DNA from: Liolophura sinensis
Taxonomy: Eukaryota; Mollusca; Polyplacophora; Chitonida; Chitonidae
Assembly (NCBI RefSeq): GCF_032854445.1
Contig: NC_088300.1
Location: 79,525,084 to 79,589,083 of the forward strand
Length of the DNA: 64,000 nucleotides
Direction: 5' to 3'
Shown piece by piece: positions 1 to 64,000 of the stretch. Within the stretch, counting starts at the first letter, position 1. Each line of letters opens with the position of its first letter. Both the position numbers and the translations under genes were made by a program. The notes under the pieces were generated by a model. It was given only the letters and a program-made list of their open reading frames with translations. It ran no database searches and was not told the origin of the DNA.

Positions 1-1790
1 ACATCTCTCATCACCTACACAGAAGCTGAGCTGCACTTGTCTCAACAGCCATACAGCAGCCTAGCTGCACGTGTCTCAACAGCCATACAGCAGCGTAGCT
101 GCATGTGTCTCAACACAAACCCGGCAGCCTAGCTGGAAGTGTCTCAGCCCCCACATAGCAGCCTAACGTGTCTGAAAACCCACACAGCAGCCTAGCTGGA
201 CGTGTCTCAACACCCACACAGAAGCCTAGCTTGACGTGTCTCAACACCCACAAAGCAGCCTAGCTGCAGGTGTCTCAACACCCACACAGCAGCCTAGCGT
301 GTCTCAACACCCACACAGCAGCCTAGCTGGACATGTCTCAACAGCCACACAGCAGCCTAGCTGGACAAGTCTCAACACCCACACAGAAGCCTAGCTTGAC
401 GTGTCTCAACACCCACAAAGCAGCCTAGCTGCAGGTGTCTCAACACCCACACAGCAGCCTAGCGTGTCTCAAAACCCACACAGCAGCCTAGCTGGACATG
501 TCTCAACACCCACACAGCAGCCTAGCTGAAAGTGTCTCAACACCCACACAGCAGCCTAGCTGGAAGTGTCTCAACACCCACACAGCAGCCTAGCTGCACG
601 TGTCTCAACACCCACACAGCAGCCTAGCTGCACGTGTTTGAACAGCCACACAGCAGCCTAGCTGGACAAGTCTCAACACCCACAGCAGCCTAGCTGGAAG
701 TGTCTCAACACCCACACAGAAGCCTAGCTGCACGTGTCTCAAAACCCACACAGCAGCCTAGCTGCTTGTGTCTCAACAGCCACACAGCAGCCTTGCTGGA
801 AGTGTCTCAACAGCCACACAGCAGCCTAGCTGGACGGGTCTCAACACCCACACAGCTGGACATGTCTCAACACCCACACAGCAGCCTAGCTGCATGTGTC
901 TCAACACTCACACAGCAGCCTAGCTGCACTTGTCTCATCACCCACACAGCAGCCTAGCTGGACGTGTCTCAACAGCCACACAGCAGCCTAGCTGGACGTG
1001 TCTCAACAGCCACACAGCAGCCTAGCTGCACGTGTCTCAACACCCAGACAGTGGCCTAGCTGGACGTGTTTCAACACCCACACAACAGCCTATCTGGACG
1101 TGTCTTAACAGCCACACAGCAGCTTTGGTGGATGTGTCTCAACACCCACACAGTAGCCTTGCTGGACGTGTCTCAACACCCACACAGCAGCTTAGCTGCA
1201 CGTGTCTCAACAGCCACACAGACGCCTAGCTGGACAAGTCCCAACAGCCACACAGCAGCCTAGCTGGACGTGTCACAACACCCACACAGCAGCCTAGCTG
1301 GACGTGTCTCAAGACCCACACAGGAGCCTAGCTGCACGTGTCTCAAAACCCACAAAGCAGCCTTGCTGGACGTGTCTCAACATCCACACAGTAGCCTTGC
1401 TGGACGTGTCACAACACCCACACAGCAGCCTAGCTGCACGTGTCTCAACAGCCACATAGCAGCCTAGCTGGACGTGTCTCAACACCCACACAGCAGCCTA
1501 GCTGGACGTGTCTCAAAACTCACACAGCAGGCTAGCTGCACGTGTCTCAAAACCCACACAGCAGCCTTGTTGGACATGTTTCAACACCCACACAGCAGCC
1601 TAGCTGCACATGTCTCAACAGCCACACAGCAGCCTAGCTGGACGTGTCTCAACACCCACACAGCAGCCTAGCTGGACGTACCTCAAAACTCACACAGCAG
1701 CCTAGCTGCACCTGTCTCAAAACCCACACAGCAGCCTTGTTGGACATGTCTCAACACCCACACAGCAGCTTAGCTGGACGTGTCTATCAC
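1..1790 (-). repeat. 34-bp minisatellite downstream of LMF1 exon 10 donor
   Basis: About 52 copies of a 34-bp unit with core AGCTGGACGTGTCTCAACAC; the array runs off the left edge. It starts directly after the exon 10 5' splice site. On the minus strand each unit (GTGGGTGTTGAGACACGTCC) resembles the intron start GTAAGTGATAGACACGTCC, so the array was probably seeded there. Point variants are mixed without obvious order. Confidence 0.93.
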
Positions 1791-1794
1791 TTAC

Positions 1795-1907
1795 TTTGGT
1801 GGAGGTTTTCCTTGAAAAGGGTTGTAGTCGATCAGGGAGGTTGCTGTGGGTTCATTGGCTAAAAGTTTAACAGCGAGATGTACCAGCCATGGGTTGTACT
1901 GGAAATT
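1795..1907 (-). CDS. LMF1: LMF1 exon 10 (residues 470-507), last exon inside window
   Basis: The acceptor is tttggtttcag and the donor is CCAAA|gtaagt. The exon encodes NFQYNPWLVHLAVKLLANEP and then NPFQGKPPP, matching the W-x-x-HLA-x-KLL and NPF-x-G-PPP blocks of the LMF1 C-terminal region. It ends in AA of a split codon, so at least one further exon lies left of position 1. Confidence 0.93.
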
Positions 1908-4900
1908 CTGAAACCAAATAGAATCTCTTTGGGACAAATAAAGATGTAAAGGAACTCGGAGTATTATATTATGAAATATATATAATTGAAGAAAGATAAC
2001 AAAGTTTGTAAGTCTTTACACGTAGGTAATGTGCACACAATGTATGACAGTCTGTACACATAGGTAATGTACACACAATGTATGACAGCCTGTACACGAA
2101 GGTAATGTACACACAATGTATGACAGTCTATACAGGTAGGTAATGTACACACAATGTAAGACAGCCTGTACACGTAGGTAATGTACACACAATGTATGAC
2201 ACTCTGTACACGTAGGTAATGTACACACAATGTATGACAGCCTGCACACGTAGGTAATGTACACACAATGTATGACAGCCTGTACACGAAGGTAATGTAT
2301 ACACAATGTATGACAGTCTCTACACGTAGGTAATGTACACACAATGTATGACAGTCTGTACACGTAGGTAATGTGCACACATTGTATGACAGTCTCTACA
2401 CGTAGGTAATGTATACACAATGTATGACAGTCTCTACACGTAGGTAATGTACACAATGTATGACAAATGAAAATTAGAATTTTAGTAATTGAACATGTTT
2501 CAAATTCCTGTTTTAGAACAGAATAAAGACTTTACATAACAATACTTTACCTGGAAAGCTGCGAACCACATGAGCCAGTCAAGGCGGTAATGGTAAGGGG
2601 AGATAATGCAGGGGCGTCTGGTGATATTGCCCGGTTTACACTTGAACTGGTACTCCTGCCACACAGCCTGTGGACTGTAGGGATCAGAGCTATACGTGCC
2701 CTCGAATATCACCTCCGTTCTCTCCTTAGTTATGCTGCCACAAAATCAAACTTGCCTCAGTCTCAAAAAGCTCATTTCAAAGAGTAATAGAGCGTTTAAA
2801 GTCAGTTAATTTTAGTTCAAACAATGGTGCAACTTCTAAATGTGTAACCAATCTTAATGAATGTTAACAGTAAATATTTTGCCACAAGGCAACATCAGTG
2901 TGGCAACAGAGATGTCAATCAACAATGAAGCAAACTAATTACATGTAGGAATACCTCCATCACCATTATCAATCAACGACTAAGCAAACTACTTATATGG
3001 AGGAATACCTCCATCACCATTATCAATCAACGACTAAGCAAACTACTTATATGGAGGAATACCTCCATCACCATTATCGATCACCGACTAAGCAAACTAC
3101 TTATATGGAGGAATACCTCCATCACCATTATCAATCAACGACTAAGCAAACTACTTTTATGGAAGAATACCTCCATCACCATTATCAATCAACGACTAAG
3201 CAAACTACTTATGTGGAGGAATACCTCTATCACCATTATCAATCAACGACTAAGCAAACTACTTATGTGGAGGAATACCTCCATCACCATTATCGATCAA
3301 CGACTAAGCAAACTACTTATGTGGAGGAATACCTCCATCACCATTATCGATCAACGACTAACCAAACTACTTATATGTAGGAATACCTCCATCACCATTA
3401 TCAATCAACGACTAACCAAACTACATATATGGAGGAATACCTCCATCACCATTATCAATCAACGACTAACCAAACTACTTACATGGAGGAATACCTCCAT
3501 CAACATTATCAATCAACGACTAAGCAAACTACTTTTATGGAGGAATGCCTCCATCACCATTATCAATCAATGACTAAGCAAACTACTTTTATGGAAGAAT
3601 ACCTCCATCACCATTATCAATCAACGACTAACCAAACTACTTTTATGGAGGAATACCTCCATCACCATTATTAATCAACGACTAAGCAAACTACTTATAT
3701 GGAGGAATACCTCCATCACCATTATCAATCAACGACTAAGCAAACTACTTATATGGAGGAATACCTCTAACACCATTATCAATCAACGACTAAGCAAACT
3801 ACTTTTATGGAGGAATACCTCCATCACCATTATCAATCAACGACTAAGCAAACTACTTATATGGAGGAATACCTCCATCACCATTATCAATCAATGACTA
3901 AGCAAACTACTTATATGGGGGAATACCACGATCACCATTATCAATCAACGACTAAGCAAACTACTTATATGGGGGAATACCACGATCACCATTATCGATC
4001 AACGACTAAGCAAACTACTTATATGGAGGAATACCTCCATCACCATTATCAATCAATGACTAAGCAAACTACTTATATGGGGGAATACCACGATCACCAT
4101 TATCGATCAACGACTAACCAAACTACTTATATGGGGGAATACCACGATCACCATTATCGATCAACGACTAAGCAAACTACTTATATGGAGGAATACCTCC
4201 ATCACCATTATCGATCAACGATTAAGCAAACTACTTATGTGGAGGAATACCTCCATCACCATTATCAATCAACGACTAAGCAAACTACTTATATGGGGGA
4301 ATACCACGATCACCATTATCAATCAACGACTAAGCAAAGTACTTACATGGGGGAATACCATGATCACCATTATCAATCAACGACTAAGCAAACTACTTTT
4401 ATGGAGGAATACCTCCATCACCATTATCAATCAACGACTAAGCAAACTACTTATATGGGGGAATACCACGATCACCATTATCAATCAACGACTAAGCAAA
4501 CTACTTATATGGGGGAATACTACGATCACCGTTACTGACAAGTAAGTAAACTATTTACATGTAGCAATATCTTGATCATCATTATAAATCAACAATTAAG
4601 TTAACTAACAAAGGCTGCTGTGGAAAAATTAGAACTTAAGAAATACCTGGTTGGCATACAATTCACAAAAGCTCACACAAAACTAACCAGTTGTTCTCAC
4701 CTGCCAAAGGCCCCGTAGGTGTTCACAATCCTGAGTGAATCAAAAGAGGTGTTCATGGCCTGTCTGGAGGAGAGAAGGTTCTGTACCACAGGCAGGCTAA
4801 GATAAACCAGGGTACAACCAAGGCAAATGTTGTAAACACGTCGTACATAGTTACCTGAGCACAGCAGAGAACACAAATAACCTAAATATTTGTTTTCAAA

Positions 4901-7900
4901 TAGTAATTCATATAAAAACAACCAATCTCAGTATTTGTCCTGAATTTGTACAACATATAAAAACAACCAATCTCAGTATTTGTCCTTAAATTGTACAACA
5001 TATAAGAACAACCAATCTCAGTATTTGTCCTTAAATTGTACAACATATAAAAACAACCAATCTCAGTATTTGTCCTTAAATTGTACAACATATAAGAACA
5101 ACAAATCTCAGTATTTGTCCTTAAATTGTACAACATATAAGAACAACAAATCTCAGTATTTGTCCTTAAATTGTACAACATATAAGAACGACCAACCTCA
5201 GTATTTGTCCTTAAATTGTACAACATATAAAAACAACCAATCTCAGTATTTGTCCTTAAATTGTACAACATATAAAAACAACCAACCTCAGTATATACAA
5301 CATATAAGAACAACAAATCTCAGTATTTGTCCTGAATTTGTACAACATATAAAAACAACCAATCTCAGTATTTGTCCTTAAATTGTACAACATATAAGAA
5401 CAACCAATCTCAGTATTTGTCCTTAAATTGTACAACATATAAAAACAACCAATCTCAGTATTTGTCCTTAAATTGTACAACATATAAAAACAACCAATCT
5501 CAGTATTTGTCCTTAAAATGTACAACATATAAGAACAACCAATCTCAGCACTTGCCTTCACACAGTAAACATATATTTTACCAGGCAAACATGCATATGA
5601 AACAAAGAAAGGCCTAAACTATATAGACATAACTACTTACCTATTAAATTTCCTTATATTACATAATAAAGTGTGCCCTACCTAGAGAAAAGGTGAGGCT
5701 ATGTCCTGATCTGCATATATCTGTGCTCCCCTCAATAAAATGTGCCCTACCCAGAGTAGGAAGCCGGGCTATGCCCTAAGCTATATTTATCTATGCCAAC
5801 CCCAGAGGGCAGAGCTTTGCCCAGACCTGTAAGTATCTGTGCCACAGTGGCCAGTTTCTCAGTATATCACATAACAAAATGTGCCCCACCCCATGTAACA
5901 GACGGGGCTTTGCCCAGCTTGTGAGTCATCTGTATCTCTGTCACCCTCCACTGGGCAGAGTTCTCAGTATATCACATAACAAAATGTGCCCCACCCTGTG
6001 TAAGAGGCGGGGCTTTGCCCTGCTTGTGAGCCATCTGTATCTCTGTCACCCTCCACTGGGCAGAGTTCTCAGTATATCACATAACAAAATGTGCCCCACC
6101 CTGTGTAAGAGGCGGGGCTTTGCCCTGCTTGTGAGCCATCTGTATCTCTGTCACCCTCCACTGGGCAGAGTTCTCAGTATATCACATAACAAAATGTGCC
6201 TTACCCCGTGTAAGAGGCGGGGCTTTGCCCTGCTTGTGAGCCATCTGTATCTCTGTCACCCTCCACTGGGCAGAGTTCTCAGTATATCACATAACAAAAT
6301 GTGCCTTACCCCCTGTAAGAGGCGGGGCTTTGCCCTGCTTGTGAGCCATCTGTATCTCTGTCACCCTCCACTGGGCAGAGTTCTCAGTATATCACATAAC
6401 AAAATGTGCCCCACCCCGTGTAAGAGGCGGGGCTTTGCCCTGTTTGTGAGCCATCTGTATCTCTGTCACCCCCCAGCAGGTAGAGTTTCTCAGTATATCA
6501 CATAACAAAATGTGCCCCACCCTGTGTAAGAGGCGGGGCTTTGCCCTGCTTGTGAGCCATCTGTATCTCTGTCACCCTCCACTGGGCAGAGTTCTCAGTA
6601 TATCACATAACAAAATGTGCCCCACCCTGTGTAAGAGGCGGGGCTTTGCCCTGCTTGTGAGCCATCTGTATCTCTGTCACCCTCCACTGGGCAGAGTTCT
6701 CAGTATATCACATAACAAAATGTGCCTTACCCCGTGTAAGAGGCGGGGCTTTGCCCTGCTTGTGAGCCATCTGTATCTCTGTCACCCTCCAGCAGGCAGA
6801 GTTTCTCAGTATATCACATAACAAAATGTGCCCCACCCCGTGTAAGAGGCGGGGCTTTGCCCTGCTTGTGAGCCATCTGTATCTCTGTCACCCTCCACTG
6901 GGCAGAGTTCTCAGTATATCACATAACAAAATGTGCCCCACCCTGTGTAAGAGGCGGGGCTTTGCCCAGCTTGTGAGCCATCTGTATCTCTGTCACCCTC
7001 CACTGGGCAGAGTTCTTAGTATATCACATAACAAAATGTGCCCCACCCCGTGTAAGAGGCGGGGCTTTGCCCAGCTTGTGAGCCATCTGTATCTCTGTCA
7101 ACCTCCACTGGGCAGAGTTTTCAGTATATCACATAACAAAATGTGCCCCACCCCGTGTAAGAGGCGGGGCTTTGCCCTGCTTGTGAGCCATCTGTATCTC
7201 TGTCACCCTCCACTGGGCAGAGTTCTCAGTGCATCACAGAATAAAATGTGCCTTACCTAGTATAAGAGGCGGGGCTTTGCCCTGCTTGTGAGCCATCTGT
7301 ATCTCTGTCACCCTCCACTGGGCAGAGTTCTCAGTGTATCACAGAATAAAATGTGCCTTACCTAGTGTAAGAGGCGGGGCTTTGCCCAGCTTGTGAGCCA
7401 TCTGTATCTCTGTCACCCTCCAGTGGGCAGAGCCCCTCTTAGTAGAGAACATCCAGGACAGGCTGACATCATCAAAGCAGGCCAGGGACGGTAACATTGT
7501 CAACCAGTTGAGGAAGCTTAAATTACCGCTGATAATCAGGACTACCTGAAGGACATAGGACCAGATTACCGCTGATAATCAGGACTACCTGGAGGACATA
7601 GGACCAGATTACCGCTGATAATCAGGACTACATGAAGGACATAGGACCAGATTACCGCTGATAATCAGGACTACCTGAAGGACATAGGACCAGATTACCG
7701 CTGATAATCAGGACTACCTGGAGGACATAGGACCAGATTACCGCTGATAATCAGGACTACTTGAAGGACATAGGACCAGATTACCGCTGATAATCAGGAC
7801 TACCTGGAGGACATAGGACCAGATTACCGCTGATAATCAGGACTACCTGGAGGACATATGACCAGATCATCGCTGATAATCAGGACTACCTGGAGGACAT

Positions 7901-10900
7901 AGGACCAGATTACTGCTGATAATCATGTCTACTTGGAGGATATAGGACTTAATTACCACTGATAATCAGGACAACCTGGAGGAAATAGGACCAGATTACC
8001 ACTGATAATCAGGACTACATGAAGGACATAGGACCAGATTACCGCTGATAATCAGGACTACCAGAAGGACATAGGACCAGATTACCGCTGATAATCAGGA
8101 CTACCTGGAGTACATAGGACCAGATTACCGCTGATAATCAGGACTACATGAAGGACATAGGACCAGATTACCGCTGATAATCAGGACTACCTGAAGGACA
8201 TAGGACCAGATTACCGCTGATAATCAGGTCTACCTGGAGTACATAGGACCAGATTACCGCTGATAATCAGGACTACTTGAAGGACATAGGGCCAGATTAC
8301 CGCTGATAATCAGGACTACCTGGAGTACATAGGACCAGATTACCGCTGATAATCAGGACTACCTGGAGGATATAGGACTTAATTACCACTGATAATCAGG
8401 ACAACCTGGAGGACATAGGACCAGATTACCACTGATAATCAGGACTATCTGAAGGACATAGGACCAGATTACCGCTGATAATCAGGACTACCTGAAGGGT
8501 ATAGAACCAGATTAGGTTTACACTGTGTAATATTAACTCTATGCCATCTACATACTGGTACTGAAAAAATCCGTCAGTTATATCTCATTTTACAATGGAT
8601 ATTTTCCTGAAATTTTACAATTTTTTACATTTGTTATATCTGATTTTGATATTAACATTTGCTTAAAAGAAATGTTCAATTTCTCTGCTTGTAAAATACC
8701 TTACCTGAAATAAAATCTGAATTACTCCACCGGCAATCATGAATCTCCGTGGCAACACAAGCAGAAATGGGGCAACCAGCTCAACAAAGTGGTTCGTCAA
8801 AGTCTCAAATTTGTGGAAGATTTCAGGTGACTGATGCAGGTAATAACTGAGTGGATTGGGAACTGGCTGAGTCTAGATAACAGAAGAAAAATAACTGACA
8901 GGATTGGGAACTGGTTGAATCTAGATAGAAAAAGTTTATTCACTTTTTATAATATATGGATGGTGTTAGTCAAGAATCTTACACTTTCAAGTTCATGGGT
9001 GGAAAAAAACAGTCAAGGCAGAAACAGAATCCAGCAGGGATAGGCTGGAAAACATAGCATTATTGGTTAGCTGTTACCTGTCTGACCTCAGTGATGAATT
9101 AGGTCAGATCAATGTGACTGTATTGGCCCAGACAAGTAGCCCCTGACAAATGAAGCTACATCACTTCAGACAGCTTCTGACTAATGAGGCTGCATCAGTT
9201 CAGACAAGTTGGCCCTGACAAATGAGGCCGGGTCAGTTCAGACAGCCCTTAACCCCTGACTAACAAGACTTCAGACAAGACAACTAATTAGCTCAATTAA
9301 TGAAGATGTATTAGTTAAGATATCCCCTGACTAATGAGGATGCATCTCTTCAGACAGCCAATGACTAATGAGAGTGTATCAGTTCAGACAGCTCCTGACT
9401 AGTGAGGCAGCATCTGCTCAGAGAAGTACAGTATCCCCTGACTAATGACATATAGCATCAGTTACCAAAGCCCCTGAATTATGAGGCTGCATCAGTTCAG
9501 ACAAGTACAGTATCCCCTGTCTAATAAGGCTGCATTTCTTCAGACAGCCCCTGACTAATGAGGCTGCATCAGCTTAGACAAGTTGCCCCTGACAAATGTC
9601 TCAGTTCAGACAGCCCCAAACCCCATATCAGACATATCAGGCTTCAGACAATTATTTCACCCTGACTAATGAGGCTGCATCAGTTCAGAGTGCTCCTGAC
9701 TAATGAGGCTGCATCAGTTCAGACAAGTAGCCCCTAACCACAGAGGCTGGAACACTTCACATATGTAACCCTGAATAATGAGGCTGCATGTTGACAGCCC
9801 CTGACTAATGAGGCTACATGTTCAAACAACCCCTGACTAATGAGGCTACATGTTCAGTCATCCCCACACTAATGAGGCTACATGTTCAGTCAGCCCCTGA
9901 CTAATGAAGCTACATGTTCAGACAGCCCCTGACTAATGAGGCTACATGTTCAGACAGCCCCTGACTAATGAAGCTACATGTTCAGACATCCCCTGACTAA
10001 TGAGGCTACATGTTCAGACAGCCCCTGACTAATGAAGCCACATGTTCAGACATCCCCAGACTAATGAGGCTACATGTTCAGACAGCCCCTGACTAATGAA
10101 GCTACAAGTTCAGTCAGCCCCTGACTAATGAAGCTACATGTTCAGACAGCCCCTGACTAATGAAGCTACATGTTCAGACAGCCCCTGACTAATGAGGCTA
10201 CATGTTCAGACAGCCCCTGACTAATGAAGCTACATGTTCAGACAGCCCCTGACTAATGAGGCTACATGTTCAGACATCCCCTGACTAATGAGGCTACATG
10301 TTCAGACAGCCCCTGACTAATGAAGCTACATGTTCAGACATCCCCTGACTAATGAGGCTACATGTTCAGACAGCCCCTGACTAATGAAGCTACAAGTTCA
10401 GTCAGCCCCTGACTAATGAAGCTACATGTTCAGACAGCCCCTGACTAATGAAGCCACATGTTCAGACAGCCCCTGACTAATGAAGATACATGTTCAGACA
10501 TCCCCTGACTAATGAGGCTACATGTTCAGTCATCCCCTGACTAATGAGGCTACATGTTCAGACAGCCCCTGACTAATGAAGCTACATGTTCAGACATCCC
10601 CTGACTAATGAAGCTACACGTTCAGACATCCCCTGACTAATGAGGCTACATGTTCAGTCATTCCCTGACTAATGAGGCTACATGTTCAGACATCCCCTGA
10701 CTAATGAAGCTACGTGTTCAGACATCCCCTGACTAATGAAGCTACAAGTTCAGACAGCCCCTGACTAATGAAGCTACGTGTTCAGACATTCCCTGACTAA
10801 TGAGGCTACATGTTCAGACATCCCCTGACTAATGAAGCTACATGTTCAGACAGCCCCTGACTAATGAAGCCACATGTTCAGACAGCCCCTGACTAATGAA

Positions 10901-13900
10901 GATACATGTTCAGACATCCCCTGACTAATGAGGCTACATGTTCAGTCATCCCCTGACTAATGAGGCTACATGTTCAGACAGCCCCTGACTAATGAAGCTA
11001 CATGTTCAGACATCCCCTGACTAATGAAGCTACACGTTCAGACATCCCCTGACTAATGAGGCTACATGTTCAGTCATTCCCTGACTAATGAGGCTACATG
11101 TTCAGACATCCCCTGACTAATGAAGCCACGTGTTCAGACATCCCCTGACTAATGAAGCTATGTGTTCAGACAGCCCCTGACTAATGAGGCTACATGTTCA
11201 GTCATTCCCTGACTAATGAGGCTACGTGTTCAGACATCCCCTGACTAATGAAGCTATGTGTTCAGACAGCCCCTGACTAATGAGGCTACATGTTCAGTCA
11301 TTCCTGAATAATGATGACATCCTCCAAGTGATGCAGCTCCTTTAGTCAGCTAGAGTGAAAGCTACAGGTTCTATCAGACAACCAATAACAAAAGTTGGAT
11401 TAAAGGTTTCAGGTCATCTATAACAGCTGATACTTAAAGGGTAGCATGAGGGTTGTACACCTAGGTACGTACGACAGCTAATTACACATCACCTCATAAT
11501 GGTAATTCATACAGGTCAAGTCACGCCAACATTTATCCCCCCTGATTTTTATCAAACCCTGAAATGAACAAGAAAAGATTAGCTTCATTTATAGCTCCTA
11601 GTTTCCTTTCAAATTATCTACCATAACAGTTCTAGACTAGCAATTCATATTATCTTTACAAATCAGTCAATACTTAAGTTTTACTTTTAGAACAATATAT
11701 TACTGCCTATAGCTACAGTACATTTAGGAAGACATACAGAGATACACATATGATGTAGGACTTACTGCTCCAAGCATGATGCGAAAAATGAGCCACCTGT
11801 AAGCCCAGATGGCCACACGGGACACCGGAGTGCCCCTGGGAACAGGGTTGATACTGTAGACAGGACACAGAAATATGGCAAGAAAGCCTGTCTCCAGAAG
11901 CTGGGATTCCCATCCTGTAGGAATTCAGAACAATTAGTCATGTGACACAAGCTACATGTGTCCTGTACAAAAGCAGAAATGTCAACTGACAACTATCTGA
12001 ACTGAAGTGTCCACAGATGTCATCCACATTGTGGAAATACTTAAGTTTACTTAAAATTAGACTGATAACATGTGTGATGCAATATTGATCACAAATGACA
12101 GCTCTTGGGTAATGGCACCAAGTGTCATTTAGACGATGTGAAAACTGTTGGAATAACTGACCCAAACATAAAACCTTTCCCTGGCCAACAAAACTGAATA
12201 GTACTGGCTAATATAAAATGACAAAGTCAAAAACCTGATATACTGAATAAAAATACAAATATACCTAATTGTTTAAAATTATTTATTTCATGAAGTCTTC
12301 AAAGCACACCCATTGTCCCCACCAAGATTTAGCAAGATGGTGTAAAAACAGCTGACCCAAATAAAAAACCTTACCCTGACCTACTATAGTAGTGGCTTAG
12401 ACAAAAGGGGTAAGTCCAAAACCTGAAAAAATTGAATTAAAATGCAAACATCTCTAATTTATAATCAAAATGATTAAATGTCCAAATCATTTTCATCATT
12501 CCCACACAGTTTCATAAAGGTGATGTGAAAACTGTGAGACAAGCAGACCCAAACATAAAGCCTTACTCAACTGACCCAAGCCAAAAAGCTTACTCGGACA
12601 CCAGCTTGGATTCTGGCTTGGACACCAACTTGGACACCGACACTAACCCTGACACCAACACCACTTTTTCCTCACATTCACAATATCTTGCCTTATAATG
12701 CAGAACCAGAAAGACGTAAGGGAACCCCACTGAAAAAATGTATGCATGTAAAACCAGAAAGATGTACAAAGAAACTAGAAAAGTGTAAAGGAAATGCAGA
12801 AAAATGTAACTGACAACCAGAAAAATGTAACTGACAAACAGAAAAATTAACTCAGAAACCAGAAAGATGTAAAGAGAAACCACATTGTGACACTTTCCTC
12901 AATTACCATCATAAGTTGTCAGCAATATTAAGTAGAATAACTTATATATAATTTGTTGGGTACATAAACAGTAGCGCAAGTGATAAATTTTATTCTACAA
13001 GAATACAGCTATTAATACATTTGTCCTCTTTTTCAGGTAGTGACAGAGGAAATGTCTGTCATTAGTGGAAAGAGGGTTTCTGCACAGGACAAATTTGTCC
13101 ACCAATGACTGAGGCAGTGTTTTGTGTGAATGGCATCAAGGTTTCTACAGAAGATAGATTTGTCCCATAATGACTGAGGCAGTGTTTTGCGTGAATGGCA
13201 TCAAGGTTTCCACAGAGGACAGATTTGTCCCCCAATGACTGAGGCAGTGTTTTGTGCGAATGGCATCAAGGTTTCCACAGAAGACAGATTTGTTCCCTGA
13301 TGACAGAGACAGTGTTTTGTGTGAATGGCATCAAGGTTTCTGCACACGACAGATTTGTCTCCCAATGACTGAGGCAGTGTTTTGTCTGAATGGCATCAAG
13401 GTTTCCACAGAGGACAGATTTGTTCCCTGATGACAGAGACAGTGTTTTGTGTGAATGACATCAAAGTTTCTTCAGAAGACAGATTTGTCCCCCAATGACA
13501 AAGGCAGTGTTTTGTCTGAATGACATCAAGGTTTCTGTACAAGAAAGATTTGTCCCCAAGGGATCTAGGCAGTGTTTTGTCTGAATGACATCAAGGTTTC
13601 TACAGAAGACAGACTTGTGACCCAATGACAGAGGCAGTGTTTTGTCTGAATGGCACCAAGGTTTCTGCACAAGACAGACCTGTCCCCCAATGACTGAGGC
13701 AGTGTTTTGTGTGAATGGCATCAAGGTTTCCACAGAAGACAGATTTGTCCCCCAAAGACAGAGGCAATGTTTTGTGTGAATGACATCAAGGTTTCTACAG
13801 AAGACAAACTTGTCCCCCAATGACAGAGGCAGTGTTTTGTGTGAATGGCATCAAGGTTTCCACAGAAGACAGATTTGTTCCCTGATGACAGAGGCAGTGT

Positions 13901-16900
13901 TTTGTCTGAATGACATCAAGGTTTCTACAGAAGGCAGATTTGTCTCCCAATGACTAAGGCAGCATTTTGTTTGAATGACATCTCAGTTTCTACAGAAGAC
14001 AGACTTGTCCCCCAATGACAGAGGCAGTATTTTGTGTGAATGGCATCAAGGTTTCCACAGAGGACAGATTTGTTCCCGAATGACTGAGGCAGTGTTTTGT
14101 GTGAATGACATCAAGGTTTCTACAGAAGACAGATTTGTCCCCCAATGACTGAGGCAGTGTTTTGTCTGAACGGCATCATGGTTTCTACAGAAGACAGACT
14201 TGTCCCCCAATGACAGAGGCAGTGTTTTGTCTGAATGACATCAAGGTTTCTACACAAGACAGATTCGTCCCCCGATGACAGAGGCAGTGTTTTGTGTGAA
14301 TGGCATCAAGGTTTCTACAGAAGGCAGATTTGTCCCCCAATGACTGAGGCAGTGTTTTGTCTGAATGACATCAAGGTTTCTACAGAAGACAGACTTGTCA
14401 CCCGATGACTGAGGCAGTGTTTTGTCTGAATGGCATGTAGGTTTCTACAGAAGGCAGATTTGTCCCCCAATGACTGAGGCAGTGTTTTGTCTCAATGGCA
14501 TCAAGGTTTCCACACAGGACAGATTTGTTCCCTGATGACAGAGGCAGTGTTTTGTGTGAATGGCATCAAGGTTTCTACAGAAGACAGACTTGTCTCCCAA
14601 TGACTGAGGCAGTGTTTTGTCTCAATGGCATCAAGGTTTCCACAGAAGACAGATTTGTCCCCCAAAGACAGAGGCAGAGTTTTGTGTGAATGGCATCAAG
14701 GTTTCTGCACAAGACAAATTTGTCCCCCAATGACTGAGGCAGTGTTTAGTGTGAATGGCATCAAGGTTTCTGTACAAAACAGATTTTTCCCCCAATGACA
14801 GAGGCAGTGTTTTGTCTGCATGGCAGCAAGGTTTCTGCACAAGACAGATTTGTCCCCCACTGACTGAGGCAGTGTTTTGTGTGAATGGCATCAAGGTTTC
14901 CACAGAAGATAGATTTGTCCCATAATGACAGAGGCAGTGTTTTGTCTGAATGACATCAAGGTTTCCACAGAAGACAGACTTGTCACCCGATGACTGAGGC
15001 AGTGTTTTGTCTGAATGGCATGTAGGTTTCTACAGAAGACAGATTTGTCCCCCAATGACTGAGGCAGTGTTTTGTCTCAATGGCATCAAGGTTTCCACAC
15101 AGGACAGATTTGTTCCCTGATGACAGAGGCAGTGTTTTGTGTGAATGGCATCAAGGTTTCTACAGAAGACAGACTTGTCTCCCAATGACTGAGGCAGTGT
15201 TTTGTCTCAATGGCATCAAGGTTTCCACAGAAGACAGATTTGTCCCCCAAAGACAGAGGCAGAGTTTTGTGTGAATGGCATCAAGGTTTCTGCACAAGAC
15301 AAATTTGTCCCCCAATGACTGAGGCAGTGTTTAGTGTGAATGGCATCATGGTTTCTGTACAAGACAGATTTTTTCCCCTAATGACAGAGGCAGTGTTTTG
15401 TCTGCATGGCAGCAAGGTTTCTGCACAAGACAGATTTGTCCCCCACTGACTGAGGCAGTGTTTTGTGTGAATGGCATCAAGGTTTCTGCAGAAGATAGAT
15501 TTGTCCCATAATGACTGAGGCAGTGTTTTGTGTGAATGGCATCAAGGTTTCCACAGAAGACAGATTTGTTCCCTGAAGACAGAGGCAATGTTTTGTGTGA
15601 ATGGCATCAAGGTTTCCACAGAAGACAGATTTGTCCCTTAATGACAGAGGCAGTGTTAGTTTCAGCAGAACACAAGAGACAGATAAAGGTATGGTGGCAT
15701 TTGGCAAGTTGACATCCTACCTCTTCCCACTGAATGAATACCTCACACCTTGTCCACAAGAGCATGGTTACTTACCAAAGGAATACCTGAAATCAAAGGA
15801 AACATAATAGTTGTATCAGTAAAAGTTTTCAACACTTAAAAAAGGAAATGAAAGCTTTTGAAGAAAATTCAACAAATTAAATACACTTACTGTTGATTAA
15901 GTTGTTCGCATATTGTCTGATTACTTGAATGCACAATGTAACACCAAATTTGATGAGAAGACTAAAAGCTTTTTCTCCGTCTATGAAACAACTTTTGAAC
16001 TGTTTAAAATGTTCATAATCATTTGTTAACAGGCATGCTTGCAAATTTGTGTAAAACATAATAATACTTATTACATCTTATGAATATTCATAAAACTGTT
16101 TTGATATTTCATTGGGTTGTCCAAAGTCTGTGATGATTCATCATTGATTTTACAAAATAACCTATGCAATACATGGCTCATGCAAGTTCGATGTAAAAAT
16201 TTGAACCATGTTATGTCTGTTGGCTGTTCACACATTTCATTTCATACAGTTAAATATTATATTTTTCAAATTATTGTGATAAGTTTACTATCTTACGAAT
16301 GTACCAATGTCTCCCAGGCATTAAGCTCTGATCTTGGTAAAGTGGACCAGGCTAATTTTAGCTTGGTTCACTTCAGTCAAACATTTCGAAGCGTGTGCAA
16401 ACTGCATCTAATTGTTGTTGCTCTGTGTCGGAGAGATAAATGATTGTGGCTGCTCTGTTTGTGTTATAGCAATGCTTAGTTTGAGACACCCTGATTTGAT
16501 AATCAGATAAACTGCTTACGTACTCCAGGTTCATGGGTAATATTTGAAACTATTTGGTGCTGATTTTCCAGCTTTCCATTTCATGAAATGTCTAAAGGTT
16601 AAACTTAGACCTCTCCCTTAATTAACCTTCTAGCAGTCTTGTTTAGCCCGTTTCACAAAGACAATATCTGGCTATTGACTGAAGGTTTTTGTCTAAGGGT
16701 TTGAAGGTTAGTGATTCATGCATTCTTGTATGATAACACAACCTACATAAAATTATACACAAAACACCAATTAACTTGTTGCAGAGTCAATACCAGGTTA
16801 CACTGGACATGTGGCTAATAAAGTCATCTACTGTACTTTTCCTTTTATGACTGTAACTTCGTCAAAGTCTATTAATTGACGTATGAAGTAGGTTGTATTG

Positions 16901-19900
16901 CAGTACAGTCCGCTATCACACGTATAGCGGAATCCTCAGATAGCACAATGGCCACATCGGGTGCCACAGTATGAACAGTGATCAGCACACATCAGCGTAA
17001 ATCAGGAAGCCACTATAAAACATATTGGTCATACACACTGAGCATCACATGGATTTCAAGGCCAGACCAGCATGTGTTATATTCCTGAGTATTTTTATTT
17101 TCTTTTGATGATTAATAATTACTTTTACATTTAGTGACTTGTAGTGTGTGTAATATCCAACTGGTTTGTGGAGCCCTCACCCTCCCTGTCTGATAAAATG
17201 ATTTCTTCTACAGAGTGAAACAATATAAACATTGACAACGTTGTCAACGATGGCAAGCTCATAAAATGTTGTTAACTAGTGAAAGCTTAAATTTTGTTCA
17301 AATTGATTGTCACCTTTCTCCTCGTACCGCTAGCTCACCAAGAGCACGATACATAACTGACGAACGCCAGGTAGCACATACAGTGTACATAACAAAGGAG
17401 ACACATAGAGCACATATTCAGGGCAGGAATTTGTGGCTAAAAATCGAATAGTTATTTCTTAGCCAAAAGTTTCAATATTTTGTATTAACACTGAAGCCTT
17501 CTCAGAAGTTACCTACAGGCCGTCATAAGGTTAACAGGTGGCTTGTAGACTGAACTTGACGGCTCAAATGACAGGAGACGGCCCAAATAACAGGAGACAG
17601 CACAAATGCATTGACCCCATTAATAGAGCACGGACCTCAATGAAATTTAGTCAGAGCACACAGCCGGTGACTGCATAAATTTTAATGCATAAATGGCATT
17701 GACTTCAAGTTCAATAGAATATTTTGCAGCATCACAGCACCAAATGACGGCTTTTGTTCACAGTGGAATTATTAGCGCTTGTTTTTTGCCAACAGACGGA
17801 TATTAAAAGAACCTTGAAAGAGGTAGCTTTGACAACTGACGTGGCTTCTATTTTGTGGTAACTGTCGCTGTGGATGGCCAGCAACCTTGTGTGGGTAAGT
17901 CTTATAAACCGATTCAGGGCTGCACAGTTCAAGTACTGCATTTGTGAGAACATTCCGGGGGAGAGCACAGCATAAATGATTTATCAATTACACTCCACAT
18001 ACCTGGCACACAAGCGATTGTTTTGTTCACACCAAATTTCGTGGCCTCCAATATCATGAACGTGGGGCAAACCGCTAGAATTTACCAAGCTGATCTGACA
18101 TGTCTGCAAATTCTACTTGGCAGAGTCTAACTTGAGGTTTTGGTTATATGGTACTGACCACGTTAATAAATGTATAAGGCAGCACAGGGATCTGCAGAAC
18201 CCCAGAACTATATGTTGCCATGGAAACCATGAAACATTAAACAATGGATTCGTTATGTAAATGTTATGAAAGCGTGTTCAAGATAATAACAATATGGAAG
18301 GAAGCCCTTTCTAAGTGCAAACTTACCATCTTTGTCCTACATTGACAATGGAATGGTAAAGCATCCAGAGGACTGCCATGACAACACAATTAGCTCCACC
18401 CATAACCATCACAAGACCCGAGAGAGTCATTCCAGCCAGAGCTATGTAATCTAGGTAAGTGTCAATGTTGGATTTGTAGTCAACAAGCCAAAGTAGAGAA
18501 GGGACATAACTCCAGCTCTTCATGTTTACTCCCCCACTTCTGTGTTCAATGCCTTCCAAATACTTGTCAGCAGGCAGCAACCCATTTCTTCCAATAAGCT
18601 GTTTGTTCTGATGCAAAGCAACCAGAAAGGCCACAACTGTAATACAAAAACATAACAAGTATAAACATTTTAAGATTTACCATCAAATTTTCAATTAACC
18701 TCCTCACTGCTGATATTCTCTACAGGACATATTTGAAAAAATGTGATCTCACATGGTCATTCACTGAACAGCTCTGCAACGAAATGAATAGATATCGCAA
18801 TAGCAGAATCAGCAATTCTCATACATACAACAGGAATATCAACACCATCTACAGCCTTCAAGTAATGTTAGTTGTGGAATATGCCCAGTAACCTCTTGGG
18901 AATAGGTACAGAGAGAAACTGCTTCTAATGTGTCAGATCAACAATAAACCACATTTACCCATCTTCACATGGGCATTAAAAGAGAGTACGTCAACATCAA
19001 CCAAGTAGTCCCCGTAGCTCAAGTAACCTGTTCTGAGTCTTGCCAACCCAAAAACAATCCATGACAAGGGCACAACTTCACGAAATAAATTTATTTTCAG
19101 ACACTACACCCAATGTGGCCGTAACCTGTCTGTCACAACTTTGATCACTTGCGAGACTGATGCGATGAGCACCATCTGACATCAGTGGAGAGGGAGCCAG
19201 CCAAATGGGCGGCCAGTTTTGTCTAGTGTTACAATAATGATTGCCATAGGTATTATCTCCCTTGAACGACCATACTTTTTCTGTGCTCACAACGATCACG
19301 TGACGATGCATGACTATCAGGATGAGATGGCAGCCACAGGGGGTGTAGTGTCTGAAAATGTATTTATTTTGTGAATTTGTGCTGTTGTCATGGATCGTTT
19401 TTGGTTCGGCGAGACTCAGGACAGGTTAAATGAGTATGGGAACCACTCGCTTGATGTTGATTTACGCTAGGCAAACTTTAATGCCCGTGTGAAGATGCAG
19501 TAAAGTTGTTTACCATCGATTCGACACATTGGAAGCAGTTTTTCTCTGTAACTCTGCCCAAACTTGGTGTTGTGGAATGTGAGAGTTACCGTACATTCAG
19601 TGATCCCGCAGTTACCAGTCATGTAAGCCATGAACGTTACATATGATGAAAGATTTTAGGATGCAGAATTCTACGAAAGTCATAAATGCCATGCCAGCTC
19701 TTTACCTTTCATTCACATGTGTAATGAAAAATCATTTGTTAAACTGTCCAAAACACACAGATGCAGTGCTGCCAGGCAGTGCAGAGATGTCAATGTCTAA
19801 GCTGGAACAACAACAACAAGCGCACTTACAATAAATAAAGCCTAGATAACGCAAAAGGACAATGCGGGTGAGCCAGAAAGTTCCTGTGGACAGTTTTGGA

Positions 19901-20010
19901 TGTGGGTTTGGCGTAGGTTTGCTGTTACTCTCATTGCCACTTGTATTAGAGTCTGAAACGGGTGCCGTAATGGGCTCACGTCTTCGGCGTAACCCTTCCT
20001 CGCCCGTCAT
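1795..20010 (-). CDS. LMF1: Lipase maturation factor 1-like gene, ten spliced exons, 3' end outside window
   Basis: LMF1 is a multi-pass ER membrane protein needed for folding and assembly of secreted dimeric lipases such as lipoprotein lipase (family knowledge). Coding exons, 5' to 3' on the minus strand: 20010-19830, 18636-18327, 15786-15776, 11914-11766, 11558-11493, 8872-8705, 7545-7362, 4854-4701, 2734-2551, 1907-1795. They total 1520 nt, join in one open frame of 506 codons plus 2 nt, and all have AG/GT borders. Family motifs seen in order: HQNKQLIG (69-76), YSFGWESQLLETGFLAIFLC (165-184), GDKCWRDLTCM (224-234), FETLTNHFVEL, SGNLSFLNWLTM, SSRQAMNT, IVNTYGAFGS, CKPGN, ISPYHYRLDWLMWFAAFQ. 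These match LMF1 rather than LMF2. Human LMF1 has about 567 residues, so roughly 60 residues are missing beyond position 1. The introns are packed with minisatellites. Confidence 0.95.
2000..2460. repeat. 38-bp minisatellite in LMF1 intron 9
   Basis: About 12 copies of a 38-bp unit with core GGTAATGTACACACAATGTA and alternating GACAGTCTG/GACAGCCTG ends. I see no resemblance to the nearby exon borders. Confidence 0.93.
2551..2734 (-). CDS. LMF1: LMF1 exon 9 (residues 408-469)
   Basis: The acceptor is ttgtggcag and the donor is TTCCAG|gtaaag. The exon encodes ITKERTEVIFEGTY, AVWQEYQFKCKPGNITRRPC and ISPYHYRLDWLMWFAAFQ. It carries a possible N-glycosylation site, Asn-Ile-Thr, in a segment that family topology would place in the ER lumen. 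Confidence 0.96.
2935..4560. repeat. 54-bp minisatellite in LMF1 intron 8
   Basis: About 30 copies of a 54-bp unit (core CACCATTATCAATCAACGAC). There are two subtypes: GGAGGAATACCTCCATCACC, and GGGGGAATACCACGATCACC which appears only after about 3915. The unit is 18 codons long, so long open frames occur on the plus strand; they are by-products. The last copies at 4520-4590 are decayed. Confidence 0.94.
4701..4854 (-). CDS. LMF1: LMF1 exon 8 (residues 357-408)
   Basis: The acceptor is gtgctcag and the donor is GGCAG|gtgaga. The exon encodes NYVRRVYNICLGCTLVYLSL, then PVVQNLLSSRQAMNTSFDSL and RIVNTYGAFG. The SSRQxMNT and IVNTYGAFG blocks are strongly conserved in LMF1. The terminal AG joins C of exon 9 as Ser408. 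Confidence 0.96.
4915..5575. repeat. 45-bp minisatellite in LMF1 intron 7
   Basis: About 14 copies of a 45-bp unit with core CAGTATTTGTCCTTAAATTG and CAACATATAAAAACAACC. It begins roughly 60 bp from the exon 8 acceptor but does not contain it. The unit is a multiple of three, giving open frames on both strands. Confidence 0.93.
5655..7440 (-). repeat. 105-bp array built from the end of LMF1 exon 7 and its 5' splice site
   Basis: Fifteen copies of a 105-bp unit run from 5877 to 7440, preceded by two or three older diverged copies from 5655. Read on the minus strand, each unit holds the last ~65 bases of exon 7 (from GCCCACTGGAGGGTGAC to CTTACAC), the GT of its donor, and about 40 bases of intron. 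The copy at 7362-7440 is the real exon end. Many units keep GTAAGG; others have GTGGGG at the same place. The homogenised plus-strand frames (MCPTxCKRRGFAL...) are artefacts. Confidence 0.95.
7362..7545 (-). CDS. LMF1: LMF1 exon 7 (residues 296-357)
   Basis: The exon is 184 nt with acceptor tgtccttcag and donor CTAG|gtaagg. It encodes VVLIISGNLSFLNWLTMLPS, LACFDDVSLSW, and a less conserved tail SAHWRVTEIQMAHKLGKAP ending PLTL. The final G pairs with GT of exon 8 as Gly357. Both borders are repeated as tandem arrays: the acceptor with the first 24 coding bases on the upstream side, and the last ~65 coding bases with the donor on the downstream side. The true exon is identified as the only copy that continues through the whole conserved reading frame. 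Confidence 0.94.
7528..8517 (-). repeat. 43-bp array built from the 3' splice site and start of LMF1 exon 7
   Basis: About 22-23 copies of a 43-bp unit. On the minus strand each is CTGGTCCTATGTCCTTCAG followed by GTAGTCCTGATTATCAGC and GGTAAT, that is, pyrimidine tract, AG and the first 24 coding bases (VVLIISGN) of exon 7. The copy nearest 7545 continues into the real exon. Units around 7920-7980 and 8370-8440 are more diverged and alike, suggesting a block duplication. Confidence 0.96.
8705..8872 (-). CDS. LMF1: LMF1 exon 6 (residues 240-295)
   Basis: The exon is 168 nt, phase 0/0, with acceptor gttatctag and donor CAG|gtaagg. It encodes TQPVPNPLSYYLHQSPEIF, then HKFETLTNHFVELVAPFLL and GGVIQILFQ. 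A diverged second copy of its acceptor and first ~27 coding bases lies immediately upstream (8888-8927). Confidence 0.95.
8841..8927 (-). repeat. Two-copy duplication of the LMF1 exon 6 acceptor
   Basis: The segment around GGATTGGGAACTGG and TCTAGAT occurs twice about 47 bp apart (8853-8877 and 8898-8923). On the minus strand both contain the AG acceptor and the first coding bases of exon 6 (TQPVPNP); only the one at 8872 joins the full exon. Confidence 0.85.
9118..11315. repeat. 32-bp minisatellite in LMF1 intron 5, graded divergence
   Basis: About 65 copies of a 32-bp unit with core CCCCTGACTAATGAGGCTAC and ATGTTCAGACAG. Copies between 9118 and 9780 are strongly diverged and irregular in length; those from 9830 to 11310 are nearly uniform. 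A block of about 418 bp starting near 10440 recurs near 10858. Confidence 0.93.
11493..11558 (-). CDS. LMF1: LMF1 exon 5 (residues 218-239)
   Basis: This 66-nt, phase 0/0 exon has acceptor catttcag and donor GAG|gtgatg. It encodes GLIKIRGDKCWRDLTCMNY followed by HYE. The GDxCWRDLTCM core is the most diagnostic LMF family motif. Confidence 0.95.
11766..11914 (-). CDS. LMF1: LMF1 exon 4 (residues 168-217)
   Basis: The acceptor is ctacag and the donor is GCA|gtaag. The exon encodes WESQLLETGFLAIFLCPVYS, then PVPRGTPVSRVAIWAYRW and LIFRIMLGA. This is the conserved central LMF segment with a luminal Pro-rich turn followed by a membrane segment. Confidence 0.95.
12105..12585. repeat. Diverged ~195-bp repeat, two to three copies
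   Basis: Segments sharing GATGTGAAAACTGT, CTGACCCAAA.AAAA.CCTT and AAAACCTGA recur at about 12130, 12330 and 12520. Copies are heavily diverged, with small indels. It lies in LMF1 intron 3. Confidence 0.6.
12700..12885. repeat. Irregular short repeat (AACCAGAAAGATGTAAAG)
   Basis: Six to eight degenerate copies of an 18-27-bp motif AACCAGAAAGATGTAAAG, just left of the larger 65-bp array. The preceding 12595-12665 also shows GACACCAACTTGGACACC-like repeats. Confidence 0.6.
13030..15660. repeat. 65-bp minisatellite in LMF1 intron 3
   Basis: About 40 copies of a 65-bp unit with cores GAATGGCATCAAGGTTTC and GACTGAGGCAGTGTTTTG. A 9-unit block of 585 bp is duplicated: the stretch from about 14495 recurs from about 15080 almost unchanged. 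It ends about 120 bp from the microexon. Confidence 0.94.
15776..15786 (-). CDS. LMF1: LMF1 exon 3, 11-nt microexon
   Basis: Read on the minus strand the exon is GTATTCCTTTG. The acceptor before it is pyrimidine-rich (tttcctttgatttcag) and the donor after it is gtaagt. It completes Trp164, encodes Tyr-Ser-Phe, and gives the first base of Gly168, restoring the family motif W-YSFG-WE that neither neighbouring exon contains. It was found by asking which 2-modulo-3 insert could join exons 2 and 4. It lies about 120 bp to the right of the end of a 2.6-kb 65-bp-unit array. Confidence 0.9.
15787..18326. other. LMF1 intron 2
   Basis: The intron lies between the microexon and exon 2. It is A+T-rich and largely single-copy; I see no exon, array or recognisable element in it. 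Short open frames at 16117-16443 (+) and 15877-16059 (-) have no family resemblance. Confidence 0.7.
18327..18636 (-). CDS. LMF1: LMF1 exon 2 (residues 61-164)
   Basis: The acceptor is ttattacag... ending at 18637 and the donor is atg|gtaagt. The exon encodes VAFLVALHQNKQLIG, GLLPADKYLEG, SWSYVPSLLWL and a hydrophobic stretch with LVMVMGGANCVVMAVLWML, ending VNVGQR plus TG of a split Trp codon. The order and spacing match the N-terminal third of LMF1. The TG end demands a following exon that supplies G and is 2 modulo 3 in length, which the next exon provides. Confidence 0.95.
18637..19829. other. LMF1 intron 1
   Basis: The intron is about 1.2 kb with GT/AG ends. I see no repeats or other features in it. 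Confidence 0.75.
19830..20010 (-). CDS. LMF1: LMF1 exon 1 (residues 1-60)
   Basis: The start ATG at 20010 opens MTGEEGLRRRREPI, a polar cytosolic N-terminus rich in Ser, Asn and Pro. Then comes the conserved block GTFWLTRIVLLRYLGFIY, the beginning of the first membrane segment. The exon ends T|gtaagt, and that single T joins TT of exon 2 to make Phe61. The start was chosen because it is the first in-frame ATG ahead of the conserved block; no upstream start was examined at transcript level. Confidence 0.88.
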
Positions 20011-20751
20011 ACTGCTTTACTGCCACGGAGGAATATCTTAAGAGTAGTCCCCCTTTAGTGCGCGTTCGAAAACTATCAGTTGGCCACTGCTTGCATGCTG
20101 TCATCTTATCGCGCTAGGAACTATTTCAAAACTTCGAGGAAACGTTAAAAATGGATTAAAGAAGTACAGTGAAAGTTGCCTGCCGACTGCAAACTTAATT
20201 TAACGAAAGTGATTTTATACTCAGAAACATGTTTTTAAATCTTCTTACCTCCAGATTCTGGAGTAATTTCCTGAATCGTTATAAGAAAACTTCATTGTGA
20301 ACAACACACTGAAGATACACTACCTGCGTACACTATAGTCGCTTTGCCTATACTCTTTGTTCATTTCATTTGTTTCACGTAAAAATGACACTTTCATAAC
20401 AATAGTTCATAAAGGCGCACTGATCGGAACACAAGCTCCATGGGGGGGGGGGGGATGTTAATACAGAGAATAAAAAAAAAAAAGAATAAAATCGGGTCTT
20501 GATTATTGAATTTTCTAAACAATTCATATTTAAACACTCTTAATTGCAATGGCCCTTGTATTCTTCACGTAAGTAGTGATGAGTTGCTTGCATGACAAGG
20601 ACAATGCAGTCTGACTGCTCGAGTAAGACAAAGAGAATGGTAGGCCTATGTGGACTTTTTTTGAAGATACTACGAGAAACCGAGGTACGAGTTCTGGAGA
20701 ATGAAATAATTATATACGACTGATATGCATTGATATCTGGCAGAGGCAACA

Positions 20752-21090
20752 GTCTGTATGATTGGGGTTTAACGTCATACTTTACAATTTTTCAGTCATG
20801 ACGACCACGAGTCATTAGGTGTGTGGCAGAGCGAGTTCATGCTACCACAGCGCTGCCTCCACTGAAGTATCATGTCACCAGACATGACACCAAACTCAGT
20901 CACATTATACTGACACCGGACCAACTCGTCATGTTTCCTTGTTCTAAGATCTCACTCCTGAGCGCCAAGCGAGGCAGCAGCAAGTACCATTTTTAAAGTC
21001 TTTCGTATGATCTGACCCAGCCTTGATCCCGTTGTCTCCGGACTTCGAGGCTGAGGTTCTAACCATTAGACCAACGAAACGGCCCCTAGC
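20752..21090 (-). mobile_element. tRNA-derived SINE, family A, near full length
   Basis: Minus-oriented. The head at the right end is tRNA-like (TGGTCTAATGGTTAGAACC as box A, GGGTCAGATC as box B), followed by a body with CTTGGCGCTCAGGAGTG, ending in the shared GACGTTAAACCCC segment. It is a divergent member of the family seen at 28334, 51757 and 62876. Confidence 0.75.
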
Positions 21091-22485
21091 TGAATAGTGA
21101 ACGGTGTGGTGCGGATTGCACGTCTTTGTAGCCTTACCAAATACAGCATCACGCTATGACAGGCAGCTGTAACTGTCATTCTTTATTTCTTTTAATAAGA
21201 TTACCACACATCCCTTCTAATTAGCGACAAATAGGTATAGGGAGCGGCTGCATTATCTGACTGAAGTGGAATTGGTATTTCTTAAGATCTAATTAACGAC
21301 ACGTCAGTATAAGGAGACGTTATATACTTGAGCGGCGGTTATTCACATAAATTTGTTCTCTTCTGGACTATCGGCGTAACGCACTCAACACACAGACTAA
21401 CCTGTTTCAAATATAAAAGTTTATTTCATTCATGTAGTTGCATACCTACATATCACAATAAATTTTGTATATTATATAAAGGACATCAGGGCCTTTATAA
21501 TAAGTGATTTCAAAGAGTAATAAAAGTATTATACATCTGAACAGATAACACGTTCTTCGGTACGTGCTAAAGTGGAATGGATTACATTTTACAAGAAATA
21601 TATTGCAAGTCCATCGTTAAACCGACAGAAATAGGGATTCCCATATTGATGTAATCGAGGCACTGGAATAGATGCGTAGATGAGAGTTTCTTTTTGTTTT
21701 GTTTCTTTTTTTCACAATTAAATCTAAACTCAAGGGTTTGTAAATATACAATCAGTATAAATACTGAGACATCATCTAAATATGAAGAGTACCACTGGAG
21801 TAACGAATTGGAGATGTAAATCGCCTTCGTCATTTACTGAACTTCTCGGGCAGACTCATCATCATGGAATAAAAATAAAATCAGAATAAAGAACGAAGAA
21901 TAAAACTTTATAATCCTGACAGAAAAAAAATTGCTTGAGCAAGATGAAAAAAAAAACAAGAAAATAAGATGACGCGCAATTGATACAAAAATTCAGCCCT
22001 TTATCCAACCAGAGAATAGCAGACAACATGGATGAACATATCTGTGGAGCAATTTACAAGATTCGCCGCCCTTAGAGGGTAAGCGTTATCGATCTAAAAT
22101 TAAGACAGTGAAACCATATGACATTTATACAGTTTAACTAAAGAAATATAAATCTATAACAAACCGGATGTATACACCTAAATACACGTCTACAAATAAA
22201 TCAATGTATATTAATTAATTATTATACTGTTTTATTATTACAAAACAAACCACACAGTAAAAGAAACCCATTCAGTAAAACAAGCTGAAGCACCACAACG
22301 TTAAGAATACTTTTTAGTTGTTATAGTTTGAGCTTTTCAAGCGCATAATGCTGTTCCCGTGAGTTTATACATACACGGCGAGACAGTACAATCTACGGCA
22401 TAGAAGCAATATCAACTGCAGCGTTTAGCTTCGTTTTAGAAGAAAATATTTAGATAGAAGATATTTTAGGCTAGAGATTAAGACG

Positions 22486-22940
22486 ACACGTGTTTCCTGC
22501 ATCGGGCTATAGGGTATATTGTACGTGACTTGAAGCCTACACGTGTTTCTTGCATCGGGATATAGGGTATATTGTATGCGAGTTGAAGGCTACACGCGAT
22601 TCCTGCATCGGGTTATAGGGTATACTGTATGTGAGTTGAAGCCTACTTGTGTTTTCTGCATATGGATATAGGTTATATTGTACGTGACTTGAAGGCTACA
22701 CGTGTTTCTTGCATCGGGATATAGGGTATATTGTACGAGAGTTGAAGGCTACACGTGTTTCCTGTATCGGGGTCTTGGGTATATGGTATGTAAGTTGAAG
22801 GCTACACGTGTTTCCTGCGTTGGGCTATAGGATATATTGGACGTGAGTTGAAGGCTACACATGTTTCTTGCATCGGGATATAGGGGATATTGTACGTGAG
22901 TTGAACGCTACACGTGTTTCCTGCATCGGGATATAGGGTA
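22486..22940. repeat. 53-bp minisatellite
   Basis: Eight to nine diverged copies of a 53-bp unit with cores GAAGGCTACACGTGTTTCCT and GCATCGGGATATAGGGTATA, in the intergenic region. Confidence 0.92.
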
Positions 22941-24661
22941 GAGGACCGTTAAACATCATACAGGTGCTTCCTGTACTGAGACAAAAGGTATTAGGGGAAA
23001 AGCAGAAATACAAGAGACAGAAACACTAGAATGAATGTAATTATTAGATTGACTATTAACAGTTTTAGCTCAAGAACTAAATTAGACCCTTTATGGTTCA
23101 TCAATAAAACATATGAACAACCAAATAAAAAAATTAAATTAATTAAAAACACAAACAAATAATAAAACTTAAAAATTGTGGTCAACTGGTTTAAGATAAC
23201 TTAAAACTGGACTACCTTAAGAACTAGAGACAACATTAATTCGCAAGTGTAAGACAAAACACGCAAAAACACTACTAAATGTTACTTACACTTTAAACTT
23301 TCTCATATATCAACCATGTCTATAAAATATACTGGACGAAAAGAACTTGCTCTTAATTTACGGTTTCATCTTTTGCACATACTGAGCTGCTCATTATGAA
23401 GAAACATTTATGCCGTGAAGTGATAGTAAGTAACCGGAGTGCTTGCAGACAGACATGCTGTAAGGCTCTCAGTGGCACTGAATCGAGTGATGCCAGGTTT
23501 TTGGACAAGGCTATACTACTGTAGAATGGCGGAATTCCCCCAATTTCACAGCGTTCCACGTATAAGTGGTTTTCTGCATATAGGTATATTTACACAAAAC
23601 ACGTGTGTAGGTTAACTGCAAAAGGCACTAGGTTTACATGCATACATTTACCAACATATAGAATGAATTTGAAATCATCTAGGATTTTTGCGGATATAGC
23701 CAACAATCATTTTCACAACGTAAATTTGTTTCAGAGTGTAACATAGACCAAACTAAACGTAATACTCCCATGCATACTTGACAAAATCGTTGAAGCAAAA
23801 TATTATAACTTTTACCTTATCTTACATTGATTACCTCCTAACTGTTCACAAGCTACGGAGACAACTAGAATGCAGAATGGAACAGTATGCCCCTGAACAG
23901 ACTCATTCAAGGGCGCGCAACTAGTTAGCTTTGGAAATTATATGCAGTCCTTACTAAGTTGCACCACACTTCATGGTTAAAAGTGCTTAAAAGTTTGGAA
24001 GTGTAGCTTCAAATAGCTCTCTGGTGTAAAAACAGAATTACACCAGAAATAAGAGAGTAGGGAAGGCCTTGAAATCTGTACATGATACACTTTGGACGAG
24101 GCCAACGTCTGATGACGTCTATCACGGCGAAGACTTATTTGAGCGGTGTTGTGAGGTTGAGATGATACATGGGATAGTTCTGGGATTCAGTGGATACATG
24201 AAGTTGCTTTCCATGGGATATATGGATAAACAAAGTTCCAACCTATAGAATCCTCAGTCCTCAGAATTACCCTCTGAACAATTCAGTGAGGCGTAATGCT
24301 GACAAAATTAGCACCGTCACTATATAGGCGATAGTGATTCAAAATTAAAGTAAGTGTCTGTACATTTCAATCAAAATATAGGCATACTGCATAGTTGTTT
24401 CAATGGGATTGGGAGATTTGATCTAAATGTTTAGCTCTTTTAGGTCTGGTGAGTACGTTTTCGGACAAAGCAGAGAAAACCTTGAAGTGAGTGTTCCTGA
24501 AATGTCACAGAGAGCAAATACTCAGGAATTAGACTGATTCAGTGTTTTTTCAAACACCGTTTCACCGTCAACAGAATGAAATACTGATAAAATCAAAATC
24601 TTGTGACGCTACATAAAAATTGTTGTAGGGACAAGTATCATTTCCAACTTGTGCGCTAACA

Positions 24662-24736
24662 TCATCTCCGTTTCCACATTGACTTTTGGGCGCTGATTTG
24701 GTCGTCGAAATTCCTCGTCAAGCAAATGAGGACAAC
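24662..24736 (-). CDS. Tetraspanin exon 7, C-terminus and stop (residues 253-276)
   Basis: The acceptor is ttgtttatttag. The exon encodes VVLICLTRNFDDQISAQKSM and WKRR, then TGA at 24664-24662. This finishes TM4 and gives a short cytosolic tail. I saw no clear AATAAA close downstream, so the 3' UTR end is not called. Confidence 0.9.
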   Translation of the reverse strand, partial: VVLICLTRNFDDQISAQKSMWKRR

Positions 24737-27700
24737 CTAAATAAACAATAATTAAAAATACGACTAGGTTAAAACTTATTTAATTATGTAATGTATATCC
24801 GTTAGTCCGATAGCAGCAAGACACAAATTTGGTTTATATCTTGTAAACAGTTTTACTGAGATTGATTATGAGGTTTGTTACTGAACGCACCTGTTACTGA
24901 GGTTGGTTAAGTGTTTTGCTTCTGCACTCACTCGTTGCTGAGGTTGGTTACGAGTTTTGCTTCTGTATTCACCTGTTGTTGAGGTTAGTTACGTTTTTGT
25001 TTCTCTACTCACCTGTTACTGAGGTTGGTTATGAATTTTGTTTCTGCACTAACCTCAGACAGAGGTTGGTTATGAGTTTTGTGTCTGCACTAACCTGTTG
25101 CACTAACCCGAGCTGAGGTTGGTTACAAGTTCTGCTTCTGCATTCACCTGTTGCTGAGGTTGGTTATGTTTTTGTTTCTGTTCTCACGTATTACTGAGGT
25201 TGGTTATGGATTTTGTTTCTGCACTCACCTGTTACTGAGGTTGGTTATAAGATTTATATTTGCACTCACCTGTGGTAGAAGGATGCCAAGCGCTATTCCA
25301 CCTACTACCAGCGCATGCGCCTCTATCCACGTGCCCAGTGCCTTAATACATCCGTCCGTGTAAATAGTGTTTCCTATCTTGGACTGAAAGGTGTTCAAAA
25401 GGTAATGCATTGCATCAGCTGTTACATGTAACTATACTCGCCAAAAGGTAATGCATTGTGTCGACTGTTACAGGTAACTGTACTCGCCAAAGGCGTGCGC
25501 GTGGAGCGCTAATAGTAAGCTATAAATTAATAGACTGCAATTTAAATCTTGAAACAATTTGAAGAAATAAATACACTGGCGAGATAATGTATACAGACAA
25601 AGCATATTAAACAACCAATGTACAGTTTTCTAGCGAACGTCTGCGAACGTTCAAGTAAGTAAGAGAGAAATCAAGAAGACATCTAAAATATGGGAATACC
25701 TTTATCAAAAAAACATAGGCCTTAAGAGAACCATACAGCTGAATCGTCGGCCATGACAGGTCGGCAGAAACCCAGTGTATAGCTAGGCCACATCCACTCT
25801 TTTGAAATCCCCATAATAAGCTTATCCCTGTGATAAGCTACGCCTCTATTAAACCATATTCAAACGCTTGGCCCCTTTAGTGATGAGCTACTCCACTATT
25901 TAAACCATATTCAAACGCCTGGCCCCTTTAGTGATAAGCTACTCCACTATTTAAACCATATTCAAACTCCTGGCCCCTTTAGTGATAAGCTACTCCACTA
26001 TTTAAACCATATTCAAACGCCTGGCCCCTTTAGTGATAAGCTACTCCACTATTTAAACCATATTCAAACGCCTGACCCCTTTGGTGATAAGCAACTCCTC
26101 TATTAAGCCAGAATCAAACGCCTGACCCCTTTAGTTATGAGCTACTCAGGAGTAGCTGGCCCCTTTAGTGATAAGCTACTCCACTATTTAAACCATATTC
26201 AAACGCCTGACTAATTTGGTGATAAGCAACTCCTCTATTAAGCCAGAATCAAACGCCTGACCCCTTTAGTTATGAGCTACTCAGGAGTAGCTGGCCCTTT
26301 TAGTGATAAGCTACTCCACTTTTTAAACCATATTCAAACGCCTGAACCCTTTAGTGATAAGCAACTCCTCTATTAAGCCAGAATCAAACGCCTGACCACT
26401 TTAGTGATAAGCTACTCCTCTATTTAAGCCAGATTCAAACGCCTGACCACTTTGGTGATAAGCTACTCCTCTATTAAGCCAGAATCAAACGCCTGACCCC
26501 TTTAGTTATGAGCTACTCAGGAGTAGCTGGCCCCTTTAGTGATAAGCTACTCCTCTATTTAAGCCAGATTCAAACGCCTGACCCCTTTGGTGATAAGCAA
26601 CTCCTCTATTAAGCCAGATTCAAACGCCTGACCCCTTTAGTTATGAGCTACTCAGGAGTAGCTGGCCCCTTTTGTGATAAGCTACGCCTCTATTTAAGCC
26701 AGATTTAAACGCCTGGCCCCTTTGGTGATAAGCTCCTCCTTTTTAAAAGCTAGATTCTAGATTTCAGTGATAAGCTTTTTGTCTATTTAAGCTATCAGTG
26801 AAAGTCAAATGGTATTAGGCTACGCGAAAGAGAACTGTGTAGGAACATAAAGTTCCCAACAAGACCACATCTATGATTCAGTTATGCAGCCTAGGTAACT
26901 GATGTCACCTACTGCAACTTCTAGTAGCTTTGTCCTGAATATTTTTGGAACTAGCTGCTTTCTTGATAACACTTGTTCTTTTGGCATTAGATGTGTTTTT
27001 GGTATCAGGTATACTTACAGATTCCTGCTTCAGGGCATTTGCACCACACTGGAGATTTATGAGATCCCCCTAAAATGACGACAGGTACACACTTATATAC
27101 ACGTTATGCGCAATCTGGTTAAAACATACAGCACTGGCCTCACCAACATAAAGCACTGGCCTCACCAACATAAAGCACTGGCCTCACCAACGTAAAGCAC
27201 TGGCCTCACCAACATAAAGCACTGGCCTCACAAACATACAGCACTGGCCTCACCAACATACTGCACTGGCCTCACAAACATACAGCACTGGCCTCACCAA
27301 CATAAAGCACTGGCCTCACAAACATACAGCACTGGCCTCACCAACATACTGCACTGGCCTCACAAACATACAGCACTGGCCTCACAAACATACAGCACTG
27401 GCCTCACAAACATACGACACTGGCCTCATCCACATACAGCAATGGCCTCACAAACACACAACACTGGCTTCACCAACATACTGCACTGGCCTCACAAACA
27501 TACAGCACTGGCTTCACCAACATACTGCACTGGCCTCACAAACATACGACACTGGCCTCATCCATATACAGCACTGGCCTCACAAACATACAGCACTGGC
27601 CTCATCCACATACAGCACTGGCCTCACAAACATACAGCACTGGCCTCACAAACATACGACACTGGCTTCACCAACATACTGCACTGGCCTCACAAACATA

Positions 27701-30700
27701 CAGCACTGGCCTCACAAACATACAGCACTGGCCTCACAAACATACTGCACTGGCCTCATCCACATACAGCACTGGCCTCACAAACATACAGCACTGGCCT
27801 CACAAACATACAGCACTGGCCTCATCCACATACAGCACTGGCCTCACAAACATACAACACTGGCCTCACAAACATACGACACTGGCCTCATCCACATACA
27901 ACACTGGCCTCACAAACATACAGCACTGGCCTCATCCACATACAGCACTGGCCTCACAAACATACAGAACTTACTAATACAACACTTCTGACTTGCATAC
28001 GGCAGATTCGGTGTCATTAGTTTATTCATCAAACAAATTTTACCAAACTTTATCCTCTTCCATAAACAACAGTTGGTGTTTAATTACTGCGAATGAATGC
28101 GTTTTATACCTCGAAATGAGGCTACTGGAAAGATTTACAGATAATTAAGTGTTGAATCGAGGACACAACATCAGTTATTTATTTATTTATTTATTTATTT
28201 ATCTGAATGTTGCTGAACACCCTACTCAAGATTTTTTTACCAGAGCAATAGAGGTTAATTTTATGTGTGGAGGAAACGGGATTGTGCGGCGTAAATCACT
28301 GACCTGTCGTTACTGACGGTTATTCACACCTTAGTGGAGGGGTGAGTGAGTGAGTGAGTGAGTGAGTGAGTGAGTGAGTGAGTGCTTGGGGTTTAACGTC
28401 CTACTTTACAATTTTTCAGTCATATGATAACGAAGGGGTTTTTATAGTGTATGTAATGTTCCTCCTTGTTGCAGGACGGATTTCCACCGCTCTTTTATCT
28501 AGTGCTGCTTCATTGATACGACTTACCGAAGGCAAGTAAGCTATTATACTGATACGTGTCAACCAGTCGTTACACTATCCCCTTCATGCTGAACGACCAT
28601 ACTGGAGGAAGACAAGTGGTTTTCAACGAAGATTAGACTGTACAGACGGTTTGGGGTGACGCTTTGCATCGCCCAAGCCGCTTTAACGTTTAAAAAACGG
28701 CGTTTGAACTGAGGGTATACTTACGGCTTTTCTAATACAACAAGATGGTGGAACGGAGCAGCTCTCTGACGACACGATCACTGACTTGTCATCCGTGCAG
28801 TTAAAATAAATATTTTTATTCCAATCCTTGTAGCCTTCATCAGTATTTGACAGACCACAGCACTGCAGCTGAAAAGAAACAACGGGACATTTCGGTCACA
28901 TACCACTGGCAAGTTTGACTGCACACACCATGGCTTGGTATTTTCTCACATGAAATACACTGTGGCTCACATATCTTTGATGGGATTTTCTCACTGAACA
29001 TACACTGTGGACAACATTTTTACTGTTCTATACAATATTCGCACATGAAATACATAGATGCTTACATTTTTTGTCTTTTCGAATATGTTCATTTTACACA
29101 GATGCCCATGCATCATCACTGTAATATCGCATATTCACACATACATTTTGCACTGTTTTTGTGGCATACATATGTAAAATAAATAGGGGCCCACATATTT
29201 CATGTTTTATAGTATTTTCGCAAATGAAATACACAGGGCACTTCTTCTACTGACTTCATCTAAGTGTATGTCATTTTCGAACATAAAATACTGTTTTGGC
29301 ATATTCGCACATAAAATGCATCTTTACTGTTCTGTGGCACATTTGAACATAAAAAGCTTATAGCTGGTGTGTAATTTTAAGTACTATAAATACCGGAAGC
29401 GTTGTCTTTGAACGCATTCTAGCTTTTGATTGGTCATGACTGAACAGACGAGAAAGCTTTGTGGACAAAGCGCCTTTGACAGGCGTTTGGCAACAGGTAA
29501 CCCTAACATTCCATGTATTACATCTAAACACTTACCTCATTCTTTATTACGCATAAACTCTTATCAATTTCTGTATTACATCTAAACACTTACCCCATTC
29601 TGTATAACTCTTAATACTCCCTGTATTACATCTAAAAATTTACCTCATTCTACATTAGATAACTCTTAGGATTCCGTGTATTACATCTGACACTCACCTC
29701 ACAGTTTATTACATAACTCTTAACATTCCCCGTATTACATATAAACACTTCACTCATTCTGTTCAACACATAAACTCTTAACATTCCCCGTATTACATAT
29801 AAACACTTCACTCGTTCTGTTCAACACATAAACTCTTAACATTCCCTGTATTACATATAAACGATTACCTCAGCCTGCATTACTGATAACCTAACATTCC
29901 CCTTATTACATCTGACACTTACCCCTTCTTGTATCGTATCTATTAGGTCTTTCATATCATCGTCGTCTCTATACTTAACGATGGCGTCGTTGAAGGTTTT
30001 TTCTGGGAAGAGTTGAAGCTTTGTTCTGGCATCAGGGACATAGTAAAACACAAACAAAAGGACAGCCAGGACAATCTCTCCCAGCAAGATGGTGGATAAA
30101 GTATAGTGGTACTGAGAACGACAGAAACAAACCAACATTTCTTTTACCATTCTTGATAATATAATTCACGTAATAAAGTTCCCCTTCCGAGGGCATTTGT
30201 CATGTCAGAGCGCGAGTGATTCAGCAGACTCGCTCAGGCATATCTGACGCTGCAAGGTACTTAGATTGAAGATTTAAATTAAATTAAGCTTAAATGTATT
30301 TATGGTTCAGGAGTTATTATGTTAATCTTGCATATGTATAGACAATAGATATGTTGGGTTCCCCAAACACGTGAGTACTTTAGTATACTGTTCGTCTCGA
30401 AAATGTTTTTTGATGGTTTCTTGTACTAACCAGTAAATTAAAACTAGGAAGGAATCAAAACGGTAACTACTTTCAAAGAAAATTAATTTCTGCATCCAAC
30501 TGAATATCATTGTAACACAACGATATTATCGGTAATTTTTTTTTCAGTAATCTTGAGTACGGCGTAAAAACACCAATCAAATAAATAAATAACTCTTTTT
30601 TTTCAAGCATGTATAACACACGGTTGTAGGCCAGATATGTTTAGCAATCGTCTTAATACTGTTGCAGAAAGGTACATAAAAACTCAAAGTGCAATGTTTC

Positions 30701-33700
30701 AAGTCCTGTCTAAAATACTTATATGAAGAGAGACCAAACAGGGCCTGATTAAAACACGTTAAGACACCAAATAGTTGTGTAGTATAGAGATTGTAGAGGG
30801 CATGATAGGACTGCTCTGAATAAAGAATCTGATAAGAAAAGCGACCCGGAAGTCTCATCGTCACGACATAAAGCTCACTGCCAAAGATAAACATATATTA
30901 AACAGAGTGCAGGTAAAGAAACGCGGCTATTCATAGATTCGTATACACCTAAAGGTATGACTAAGCTGTGTGTGGCTCACCTACATGAAAGCTTTGTGCT
31001 ATCAGAGCCCGTGTTTACACATCGTGATTGTGGCGTAAATTGTACACAAGTAGGCCTACTCCTGTCGGGTTATGCCTGATAACCAGTCTACCTGTATTAC
31101 ATACACAGATAGTCGAGTATCGCCCGTACAATGCCATCGGGCAGACAACTAACACAGAGTTACACCATTACAATGTTCATTTTGAGTGATCATGTGTTTG
31201 TATGTATCATTACAAAGTATTCATCTGTTATATCTAGCCCTGAAAAGCACGAGAGCTGTAGACGTTGTAGAGGCTATACAGATGTAGCCGTATATAAGGT
31301 CAGGTTAACACTATGGAGCATTCAGACCAAGCATTTATCTACGTTAGTATATCACTTGGTTACTGTTCACATATGTCAAATTCATGAAAGTAACCTGACA
31401 TCTATACATCTATGAAAGCTTTGGTCTACTCGTATGTGTGTAATCAATAATAAAAAAGCAATTTTCTTAGTTATCAAATAAAATGTCTGGTTTGTTTGTT
31501 TGAGCCTTTATGTCAGTATTCCCTATTCAGCAAACTAGTTTTATCGTGTGAGGTTGGATTATTCCTTTCTCTTGTCATGTGTCAGTGTTCAGTCATTCAG
31601 CAGCTACATGTCGCATTCCCATAGTGCAGGCGTACCAGCCGGGGTATACTAGGAAGCTATGATAAAGGGATACCCCTCAAATACGCATGTTTTGCGTCCA
31701 TTATTTCAGCAGCGCATATCATGTTTGAAAGCAATGAAAACAACGGTAAAAACATGATAAGCCATCGGATATATAGTATATCCTTTAGTCATCGTGACGA
31801 TGCTTGTGCAATAAATTGTAACATTTTCATTTATGGTTCTGTTTTAATTCTGTATAAGAATATTGTTTAATTTGACATTGTTTGGTTGAGAACAAATCTA
31901 TATCATCATGCTATCCAAAGCTGTCCGATTGCTGCTGTTAAAGACGATAGCTTTTGATCTGACATCTGCACATTCTATTTTAAATTGAAGATAAGACAGC
32001 ATGTTAACATTATCACGGGTACAGTCTTTCTCACGTGACCACAACACGTTTTCACAGTTTACCACGGTAAACAGATTATTAGGAAAAGAGCATTCTGTTC
32101 TCTACACGTTTCATTTTGTATTCTGAATAAAAACTGTTTTTTAATACAAAACATGTTTTAACAAATTAATCGAAGACCAAATCCAAACGATTATCTGGAA
32201 TCTGCATGCATGCGTAGTATATATAGGCTGTTATATAGGCTGTTATATGGCGTCTGTTACAGTGTAACAATACAAAATAGAACGGGTGATTGCCAGCATG
32301 TGTCACGTGTGTTGAGTTAGCCAATCATCACAACATTCACGTGTTCTCTAGTTACAACACTGCACTACGCTGTGTCAAGAGCAAGAAACGCAGCTACATG
32401 TACATGAGCGCGTCCGTCAGCACTAGACTGGGGTTTTTTTTAGGGAGTTTTGAATCACGTGACTGATCAGCATGACGACTTATGTCATCTATGGCGACTT
32501 GGCCTTTCAGCGCACGGAGATATTAGATAATGGAAATTAGGCTTGGGTCATATAAAACCTGATCTTCAGGAGTCTAGCCTCGAATGACTGGGCGGGGTTC
32601 GGTTTACTTTAGCGAGTCACACTTTCACCGTTAAGTCGCTCAGTGCACATATCTAATATAGTGATGTGTACATTAGTGAAGAATGTGTCGCCCGAAGTAG
32701 ACAAGCGCACTCTCAATTTGTTTGACATATCCGCACTGATTCACAAACAATGCTTCAATTGTATGCACCCTTGCAGGTGAAAGTATTTATGCCAACCCCT
32801 CGTGTTCAGACATAACAACGAGAAGCGAGCATTGCCGTGACACACATACAGGTACCACAAACACATCGCCGCTTCATCTACAGGTGAGAAGCTATCAACA
32901 CGTGTGGAGCTACCAACACGTGCGGAGCTACCAACGCGTGCGGAGCTATCAACAAGTGTGGAGCTATCAACACGTGTGAAGTGAAAATACATTTCAATCA
33001 CATTTCAAGCCAGTTGTAACTGACAATTTTCAACTAAATATGTCCGATCCAGTTGGCTAAAGTGAGCAAATTTTTTCACAATTTGGTATAATAGAGCTTT
33101 AGAATTTTTGCCCCAGTGAGTGGCTGTAAATATGTAAAGGCTATATCTGTTTAGAGCGCTTACTTACAATTTTCAGAAGTATTTGGTTTTCCCGGAGGGC
33201 GCCCATGCCGCCGACCATGGCGAGGAAGACGGTGACAGAACCAGTGAGGCACATGACACAGGACGGGTCGAGGAAGAAATCCAAGGCATCCCTCACCTCC
33301 TTCTGCTTCTCGTTCAGTACCCATGCACCGATGATCATCAGGCCCAGGCCGGCCAGCTGCCCACAAAACACACTAACATTAAATACATCCTAAACGCAGC
33401 ACAAATAACAATACCTTATCTAACTGGGCTTTAAAACGAATCCAAGCATCAGTGTTTGGTTAATTACACAAACGACTGTTGGCCATGGTGTCGTGGGATA
33501 AGCACAGTGAGAATACAGTATTCCGTCAGTCCCCACTGTCAGTCATTTTATCAAAAGACAGTTGGCCATGGTGTCATGGGATAAGCCCAGTGTGACCATG
33601 TACAGTATACAGCATCCTCTCAGTCCCCACTGTCAGTCATTTTATCAAAAGACAGTTGGCCATGGTGTCATGGGATAAGCCCAGTGTGACCATGTACAGT

Positions 33701-36700
33701 ATACAGCATTCCCTCAGTCCCCACTGTCAGTCATTTTATCAAAAGGACAGTTGGCCATGGTGTCATGGGATAAGCCCAGTGTGACCATGTACAGTATACA
33801 GCATTCCGTTAGTCCCAACTGCCAGTCACTTTATCAAAGGACAGTTGGCCATGGTGTCATGGGATAAGCCCAGTGTGACCATGTACAGTATACAGCATTC
33901 CCTTAGTACCCACTGCCAGTCACTTTATCAAAGGACAGTTGGCCATGGTGTCATGGGATAAGCCCAGTGTGACCATATACAGTATACAGCATTCCCTCAG
34001 TCGCCACTGCCAGTCACTTTATCAAAGGACAGTTGGCCATGGTGTCATGGGATAAGCCCAGTGTGACCATGTACAGTATACAGCATTCCCTTAGTACCCA
34101 CTCCCAGTCACTTTATCAAAGGACAGTTGGCCATGGTGTCGTGGGATAAGCCCAATGTGACCATGTACAGTATACAGCATTCCCTCAGTCGCCACTGCCA
34201 GCCATTTTATCGAAAGACAGTTGGCCATGGTGTCATGGAATAAGCCCACTGTGACCATGTACAGCATACAGCATTCCCTCAGTCCCCACTGCCAGTCACT
34301 TTATCAAAGGACAGTTGGCCTTGGTGTCATGGGATAAGCCCAGTGTGACCATGTACAGTATACAGCATTCCCTCAGTCCCCACTGCCAGTCATTTTATCA
34401 AAAGGACTTGGCCATGGTGTCATGGGATAAGCCCAATGTGACCATGTACAGTATACAGCATTCCCTCAGTCGCCACTGCCAGTCATTTTATCAAAGGACA
34501 GTTGGCCATGGTGTCATGGGATAAGCCCAGTGTGACCATGTACAGTATACAGCATTCCCTCAGTCCCCACTGTCAGTCATTTTATCAAAAGGACAGTTGG
34601 CCATGGTGTCATGGGATAAGCCCAGTGTGACCATGTACAGTATACAGCATTCCGTTAGTCCCAACTGCCAGTCACTTTATCAAAGGACAGTTGGCCATGG
34701 TGTCATGGGATAAGCCCAGTGTGACCATGTACAGTATACAGCATTCCCTTAGTACCCACTGCCAGTCACTTTATCAAAGGACAGTTGGCCATGGTGTCAT
34801 AGGATAAGTCCAGTGTGACCATATACAGTATACAGCATTCCCTCAGTCGCCACTGCCAGTCACTTTATCAAAGGACAGTTGGCCATGGTGTCATGGGATA
34901 AGCCCAGTGTGACCATGTACAGTATACAGCATTCCCTTAGTACCCACTCCCAGTCACTTTATCAAAGGACAGTTGGCCATGGTGTCGTGGGATAAGCCCA
35001 ATGTGACCATGTACAGTATACAGCATTCCCTCAGTCGCCACTGCCAGCCATTTTATCGAAAGACAGTTGGCCATGGTGTCATGGAATAAGCCCACTGTGA
35101 CCATGTACAGCATACAGCATTCCCTCAGTCCCCACTGCCAGTCACTTTATCAAAGGACAGTTGGCCTTGGTGTCATGGGATAAGCCCAGTGTGACCATGT
35201 ACAGTATACAGCATTCCCTCAGTCCCCACTGCCAGTCATTTTATCAAAAGGACTTGGCCATGGTGTCATGGGATAAGCCCAATGTGACCATGTACAGTAT
35301 ACAGCATTCCCTCAGTCGCCACTGCCAGTCATTTTATCAAAGTACAGTTGGCCATGGTGTCATGGGATAAGCCCAGTGTGACCATGTACAGTATACAGCA
35401 TTCCCTTAGTACCCACTGCCAGTCATTTTATCAAAAGACAGTTGGCCATGGTGTCGTGGGATAAGCCCAGCGTGACCATGTACAGTATACAGCATTCCCT
35501 TAGTACCCACTCCCAGTCACTTTATCAAAGGACAGTTGGCCATGGTGTCATGGGATAAGCCCAATGTGACCATGTACAGTATACAGCATTCCCTCAGTCG
35601 CCACTGCCAGTCACTTTATCAAAGGACAGTTGGCCATGGTGTCATGGGATAAGCCCAGTGTGACCATGTACAGTATACAGCATTCCCTTAGTACCCACTC
35701 CCAGTCACTTTATCAAAGGACAGTTGGCCATGGTGTCGTGGGATAAGCCCAGTGTGACCATGTACAGTATACAGCATTCCCTTAGTACCCACTGCCAGTC
35801 ACTTTATCAAAAGACAGTTGGCCATGGTGTCGTGGGATAAGCCCAATGTGACCATGTACAGTATACAGCATTCCCTCAGTCCCCACTGTCAGTCATTTTA
35901 TCGAAAGACAGTTGGCCATGGTGTCATGGAATAAGCCCACTGTGACCATGTACAGCATACAGCATTCCCTCAGTCCCCACTGCCAGTCACTTTATCAAAG
36001 GACAGTTGGCCTTGGTGTCATGGGATAAGCCCAGTGTGACCATGTACAGTATACAGCATTCCCTCAGTCCCCACTGCCAGTCATTTTATCAAAAGGACTT
36101 GGCCATGGTGTCATGGGATAAGCCCAATGTGACCATGTACAGTATACAGCATTCCCTCAGTCGCCACTGCCAGTCATTTTATCAAAGTACAGTTGGCCAT
36201 GGTGTCATGGGATAAGCCCAGCGTGACCATGTACAGTATACAGCATTCCCTCAGTCGCCACTGCCAGTCATTTTACCAAAGTACAGTTGGCCATGGTGTC
36301 ATGGGATAAGCCCAGTGTGACCATGTACAGTATACAGCATTCCCTCAGTCGCCACTGCCAGTCATTTTATCAAAGTTCAGTTGGCCATGATGTCATGGGA
36401 TAAGCCCAATGTGACCATGTACAGTATACAGCATTCCCTTAGTACCCACTCCCAGTCACTTTATCAAAGGACAGTTGGCCATGGTGTCGTGGGATAAGCC
36501 CAATGTGACCATGTACAGTATACAGCATTCCCTTAGTACCCACTGCCAGTCACTTTATCAAAGGACAGTTGGCCATGGTGTCATGGGATAAGCCCAGTGT
36601 GACCATGTACAGTATACAGCATTCCCTCAGTCGCCACTGCCAGTCACTTTATCAAAGAACAGTTGGCCATGGTGTCATGGGATAAGCCCAGTGTGACCAT

Positions 36701-39700
36701 GTACAGTATACAGCATTCCCTTAGTACCCACTGCCAGTCATTTTATCAAAAGACAGTTGGCCATGGTGTCGTGGGATAAGCCCAATGTGACCATGTACAG
36801 TATACAGCATTCTCTCAGTCCCCACTGTCAGTCATTTTATCAAAAGACAGTTGGCCATGGTGTCATGGAATAAGCCCAGTGTGACCATGTACAGTATACA
36901 GCATTCCCTCAGTCCCCACTGCCAGTCACTTTATCAAAGGACAGTTGGCCATGGTGTCATGGGATAAGCCCAATGTGACCATGTACAGTATACAGCATTC
37001 CCTCAGTCCCCACTGCCAGTCACTTTATCAAAGGACAGTTGGCCATGGTGTCATGGGATAAGCCCAGTGTATATAAGCAGAAGAAAACTGAGGTATTCAT
37101 GGCTACTGCATACAAATTATAACTGAAAGTAAGACTCGAAATTATATAAAGGTTGATATGGAAGGAAATAGCAAACGTTTGCTTATGAATCACAAATATG
37201 TTTCACTTGAAATGAGGTGTGCAGGTGTAAATTTTGATAAGGAAGTCTATAGCAAAGGTAAAAGTTTGCACATGAATTTTAAGTAAGCCTCACCTGAAAT
37301 AACTAAAGGTATCGAAGTGTAAATGATGATATACAAGGAAGTCTATATAAAAGTTAAATGTTGCATATAAATGAGAAAGTAGTTATGAAAATATAACACG
37401 CCGGTGTGCATAGGTTAATAAATTAAGAAAGAGTACGGTAAAACTAAGTGTATGGCATACAGGAAGTAGCACAACTGTAAATTCAAAACAATGCACTGAG
37501 CATTACACAAACTGGAAAAACTATCACTTAATATGTTCAGTTCTACTGATGTCTGGCTGTCATCATTTAGTTCACAAGCTATCTTTTTTAATATCAATAG
37601 TCTCTTTACAAATCAATTGTAAAGGATTAATCAAAACGTAAAGAGTTCCGTTCCACAGTGAATTATCATCGATGATGAAAGGACAAGTTCATGTCAAGGA
37701 TCAGGCCATCATATATGGCGTTTCATTATACCAGTTCCAACAAAACCGTTGATTACACACTTCTCTAATCAGACATTATAGTATCAACTAGATGTGGACT
37801 ACTGTAAGATGTTCTGTTAGTATATTTGTCCATTACAAAGAAATGATCTTTTATTACAACGGTTCAAAATAAGCTTTACCAGTGATCTTGTGTTGAGTGC
37901 AGTGTCCATAATTTTGTTCTTAGTTAGATGCAATTATTTCGATCACTTTGTTCAATTAAAACACAGCAGATAACAGATCTTGTACTTGTTTCAAAACTAC
38001 CTTTAGCTCATATGTTCATTACATTATCCAATAAACAAGCCTTGTAGGAAGGATGCTACAAAGGTCCTTCATGTTTTTCGGAAGGCCATATAGTCTACAG
38101 CAGATTGTCCATGTATGCTGCTGTCGCATCTGGTCATACATTTCAACGCTCTCTCACCTTCCTTCCACAGTCCACTGTAATTTACACGGTTTTATGACAA
38201 CATTGAATACGAGTAAACTTTGAATTTTACTTCATCTTAAAATAAAAATTTTGCTTTGCTGGATGGTAATATCAGATTTGCATAAGAACCAATCCGTTTC
38301 CATGGTCTGATTTCGTGCAAGATGACACATCTAGGCTATTTCTCAGATTTTTGAGGATTTGAATGTGCACAGCCCTTAGGAAATCGACTGCCACCAATGT
38401 CCAATAAACTTTACGCCACAAGAAATGTGAGTGTTTGATTTTTATAATTTATATGAGAAAGGCGATGATTTAAAAGCACTTTCCATTATTTATTTATTTA
38501 TTTGATTGGTATTTTACGGCGTATAATATTTCACTTATGCGACGGAGGCCAGCATTATAGTGGGAGGAAACCGGCCAGAGCCCGGGGGAAACCCACGATC
38601 TTCTGGAGTTTGGTTCCCATAATAATTAATGTCACTTTCTCTGAAGGCAAGTGGTAAGTCAGTGCTTTCTGGCCAAATTTCAGCATTTTGATTTCTTGAT
38701 TCCTGGGTTCATGACTATTTAGATTTATTTTCGGATAATTGAGGTTTTCGGTACATCCATGCAGTTCAAATTCTTCAGTCATGGTGTTCAAATTTACGTC
38801 CGTGTCTCTTATGGTCCCGTGTTCGTTACACGTACCGAAGTAATACATATCCGGAATAGAGTGTTTTAAAAACACCTCTTCAGTCTCCATGACACGAGTC
38901 TTTGTGAGGAATGTTTTGTAGAAGATACTGTTACGCATGTTCTCTTTCGTTGTAGACGTCATATTGACGCCAGGAGCGTCATTTACGCAGAATTAACTCG
39001 TGTTGGTGTTAGGAACCCGTCAGAAGACACGGTTTTAAAACAGGTGAGAAATCACGATGAAGTTTTTCAGGCTGTTGCCAATTTTCTCACTCACTGCTAC
39101 AGATCCTAACACTTAAAATGTGTACTTAACGGTGTACCCAAGCATGTCTTGAAATGTTATCTATCGTTGCTTGAACATGCGTAATTTGTCAAGGGTCAAA
39201 GCCTAGCATTTTCTGTGGACTCAATGTGTTAACATTCCCCCTCTTTACTGTCCACGCGTGTATCCTTATACCATTGGTGTTCTTTACTATAGCTGTGTAA
39301 AGGCTTAGTTCTCTTGAGTACTGGACATTTATGTAAAGCAACCTCAATTGGCAGTTTACTTGGGAAAACAATTTATTCAACGTTTCGTTATTGGCGTGCA
39401 TCATTCCACTTGGACCCCCCCCCCCTTTAAAAACACCTGTATTTCTTAGTAAAACCCGGATCAATACAACCTGGCAACTACGGCTTGTTTTCACAGCATT
39501 ACATACCCTGTTGACCTATTCCTGTAGCGATGCATTATATTACATAGCGAGGCTTATATCACTTCTCTGTGACGGTGCATATATAGGGTTTTACGACGGC
39601 CTTTTCAGTGTCTAATGAGCTCTCGAACAGGTGAAAATGGCAGCTTTATCATGTCATGTTTAAATATCCAGAGCAGACGACTTTCCTTATCAGCATCGAT

Positions 39701-42700
39701 CCTCGTAAAGATGTAAATTGAGATGTAAATAGTGTATATTTAGTGTACATTGTCGTATATTCTGCAGGAATTCTGTAGATATATCTGCAGCTGACTAGAC
39801 AAGTGGACCGCGACGGGGGCGTGACCATTGAGGGGTCGTTACAGGCACTAGAAAATTACTTACTGGAGTGATAAGACGCCTAACCTAAGTACCATAGACG
39901 TGCATAGCTACAATAAATCACAGTAAAAAATGCTTTAGACGTTATCAAAATGAAACTCTATTACCCAAACCTTGAGGCACAGACTGAAATCTCAGCTAAC
40001 TGGTCCACAGAGATTTACTACAATGGAATGCTAATAAACCTGTGAACTCTTTGAAGACGACTGTCATAAAGGAAGGTATTCATTTTCAGGAAGGTTCAAG
40101 AGGAACCATACAGAGGCAAATACAATATCCAGGTATAACCTTACATGTCTTTGCAATAAACTCACTGACGAATGGACTGCATACGAGAAGACCTAAGGAG
40201 ACATAGGTCCAGGGCACATACAAATTTGACTAAAGAACTGAATGGTATCAAGGTATTCCTTCACTTCCACATTGACTGACAGCATTATCTGCTTAGGCCT
40301 ATATAAGAACAAAACCTTCAGTTCTTAACTTCTAAAGACGTTTGGATGCCACCCATACAGTCACGCCAATAGTTTAGGTATAATGCCTATCTCCGGCTGA
40401 AATTCCCACGTATATTCAAATTGATTTTAGTAAATAAATCATTACCAAATGCGCTATAACGGACAAGGACGCCCCCAATACTTCACACCAAACTTGACTT
40501 TGCAATTAAAGATGTTTATGTTAACGTATCGAGGGGCTGATTATACTCTGGTATCACACCATTAAAATGCAAGTGATCTACATCTATTGCTTATGTACAG
40601 AGTACAGTCACAGAGTCTTACGTAGGGTATCAGTGTACTAGGGGAAGCTTCCAACATCCTAGACAGGGGCAGTTGTTCAGCACTCTGTCCTTCTGTATGA
40701 GGGAATTTTCTCTTTAAATGACGGCCCTATTTATAGCAAATGGTTGTCTTGCAATGGGAAAAGAACAATCAAGACTGGTTATGTCGGAACGATAAGGTGG
40801 TTGTCACATGTAGTCATCAGGAGTCTAAATGACTCAGTTCTGTTGTATTCATTGTTTCCCTACATACAGGTTGATTTCATCCATATACCGTTACTTATTA
40901 GTCATTTTGTCAGCCTTACTGACCCACAGGCGTCATATACTGCCACACATCTAAGCCACACACATCATATACTGTCTCACATCATCTACTGTCACACATC
41001 CATATACCGTTACTTATTAGTCATTTTGTCAGCCTTACTGACCCACAGACGTCATATACTGTCACACATCTAAGCCACACACATCATATACTGTCACACA
41101 TCTAAGCCACACACATCATATACTGTCTCACACCTAAGCCACACACATCATATACTGTCTCACATCTAAGCCACACACATCATATACTATTACAGAGGTA
41201 AGCCACACACATCATATACTGTCACACATCTAAGCCACACACATCATATACTGTCACACATCTAAGCCACACACATCATATACTGTCACACATCTAAGCC
41301 ACACACATCATATACTGTCTCACACCTAAGCCACACACATCATATACTGTCTCACATCTAAGCCACACACATCATATACAGTCACACATCTAAGCCACAC
41401 ACATCATATACTATTACAGAGCTAAGCCACACACATCATATACTGTCACACATCTAAGCCACACACATCATATACAGTCACACATCTAAGCCACACACAT
41501 CATATACTGTCACAGAGCTAAGCCACACACATCATACACTGTCTCACATCATCTACTGTCACACATCCATATACCGTTACTAATTAGTCATTTTGTCAGC
41601 CTTACTGACCCACAGACGTCATATACTGTCACACATCTAAGCCACACACATCATATACTGTCACACATCTAAGCCACACACATCATATACTGTCACACAT
41701 CTAAGTCACACACATCATATACTGTCTCACATCATCTACCGTCACACATCCATATACCGTTACTTATTAGTCATTTTGTCAGCCTTACTGACCCACAGAC
41801 GTCATAGACTGTCACACATCTAAGCCACACACATCATATACTGTCACACATCTAAGCCACACACATCATATACTGTCACACATCTAAGCCACACACATCA
41901 TACACTGTCACACATCTAAGCCACACACATCATATACTATTACAGAGCTAAGCCACACACATCATATACTGTCATACATCTAAGCCACACACATCACACA
42001 CTGTCACACATCTAAGTCACACACATCATATATTGTCACAGAGCTAAGCCACACATATTATACACTGTCACACATCTAAGCCACACACATCATATACTGG
42101 CACACATCTAAGCCACACACATCATATACTGGCACACATCTAAGCCACACACATCATACACTGTCACACATCTATGTCACACACATCATATATTGTCACA
42201 GAGCTAAGCCACACACATCATATACTGTCACACATCTAAGCCACACACATCATATACTGTCACACACCTAAGCCACACACATTATACACTGTCACACATC
42301 TAAGCCACACACATCATATACTGTCACACATCTAAGCCACACACATCATACACTGGCACACATCTAAGCCACACACATACAGTGCTTATTAGACACACAT
42401 AGGCCTACTGGTTATCGTGAGACCTGTACCTAAATATGTACAAAATGTTGTCATATTAGTGTAAACACAGACACAACTATTACAGTTATATAAACTACCC
42501 AAAATGACTTACAATTTCAGCCAAACATGGCAATTTTAGAGATATATAAATGCCATAAAGTATTATTTTAGTGCTGAGACTTACAGTTTTCGGGCAGGAA
42601 ACCATCCTATACCTTCCAAACAAACTGTATAACAGGTGTATATATAATATCAATAGAACTCCCAGAACTGAGAAAAATTAGCAACTCAGTCACTGAGGAT

Positions 42701-45700
42701 ATTTTAAATCATTTAGGGTATATTGTCATAGATAGGGAGTACAGATCTACATACAGATCGCTGTCATATGCATATTTAGGATACAGACAAAAATACAGAG
42801 CTGTGTGAACAGAAGAACGGTTTAAAGTCAACAATGAAAAGGGACTACACACTAACGCAGATGCGCTGTGTTGCCTTCCACAATAACCTTTTGTGGCTTT
42901 ACTGGCTTACGTCCCCAGTCAACCATTGGTGGGTATGTTTATCCCCTCACATTCCCCTTGAATCATTGGTGGGTATGTTTATCCCCTCACATTTCCCTCG
43001 AATCACTGTCAGGTATGTTTATCCCTTCACATTTCCCTTGAATCATTGGTGGGTATGTTTGTCCACTCACATTTCCCTTGAATCATTGGTGGGTATGTTT
43101 ATCCCCTTACATTTCCCTTGAAACATTGGTGGGTATGTTTATCCCCTCACATTTCCCTTGAAACATTGGTGGGTATGTTTATCCTCTCACATTTCCCTTG
43201 AAACATTGGTGGGTATGTTTATCCCCTCACATTTCCCTTGAATCATTGGTGGGTATGTTTATCCTCTCACATTTCCCTTGAATCATTGGTGGGTATGTTT
43301 ATCCTCTCACATTTCCCTTGAAACATTGGTGGGTATGTTTATCCCCTCACATTTCCCTTGAATCATTGGTGGGTATGTTTATCCCCTCACATTTCCCTTG
43401 AATCATTGGTGGGTATGTTTATCCGCTCACATTCCCTTTGAATCATTGGTTGACGTGTTTACTATATTTCATTTTCGGTAATTTCATTGTTTATTGTTTG
43501 CAAGTTTATTCACTCGCTTTTCCTCTCGTTATTCACTGATAGACATTTTCCCCCCAGTGATTCACTGACAGACATTCCATCAACGCCCCCCTCCCCATCC
43601 CATATTCACTGATGGACATGTTTTCTCCCCGTTGTTCACTTATGGGCATTCCCCATCGTTATTCACTGATGAACTTTTTTCCCCAGTTATCCACTGATAG
43701 ACATTCCATCACCTCCCCGATATCCACTGATGGGCATGTTTAATGATTTTCATTCCCCATGATGCATATGTGGGCATGTTCGTTGCAAAATAAACTGACT
43801 CGGTGAGATTGTGCCAGCTGTATGACGGCCATTTGGGTCACGTGAGATAGAGTCTATCTGACAAATACTGTACACATGGGCCCAACTGATCAATGGCTCA
43901 GCTGTAAATATAGGCGCCTGTGTTCTTCTCTATTCTGTCATGGACGCCCCATCACTGCTTGATGCAGCTCTTCTAATGACTTCAAAGGACATTCTGCCGG
44001 CGTGTTTTGGTCGTCATTAAGCCTAATGTAGGTCAAGTATCAGGAGTTTCAAGGGCAGGTAACATCGAACATCAAACCGCTGTCATGTGCAAAGTCTAGA
44101 GACGACATGCGATAGCCTCACTTCGTGGTTCTGCATAGATAGGTGCTACTCTGATATGTACATGATATATACAGTAATGGTTGTGATGTATATGTATGAA
44201 AGTCAACATTTGCCGTGTATAAACATACCGCTGATTCACGCATAGGTACTTTGTGTGCTTCTTTGTTTATGTGTTTGTTTATGTGTTCTTTTTTAAGCTT
44301 TGCTTGCTTGCTTGCTTGCTTGCGTATGTAGGCCTGTTTACTAGTTTTAGTTTATTATAGACATACACATATAGACACACGTATACACATATGGACATAC
44401 ACATATAGACACACGTATACACATATGGACATACATACGCATATAGACATATATACGCATATAGACACACGCATACGTGTATATAGACAAGTACGTACAT
44501 TAACAGCCATACACAGACACACGCAAACATATAGACATACATACACATCGATATAAATACACGTCGACACTCATAAACCACTAGGAAGATAAACTAGATG
44601 TATTTGTGAGATAAAAATGAAACAATCACGAGAGACTGTACGAAAAAAGAGCGTGTATGAACGAAAAAGTACAAAGACTTAAAATCAAAGCTTATTTAGA
44701 TAGGTGCCAATACGAAGCTATAGGCAATAGGGCGCTATAGGCAATAGGGTGCGATAAGCAATAGGGTGTGATGGGCAATAGGGTGCTACAGGCAATACCG
44801 TGCGATAGGCGATACTGTGCTATAGGCAAGCTCACGGGAAGCTGGCTACTGTATTGTTTATTCTTTCTATATCCAAAATAAAAACAAAATATACAACGAA
44901 TTTATTTACGAAAATACTACACCAAAATATCTTCTCCGTGTTATACTAAACTTCATTAATCTATGTGTGTGCTAGCAGGTTTATTATTGTTTTCATACAA
45001 CAGCACCGTAGTTTCATTGCCTTATTACCTAAGTATTTGGAGTTATCAGTTAGATTGTTGTTAAGAAGATCGTCATTCAGTAGGCTACAGCCGTTCCTCA
45101 TGCGACAGATGGCAATATTTTCAGATCTCGTTCCACAGTACAGACACGGAGGTGGTTTAGATATTTTTAAAAGCGCGATAACCTTCCTGCGGTACGACTC
45201 TGCATTGTGTACATTTCTCATGTTGGGCGACAAGAACTTCCAGTCGTATAAATAATTGTACGAGACAAAAGATTTCTGAAGAATCCCGTTTGACAAAGAA
45301 AATGTAAGTCAGCTGTCATCTGGGGCAAACCACGAGAAAATCTTTGGATACACGTATCACAAAAAATCTTGTGAAATAATTTTAGTCTGTGTATTTTCTG
45401 TCGCAATTTTAATTTCTTCAGTCCAGCCTTGATTTGCCTTAGGTTGGCAGGACAGCTTCCGGTGACAATTCATACTGTCCTGAGACACCCATGCTAGATA
45501 TTCCAGTCTGAAAGCTGGAGTCTGTCAAATGACCCAAGATAACGAGCGCGATAAATGATGTATACACAGTTTCTAAGTTTATATGATCATTTATATTTTA
45601 AGACACAAAAAGGCGTATTTTAGCGGCCGTGTAGTTCTAATATTTTTAATGTACGTATTCCAAAAGCCGTCGTTTGATAAGGCAACATCTAGGTGCTTAT

Positions 45701-48531
45701 GCGAAACTTCAAACCAGAATTAGTTTATCAATTCAAGTTTGAAGTTTCAAGTTACAAGATGGACTTTTACGTGAAGGTCTCTTATAACTGAGGTAGATCT
45801 AGTCAACAGTGAAAATGGAACTCAGAAGAGCATCTGTCTTATCGGGATTGAATTCGACAAGCCGAGATTTCCACCATTCTACATTTCGTTGCACTTCATG
45901 CAGAAGATTTGTGTCTGAACATTTCAAACCTCGTGAGATGCTGCACACACACACGTTTGTGATGCTGATAATTGTACTGCGCAGGTGGTATGTATGTATG
46001 TATGTACGTATGTACCTGCGTATGTATGTATGTATGTATGTATGTATGTACGTATGTATGTATTTATGTATTTATGTATGTATGTACCTACGTACGTATG
46101 TATGTATGTACCTATGTATGTATGTATGTACGTATGCATGTATGTAAGATTGGTGTCATACGGACACCGCAATATGCACAATAAACATATTTCATAAAAT
46201 ATGACAGTAAGCCTCGGTGCCGTACACCTTCAAACGCATCTGTAAATGTCACAATATACGCAGAAAAGTTGTGTTACAGTTGAACAAGTTTGAAAGAAAA
46301 CCGTGTTGGTATTGTGAAAGACGACTTCAAAATGACGAAATAGGCCTACATACTTTAAAACGCCCGTCTGAAATACTTTCCTAACACAGCTTAACAAGGG
46401 AAGTACTGACCCTCCGGAAGGGTCACATTTGCTTCTTCCCATTGTCTGGGAAAGATTGCTTTTCTAAGAGAAAGACTGGGAAAGTATTGGCCAGGTTGGA
46501 TTTACCGTCAGACTCACATCATATGTGTCTAACTATTTCGATGTGTCTATATTACTTAGGATCTCCAGTGTATCACCTGAGGTGTATTAGTGTCAGAAAG
46601 ATGACTGTCATACTCGCCTTTTCACTCAGTGGTATTGCAGAGTCATTTATAAAGGATATTTTACAAATATTATCGTTCAAATGCTTTTTTATCACACGTA
46701 AAACTACCTTAGATAACAATAGGTGAGAAAACGTCTGTTGGTTGAATTGTAAATCTGTTTTGTAATTTCCCAACAAACTGTATACCCTCAGCTTTCAATT
46801 TGAGATTCGTTCGTCTTTTTTTTTTTTTTTAGTATAATCTAATTTAATCTTCTTGTTCAGAGTTGATCCAACGTTTGTCTTTACTGAAGCCCTGTATTGA
46901 GTCTGTACATTCAATCAGAATTATTTTGTGCCGTCTCCAATTATAGGCAATAACACAACTTACAACCAACAATGACCAAAGAAAGGCTAAAATATACGAA
47001 ATAAACTGGGATTTCTCCTTTAACAAATCATTACGCATGCGTGTAACAATGTTATCCAGTCTACGGAATGATATCGAGAAGGCAATATAAACTTGCGTGA
47101 CAACTCGGTGTTTGTAAGCCTACACATATACAAATGGAATTTGTCTGCATCAGCCAAGCGTTTCTTTCTCTGGCAAAAAAGCATATTTCTTCTCCTAGCA
47201 CAGGTGTGGGGGGATTTTATCACCGGTATGTCATTCTGTCTGTATACACCGATATAACACTCTCTCATTATGTACAGGCGAGGATTTGGTCTTCATTTGT
47301 AACAAAACTTTGAACCTCGGACGTAAACCACTAAGATATGGCCGCTGGGGTCAGTGGTAGCTAGAGCACATATATATAACTCTAGGACTACATATGGCCT
47401 CTAGCATTTAGAAAGTGTTCTGTAGGCTGCGTAATGGTGAAGACTGTTCTAGCATTTAGAAAGTGTTCTGTACGCTGCGTAATGGTGAAGACTGTATAAA
47501 TTAGCACCACGTACAGGAACATTGAGATCAGACATTGAGATCTGTATATGTTACACAATAACAAACTCCTGGAGTATCAATAGTTCCGGTCAGTCAGTAT
47601 AGAGCCTAAATTTTACCGTTTTGTACAAGAACAACAATGCAAACATAAAATGCATCTTTAGGTCATATTTCATGTTTGAGATGAAAGTATTGAACACGAT
47701 AACTTACAGATAAATGACTAGAATGTCCCTACACCATTAGAACTGTCTGTGCTGAATATGACTCACTGGTATTGCAGTCATCCAAGATTAGGCCTATACA
47801 CAGACATATGGTATACATGCAAATGTGATTTATAAGAAGAGAATTACGACTGTGAGGAAGAGAGGACAGGGTCGTGGACAAAAGTAAGTGTCAGGGCATA
47901 TGTTAGGGGTACCGTAAGGTACTATGGTAGTGGTGGGTGAAATGGCCTCTGCCTGGCGGGGGGTAGGGGAGGTGTATGGGCTTATGGTAGGAGTGGGTGT
48001 AGGGGCCTGTCATAATGGTTGGGGTTACGGCCTTGGCTGGGGTGAAAAGGTATGAGAAAATTGGTATAAATTAGCCGTAGGACTATCGGTGTATATCCGA
48101 TAGAATCCCGCCATATGTGACTATACATAGCCAAGGCCTTGCAGTGTAACAGACATTCAGGAACTGAGGGGTGGGGATTATAACTGTGTGACGGCGTGAT
48201 GGTCGCTCCTTAGGCCTACAGGTAACAAAACCTGCCCGTGATCACCTGTACCAGGCGTGGGGCAGCGAAGAGTGACGAATACAGGGAGTCCAGTCAATGC
48301 ACGCATTACACAAGGGCCACATCTGTGAGGGCTACATACCTTATACGTACAGCTGTTTACAGCAGATAAAGCGAATATGAACATGTGACTCTACTCGGTT
48401 AGAAATTAAGTGACCAGTACCGTTGGAGTGTTTGTTGAAAGAGAATAACAACACAAACTTACCCAAAATATAAAATTGACAAAGAACAGAAAGTACTTGA
48501 GTATGGGGCTGATCACACGTCTAGCCGCCAT
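24662..48531 (-). CDS. Tetraspanin, TspanC8 type (TSPAN33-like), seven exons, complete
   Basis: Coding exons on the minus strand: 48531-48463, 33356-33168, 30111-29923, 28868-28725, 27069-27019, 25383-25270, 24736-24662. All junctions are phase 0 with GT/AG, giving 276 residues. Four hydrophobic segments lie at about 12-37, 56-77, 87-111 and 234-260. The large extracellular loop has CCG (152-154), PSCC (190-193), QCG and DGC. Its eight cysteines are 152, 153, 173, 186, 192, 193, 205 and 226, the count that defines TspanC8 tetraspanins, which bind ADAM10 and direct its exit from the ER and its surface targeting (family knowledge). The loop and TM4 wording (YFNC, CSVPxSCC, IYTDGCI, GGIALGILLPQ) is closest to TSPAN33. 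Asn172-Cys-Thr is a possible N-glycosylation site. The gene lies about 4.65 kb upstream of the LMF1-like gene on the same strand, and its introns hold large minisatellites. Confidence 0.95.
24851..25269 (-). repeat. 41-bp array containing the tetraspanin exon 6 5' splice site
   Basis: Nine to ten copies of a 41-bp unit. On the minus strand each carries ACAGGTGAGTGCAGAAAC then ATAACCAACCTCAGTA; the first is the genuine donor CCACAG|gtgagtgc of exon 6. Most copies keep AGGTGAGTGC or AGGTTAGTGC, so the intron opens with serial 5' splice-site look-alikes. Confidence 0.93.
25270..25383 (-). CDS. Tetraspanin exon 6 (residues 215-252)
   Basis: The acceptor is cacctttcag and the donor is CCACAG|gtgagtgc. 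The exon encodes SKIGNTIYTDGCIKALGTW followed by the TM4 region with ALVVGGIALGILLPQ. The eighth loop cysteine is in TDGC. Its 5' splice site is repeated about nine times downstream. Confidence 0.95.
25840..26745. repeat. 51-bp minisatellite with embedded palindrome, tetraspanin intron 5
   Basis: About 17 copies of a unit near 51 bp (GATAAGCTACTCCACTATTT, CAAACGCCTGGCCCC). A variant insert AGCTACTCAGGAGTAGCT, a near-perfect palindrome, recurs at about 26135, 26276, 26510 and 26645, marking a larger composite unit. Confidence 0.9.
27019..27069 (-). CDS. Tetraspanin exon 5 (residues 198-214)
   Basis: This 51-nt exon has acceptor cattttag and donor GAATCT|gtaagt. It encodes GDLINLQCGANALKQES; the INxQCG block supplies the seventh loop cysteine and matches TspanC8 proteins. 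Confidence 0.93.
27130..27970. repeat. 21-bp minisatellite, tetraspanin intron 4
   Basis: About 40 copies of a 21-bp unit ACATACAGCACTGGCCTCAC-A with variants CCAACATA, CATCCACATA and ACATACGACA. The unit is seven codons, which explains the long plus-strand frame at 27442-28020; no gene is implied. Confidence 0.95.
28160..28310 (-). mobile_element. Old SINE family B fragment
   Basis: An (ATTT)n tail at 28165-28202 is followed by CACCCTACTCAAGA and GGAGGAAACGGG, a decayed minus-oriented copy of the 3' half of the family seen intact at 58250. Confidence 0.5.
28334..28592 (-). mobile_element. SINE family A, 5'-truncated, with (GAGT)n tail
   Basis: The copy has a (GAGT)n microsatellite at 28345-28384, then GGGGTTTAACGTCCTAC, TTTTTCAGTCATATGA, CTCCTTGTTGCAGGACGG and CCCCTTCATGCTGAACG. 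On the minus strand this is body plus simple-repeat tail; the tRNA-like head is missing. Confidence 0.75.
28725..28868 (-). CDS. Tetraspanin exon 4 (residues 150-197)
   Basis: The acceptor is gtttcttttcag and the donor is AAAGCC|gtaagt. It carries the signature LQCCGLSNTDEGYKDW, then NIYFNCT and CSVPPSCCIRK. Six of the eight loop cysteines are in this exon. Confidence 0.96.
29490..29922 (-). repeat. Diverged ~55-bp array seeded by the tetraspanin exon 3 5' splice site
   Basis: About eight diverged copies of a unit near 55 bp. On the minus strand each begins with a version of GAGGTAAGTGTTTAGATG then TAATACAGGGAATGTTAAGA. The first copy is the real donor GGG|gtaagtgtcagatgtaata. Several distal copies keep GGTAAGTG; the middle ones have lost it (GTGAAGTG). 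Confidence 0.9.
29923..30111 (-). CDS. Tetraspanin exon 3 (residues 87-149)
   Basis: The acceptor is gttctcag and the donor is GAAGGG|gtaagtgt. The exon encodes TM3 (TLSTILLGEIVLAVLLFVFY) and the first helix of the large loop, with KTFNDAIVKYRDDDDMKDL. Its 5' splice site is the seed of the diverged repeat on its downstream side. Confidence 0.95.
30552..30592 (+). mobile_element. SINE family B 3' end
   Basis: The segment contains CTTGAGTACGGCG, TAAAAACACCAATCAAATAA and an (AATA)n tail, the 3' terminus only. Confidence 0.6.
32885..32990. repeat. 18-bp repeat (GAGCTATCAACACGTGTG)
   Basis: Six copies of GAGCTATCAACACGTGTG with TATC/TACC and GTGTG/GTGCG variants. Each copy contains CACGTG or a near form. 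Confidence 0.85.
33168..33356 (-). CDS. Tetraspanin exon 2 (residues 24-86)
   Basis: The acceptor is ttgtgggcag and the donor is AAAATT|gtaagt. The exon completes TM1 (LAGLGLMIIGAWVL), forms the small loop, and contains TM2 (CVMCLTGSVTVFLAMVGGMG) followed by ALRENQILLKI, the usual TM2/TM3 linker. Confidence 0.96.
33450..37075. repeat. 94-bp satellite-like array with ~846-bp higher-order period, tetraspanin intron 1
   Basis: About 38 copies of a 94-bp unit (TTGGCCATGGTGTCATGGGA, CCATGTACAGTATACAGCAT, CACTGCCAGTCATTTTATCA). A marked variant (GGCCTTGGTGTC followed by AAAGGACTTGGCC) recurs at about 34315, 35161 and 36006. That is 846 and 845 bp apart, or nine units, a higher-order repeat. This is the largest array in the window. 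Confidence 0.95.
37080..40880. other. Intron 1 of tetraspanin, mostly single-copy stretch
   Basis: The stretch is A+T-rich with one SINE fragment at 38486-38605. A 135-codon open frame on the minus strand at 38962-38555 runs into that SINE; I do not recognise it, and splice signals or relatives are not evident. Confidence 0.6.
38486..38605 (-). mobile_element. SINE family B 3' half
   Basis: An (ATTT)n tail is followed by GATTGGTATTTTACGGCGTA, GGCCAGCATTATAGTGGGAG and CCCGGGGGAAACCCACGATC, the minus-oriented 3' half of the element seen at 58250. Confidence 0.8.
40885..42385. repeat. 32-bp minisatellite with composite units, tetraspanin intron 1
   Basis: About 40 copies of CTGTCACACATCTAAGCCAC-ACACATCATATA. 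A separate block (CCATATACCGTTACTTATTA then GTCATTTTGTCAGCCTTACT) recurs at about 40890, 41003, 41570 and 41752, showing multi-unit duplications. Confidence 0.93.
42915..43450. repeat. 40-bp minisatellite
   Basis: About 13 copies of CATTGGTGGGTATGTTTATC-CCCTCACATTTCCCTTGAAT. It is followed to about 43770 by a degenerate series of TTCACTGATGGACATT motifs, which may be an older decayed array. Confidence 0.93.
44355..44560. repeat. Short repeat of ACATATAGACACACGTATAC type
   Basis: Imperfect 18-36-bp repeats of ACATATAGACACACGTATAC and ATGGACATACAC. The cysteine/tyrosine-rich minus-strand frames across it are low-complexity artefacts. Confidence 0.8.
44705..44835. repeat. 18-bp repeat (TATAGGCAATAGGGTGCG)
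   Basis: Seven imperfect copies of an 18-bp motif CTATAGGCAATAGGGTG. Confidence 0.85.
44840..48462. other. Remaining intron 1 of tetraspanin
   Basis: The stretch includes the (GTAT)n microsatellite at 45985-46146, a T18 run near 46818 and a 51-bp direct duplication at 47398-47500 (TAGCATTTAGAAAGTGTTCT). The minus-strand frame 45296-44961 (111 codons) and others have no recognisable family. Confidence 0.6.
45985..46146. repeat. (GTAT)n microsatellite
   Basis: Interrupted GTATGTATGTATGTA run with GTACGTAT and GTACCTAT variants. It gives spurious MYVCMYVC-type frames on both strands. Confidence 0.95.
48463..48531 (-). CDS. Tetraspanin exon 1 (residues 1-23)
   Basis: The ATG at 48531 opens MAARRVISPILKYFLFFVNF, followed by IFW and donor gtaagt. 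It is a short cytosolic N-terminus followed by the start of TM1 with the family pattern KY-x-LF-x-x-NFIFW. The frame is open further upstream with another Met at 48606, but the residues before MAARR look like untranslated sequence, so the start is inferred. Confidence 0.88.
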
Positions 48532-49004
48532 TCTGACTGCGGTTGACCCCAAAACAATGGAAGGTAAAAATCCCGCACAGGTAGAGTAAGTTATAGGTAG
48601 ACACACAGCCAGATAGCGCGGACTCGATCAGGCCCGGCTCACGTCATGGTAGTGTTATAGGGCTGTTCTGTGCATCCCATCAGTTCGTGGTGATCCCAAG
48701 TAATTCTCAATTGTATCCGGGACCTAACACGTCCGTTTTCTCCACGAACACTGTACACAAACCCACCTGTCTTCTCTGATTGGTGGAGTGGGCTTAGTAC
48801 AGACTTCCACACACACTGGTTCTGCTTGCCTGACTGAGTAGGATAGCTTGTCTAACGGTAAATCCCGACTGTGCTCGCTGATCAGCTGGGTACACACATA
48901 TAGGTCCGTGATATCAAACCTAAACGTTATCTAGGACAACGTGTCCTCGTGACTGCCTGATACGTTTGAAAATGGACTAATACTGATAAGACCGGGTATA
49001 ATAC

Positions 49005-49690
49005 AGGGTTGATGAGGTCGAGGCCAGTACAAGACTACAGTCAAGACCGGGACTAATACAGCCCTGATACGACCGGGACTAATACGGAGCTGACGAGACC
49101 GGGACTAAGACAGGTCTGATACGATGGGGACTAATACAGGGCTTATGAGACCGGGACTAATACTGGGATGACAGGGCCAAGATTAATACAGCGCTGATGA
49201 GACCGGGATTAATACACGGCTGACGAGACCAGATCTAATACAGGGCTGATACGATCGGGACTAATACAGGGCTGATGAGACTGGGACTAATACAGGCCTA
49301 ATACGACCAGGACTAATAAAGGACTGATGAGACCGGGACTAATACAGGCCTGATACGACCAGGACTGATACGATCGGGACTAATACAGGGCTGATGAGAC
49401 TGGGCCTAATACAGGCCTAATACGACCAGGACTAATACAGGACCGATGAGAGCGGGACTAATACAGGCCTGATACGACCAGGACTGATACGACCGAGTAA
49501 TGCAGCGCTGATGAGACCGGGATTAATACACGGCTGACGAGACCAGATCTAATACAGGGCTGATACGATCGGGACTAATACAGGACTGATGAGACTGGGA
49601 CTAATACATCCCTAATACGACCAGGACTAATACAGGACTGATACGACCAGGACTGATACGACCGAGTAATACAGAGCTGATGAGGCTGGG
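49005..49690. repeat. ~25-bp minisatellite upstream of tetraspanin exon 1
   Basis: About 25-28 irregular copies of a unit near 24-26 bp (GACCGGGACTAATACAGGGC-TGATA), with a longer block (ACACGGCTGACGAGACCAGA) recurring at about 49213 and 49528. It starts about 480 bp upstream of the tetraspanin ATG, so it could lie in the promoter or 5' UTR intron. Confidence 0.9.
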
Positions 49691-49834
49691 TGATTTTCCC
49701 TTTTTTGTGTAGTCATGGAGGTAAAATACGAAGAGTGACGTGACGTAGGAGAGCTTGGTGATGTTACTTCCCCCTGGCCACAAATTCTGTGTGTTAACTG
49801 CACTGTACATATCCGTGGTATATATATGTATATA

Positions 49835-49975
49835 CATATATACACACACACACACACATACATGCTTATATGTACACACATGCATGCTTATATGTACACA
49901 CATACATGGCTATAAAAAACATATATACATGGTTACATATACACACATACATGCTTATATATACACATACATGGT
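49835..49975. repeat. (CA)n and TATACATG short repeat
   Basis: A (TA/CA)n tract at 49820-49860 is followed by four copies of ATGCTTATATGTACACACAT-like motifs. Confidence 0.8.
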
Positions 49976-50060
49976 TTGCTTAGAGCCACGCAGAGAACTA
50001 CGGCTTTTCCCAAACGTGTTTCCTTGTTTAAAATATACTGATCACAATGATGTGGCCAGA

Positions 50061-50425
50061 GACCGAGCATGCGGCACTGTCTTGTAACGTTGATCTTTAC
50101 TGTAATGTATCCAGAGATCGAGCATGCGGTGCTGTCATATAACGTTTAACTTTACTATAATGTGTCCACAGACCGAGCATGCGGCACTGTCTTGTAACGT
50201 TGATCTTTACTATAATGTATCCAGAGACCGAGCATGCGGTGCTGTCATATAACGTTTAACTTTACTATAATGTGTCCACAGACCGAGCATGCGGCACTGT
50301 CTTGTAACGTTGATCTTTACTATAATGTATCCAGAGACCGAGCATGCGGTGCTGTCATATAACGTTTAACTTTACTATAATGTGTCCAGAGACCGAGCAT
50401 GCGGTGCTGTCATGTAACGTGTTTT
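50061..50425. repeat. 55-bp tandem repeat arranged as 110-bp dimers
   Basis: Seven monomers begin GACCGAGCATGCGG. Two types alternate: A has CACTGTCTTGTAACGTTGAT, B has TGCTGTCATATAACGTTTAA, in the order A-B-A-B-A-B-B'. The copies of each type are almost identical to each other, so the 110-bp dimer is the recent unit. Confidence 0.93.
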
Positions 50426-50429
50426 GTTG

Positions 50430-51230
50430 GTGAATATAGGTTACACCTCAACTTAATGTACTTTTAGAAGACCCTATTGTGTTCTTACAGCTTCCACTGA
50501 TCGACCATGCGGTCGCAGCTGCGCTTCACAATGGTCGCTTTACCACGAAATGAATGTGCACATATACGTCGCGCACAAAACTACGCTTACAGTCTTGCCA
50601 TTACAAAGTATGATACGTACAACTCAAAATATTCCAGATTACCAATACTTCTGATCATTTGATCACTCTGTATCAGCGATATGAGATCTATCGAAGTTTT
50701 GGCATGCTTGCTACAAAAACCGTGCCCAGAAGACCAAGAATATTCCACATGTAGTCTAATCTAAACTTTGTACCTATATGTTACACGCATACGTACACTC
50801 ATTTTCCACAAAGGCTACTCACATTAACGATATAACGACGCTATATGTGGAGCTAAATGCATATTCCTATCGATACATAATAAGGTGTGTATTTTCCGCA
50901 GTTACATGCTTGAGAACAGAAAAGAAAGGAAAGCAAAAAATGTTATCGCGCGTGGTATCCGCTAGATAGGTGAAGAGCTACCTATTGTTATAGCTTCTGT
51001 GACAATACTGACGATCCCTGAAGGACACATACATGAAAATGTTTTATCATCGTGGTATTCCCGTGGGAACACGAGGGCTATTAACCCGTGTCAGACAGTG
51101 TACACAGCACCAGTTTTAAGTGTTATGTTCAGGTCCGGTCCATTGTGTGACTACGTATGATCCCCTTTTTCAATCCCTAGAAATACATCATCTTTTGTGG
51201 TGGAGCTATCACAAACAAAACAAAAAAACA
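50430..51230. other. Single-copy region left of tRNA-Ser
   Basis: No gene, array or known element seen. A last decayed echo of the 55-bp unit (CGACCATGCGG) is at about 50500. Confidence 0.6.
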
Positions 51231-51236
51231 ATTGTA

Positions 51237-51318
51237 CGCTGCGAGCAGGGTTCGAACCTGCGCGGGCATTGCCCATTGGATTTCAAGTCCAACGCCTTAA
51301 CCACTCGGCCATCACAGC
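51237..51318 (-). tRNA. tRNA-Ser (anticodon UGA)
   Basis: The 82-nt gene folds as a class II tRNA. The acceptor stem GCTGTGA pairs with TCGCAGC (one G-U), and the discriminator is G. Box A is TGGCCGAGTGGTTAAGGC, box B is GGTTCGAACCC, and the anticodon loop CTTGAAA within stem TTGGA/TCCAA gives anticodon TGA. The long variable arm TGGGCAATGCCCGC fits serine. No intron is present and no CCA is encoded, as expected in eukaryotes. Confidence 0.96.
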
Positions 51319-51756
51319 TCACATACGCAAACTGGTAAATAAGGCGTATAGTTTATTTTAGTATAATTATTTCATGCATGTGTCACATTGATTTATTTCA
51401 TTACGTCTGCATGGTGCTAAATGATTGAGATGAAATGTTGGAGTTGTCCTTATGAATTGTTTCTACTGAAAAGGTTAGGAGATGCAGTTCGCCTGTTGAC
51501 CTACCACAACAACAACAACACCTGACGTCAGTCGGCTGTTACATCTCCCTATCTGTCAGATTTAGACACAGGCATGTCTATATTTGTCAGCATATCCAGG
51601 TTACCAGTTGTTGACTAGAAAGTCGTGCAAACGATGCGTATTGCAGACATTTCCAGTCAACTGCCTCAATGATTCAACCGCTGTCAACTTTAACTAAGGG
51701 GCCGTATTACATTTACAAAGAATAAAACTTGGCAATTTTGCCGGAGTGAAGGCGTG

Positions 51757-52105
51757 AATGATTCGGGTTTAACGTCCTACTGGACAATTTTTCAGTCATA
51801 TGACGACGAAGGAATCCTTAGAGTGCATGTAATGTGCCTCCTTGTTGCAGGACGGATTTCCACCGCTCTTTTATCCAGTGCTACCTCCATAAGGCGACTT
51901 GCTGAAGGCAAGTAAGCGGACCCGCTCGAGCCGTTATACTGATACGTGTCAACCACTAGTTGCACTATCCCCTTCATGCTGAACGCCAAGCGAGAAGGGT
52001 ACAACTTCATCTTTTATAGTCTTAGGTGTGATTCGACCCAGGATTGACGCTGGATCTATCGCCTCCCGAAGCGGACGGTCTACCATCTGTGCTATCGGGG
52101 CCGGT
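51757..52105 (-). mobile_element. SINE family A, full length
   Basis: Minus-oriented. The tRNA-like head at the right end reads GATAGCACAGATGGTAGACC (box A) with GGGTCGAATCA (box B), followed by the body (TTGGCGTTCAGCATGAAGGG, CCGTCCTGCAACAAGGAGGC) and the GACGTTAAACCC 3' segment. It is the best-preserved family A copy here. Confidence 0.85.
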
Positions 52106-52109
52106 TTGC

Positions 52110-53695
52110 AGTATTACTGGAAACTTGAACTTGGTAGGGCCTAGTCGAACTCGCAAATCTCTGCATAAATTCAGAGATTTAAGGAACGAAAATAAATCAG
52201 ACGATTTGTAGGATGAACAAAAGATAGGATTTGGGGGGATTGAAGAATAATAATAGGTAAACTGCCGGATCGTACATCTACAATATGGCCCCTTTTTGGC
52301 GACAAATGCGACTATCTCAGCCTATTATAGACGTATCCATGACAACTATAAAAACTACAACACACATAGTGTCTAAAACATCACTAAATATTTCATTTAT
52401 GGGTATATAAAATTAAACCATGGCGAGCTATGGAATGACGTGAAGTAGTACATGTAGCTGATTTATTTATTGGTTGTGAAGTAGGGCCCAACGATAGTAC
52501 ATATAGCTGATTTATTTATTGGTTGTGAAGTAGGGTCTACCGGTAGTACATGCAGGCCCTGCTTGGATTTATATTTGTTGGTTTTTCTTCTCTTCTACAT
52601 GAGTCTACATCAGGTCTACAATTGATGTGGGGTTTTAATTTCTCTTCACAGTTTGTTTTATTATTATTTAATTTAGTCTGCATATTATTTACAAATCAGG
52701 GGTGATAACCGTCAAGCGATTTTATTGTAAGTTTTGTTATGGTTTCTGCATATACAACAGAACTATTTGTTGGGTGGCTTATCAAAGAGTTTATATAAGC
52801 AGAGTGAGTTAATCATTTTGTTTTATACATATCATTTACAGAGTGAAGTATATTTTTAAAAATCAAATTATTTTTTGCTACCGGTATAGAAAGTTATTTT
52901 CTTACACAGAACAATATTTTTAAATGAAAATTATTTCCACAACTGAATTTATTTGAACAGCGGTAAAAATTATTTCAGCCGCGATAAAAATTATTTCAAC
53001 CGCAGTGAAAATTATTTCAACCGCGCTGAAAATTATTTATTTACTATATAGCCATTTTATTTCTTTTTATTTCGATATCACGTGATTTTTCACTGTAGTT
53101 GAAATATTTTCCGCCGAGGTCGTTAGAAAGTAAGCTGTGAGTTCAAATGACAAGCCGGTAGTGGCCATCGCATAGGATTTGTTTTAATTTTCTTACAAGG
53201 TTTACAAAATAATCTTTTCACTTGACTTTCTGATCGGGACAACGAATGACCGCCGTCATGCCCATCTTTAAGAAGAATCCAAGGGTGACTTCAGCCACTC
53301 CGCTTATGTCCTGTCAATGTGTAAGGTACACATTGTGCCTTTCTATTGCCTTCAGATCTTCACATTAAGCAATAACATCATCAAGAGGCGTTTCTCTCAG
53401 GGAAAGAACTATACTTCTTGAGCAAACTTTGATTTTAGTTTGGAAAAAATACCTACTTTTTCCGTGTTTCAGCGATGATTGCATTTCGAGTAAGAGTAGT
53501 TGCCCTTTGCACAGTTTAACCCATACAGAGTTATCTTCCACTCTCCCACAAAATAGCGTGTGCGCATACTTTTAGAGATAAGGCGTGTTTTCACTTTTCT
53601 CGGCGTACTAGTATTTTGAACACCTATTTTAAAACTAACATACGTATTGGATATTTTTTGAGGCACAAATTACGCCGATGTGCTTCTTATATGCA
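52110..53695. other. A+T-rich single-copy region
   Basis: The region includes a two-copy 58-bp duplication at 52447-52560 (TAGCTGATTTATTTATTGGT) and five copies of a 22-bp AAAATTATTTCAACCGCGGT-like motif at 52955-53042. No gene is recognised. Confidence 0.6.
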
Positions 53696-53699
53696 GCGC

Positions 53700-53860
53700 T
53701 GAATGTTACGTCGTATGTAATAATTTTTCAGTCATATTATAACGAGAAGCCACTAGGTGTGTACATGTGCGATGTCTTCTTGTGGCAGAGCGAGTTTATA
53801 TCGCCTCAGTGACAGGATGTACGGGAAGATATGGTGTCAGTAACCCTCATATCGGACGAC
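53700..53860 (-). mobile_element. SINE family A fragment
   Basis: The segment contains AATAATTTTTCAGTCATA, CCACTAGGTGTG and GTGGCAGAGCGAGTT, most like the divergent copy at 20752. The head is absent. Confidence 0.55.
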
Positions 53861-54139
53861 GCGTTTATTTTTTTTGTTCCAGGGGATGTACAGAATGTCT
53901 TCAAACTCCGACCAGACACATCTAACCCGGTCTTACACACCTTAACCTGCATGCGGAGAAGGAAACGACGAGGATGTAACAACTGCATTTCGATTTAGTG
54001 GGAAGAGTTGTACTGAAGGCTAGGAACATAACCATAACATCTGCGAAAACATCAGTGTGTCCTAGAACGACCTACAGTATATATTCGGGAGGAACTATTG
54101 AAGAAACATGTCCTTTATCAAACACAGGCGTTTATCCGC

Positions 54140-54720
54140 ACCTTTCCGTCATACCCATATACCACAACTTTACTGGATTCCAAAAATGCATAAATTGCGT
54201 GGTCAAGAAGCTGTACCATCAGACCTGCATCTACTCTCTTAACGAAGGCACTACAAGAAGTACAGTCATATTGGAAAAAGTACTATTGTGAAATTTCAAA
54301 AACTTCAGATGTCAATTGCTTGTGGATTATTAAAAACTCAGAACTTCTCAATGAAGAGCTAGACGCTCAAATACACTTACTGTATAAGGACATCTCCACT
54401 TGGGATTTCTCCACTCTCTGCACCACTACTATTCACAAATATTTAATTGAGAGAATAACATCACTAATTGTACCAGTGTTTAATATAACTAGGACAGCTA
54501 CATTAACTTCATTGGCAACGAAGCCTTCTTCAGTTCAGCTGCACGCAAGGGTTTCAATTCATGGGATGTTTCCATGATCATCGAGTTGCTTGAATTTCTC
54601 AATAACATCTAAGTGAAATTCGGGGAAACCATATATCAACAGGGCATGAATGTTCCGATGAGTACAAATTGTACGCCTTTTTTTGGGCTGGCCTATACTT
54701 GTTCTCCATTGAATATGTCT
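54140..54720 (+). pseudogene. Penelope-like element reverse transcriptase fragment, broken
   Basis: In one frame, 54320-54577 reads MWIIKNSELLNEELDAQI and ISTWDFSTLCTTTIHKYLI, matching the Penelope-like RT block with DFSTLYTxIPH. After a frameshift, 54610-54700 reads VKFGETIYQQGMNVPMSTNC, corresponding to the family's GIPMGTNCAPLLADLFL block, followed by further breaks. No endonuclease domain is seen. It is a dead fragment; the family name rests on motif recognition only. Confidence 0.75.
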
Positions 54721-54779
54721 GTATGCAGAAATAATTAAAGAGTAATCTTTGCCATGCGCTCTGCTTCATCATTGTGTCT

Positions 54780-55150
54780 ATTTCAGCTTAACCCGGGGCT
54801 GGGGCAGTATTTTCATCGTGTTGAATTAAATCAACGCGTTGGATACATGAAATGCTGCAGTCAAAGCGTAGCTGAAATTCATATTTCGTTATCGACAATT
54901 GATATTCTAGAATGGCACGCGATTTGAATGCTGATTTCACTCGCCTAGAACATACCTTGCGTCTTTCCAACATTACTGAAAACTGTTCACTGCTTCTCTT
55001 TCCAAGCTTCCTTCCTAATTTGGTATGTTATATACTTTCTTTGGATTTCCCCGGGCCAAGCCCAGTTTCCTGTCACCATAATGCTGGCCGGCATCACAAA
55101 GGAGAAACATTCTTCAGTACGGCGTAAAACACAATCTAATAAAATAAATA
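54780..55150 (+). mobile_element. Dispersed repeat ending in a SINE family B 3' tail
   Basis: The segment 54901-54990 (GATTTGAATGCTGATTTCAC, AGAACATACCTTGCG, ATTACTGAAAACTGTT) is homologous to 60751-60840. Its right part (ATAATGCTGGCCGGCATCAC, AGTACGGCGTAAAACACAAT) is the SINE family B 3' end with an A+T-rich tail. Confidence 0.65.
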
Positions 55151-55159
55151 CTTTCTTAG

Positions 55160-56015
55160 TTCTTTGGTGGTTTTGCGGCAAACGTCGTTCTGAGAATTGG
55201 TCTTGCGATTATTCACCTGGAATATAGAGAGTCATTTGAGACCGTGCAACGTTCACAAAATTAACATCGAGATGGCTCTGAAGAACAAGCAAAATTTTGT
55301 TCGACCACGGCTGGCCCTAAGCTAACGTCAGAGCTTAATCCATTTAAAAACCATCATTGGCTTAAGAAAGTTTTTCCATCCAATCCTAACGCCAGAGTAA
55401 TCTGGAACTAAGTGGGGCAGTTCTCGCAGTTGCGAGATTTCAGGAGGGAAACAATCCCACTGACGGTAAGGAACATTTATCAATGTTCAGATGCGCCTTG
55501 AAAATTCTATGGCATATAGCATAAATCAATGTCAGCCGTGTGATTTGTGTAATTAAAGGACACAATTAATGTTGCATAATTACAAATTAATGACCCATAG
55601 GTATCTATTGGAACTAATAAAATACGTTTTGAAAAAGAAATATGCAATTATACGCACTCGTTAGCCTTGATGCTAAGCATTGCAGGCCTCTATGAACGCT
55701 TTGCCATTCAGGGGAGACAGCTCTTATTGTTGCCTTCTTTCAAGGGGAAATTCTTGTAACATCGTTAAATGATAGATGAATCAGAGATAAAAACAAACGA
55801 AAGGAAGGAACTATTCTGCACTTAAAAAATCAGAACGCTGACATAATCTTCACTTAAGAGTAACATAGCTGTCAGAAAAACGAAAAATTTTGGACGAATG
55901 AATGGGGAGACTACATCCCACAAGGGTTGCAAAATATGTAAATCAAAAAGAGATGATTTGATAACTATTTAATTCTATATAATGTCTATTACTTCATGAA
56001 TTTAACTGTATTGAC
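55160..56015. other. Unassigned stretch between Penelope-like and LINE remains
   Basis: A+T-rich, no intact frame. The last few hundred bases could be the decayed 5' part of the LINE endonuclease, but I see no motif that proves it. Confidence 0.45.
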
Positions 56016-56597
56016 ACAGTATTGGAGGTGATTTTAACATTGTCTTTAACCCGGCATTATATAGGGAAAATGTATCGTGTAATTCAACAGGGACTAGTCC
56101 GGCTATTCATGATCTGATAGACAACTTTAATCCAAGCGATGTATTGCAAGAGCAGAATCCTCACGCATCGGTTATTACCTGGCGTGGAGATAATAATGCA
56201 CAGTCTAGAACTGACTTCCGGTTGACTTCCCCCGGCGTGTCAAAATAGGTAACTGAATCCAGTATTAAAACGAGTAGTAAATCAGACCACAAAATCACAT
56301 CTCTCTTTCATTTGAGCTGAACATATAACAAATCGTCATCCGAACTTTTCGAAATATAATAATTCCCTGTTGAAGAGTAAGATTTTCTATGAGCAACTAA
56401 CTGAATTTTTAAATTTCAAAATAGCAGATTTGAACAATAAAACCTGATAAATCTCTGGAAATGGATAAAATTTCAAATAATGCACATAACCATTAAACGC
56501 TCGAAGGAAATTAATCTTCAAAGAAATAAGGAGGAAAAATTAACCGTTGTTGATAGAAAACTGGACGATTCTCAGACGGAAGATCTTGTAAATGAAT

Positions 56598-56850
56598 AGG
56601 ATGAATACAAAGAATGCTTGAGAACCTACATGAATACAAAGAATGCTTGAGAACCTACATGAATACAAAGAATGCTTGAGAACCTACATGAATACAAAGA
56701 ATGCTTGAGAACCTACATGAATACAAAGAATGCTTGAGAACCTACATGAATACAAAGAATGCTTGAGAACCTACATGAATACAAAGTATGCTTGAGAACA
56801 TACATGAATACAGAGAATGCTTGAGAACATACATGAATACAAAGTTCAAG
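56598..56850. repeat. 29-bp tandem repeat inside the LINE
   Basis: Nine copies of ATACAAAGAATGCTTGAGAA-CCTACATGA. The unit is not a multiple of three, so the expansion itself disrupts the LINE reading frame. Confidence 0.95.
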
Positions 56851-58249
56851 GAGAAAGGATAAGATCTGAGATTAGATGATCAGAGCAGGGAGAAAAATCA
56901 ACGAAATATTTTTTAATTTAGAAAAGGTTCGGCCAGGCAAAAAGCAAATAACAAAACTTGTTTATGCTGACGGAAGAACAGCAGAATCACCAGAAGACAT
57001 TATCATTGAAATTCACAAGTTATATTCATCGTTATACACGTCAAAACAAGGCCCGATGTTCAAGTTCGACGAAACCTTCGAGAATTGATTCAGTGGTACA
57101 AAGCCTCCAACCTTATCAGATGCTGAACAAAATTTACTGGACTCTTCTTTTACAGAAGATAAATTTGGTGATGTGGGGCAAAATCTCAAGGTCAGTGTAT
57201 ATTACCAGGGTGTGACGGTTTGTCACATGAATTTTATCAACATATTTGTAGTAACATTAAGCCTTTTCTTCTGAGATCATTCGGCCATTCACTCAGTACT
57301 GGAAAATTATGACTTCAGCAAAGACGAGGGTTAATAACTTTAATTGAAAATCCAGGGAAAGATCCAAAAGTCATTAAAAACTGGCGTCCAATCACATTAT
57401 TGAATTCGGATTATAATTTTGTTTTCAAAATTACATGTATTGGCTAATCGAATAAAGATGGTCCTAACTAATATAATTGATGAATCGCAAACCGGATTTG
57501 TGCGTGGTCGGTACATAGGAGAAACATAGGTTTTGTTCTGCATGGATTTGCTGGTTAATAATGGGGGTTATGGCCTTTGCTTTTCTTGACTTTGAGAAGG
57601 CTTTTGACTCTGTTGAAATTTCTTTCCTGTCTAAAGTTCTTCAACTGTTTTTAATTTGGAAAGTGGATAAATCTATTTTGTGTCCTAAATAAAGGTAGGT
57701 CTACAAAGCAGTTCACAAACTTCAGGGGTGTAAACAAAATTCAGTGATTAAAAATTAATTTGGAAAAAAATCAAACTTCTAAAGCTGAAACCAAGCAAAC
57801 CTGTTTTTTTTATAAACAATACATAAAACATACCGGTGATGACTCATCAACGTTTCTGTGCATTAGAATTTTCCGGGATCTGGAAAAACTACATAAAGAA
57901 AATTTGGATCCAAATATAAAGAAATTAAAAACAAGACTTCAAATCTGGTCTGGAAGAGGCCTCACACTGTTTGGAAAAACTATTGTTTCAAAGACAGAAG
58001 ACATCTAAAGAATAGTTTATTTGGCCAGTGAGCTTCTATTGAAAACACAGCATTGCAAAATAGTTGTCTCAGAGTTATATAAATTTATTAAATTATAAAA
58101 ACGACAAAGTTAAAAGATATCTTAAGATACGTTTGAGGGAGGTCTGAATTCTCCGGATTTTATATTAATAAATAAACCACTGAAGCTTGTCTGGTTAACA
58201 AGGTATTTTAATGATGCGGAAAGTTTATGGGCACTGATTCCATCTTACC

Positions 58250-58500
58250 TAGGTGGGTGAACTTACCCGCCAGCGCAGCGTATTAGCCCAGGAGCATCTC
58301 ACCAATGCAATTGCTGTGAGTTCAAGTCCAGCTCATGCTGGTTTCCTCTCCCGCCGTACGTGGGGAGGTCTGGCAGCAACCTGCGGATTGTCGTGGGTTT
58401 CCCCGTGCTCTGCCCGTTTTTCTCCCACCATAGTTCTGGCAGCCGTCGTATAAGTGAAATATTCTATAGTATGGCGTAAAACAATAAACTCATTTTGAGG
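58250..58500 (+). mobile_element. tRNA-derived SINE family B, near full length, nested in the LINE
   Basis: The tRNA-like head ends GCTGTGAGTTCAAGTCCAGC (box B GTTCAAGTCC). The body has GGTTTCCTCTCCCGCCGTAC, GTGGGTTTCCCCGTGCTCTG and CCCACCATAGTTCTGGCAGC. The 3' end is AGTATGGCGTAAAACAATAA. LINE ORF2 sequence resumes on the right side (TTGACACACTCTGGCG), so this insertion is younger than the LINE copy. Confidence 0.85.
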
Positions 58501-59159
58501 GAAATCTATTTTTGACACACTCTGGCGAGAAGCCGAGATTGTATATATCCAAGATTTGCTTGATGGAACTGACGCTTTCAAGCGTCGAATTTGTTTTGTC
58601 AGCAATATGGTGTCCCAGTAACATACGACAGCTATAAAATTTCTGGAAACAGTTATTTTGAAAAATGTCTCAGATAACCTCTCTGATGCCGGTAACGTTA
58701 GACGTTAGAGTGATAAAACAACAACTAAATTCATGTACAAACTTCCTTTTAATCATATTTTTTTGTAGATAAAGTTATTAAATGTGCCCCAGTCAATTTT
58801 CATTCTCCAGATAACAAAATTTGGCTTTTATCTCATGAAATTGGTGTAAACAACAAGGTAAAATCATTGTGATACAAGATTATGCACACTTTTTATCCAA
58901 GGGAGAGTTTGGCATTGATGCGCTAAATGGCTATGTGCATGTCTAAATACTCAGACAAAATTAAAAACTTCACAGAAACTTCTACAATATTCCCAGGGTC
59001 CGCATAACAAAGAAGTTAATTTTTGTGTATACATGCAAAGTGTCAAATATATTTATGTCAAATTATGAAAAAGAGAGTCTGTTTCTTGTCTTTCACATCG
59101 TATATTCATGAGGAAATACCAGCTTTTTTAGGAGGTATCAAAAAGAGTAAAGTTGATTA

Positions 59160-60650
59160 ATTGAAGGCATTCTAGGTTAGTTATAGCGTTCCATTCCAGA
59201 TCTAACTCCACATGAATATTATCTTCAGTCCACACAGATCAGTCCATCATCCTGCTGAAGATATTGTTCGTCATGACAAATCAAAAGAAAAAAAAAGCTC
59301 AGTGCTGAAGTTGGTGAGTTTTTCGGTACAACAGTAATATTGGAACATTCTATACATTCCTGGTCAACGGACAATAAATATGCAGTGGTACGTCCAGGGC
59401 TAACTTCAAAAAAAAATTCTCGCCGAAATGATATATTCTGGAACATTGCTGTACACTGCACCCATAATAGAGGGGCAACACACAGCATACAGTAGAGCAC
59501 ACACTCTCTTCGATAAAGAGACAGGACAAAAGATGCGTGACTCAATTCAGGCCGCTTTCTTCGTCTGCTCCTTGTTTTGACGATAATACAGAATGGACAA
59601 GTCTAGTGACAGAGCCAGCCGCTAGTCTTTGTATCCCCGACAAACGTGATTCCCGGAAATCATGACTGATTTTCCACCAAATTTCCGAATTCACTTTGAC
59701 GCTGCCAAATTTTCACAGTTTTAGATGACGTGTGTACTTCTCAGTATTTCACTCAGATTTTTGTCGGACAGTTTCACAACCAAACCGCTTATTCACAATC
59801 GATGCCAGTTTGAGATCAATATTTTTCTTCATGTGTAGAAAAATGTGAAGAGGCCGAAAGCTACATTCTCCATGGATTAACACTGGGGAAAGGCTATATT
59901 TCTTCTGTCAACCTGTCTCAGAGTTTGCTCAAACGACTCTGTCCATTGTATACGTTGTATACACTGTATTTGCTCCGTAAAAAATCTGAGGCATCATTAT
60001 TTTGAAGAGGTTTAGTTCAAATTAAAGTGAAAACAGTGAAAGATTTTGAAGATGATTTTTTGCTGGGCCGTGTATGCCCATGTAATGTTAAGTTGGGAAT
60101 ATATAAGTTTAATTTGCACTGTTTTGTGTCCAAGAAAAGCTCCACCGAATCAATACAGAATACACATTTCTTTGCCTTTCAATTGTCTTTTGGGGCTATT
60201 GATGATAAATACAAAGTTACACGACACCTTTACCAGGTCAACATAGTTTTTATTACGACAGACCATGTAGGCTACAAGTACTCTCTAGAATGCATATATA
60301 TATATATAAGTTTCGAGTTCGAACTCTTTATCGTTGAAGGTAGAAAATGTCCAACTGTATCATTTGACCTGTCAAAAATGTTGGGCAACTATTTTTGATC
60401 ACATTCACTATAACAAGGGCATCTAAAAAAAGTTTTATAAAAAGTAAATTAGAGTGGAGGAATAATACAGAGAATTGAGAATCGAAATCTTTGTGAACTT
60501 GATGAATGTCCTAAAGAAAAGAGGTGTAATCTGTGCCTCTGGGAAAGGGTGAGACAGGTGATCAGTAAATTAATGTCAACAAAGGTTGCCTTACATTTGT
60601 CACCATTTACATGACAAAGTAGCACTGATTTTACCTTTGATGACAAAAGA
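59160..60650. other. Single-copy A+T-rich region
   Basis: Frames at 59545-59225 (-) and 60027-60398 (+, 123 codons) are open but match nothing I recognise and lack convincing splice context. No repeats apart from a short (TA)n at 60294-60308. Confidence 0.5.
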
Positions 60651-60689
60651 TTTCCAACGCAATACTCCCCTATTGGATATCCACATTGA

Positions 60690-60900
60690 ATATATGAACA
60701 GTTGAAATCAAAACGCAACTGAGATACATATTTTAAGATCAACGACTTCTATTCTGACGTGGTACACGATTTGAATAGTGATTTCATTTGACCGCCCAGA
60801 ACATATCTTGCGCGTTTCCCGAACATCATTGAAAACTGTTGTCTTTTTCTTCGGTCCTAATTTCGCCTGTCCTATTCATCTTTAAACTATTCACAGTTTC
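60690..60900 (+). mobile_element. Second copy of the dispersed repeat seen at 54780
   Basis: The segment 60751-60840 (CGATTTGAATAGTGATTTCA, AGAACATATCTTGCGCG, GAAAACTGTT) aligns with 54901-54990. It is also followed on its right by SINE-tail sequence, here expanded into an array. Confidence 0.55.
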
Positions 60901-60944
60901 TTCAAAGTGGACCCAGAAAAACATTAAATGTAATCACTTTTCAG

Positions 60945-61445
60945 CCAGCATGGATCTTGTTTATTTGTTTGGTGTTTTACGATAAAAAAGGATCTTGTTT
61001 ATTAGTTTAGTGTTTTACGCCAGCATGGATCTTGTTCATTTGTTTGGTGTTTTATGCCAAGATGGATCTTGTTCATTTGTTTGGTGTTTTACGCCAATAT
61101 GGATCTTGTTTATTAGCTTGGTGTTTTACGCCAAGATGGATCTTGTTTATTTGTTTGGTGTTTTACGCCAGCATGGATCTTGTTCATTTGTGTGGTGTTT
61201 TACGCCAAGATGGATCTTGTTTATTTGTTTGGTGTTTTACGCCAACATGAATCTTGTTTATTTGTTTGGTGTTTTACGCCAAGATGGATCTTGTTTATTA
61301 GTTTGGTGTTTTACGCTAACATGGATCTTGTTTATTTGTTTGGTGTTTCACGCCAGCATGGATCTTGTTTATTTGTTTGGTGTTTCACGCCAGCATGGAT
61401 CTTGTTTATTTGTTTGGTGTTTCACGCCAGCATGGATCTTGAACT
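60945..61445. repeat. 37-bp array derived from a SINE family B tail
   Basis: About 13 copies of a 37-bp unit ATGGATCTTGTTTATTTGTT-TGGTGTTTTACGCCAGC. The half TTTGGTGTTTTACGCC is the reverse complement of the SINE 3' end GGCGTAAAACACCAAA. There are variants GTTCATTTG, TATTAGTTT and TTTCACGCC. Confidence 0.92.
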
Positions 61446-61449
61446 GATT

Positions 61450-62515
61450 CATGTAAACCTTGGGCGCAAAATATAAAACTTGAATAAAAAAAAATCCCTG
61501 TTTTCATTCCAATTTTTCAAATTCACCTCTTATTAAAATCCCAGGAACGACAATTCTAACATACAGGGACTCTTAAACAATCACCATATTGTAAAGCTGA
61601 CTCTGCAATCCTGCTCACAGTGCCAAGTGTGACTATTAAGGCTTACCAGTTGGGGATTTGAACCAGTGATCTCAAACCCACGCCTCTTCATTCACGCTAT
61701 TAAAGAGGGTAATGATCTCCATGCAGCCCAGAAATAGGAAGCACTTATGCCTCACCCTGTTACAGCAGCTTTATTGTTATTGTTCATATTATCTGTCATC
61801 ATGAACATACTGAAGAACACAAATAATCATAAATCATAAGTAAGCAGCTAGACAAATACTCTTCATACTTGTTCCTCATTCATTTCGGTTTTCCTGTGCT
61901 ATAAGAAAATACATATTACACATGCATTTGCAATCACGTTGTATGCATTCGCATCTAAGGTACGCAGATGCTGGGTTCCACATTAGACAATGGTTTTATG
62001 TTTTTCAAGAGGGAAGCTAAACTCGGAGGTACCTTAACGGTAAGCTAATATAACAAACAAGTGTTTCACCATATACATTAAACATGACAAAAGTATAACT
62101 CAGTAAAGTTGGACTAAAATGTAAATTGTTCCGGTATCTACGTTCATGGTAAACACATGTAAATTTTCTAAATTTAAAGATTTAATTCTATATAGATATA
62201 TTTCTAGGACAAGCTGGCATGAGGTTTGCTCTAGCACTTTGGTATTCGCTGCTTTATTCTAACTCCACCTCCATGGTTCTAAATGGCGCAAAGACAGCAG
62301 CGCTATCTGACTAACAAGATATTGTCATTTTCATAAAATCAGCGGAGATGGTATCTTTGATAGTTAGATTCTAAATGACGTTATTATAGCAGCGCTAATT
62401 AGTACAGATATTTTCTTGTCCAGAAAAGCTGCAATCAGTTTCTGACAAGGCATTAGATACACACGCCCTTGTTAGCTAGCAACCAGTGGTGTTGCAAAAT
62501 GACACACTTACCCAT
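61450..62515. other. Mostly single-copy region with a tRNA-like fragment
   Basis: On the minus strand at about 61640-61725 the segment GGTTCAAATCCCCAACTGG looks like a box B with flanking stem, probably an old SINE head or tRNA pseudogene. No acceptor stem could be paired. Nothing else is recognised. Confidence 0.4.
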
Positions 62516-62520
62516 GTTAA

Positions 62521-62692
62521 AGGGATAAGGAATCAACGCCGATTACTTCACAGTGGAGATTGGGTTCCCCGGATTAAATCGTGCAGCCTTGGTCACGCTT
62601 GAATATACCTTACCTGAAATTCAGGTTGGGCAAGGCACAGCCTGGACTTGCCTATGTCTCGCATCAGCCAATCAGAATCGAATTTTTATCCC
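62521..62692. mobile_element. Candidate TTAA-flanked MITE
   Basis: The element starts AGGGATAAGG and ends TTTTTATCCC (inverse GGGATAAAAA), giving short terminal inverted repeats. It is flanked by TTAA at 62517-62520 and 62693-62696. A TTAA target duplication with short inverted ends is the habit of piggyBac-like elements. There is no coding capacity. The flanking TTAA could be chance in A+T-rich DNA. Confidence 0.5.
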
Positions 62693-62875
62693 TTAAAGTG
62701 ATGAAAAGATCTGCTACGTTAACAACACCACTGTACTGCTAATCAGAACTATCTAACCAGAATAGCAGCGAAGAGGAATCGTAGCACAAATATCTGTAAG
62801 CCACGGTCTGGAGTGAATAGTAAAACTCTGTCAGTCTAATGTGGAGGAAAGTTGAGCAGAGCAAATGCTAATAGT

Positions 62876-63095
62876 CAGTGAGGGAGTGCTTAGGGTTTTA
62901 CGTTGTACTTAACGTTGACGACGAAGGAATCATTAGAGTGCATGTAATGTGCCTCCTTGTTGCAGGGCGGATTTCCACCGCTCTTTTATCTAGTGCTGCT
63001 TCACTGAGTCTCCTTACCGAAGGCAACTAAGGCCCCGCCCGATTATACTGATACGGGTCAATCAGCCGTTGCACTTTCCCCTTCATGTCAGATGC
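62876..63095 (-). mobile_element. SINE family A, 5'-truncated
   Basis: The segment contains GTGCTTAGGGTTTTACG, CTCCTTGTTGCAGGGCGG, GCTCTTTTATCTAGTGCTGC and CCCCTTCATG. It matches the body and 3' part of the copies at 28334 and 51757; the tRNA-like head is missing. Confidence 0.75.
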
Positions 63096-63099
63096 TAAT

Positions 63100-64000
63100 A
63101 GTACGCCTATCCCGTAATCATACATGGAACATGAACAGGTGCGTGGCCGTGGTTCATGGCACATCAAGTCTACAAAGGCCGAGCGGGTGTGGCTGGTAGA
63201 CTTGCTGGGCTCACTGAGCAACTTGTTCCTCTTATTCTATATCCATGAATAGAGCTACTTTTCTGAATACAAGTAACTCCGAATATCTCATATGACCCCG
63301 TTCGTGTAACACCTTGTCAGAACTAGATTTGATGTACCTACTAATGCACAGCAACGGTCCCAGTGGATTTTCTGTGGTGTTAGACAAATATTTTCTGGGT
63401 CAAATAAAATGGGAGGGGAAGGGGGAGGGGGAGGGTGCGACCTGAGGTCGCAGGGGAGCTGTTGGGGATACACAAAGGCGTACATGATCAAGGCCTACAC
63501 TGTGCTTTTTGACTTCTAAATAATTAAACTACATGCTACAACCAAAGCAGGCACGCTAGTACATTTCGACATTACATTAAGACATATTGTAACGACCATA
63601 GTTGTATATCAAACTATGAAATTTAAAATTAACATTAGAATAAATTATCAGAAAATATAATACGAAACATGACCCTTTCTCACCTATTGAGGTTTATAAA
63701 GGCGAAGACGTTAGCGGGCTTACATGTACAGAATTACATGAGGTTACTCATGTAGGCCTGTCCTGTATGAGTTTCTCTCCTGTTTCTCACTGCAGATTAT
63801 TAAATTCAAGCTATATACAAGTCTCTGCGTTGAAAGCATTTAGTTATTGGATGCTGACATAGTGATAGGATTAAACCAAAATGAAAGATCAAAGCACATC
63901 AGTGACTGTAGTGGTATGCTATCACACCGCTAGTAGGCTATATAATTCAGTATACACACTGCGTGTTTGGCGTGCAGCATGTGTGTCATCATACGGCTAC
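63100..64000. other. Right-edge single-copy region
   Basis: A purine-rich (GGGGA)n stretch lies at 63410-63435. No gene is recognised in either strand. Confidence 0.5.

Follow-up and report, generated by a model that had tools for sequence, protein, structure and literature searches.

In a minus-strand LMF1 gene of Liolophura sinensis, the end of exon 7, its 5' splice site and the beginning of intron 7 recur together as a tandem array in intron 7, and a separate array occupies the other border of the same exon. We consider it probable that the donor array is an intronic minisatellite founded by a tandem duplication across the boundary of exon 7 and intron 7, and that this duplication was tolerated, with splicing staying on the exon side.

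LMF1 exon 7 and its donor array

The window (the whole stretch of 64,000 nucleotides analysed here) lies in contig NC_088300.1 (C6 below; 82.49 Mb in a genome of 609 Mb), about 2.9 Mb short of the contig end. A previous interpretation made from the letters of the window (hereafter the sequence-only reading) had assigned the gene to LMF1, and Pfam bore this out: the LMF1 and LMF1_C models matched successive minus-strand exons piecewise, including exon 6 (LMF1, 6.9e-19), the frame of exon 7 (LMF1, 5.4e-9) and a later exon (LMF1_C, 4.7e-23). Based on the Pfam match, the frame, the splice sites and self-comparison, exon 7 was placed at 7362..7545 on the minus strand, and it appears as the founder copy at both of its ends. 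Its length of 184 bp is as the same reading had given it. The exon is preceded by CAG and ends in TAG/GTAAGG, with the true donor GT at 7360..7361. This donor is supported by the phase match to exon 8, which begins at 4854, because the GT of exon 8 joins the last G of exon 7 and the frame stays open.

A 105-bp array, of which exon 7 supplies the outermost copy, extends into intron 7. Counted with the exon copy, it was reported by TRF at 5856-7432 (period 105, 15.0 copies, 95% matches); a 421-bp period, equal to four units, slightly outscored the single unit (2814 vs 2793). TRF, a listing of the units and alignment placed the 14 extra copies at 5856..7361 (minus strand), each consisting of the exon end, the 5' splice site and the intron start, namely the final 68-71 exon bases, the splice site and ∼34-37 intron bases. 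The 71 coding bases at 7362..7432 (minus strand; blastn, with the TRF end at 7432) double as part of the unit. When exon 7 was compared with the window by blastn, exon nucleotides 114 to ∼181 (window 7432 to ∼7362) were found at 14 further sites with 91-97% identity (E ≤ 7.5e-23), and in the nearest copy the alignment reached exon nucleotide 184. Mismatches between the exon copy and the units ranged from 4 to 15 of 105 positions, the nearest unit being the closest (4) and the farthest the most different (15). The array was not found elsewhere in the genome in a search that skipped simple repeats and very common words.

The sequence-only reading had described a 105-bp array built from the end of exon 7 and its splice donor, and had proposed a self-comparison of the exon with the intron as a check; TRF and blastn agree on this origin of the unit, and the 14 further matches are the outcome of that check. 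Its fifteen or more repeats correspond to the 15 copies counted with the exon, plus decayed remnants. The mixed exon/intron composition that it gave was right, whereas its figures of 65 coding and 40 intron bases have to be replaced by those above. Similarly, the array is real but its start had been set at 5655, and the part from 5655 to 5855 includes decayed remnants (5660..5855 on the minus strand, limits by eye), with the regular array beginning at 5856. One decayed piece (∼5734-5815) shows 75% identity. An open frame of 241 aa was also observed on the plus strand opposite the donor array (window 5780-6505), which is probably mechanical because the 105-bp unit is divisible by three.

That the assembly has inflated or misplaced the repeat is a reading that draws on the general difficulty of tandem repeats only, and we regard it as extremely unlikely in view of the diverged units, the four-unit higher-order period, the decayed far end and the like anatomy at other loci (see below), where the arrays differ in sequence.

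Acceptor array and single-copy core

A separate acceptor array on the other border of exon 7 had also been proposed, and a 43-bp array was found there (TRF, 23.1 copies). Its 22 extra copies (7546..8514, minus strand; TRF, unit listing and column counts) contain the intron end and the 3' splice site, followed by 24 bases from the start of the exon, and exon nucleotides 1-24 were accordingly seen to recur in the array by blastn. The middle 89 bp of the exon (nucleotides 25-113) lie outside both arrays, and no other blastn alignment in the window was obtained for them except one gapped row starting at nucleotide 94. One exon thus has two arrays of unlike sequence, one per border.

In form, both arrays are minisatellites, that is, long arrays of head-to-tail units of roughly 10-100 bp (here 105 bp × 15.0 and 43 bp × 23.1); homogenised units and higher-order blocks are represented by the 95% matches and the 421-bp four-unit period. 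The donor array further resembles the type known from human ABCA7 in that it abuts an exon whose 5' splice site lies inside the unit.

State of the splice sites

The GT was present in all 14 extra donor copies, and positions +3 to +6 read AAGG in 4 of them (GTAAGG) and GGGG in 10 (GTGGGG). Using a 5' splice-site scoring matrix, we obtained 9.8 bits for the exon copy, 9.8 for the nearest copy, 8.2 for three copies and 5.6-6.4 for ten copies. Thus, the view that many units keep a good GTAAGG donor stands for the GT itself (14/14) and is overstated for the longer motif (4/14, with ten copies at 5.6-6.4 bits). In the acceptor array, the AG was intact in 15 of the 22 copies and lost in 7. In both LMF1 arrays, splice-site columns varied more than other columns (Mann-Whitney p 0.03 and 0.05), which is only a hint because array copies are not independent. 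A systematic decay of decoy sites was considered and is not claimed, as copies at other loci equal or beat the exon donor. Read-through from the true donor is predicted by translation to meet a TGA that starts 20 nt beyond the exon end (7339..7341, minus strand); the sequence-only reading had correctly placed such a stop within the first unit.

Same architecture in other genes

The sequence-only reading had implied that the arrangement is unique, which is contradicted by a tetraspanin-like exon in the window, by other genes and by a human precedent, as described in the available part of its report (PMC5954066). The tetraspanin-like exon ends at 25270 in CAG/GTGAGT, and a 41-bp array starts at that donor (24853..25273, minus strand; TRF and sequence; Pfam Tetraspanin E 0.01, below the cut-off). 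Genome-wide statements rest on pattern counts, with the first 100 matches listed, and on sampled loci. For 22 donor loci on contig C1 the exon-side flanks were taken, 16 from among the CAGGTRAGT matches listed (29-59 bp steps) and six as clusters among the single-motif matches listed. Seven of these arrays start at the end of a homology-recognised exon: ABCC/MRP (1.6e-15), OGDH (3.1e-20), RNA polymerase III RPC1 (5.9e-9), BMS1 (7.1e-9), a Mot1-like helicase, which we take to be Mot1/BTAF1 (1.8e-18), an Fe-hydrogenase-like protein (Pfam 3.1e-13) and a fucosidase-like protein (3e-4, below the Pfam cut-off). Their units measure 38-59 bp, of which the exon contributes 21 to ∼49 nt in six loci and ∼3 nt at the fucosidase-like exon. 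As a share of the unit, the exon part ranges from ∼3/38 to 35/40 nt, as random breakpoints would yield.

No homology-verified exon was seen in the other 15 of the 22 donor loci. Four of the 22 are plausible exon-rooted candidates: L006 (PDB match, E 0.06), L025 (exon by eye), and L022 and L024, both with no Pfam match. In L011 an exon-like stretch, with no Pfam match, precedes the unit and is not part of it, and no clear exon was recognised by eye in ten loci (L004 with L058, L005, L008, L009, L010, L015, L016, L020, L021 with L059, and L023).

Two of the exon-rooted loci bear on the choice of donor. At the RPC1 locus (L017, C1:14.89 Mb) the exon-side GTAAAT is weaker than all six copies (GTAAGT), and at the ABCC locus (L018, C1:15.60 Mb) the exon-side site is GTTAGT, with GTGAGT in 4 of 8 copies and the GT lost in 2 of 8. 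Since these exon-side donors score below many of their own copies, strength alone cannot set the choice if the exon-side donor is used; for the same reason, neutral tolerance is not self-evident at these two loci. At each of the 10 loci tested, read-through met a stop 1-173 nt beyond the donor.

These observations also bear on whether the arrays are functional; they might, for instance, offer U1 a row of binding sites or act as alternative splice sites under regulation. The invariant GT of the LMF1 donor copies and, at other loci, the many copies with a near-consensus donor would agree with a function, as would human ABCA7, where array length tracks exon skipping and lower expression according to the available part of the report (PMC5954066). 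However, 10 of the 14 LMF1 donor copies are weakened, the acceptor AG is gone in 7 of 22, read-through stops early at every locus tested, and loci found by a donor motif are biased to retained donors. We therefore judge a function of the arrays to be very unlikely.

Minisatellite-rich setting

Arrays make up 36% of the window (TRF rows merged by hand) and as much as 84% of LMF1 intron 6 and 86% of intron 7. An LMF paralogue elsewhere on this contig (61.28-61.30 Mb) has four TRF rows at three places in 9.5 kb, and no TRF rows in the next 9 kb. With the distal region so dense in minisatellites, the capture of a junction by chance is to be expected. Among eight exon borders that could be placed to the base (8705, 7545, 7362, 4854, 4701, 2551, 1795 and 25270), three lie in arrays, a fraction similar to the 36% that arrays make up of the window, although the eight are a non-random choice.

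Several further arrays were observed nearby. A 34-bp array (window 6-1785, continuing in L003 at 9102-10000) starts ∼9 bp inside the intron after the LMF1 exon that ends at 1795, and the donor lies outside this array. In L003 at 2923-3805 (C6:79518006-79518888) there is a 74-bp array of 12 copies, the unit of which shows on the minus strand an acceptor-like GTTTCAG/A and a donor-like CAG/GTACGT on either side of a short open stretch; this may be a small exon amplified as a whole. On contig C1, TTTGCAG arrays crowd the ends, 16 of 32 loci lying below 7 Mb or above 90 Mb, which is 14% of the contig (hand count, matches listed to 95.7 of 96.4 Mb).

Are splice junctions preferred birthplaces?

An alternative to capture by chance is that minisatellites arise preferentially at splice junctions, for instance by way of co-transcriptional R-loops or of repair where exon and intron meet. 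Genome-wide, triple CAGGTRAGT occurred 1093 times vs 251 for the reversed motif at 29-59 bp steps and 1619 vs 177 at 60-90 bp steps, compared with 19957 vs 7605 for the single motif. The excess of tandem donors per single motif over the reversed control could mean that junctions are preferred. The acceptor motif pointed in the same direction with a weak contrast (TTTGCAG in triplicate, 775 vs 401 reversed). On the other hand, the matches cluster in few loci, with dozens within one array, and the per-locus ratio in C1:0.5-18.8 Mb (16 to 4, hand count of the matches listed) is not clearly above the single-site ratio of 2.6 to 1. The control is also imperfect, as real donors lie within genes whereas the reversed motif may lie anywhere. 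Moreover, when splice-motif scores were compared with shuffled units in 23 arrays (window and L003), low p-values were few and no general enrichment was found. On this balance, preferred birth at junctions is an unlikely explanation.

The acceptor and control loci were sampled in a similar way. From 32 loci hand-counted among the TTTGCAG matches listed, 20 were taken, and one of them has a Pfam-matched exon (L054, C1:92.33 Mb; DHHC 3.1e-5, below the cut-off); the array at this locus seems to enter the DHHC-palmitoyltransferase exon. At L050 (C1:53.59 Mb) a deoxyribose-phosphate aldolase-like exon was recognised by eye only, with no Pfam match, and the exon at L040 is plausible only, again with no Pfam match. 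As controls, 12 loci were taken from 21 hand-counted among the reversed-motif matches listed. One of them (L035, C1:93669400-93672900) has at its right edge a 43-bp acceptor array running into an Ig exon (Pfam I-set 8.4e-7), and in the other 11 no edge exon was seen by eye, with L031 and L032 covered in part and L027 and L036 covered short of their right edges.

By proportion from 100 matches listed, we arrived at ∼175 tandem-donor loci, a very rough figure that applies to a single strict motif and spacing. For this genome, a large class of junction-born minisatellites, possibly arising at splice junctions by preference, in which the decoys are equal or stronger and the exon-side donor is still picked, may be proposed, though tentatively, and we are inclined to doubt it.

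A model for the origin of the LMF1 arrays

Returning to the junction-straddling duplication at LMF1, the founding segment would have comprised the 5' splice site with ∼70 coding bases before it and ∼35 intron bases after it, and may have arisen via slippage or unequal exchange. The array would then have grown into the intron by more duplications, including four-unit blocks, and a second, unrelated duplication of the same type would account for the acceptor border. Such a duplication should be nearly neutral because it disrupts neither the reading frame nor the splice site on the exon side. Splicing most likely takes place at the two sites flanking the single-copy core, which would leave the protein as it was; transcripts that used a donor deeper in the array would encounter the TGA and presumably be lost through decay of misspliced transcripts. 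Selection would hold the exon copy, and the intron-side copies would drift and homogenise.

Significance and comparison with known systems

The choice of the spliceosome among several good 5' splice sites seems to have been studied mostly with built constructs. In classic globin-gene constructs, duplicated splice sites were used, so that tandem donors or acceptors competed in one transcript; unlike the LMF1 arrays, these were laboratory-made and had few copies. With several genes carrying a long row of donor copies behind the original donor, the rules of proximity, strength and exon definition could be read from ordinary RNA sequencing, and if the junction-born class is true, it would amount to a natural mass experiment on splice-site choice. 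In addition, the birth of minisatellites is here tied to gene structure: arrays fill 84-86% of LMF1 introns 6 and 7, and an exon end that selection keeps in place offers a fixed founder unit, against which the growth of an array is easier to read. The ABCA7 case, in the available part of its report, indicates that donor arrays can matter for disease (PMC5954066).

In human ABCA7, as far as the available part of that report goes, intron 18 contains a 25-bp VNTR whose first two unit bases are the donor GT of exon 18, an isoform retaining one VNTR unit acquires a premature stop, and VNTR length is associated with exon 19 skipping and lower expression (PMC5954066). The LMF1 array is similar in being an exon-adjoining intronic tandem array with the exon's splice donor in its unit. 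Unlike LMF1, the ABCA7 unit has no coding sequence reported in that part of the source, and a single border is involved (PMC5954066), whereas 68-71 coding bases form part of each LMF1 unit, arrays have grown from both borders of the exon and the pattern extends to other genes.

Intron gain by tandem genomic duplication (PMC3443670) likewise starts from a tandemly duplicated segment with splice-site sequence. In the available part of that report, one in-exon duplication gives rise to a new intron that lies between two AGGT copies (PMC3443670), whereas in LMF1 there are many intronic copies. The acceptor of intron 7, before exon 8, lies outside the donor array, and in the LMF paralogue the matching exon ends ∼20 codons earlier (by eye). 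The intronic minisatellites of C. elegans near multiple splicing decisions (PMC4039745) are comparable in being intronic and beside splicing decisions; they carry regulatory motifs, and copies of exon borders are not mentioned in the available part of that source (PMC4039745). In earthworm metallothionein, intronic minisatellites have been described, and units with splice sites are again not mentioned in the part available (PMC12783039). No genome-wide set of junction-born arrays was found in the titles and abstract starts of the open-licence papers surveyed. Thus, the kind of array is already known from the donor-including VNTR of human ABCA7, on the available part of its report, and what is new in Liolophura sinensis is the coding sequence in the unit, the involvement of both borders of one exon and the recurrence in several genes.
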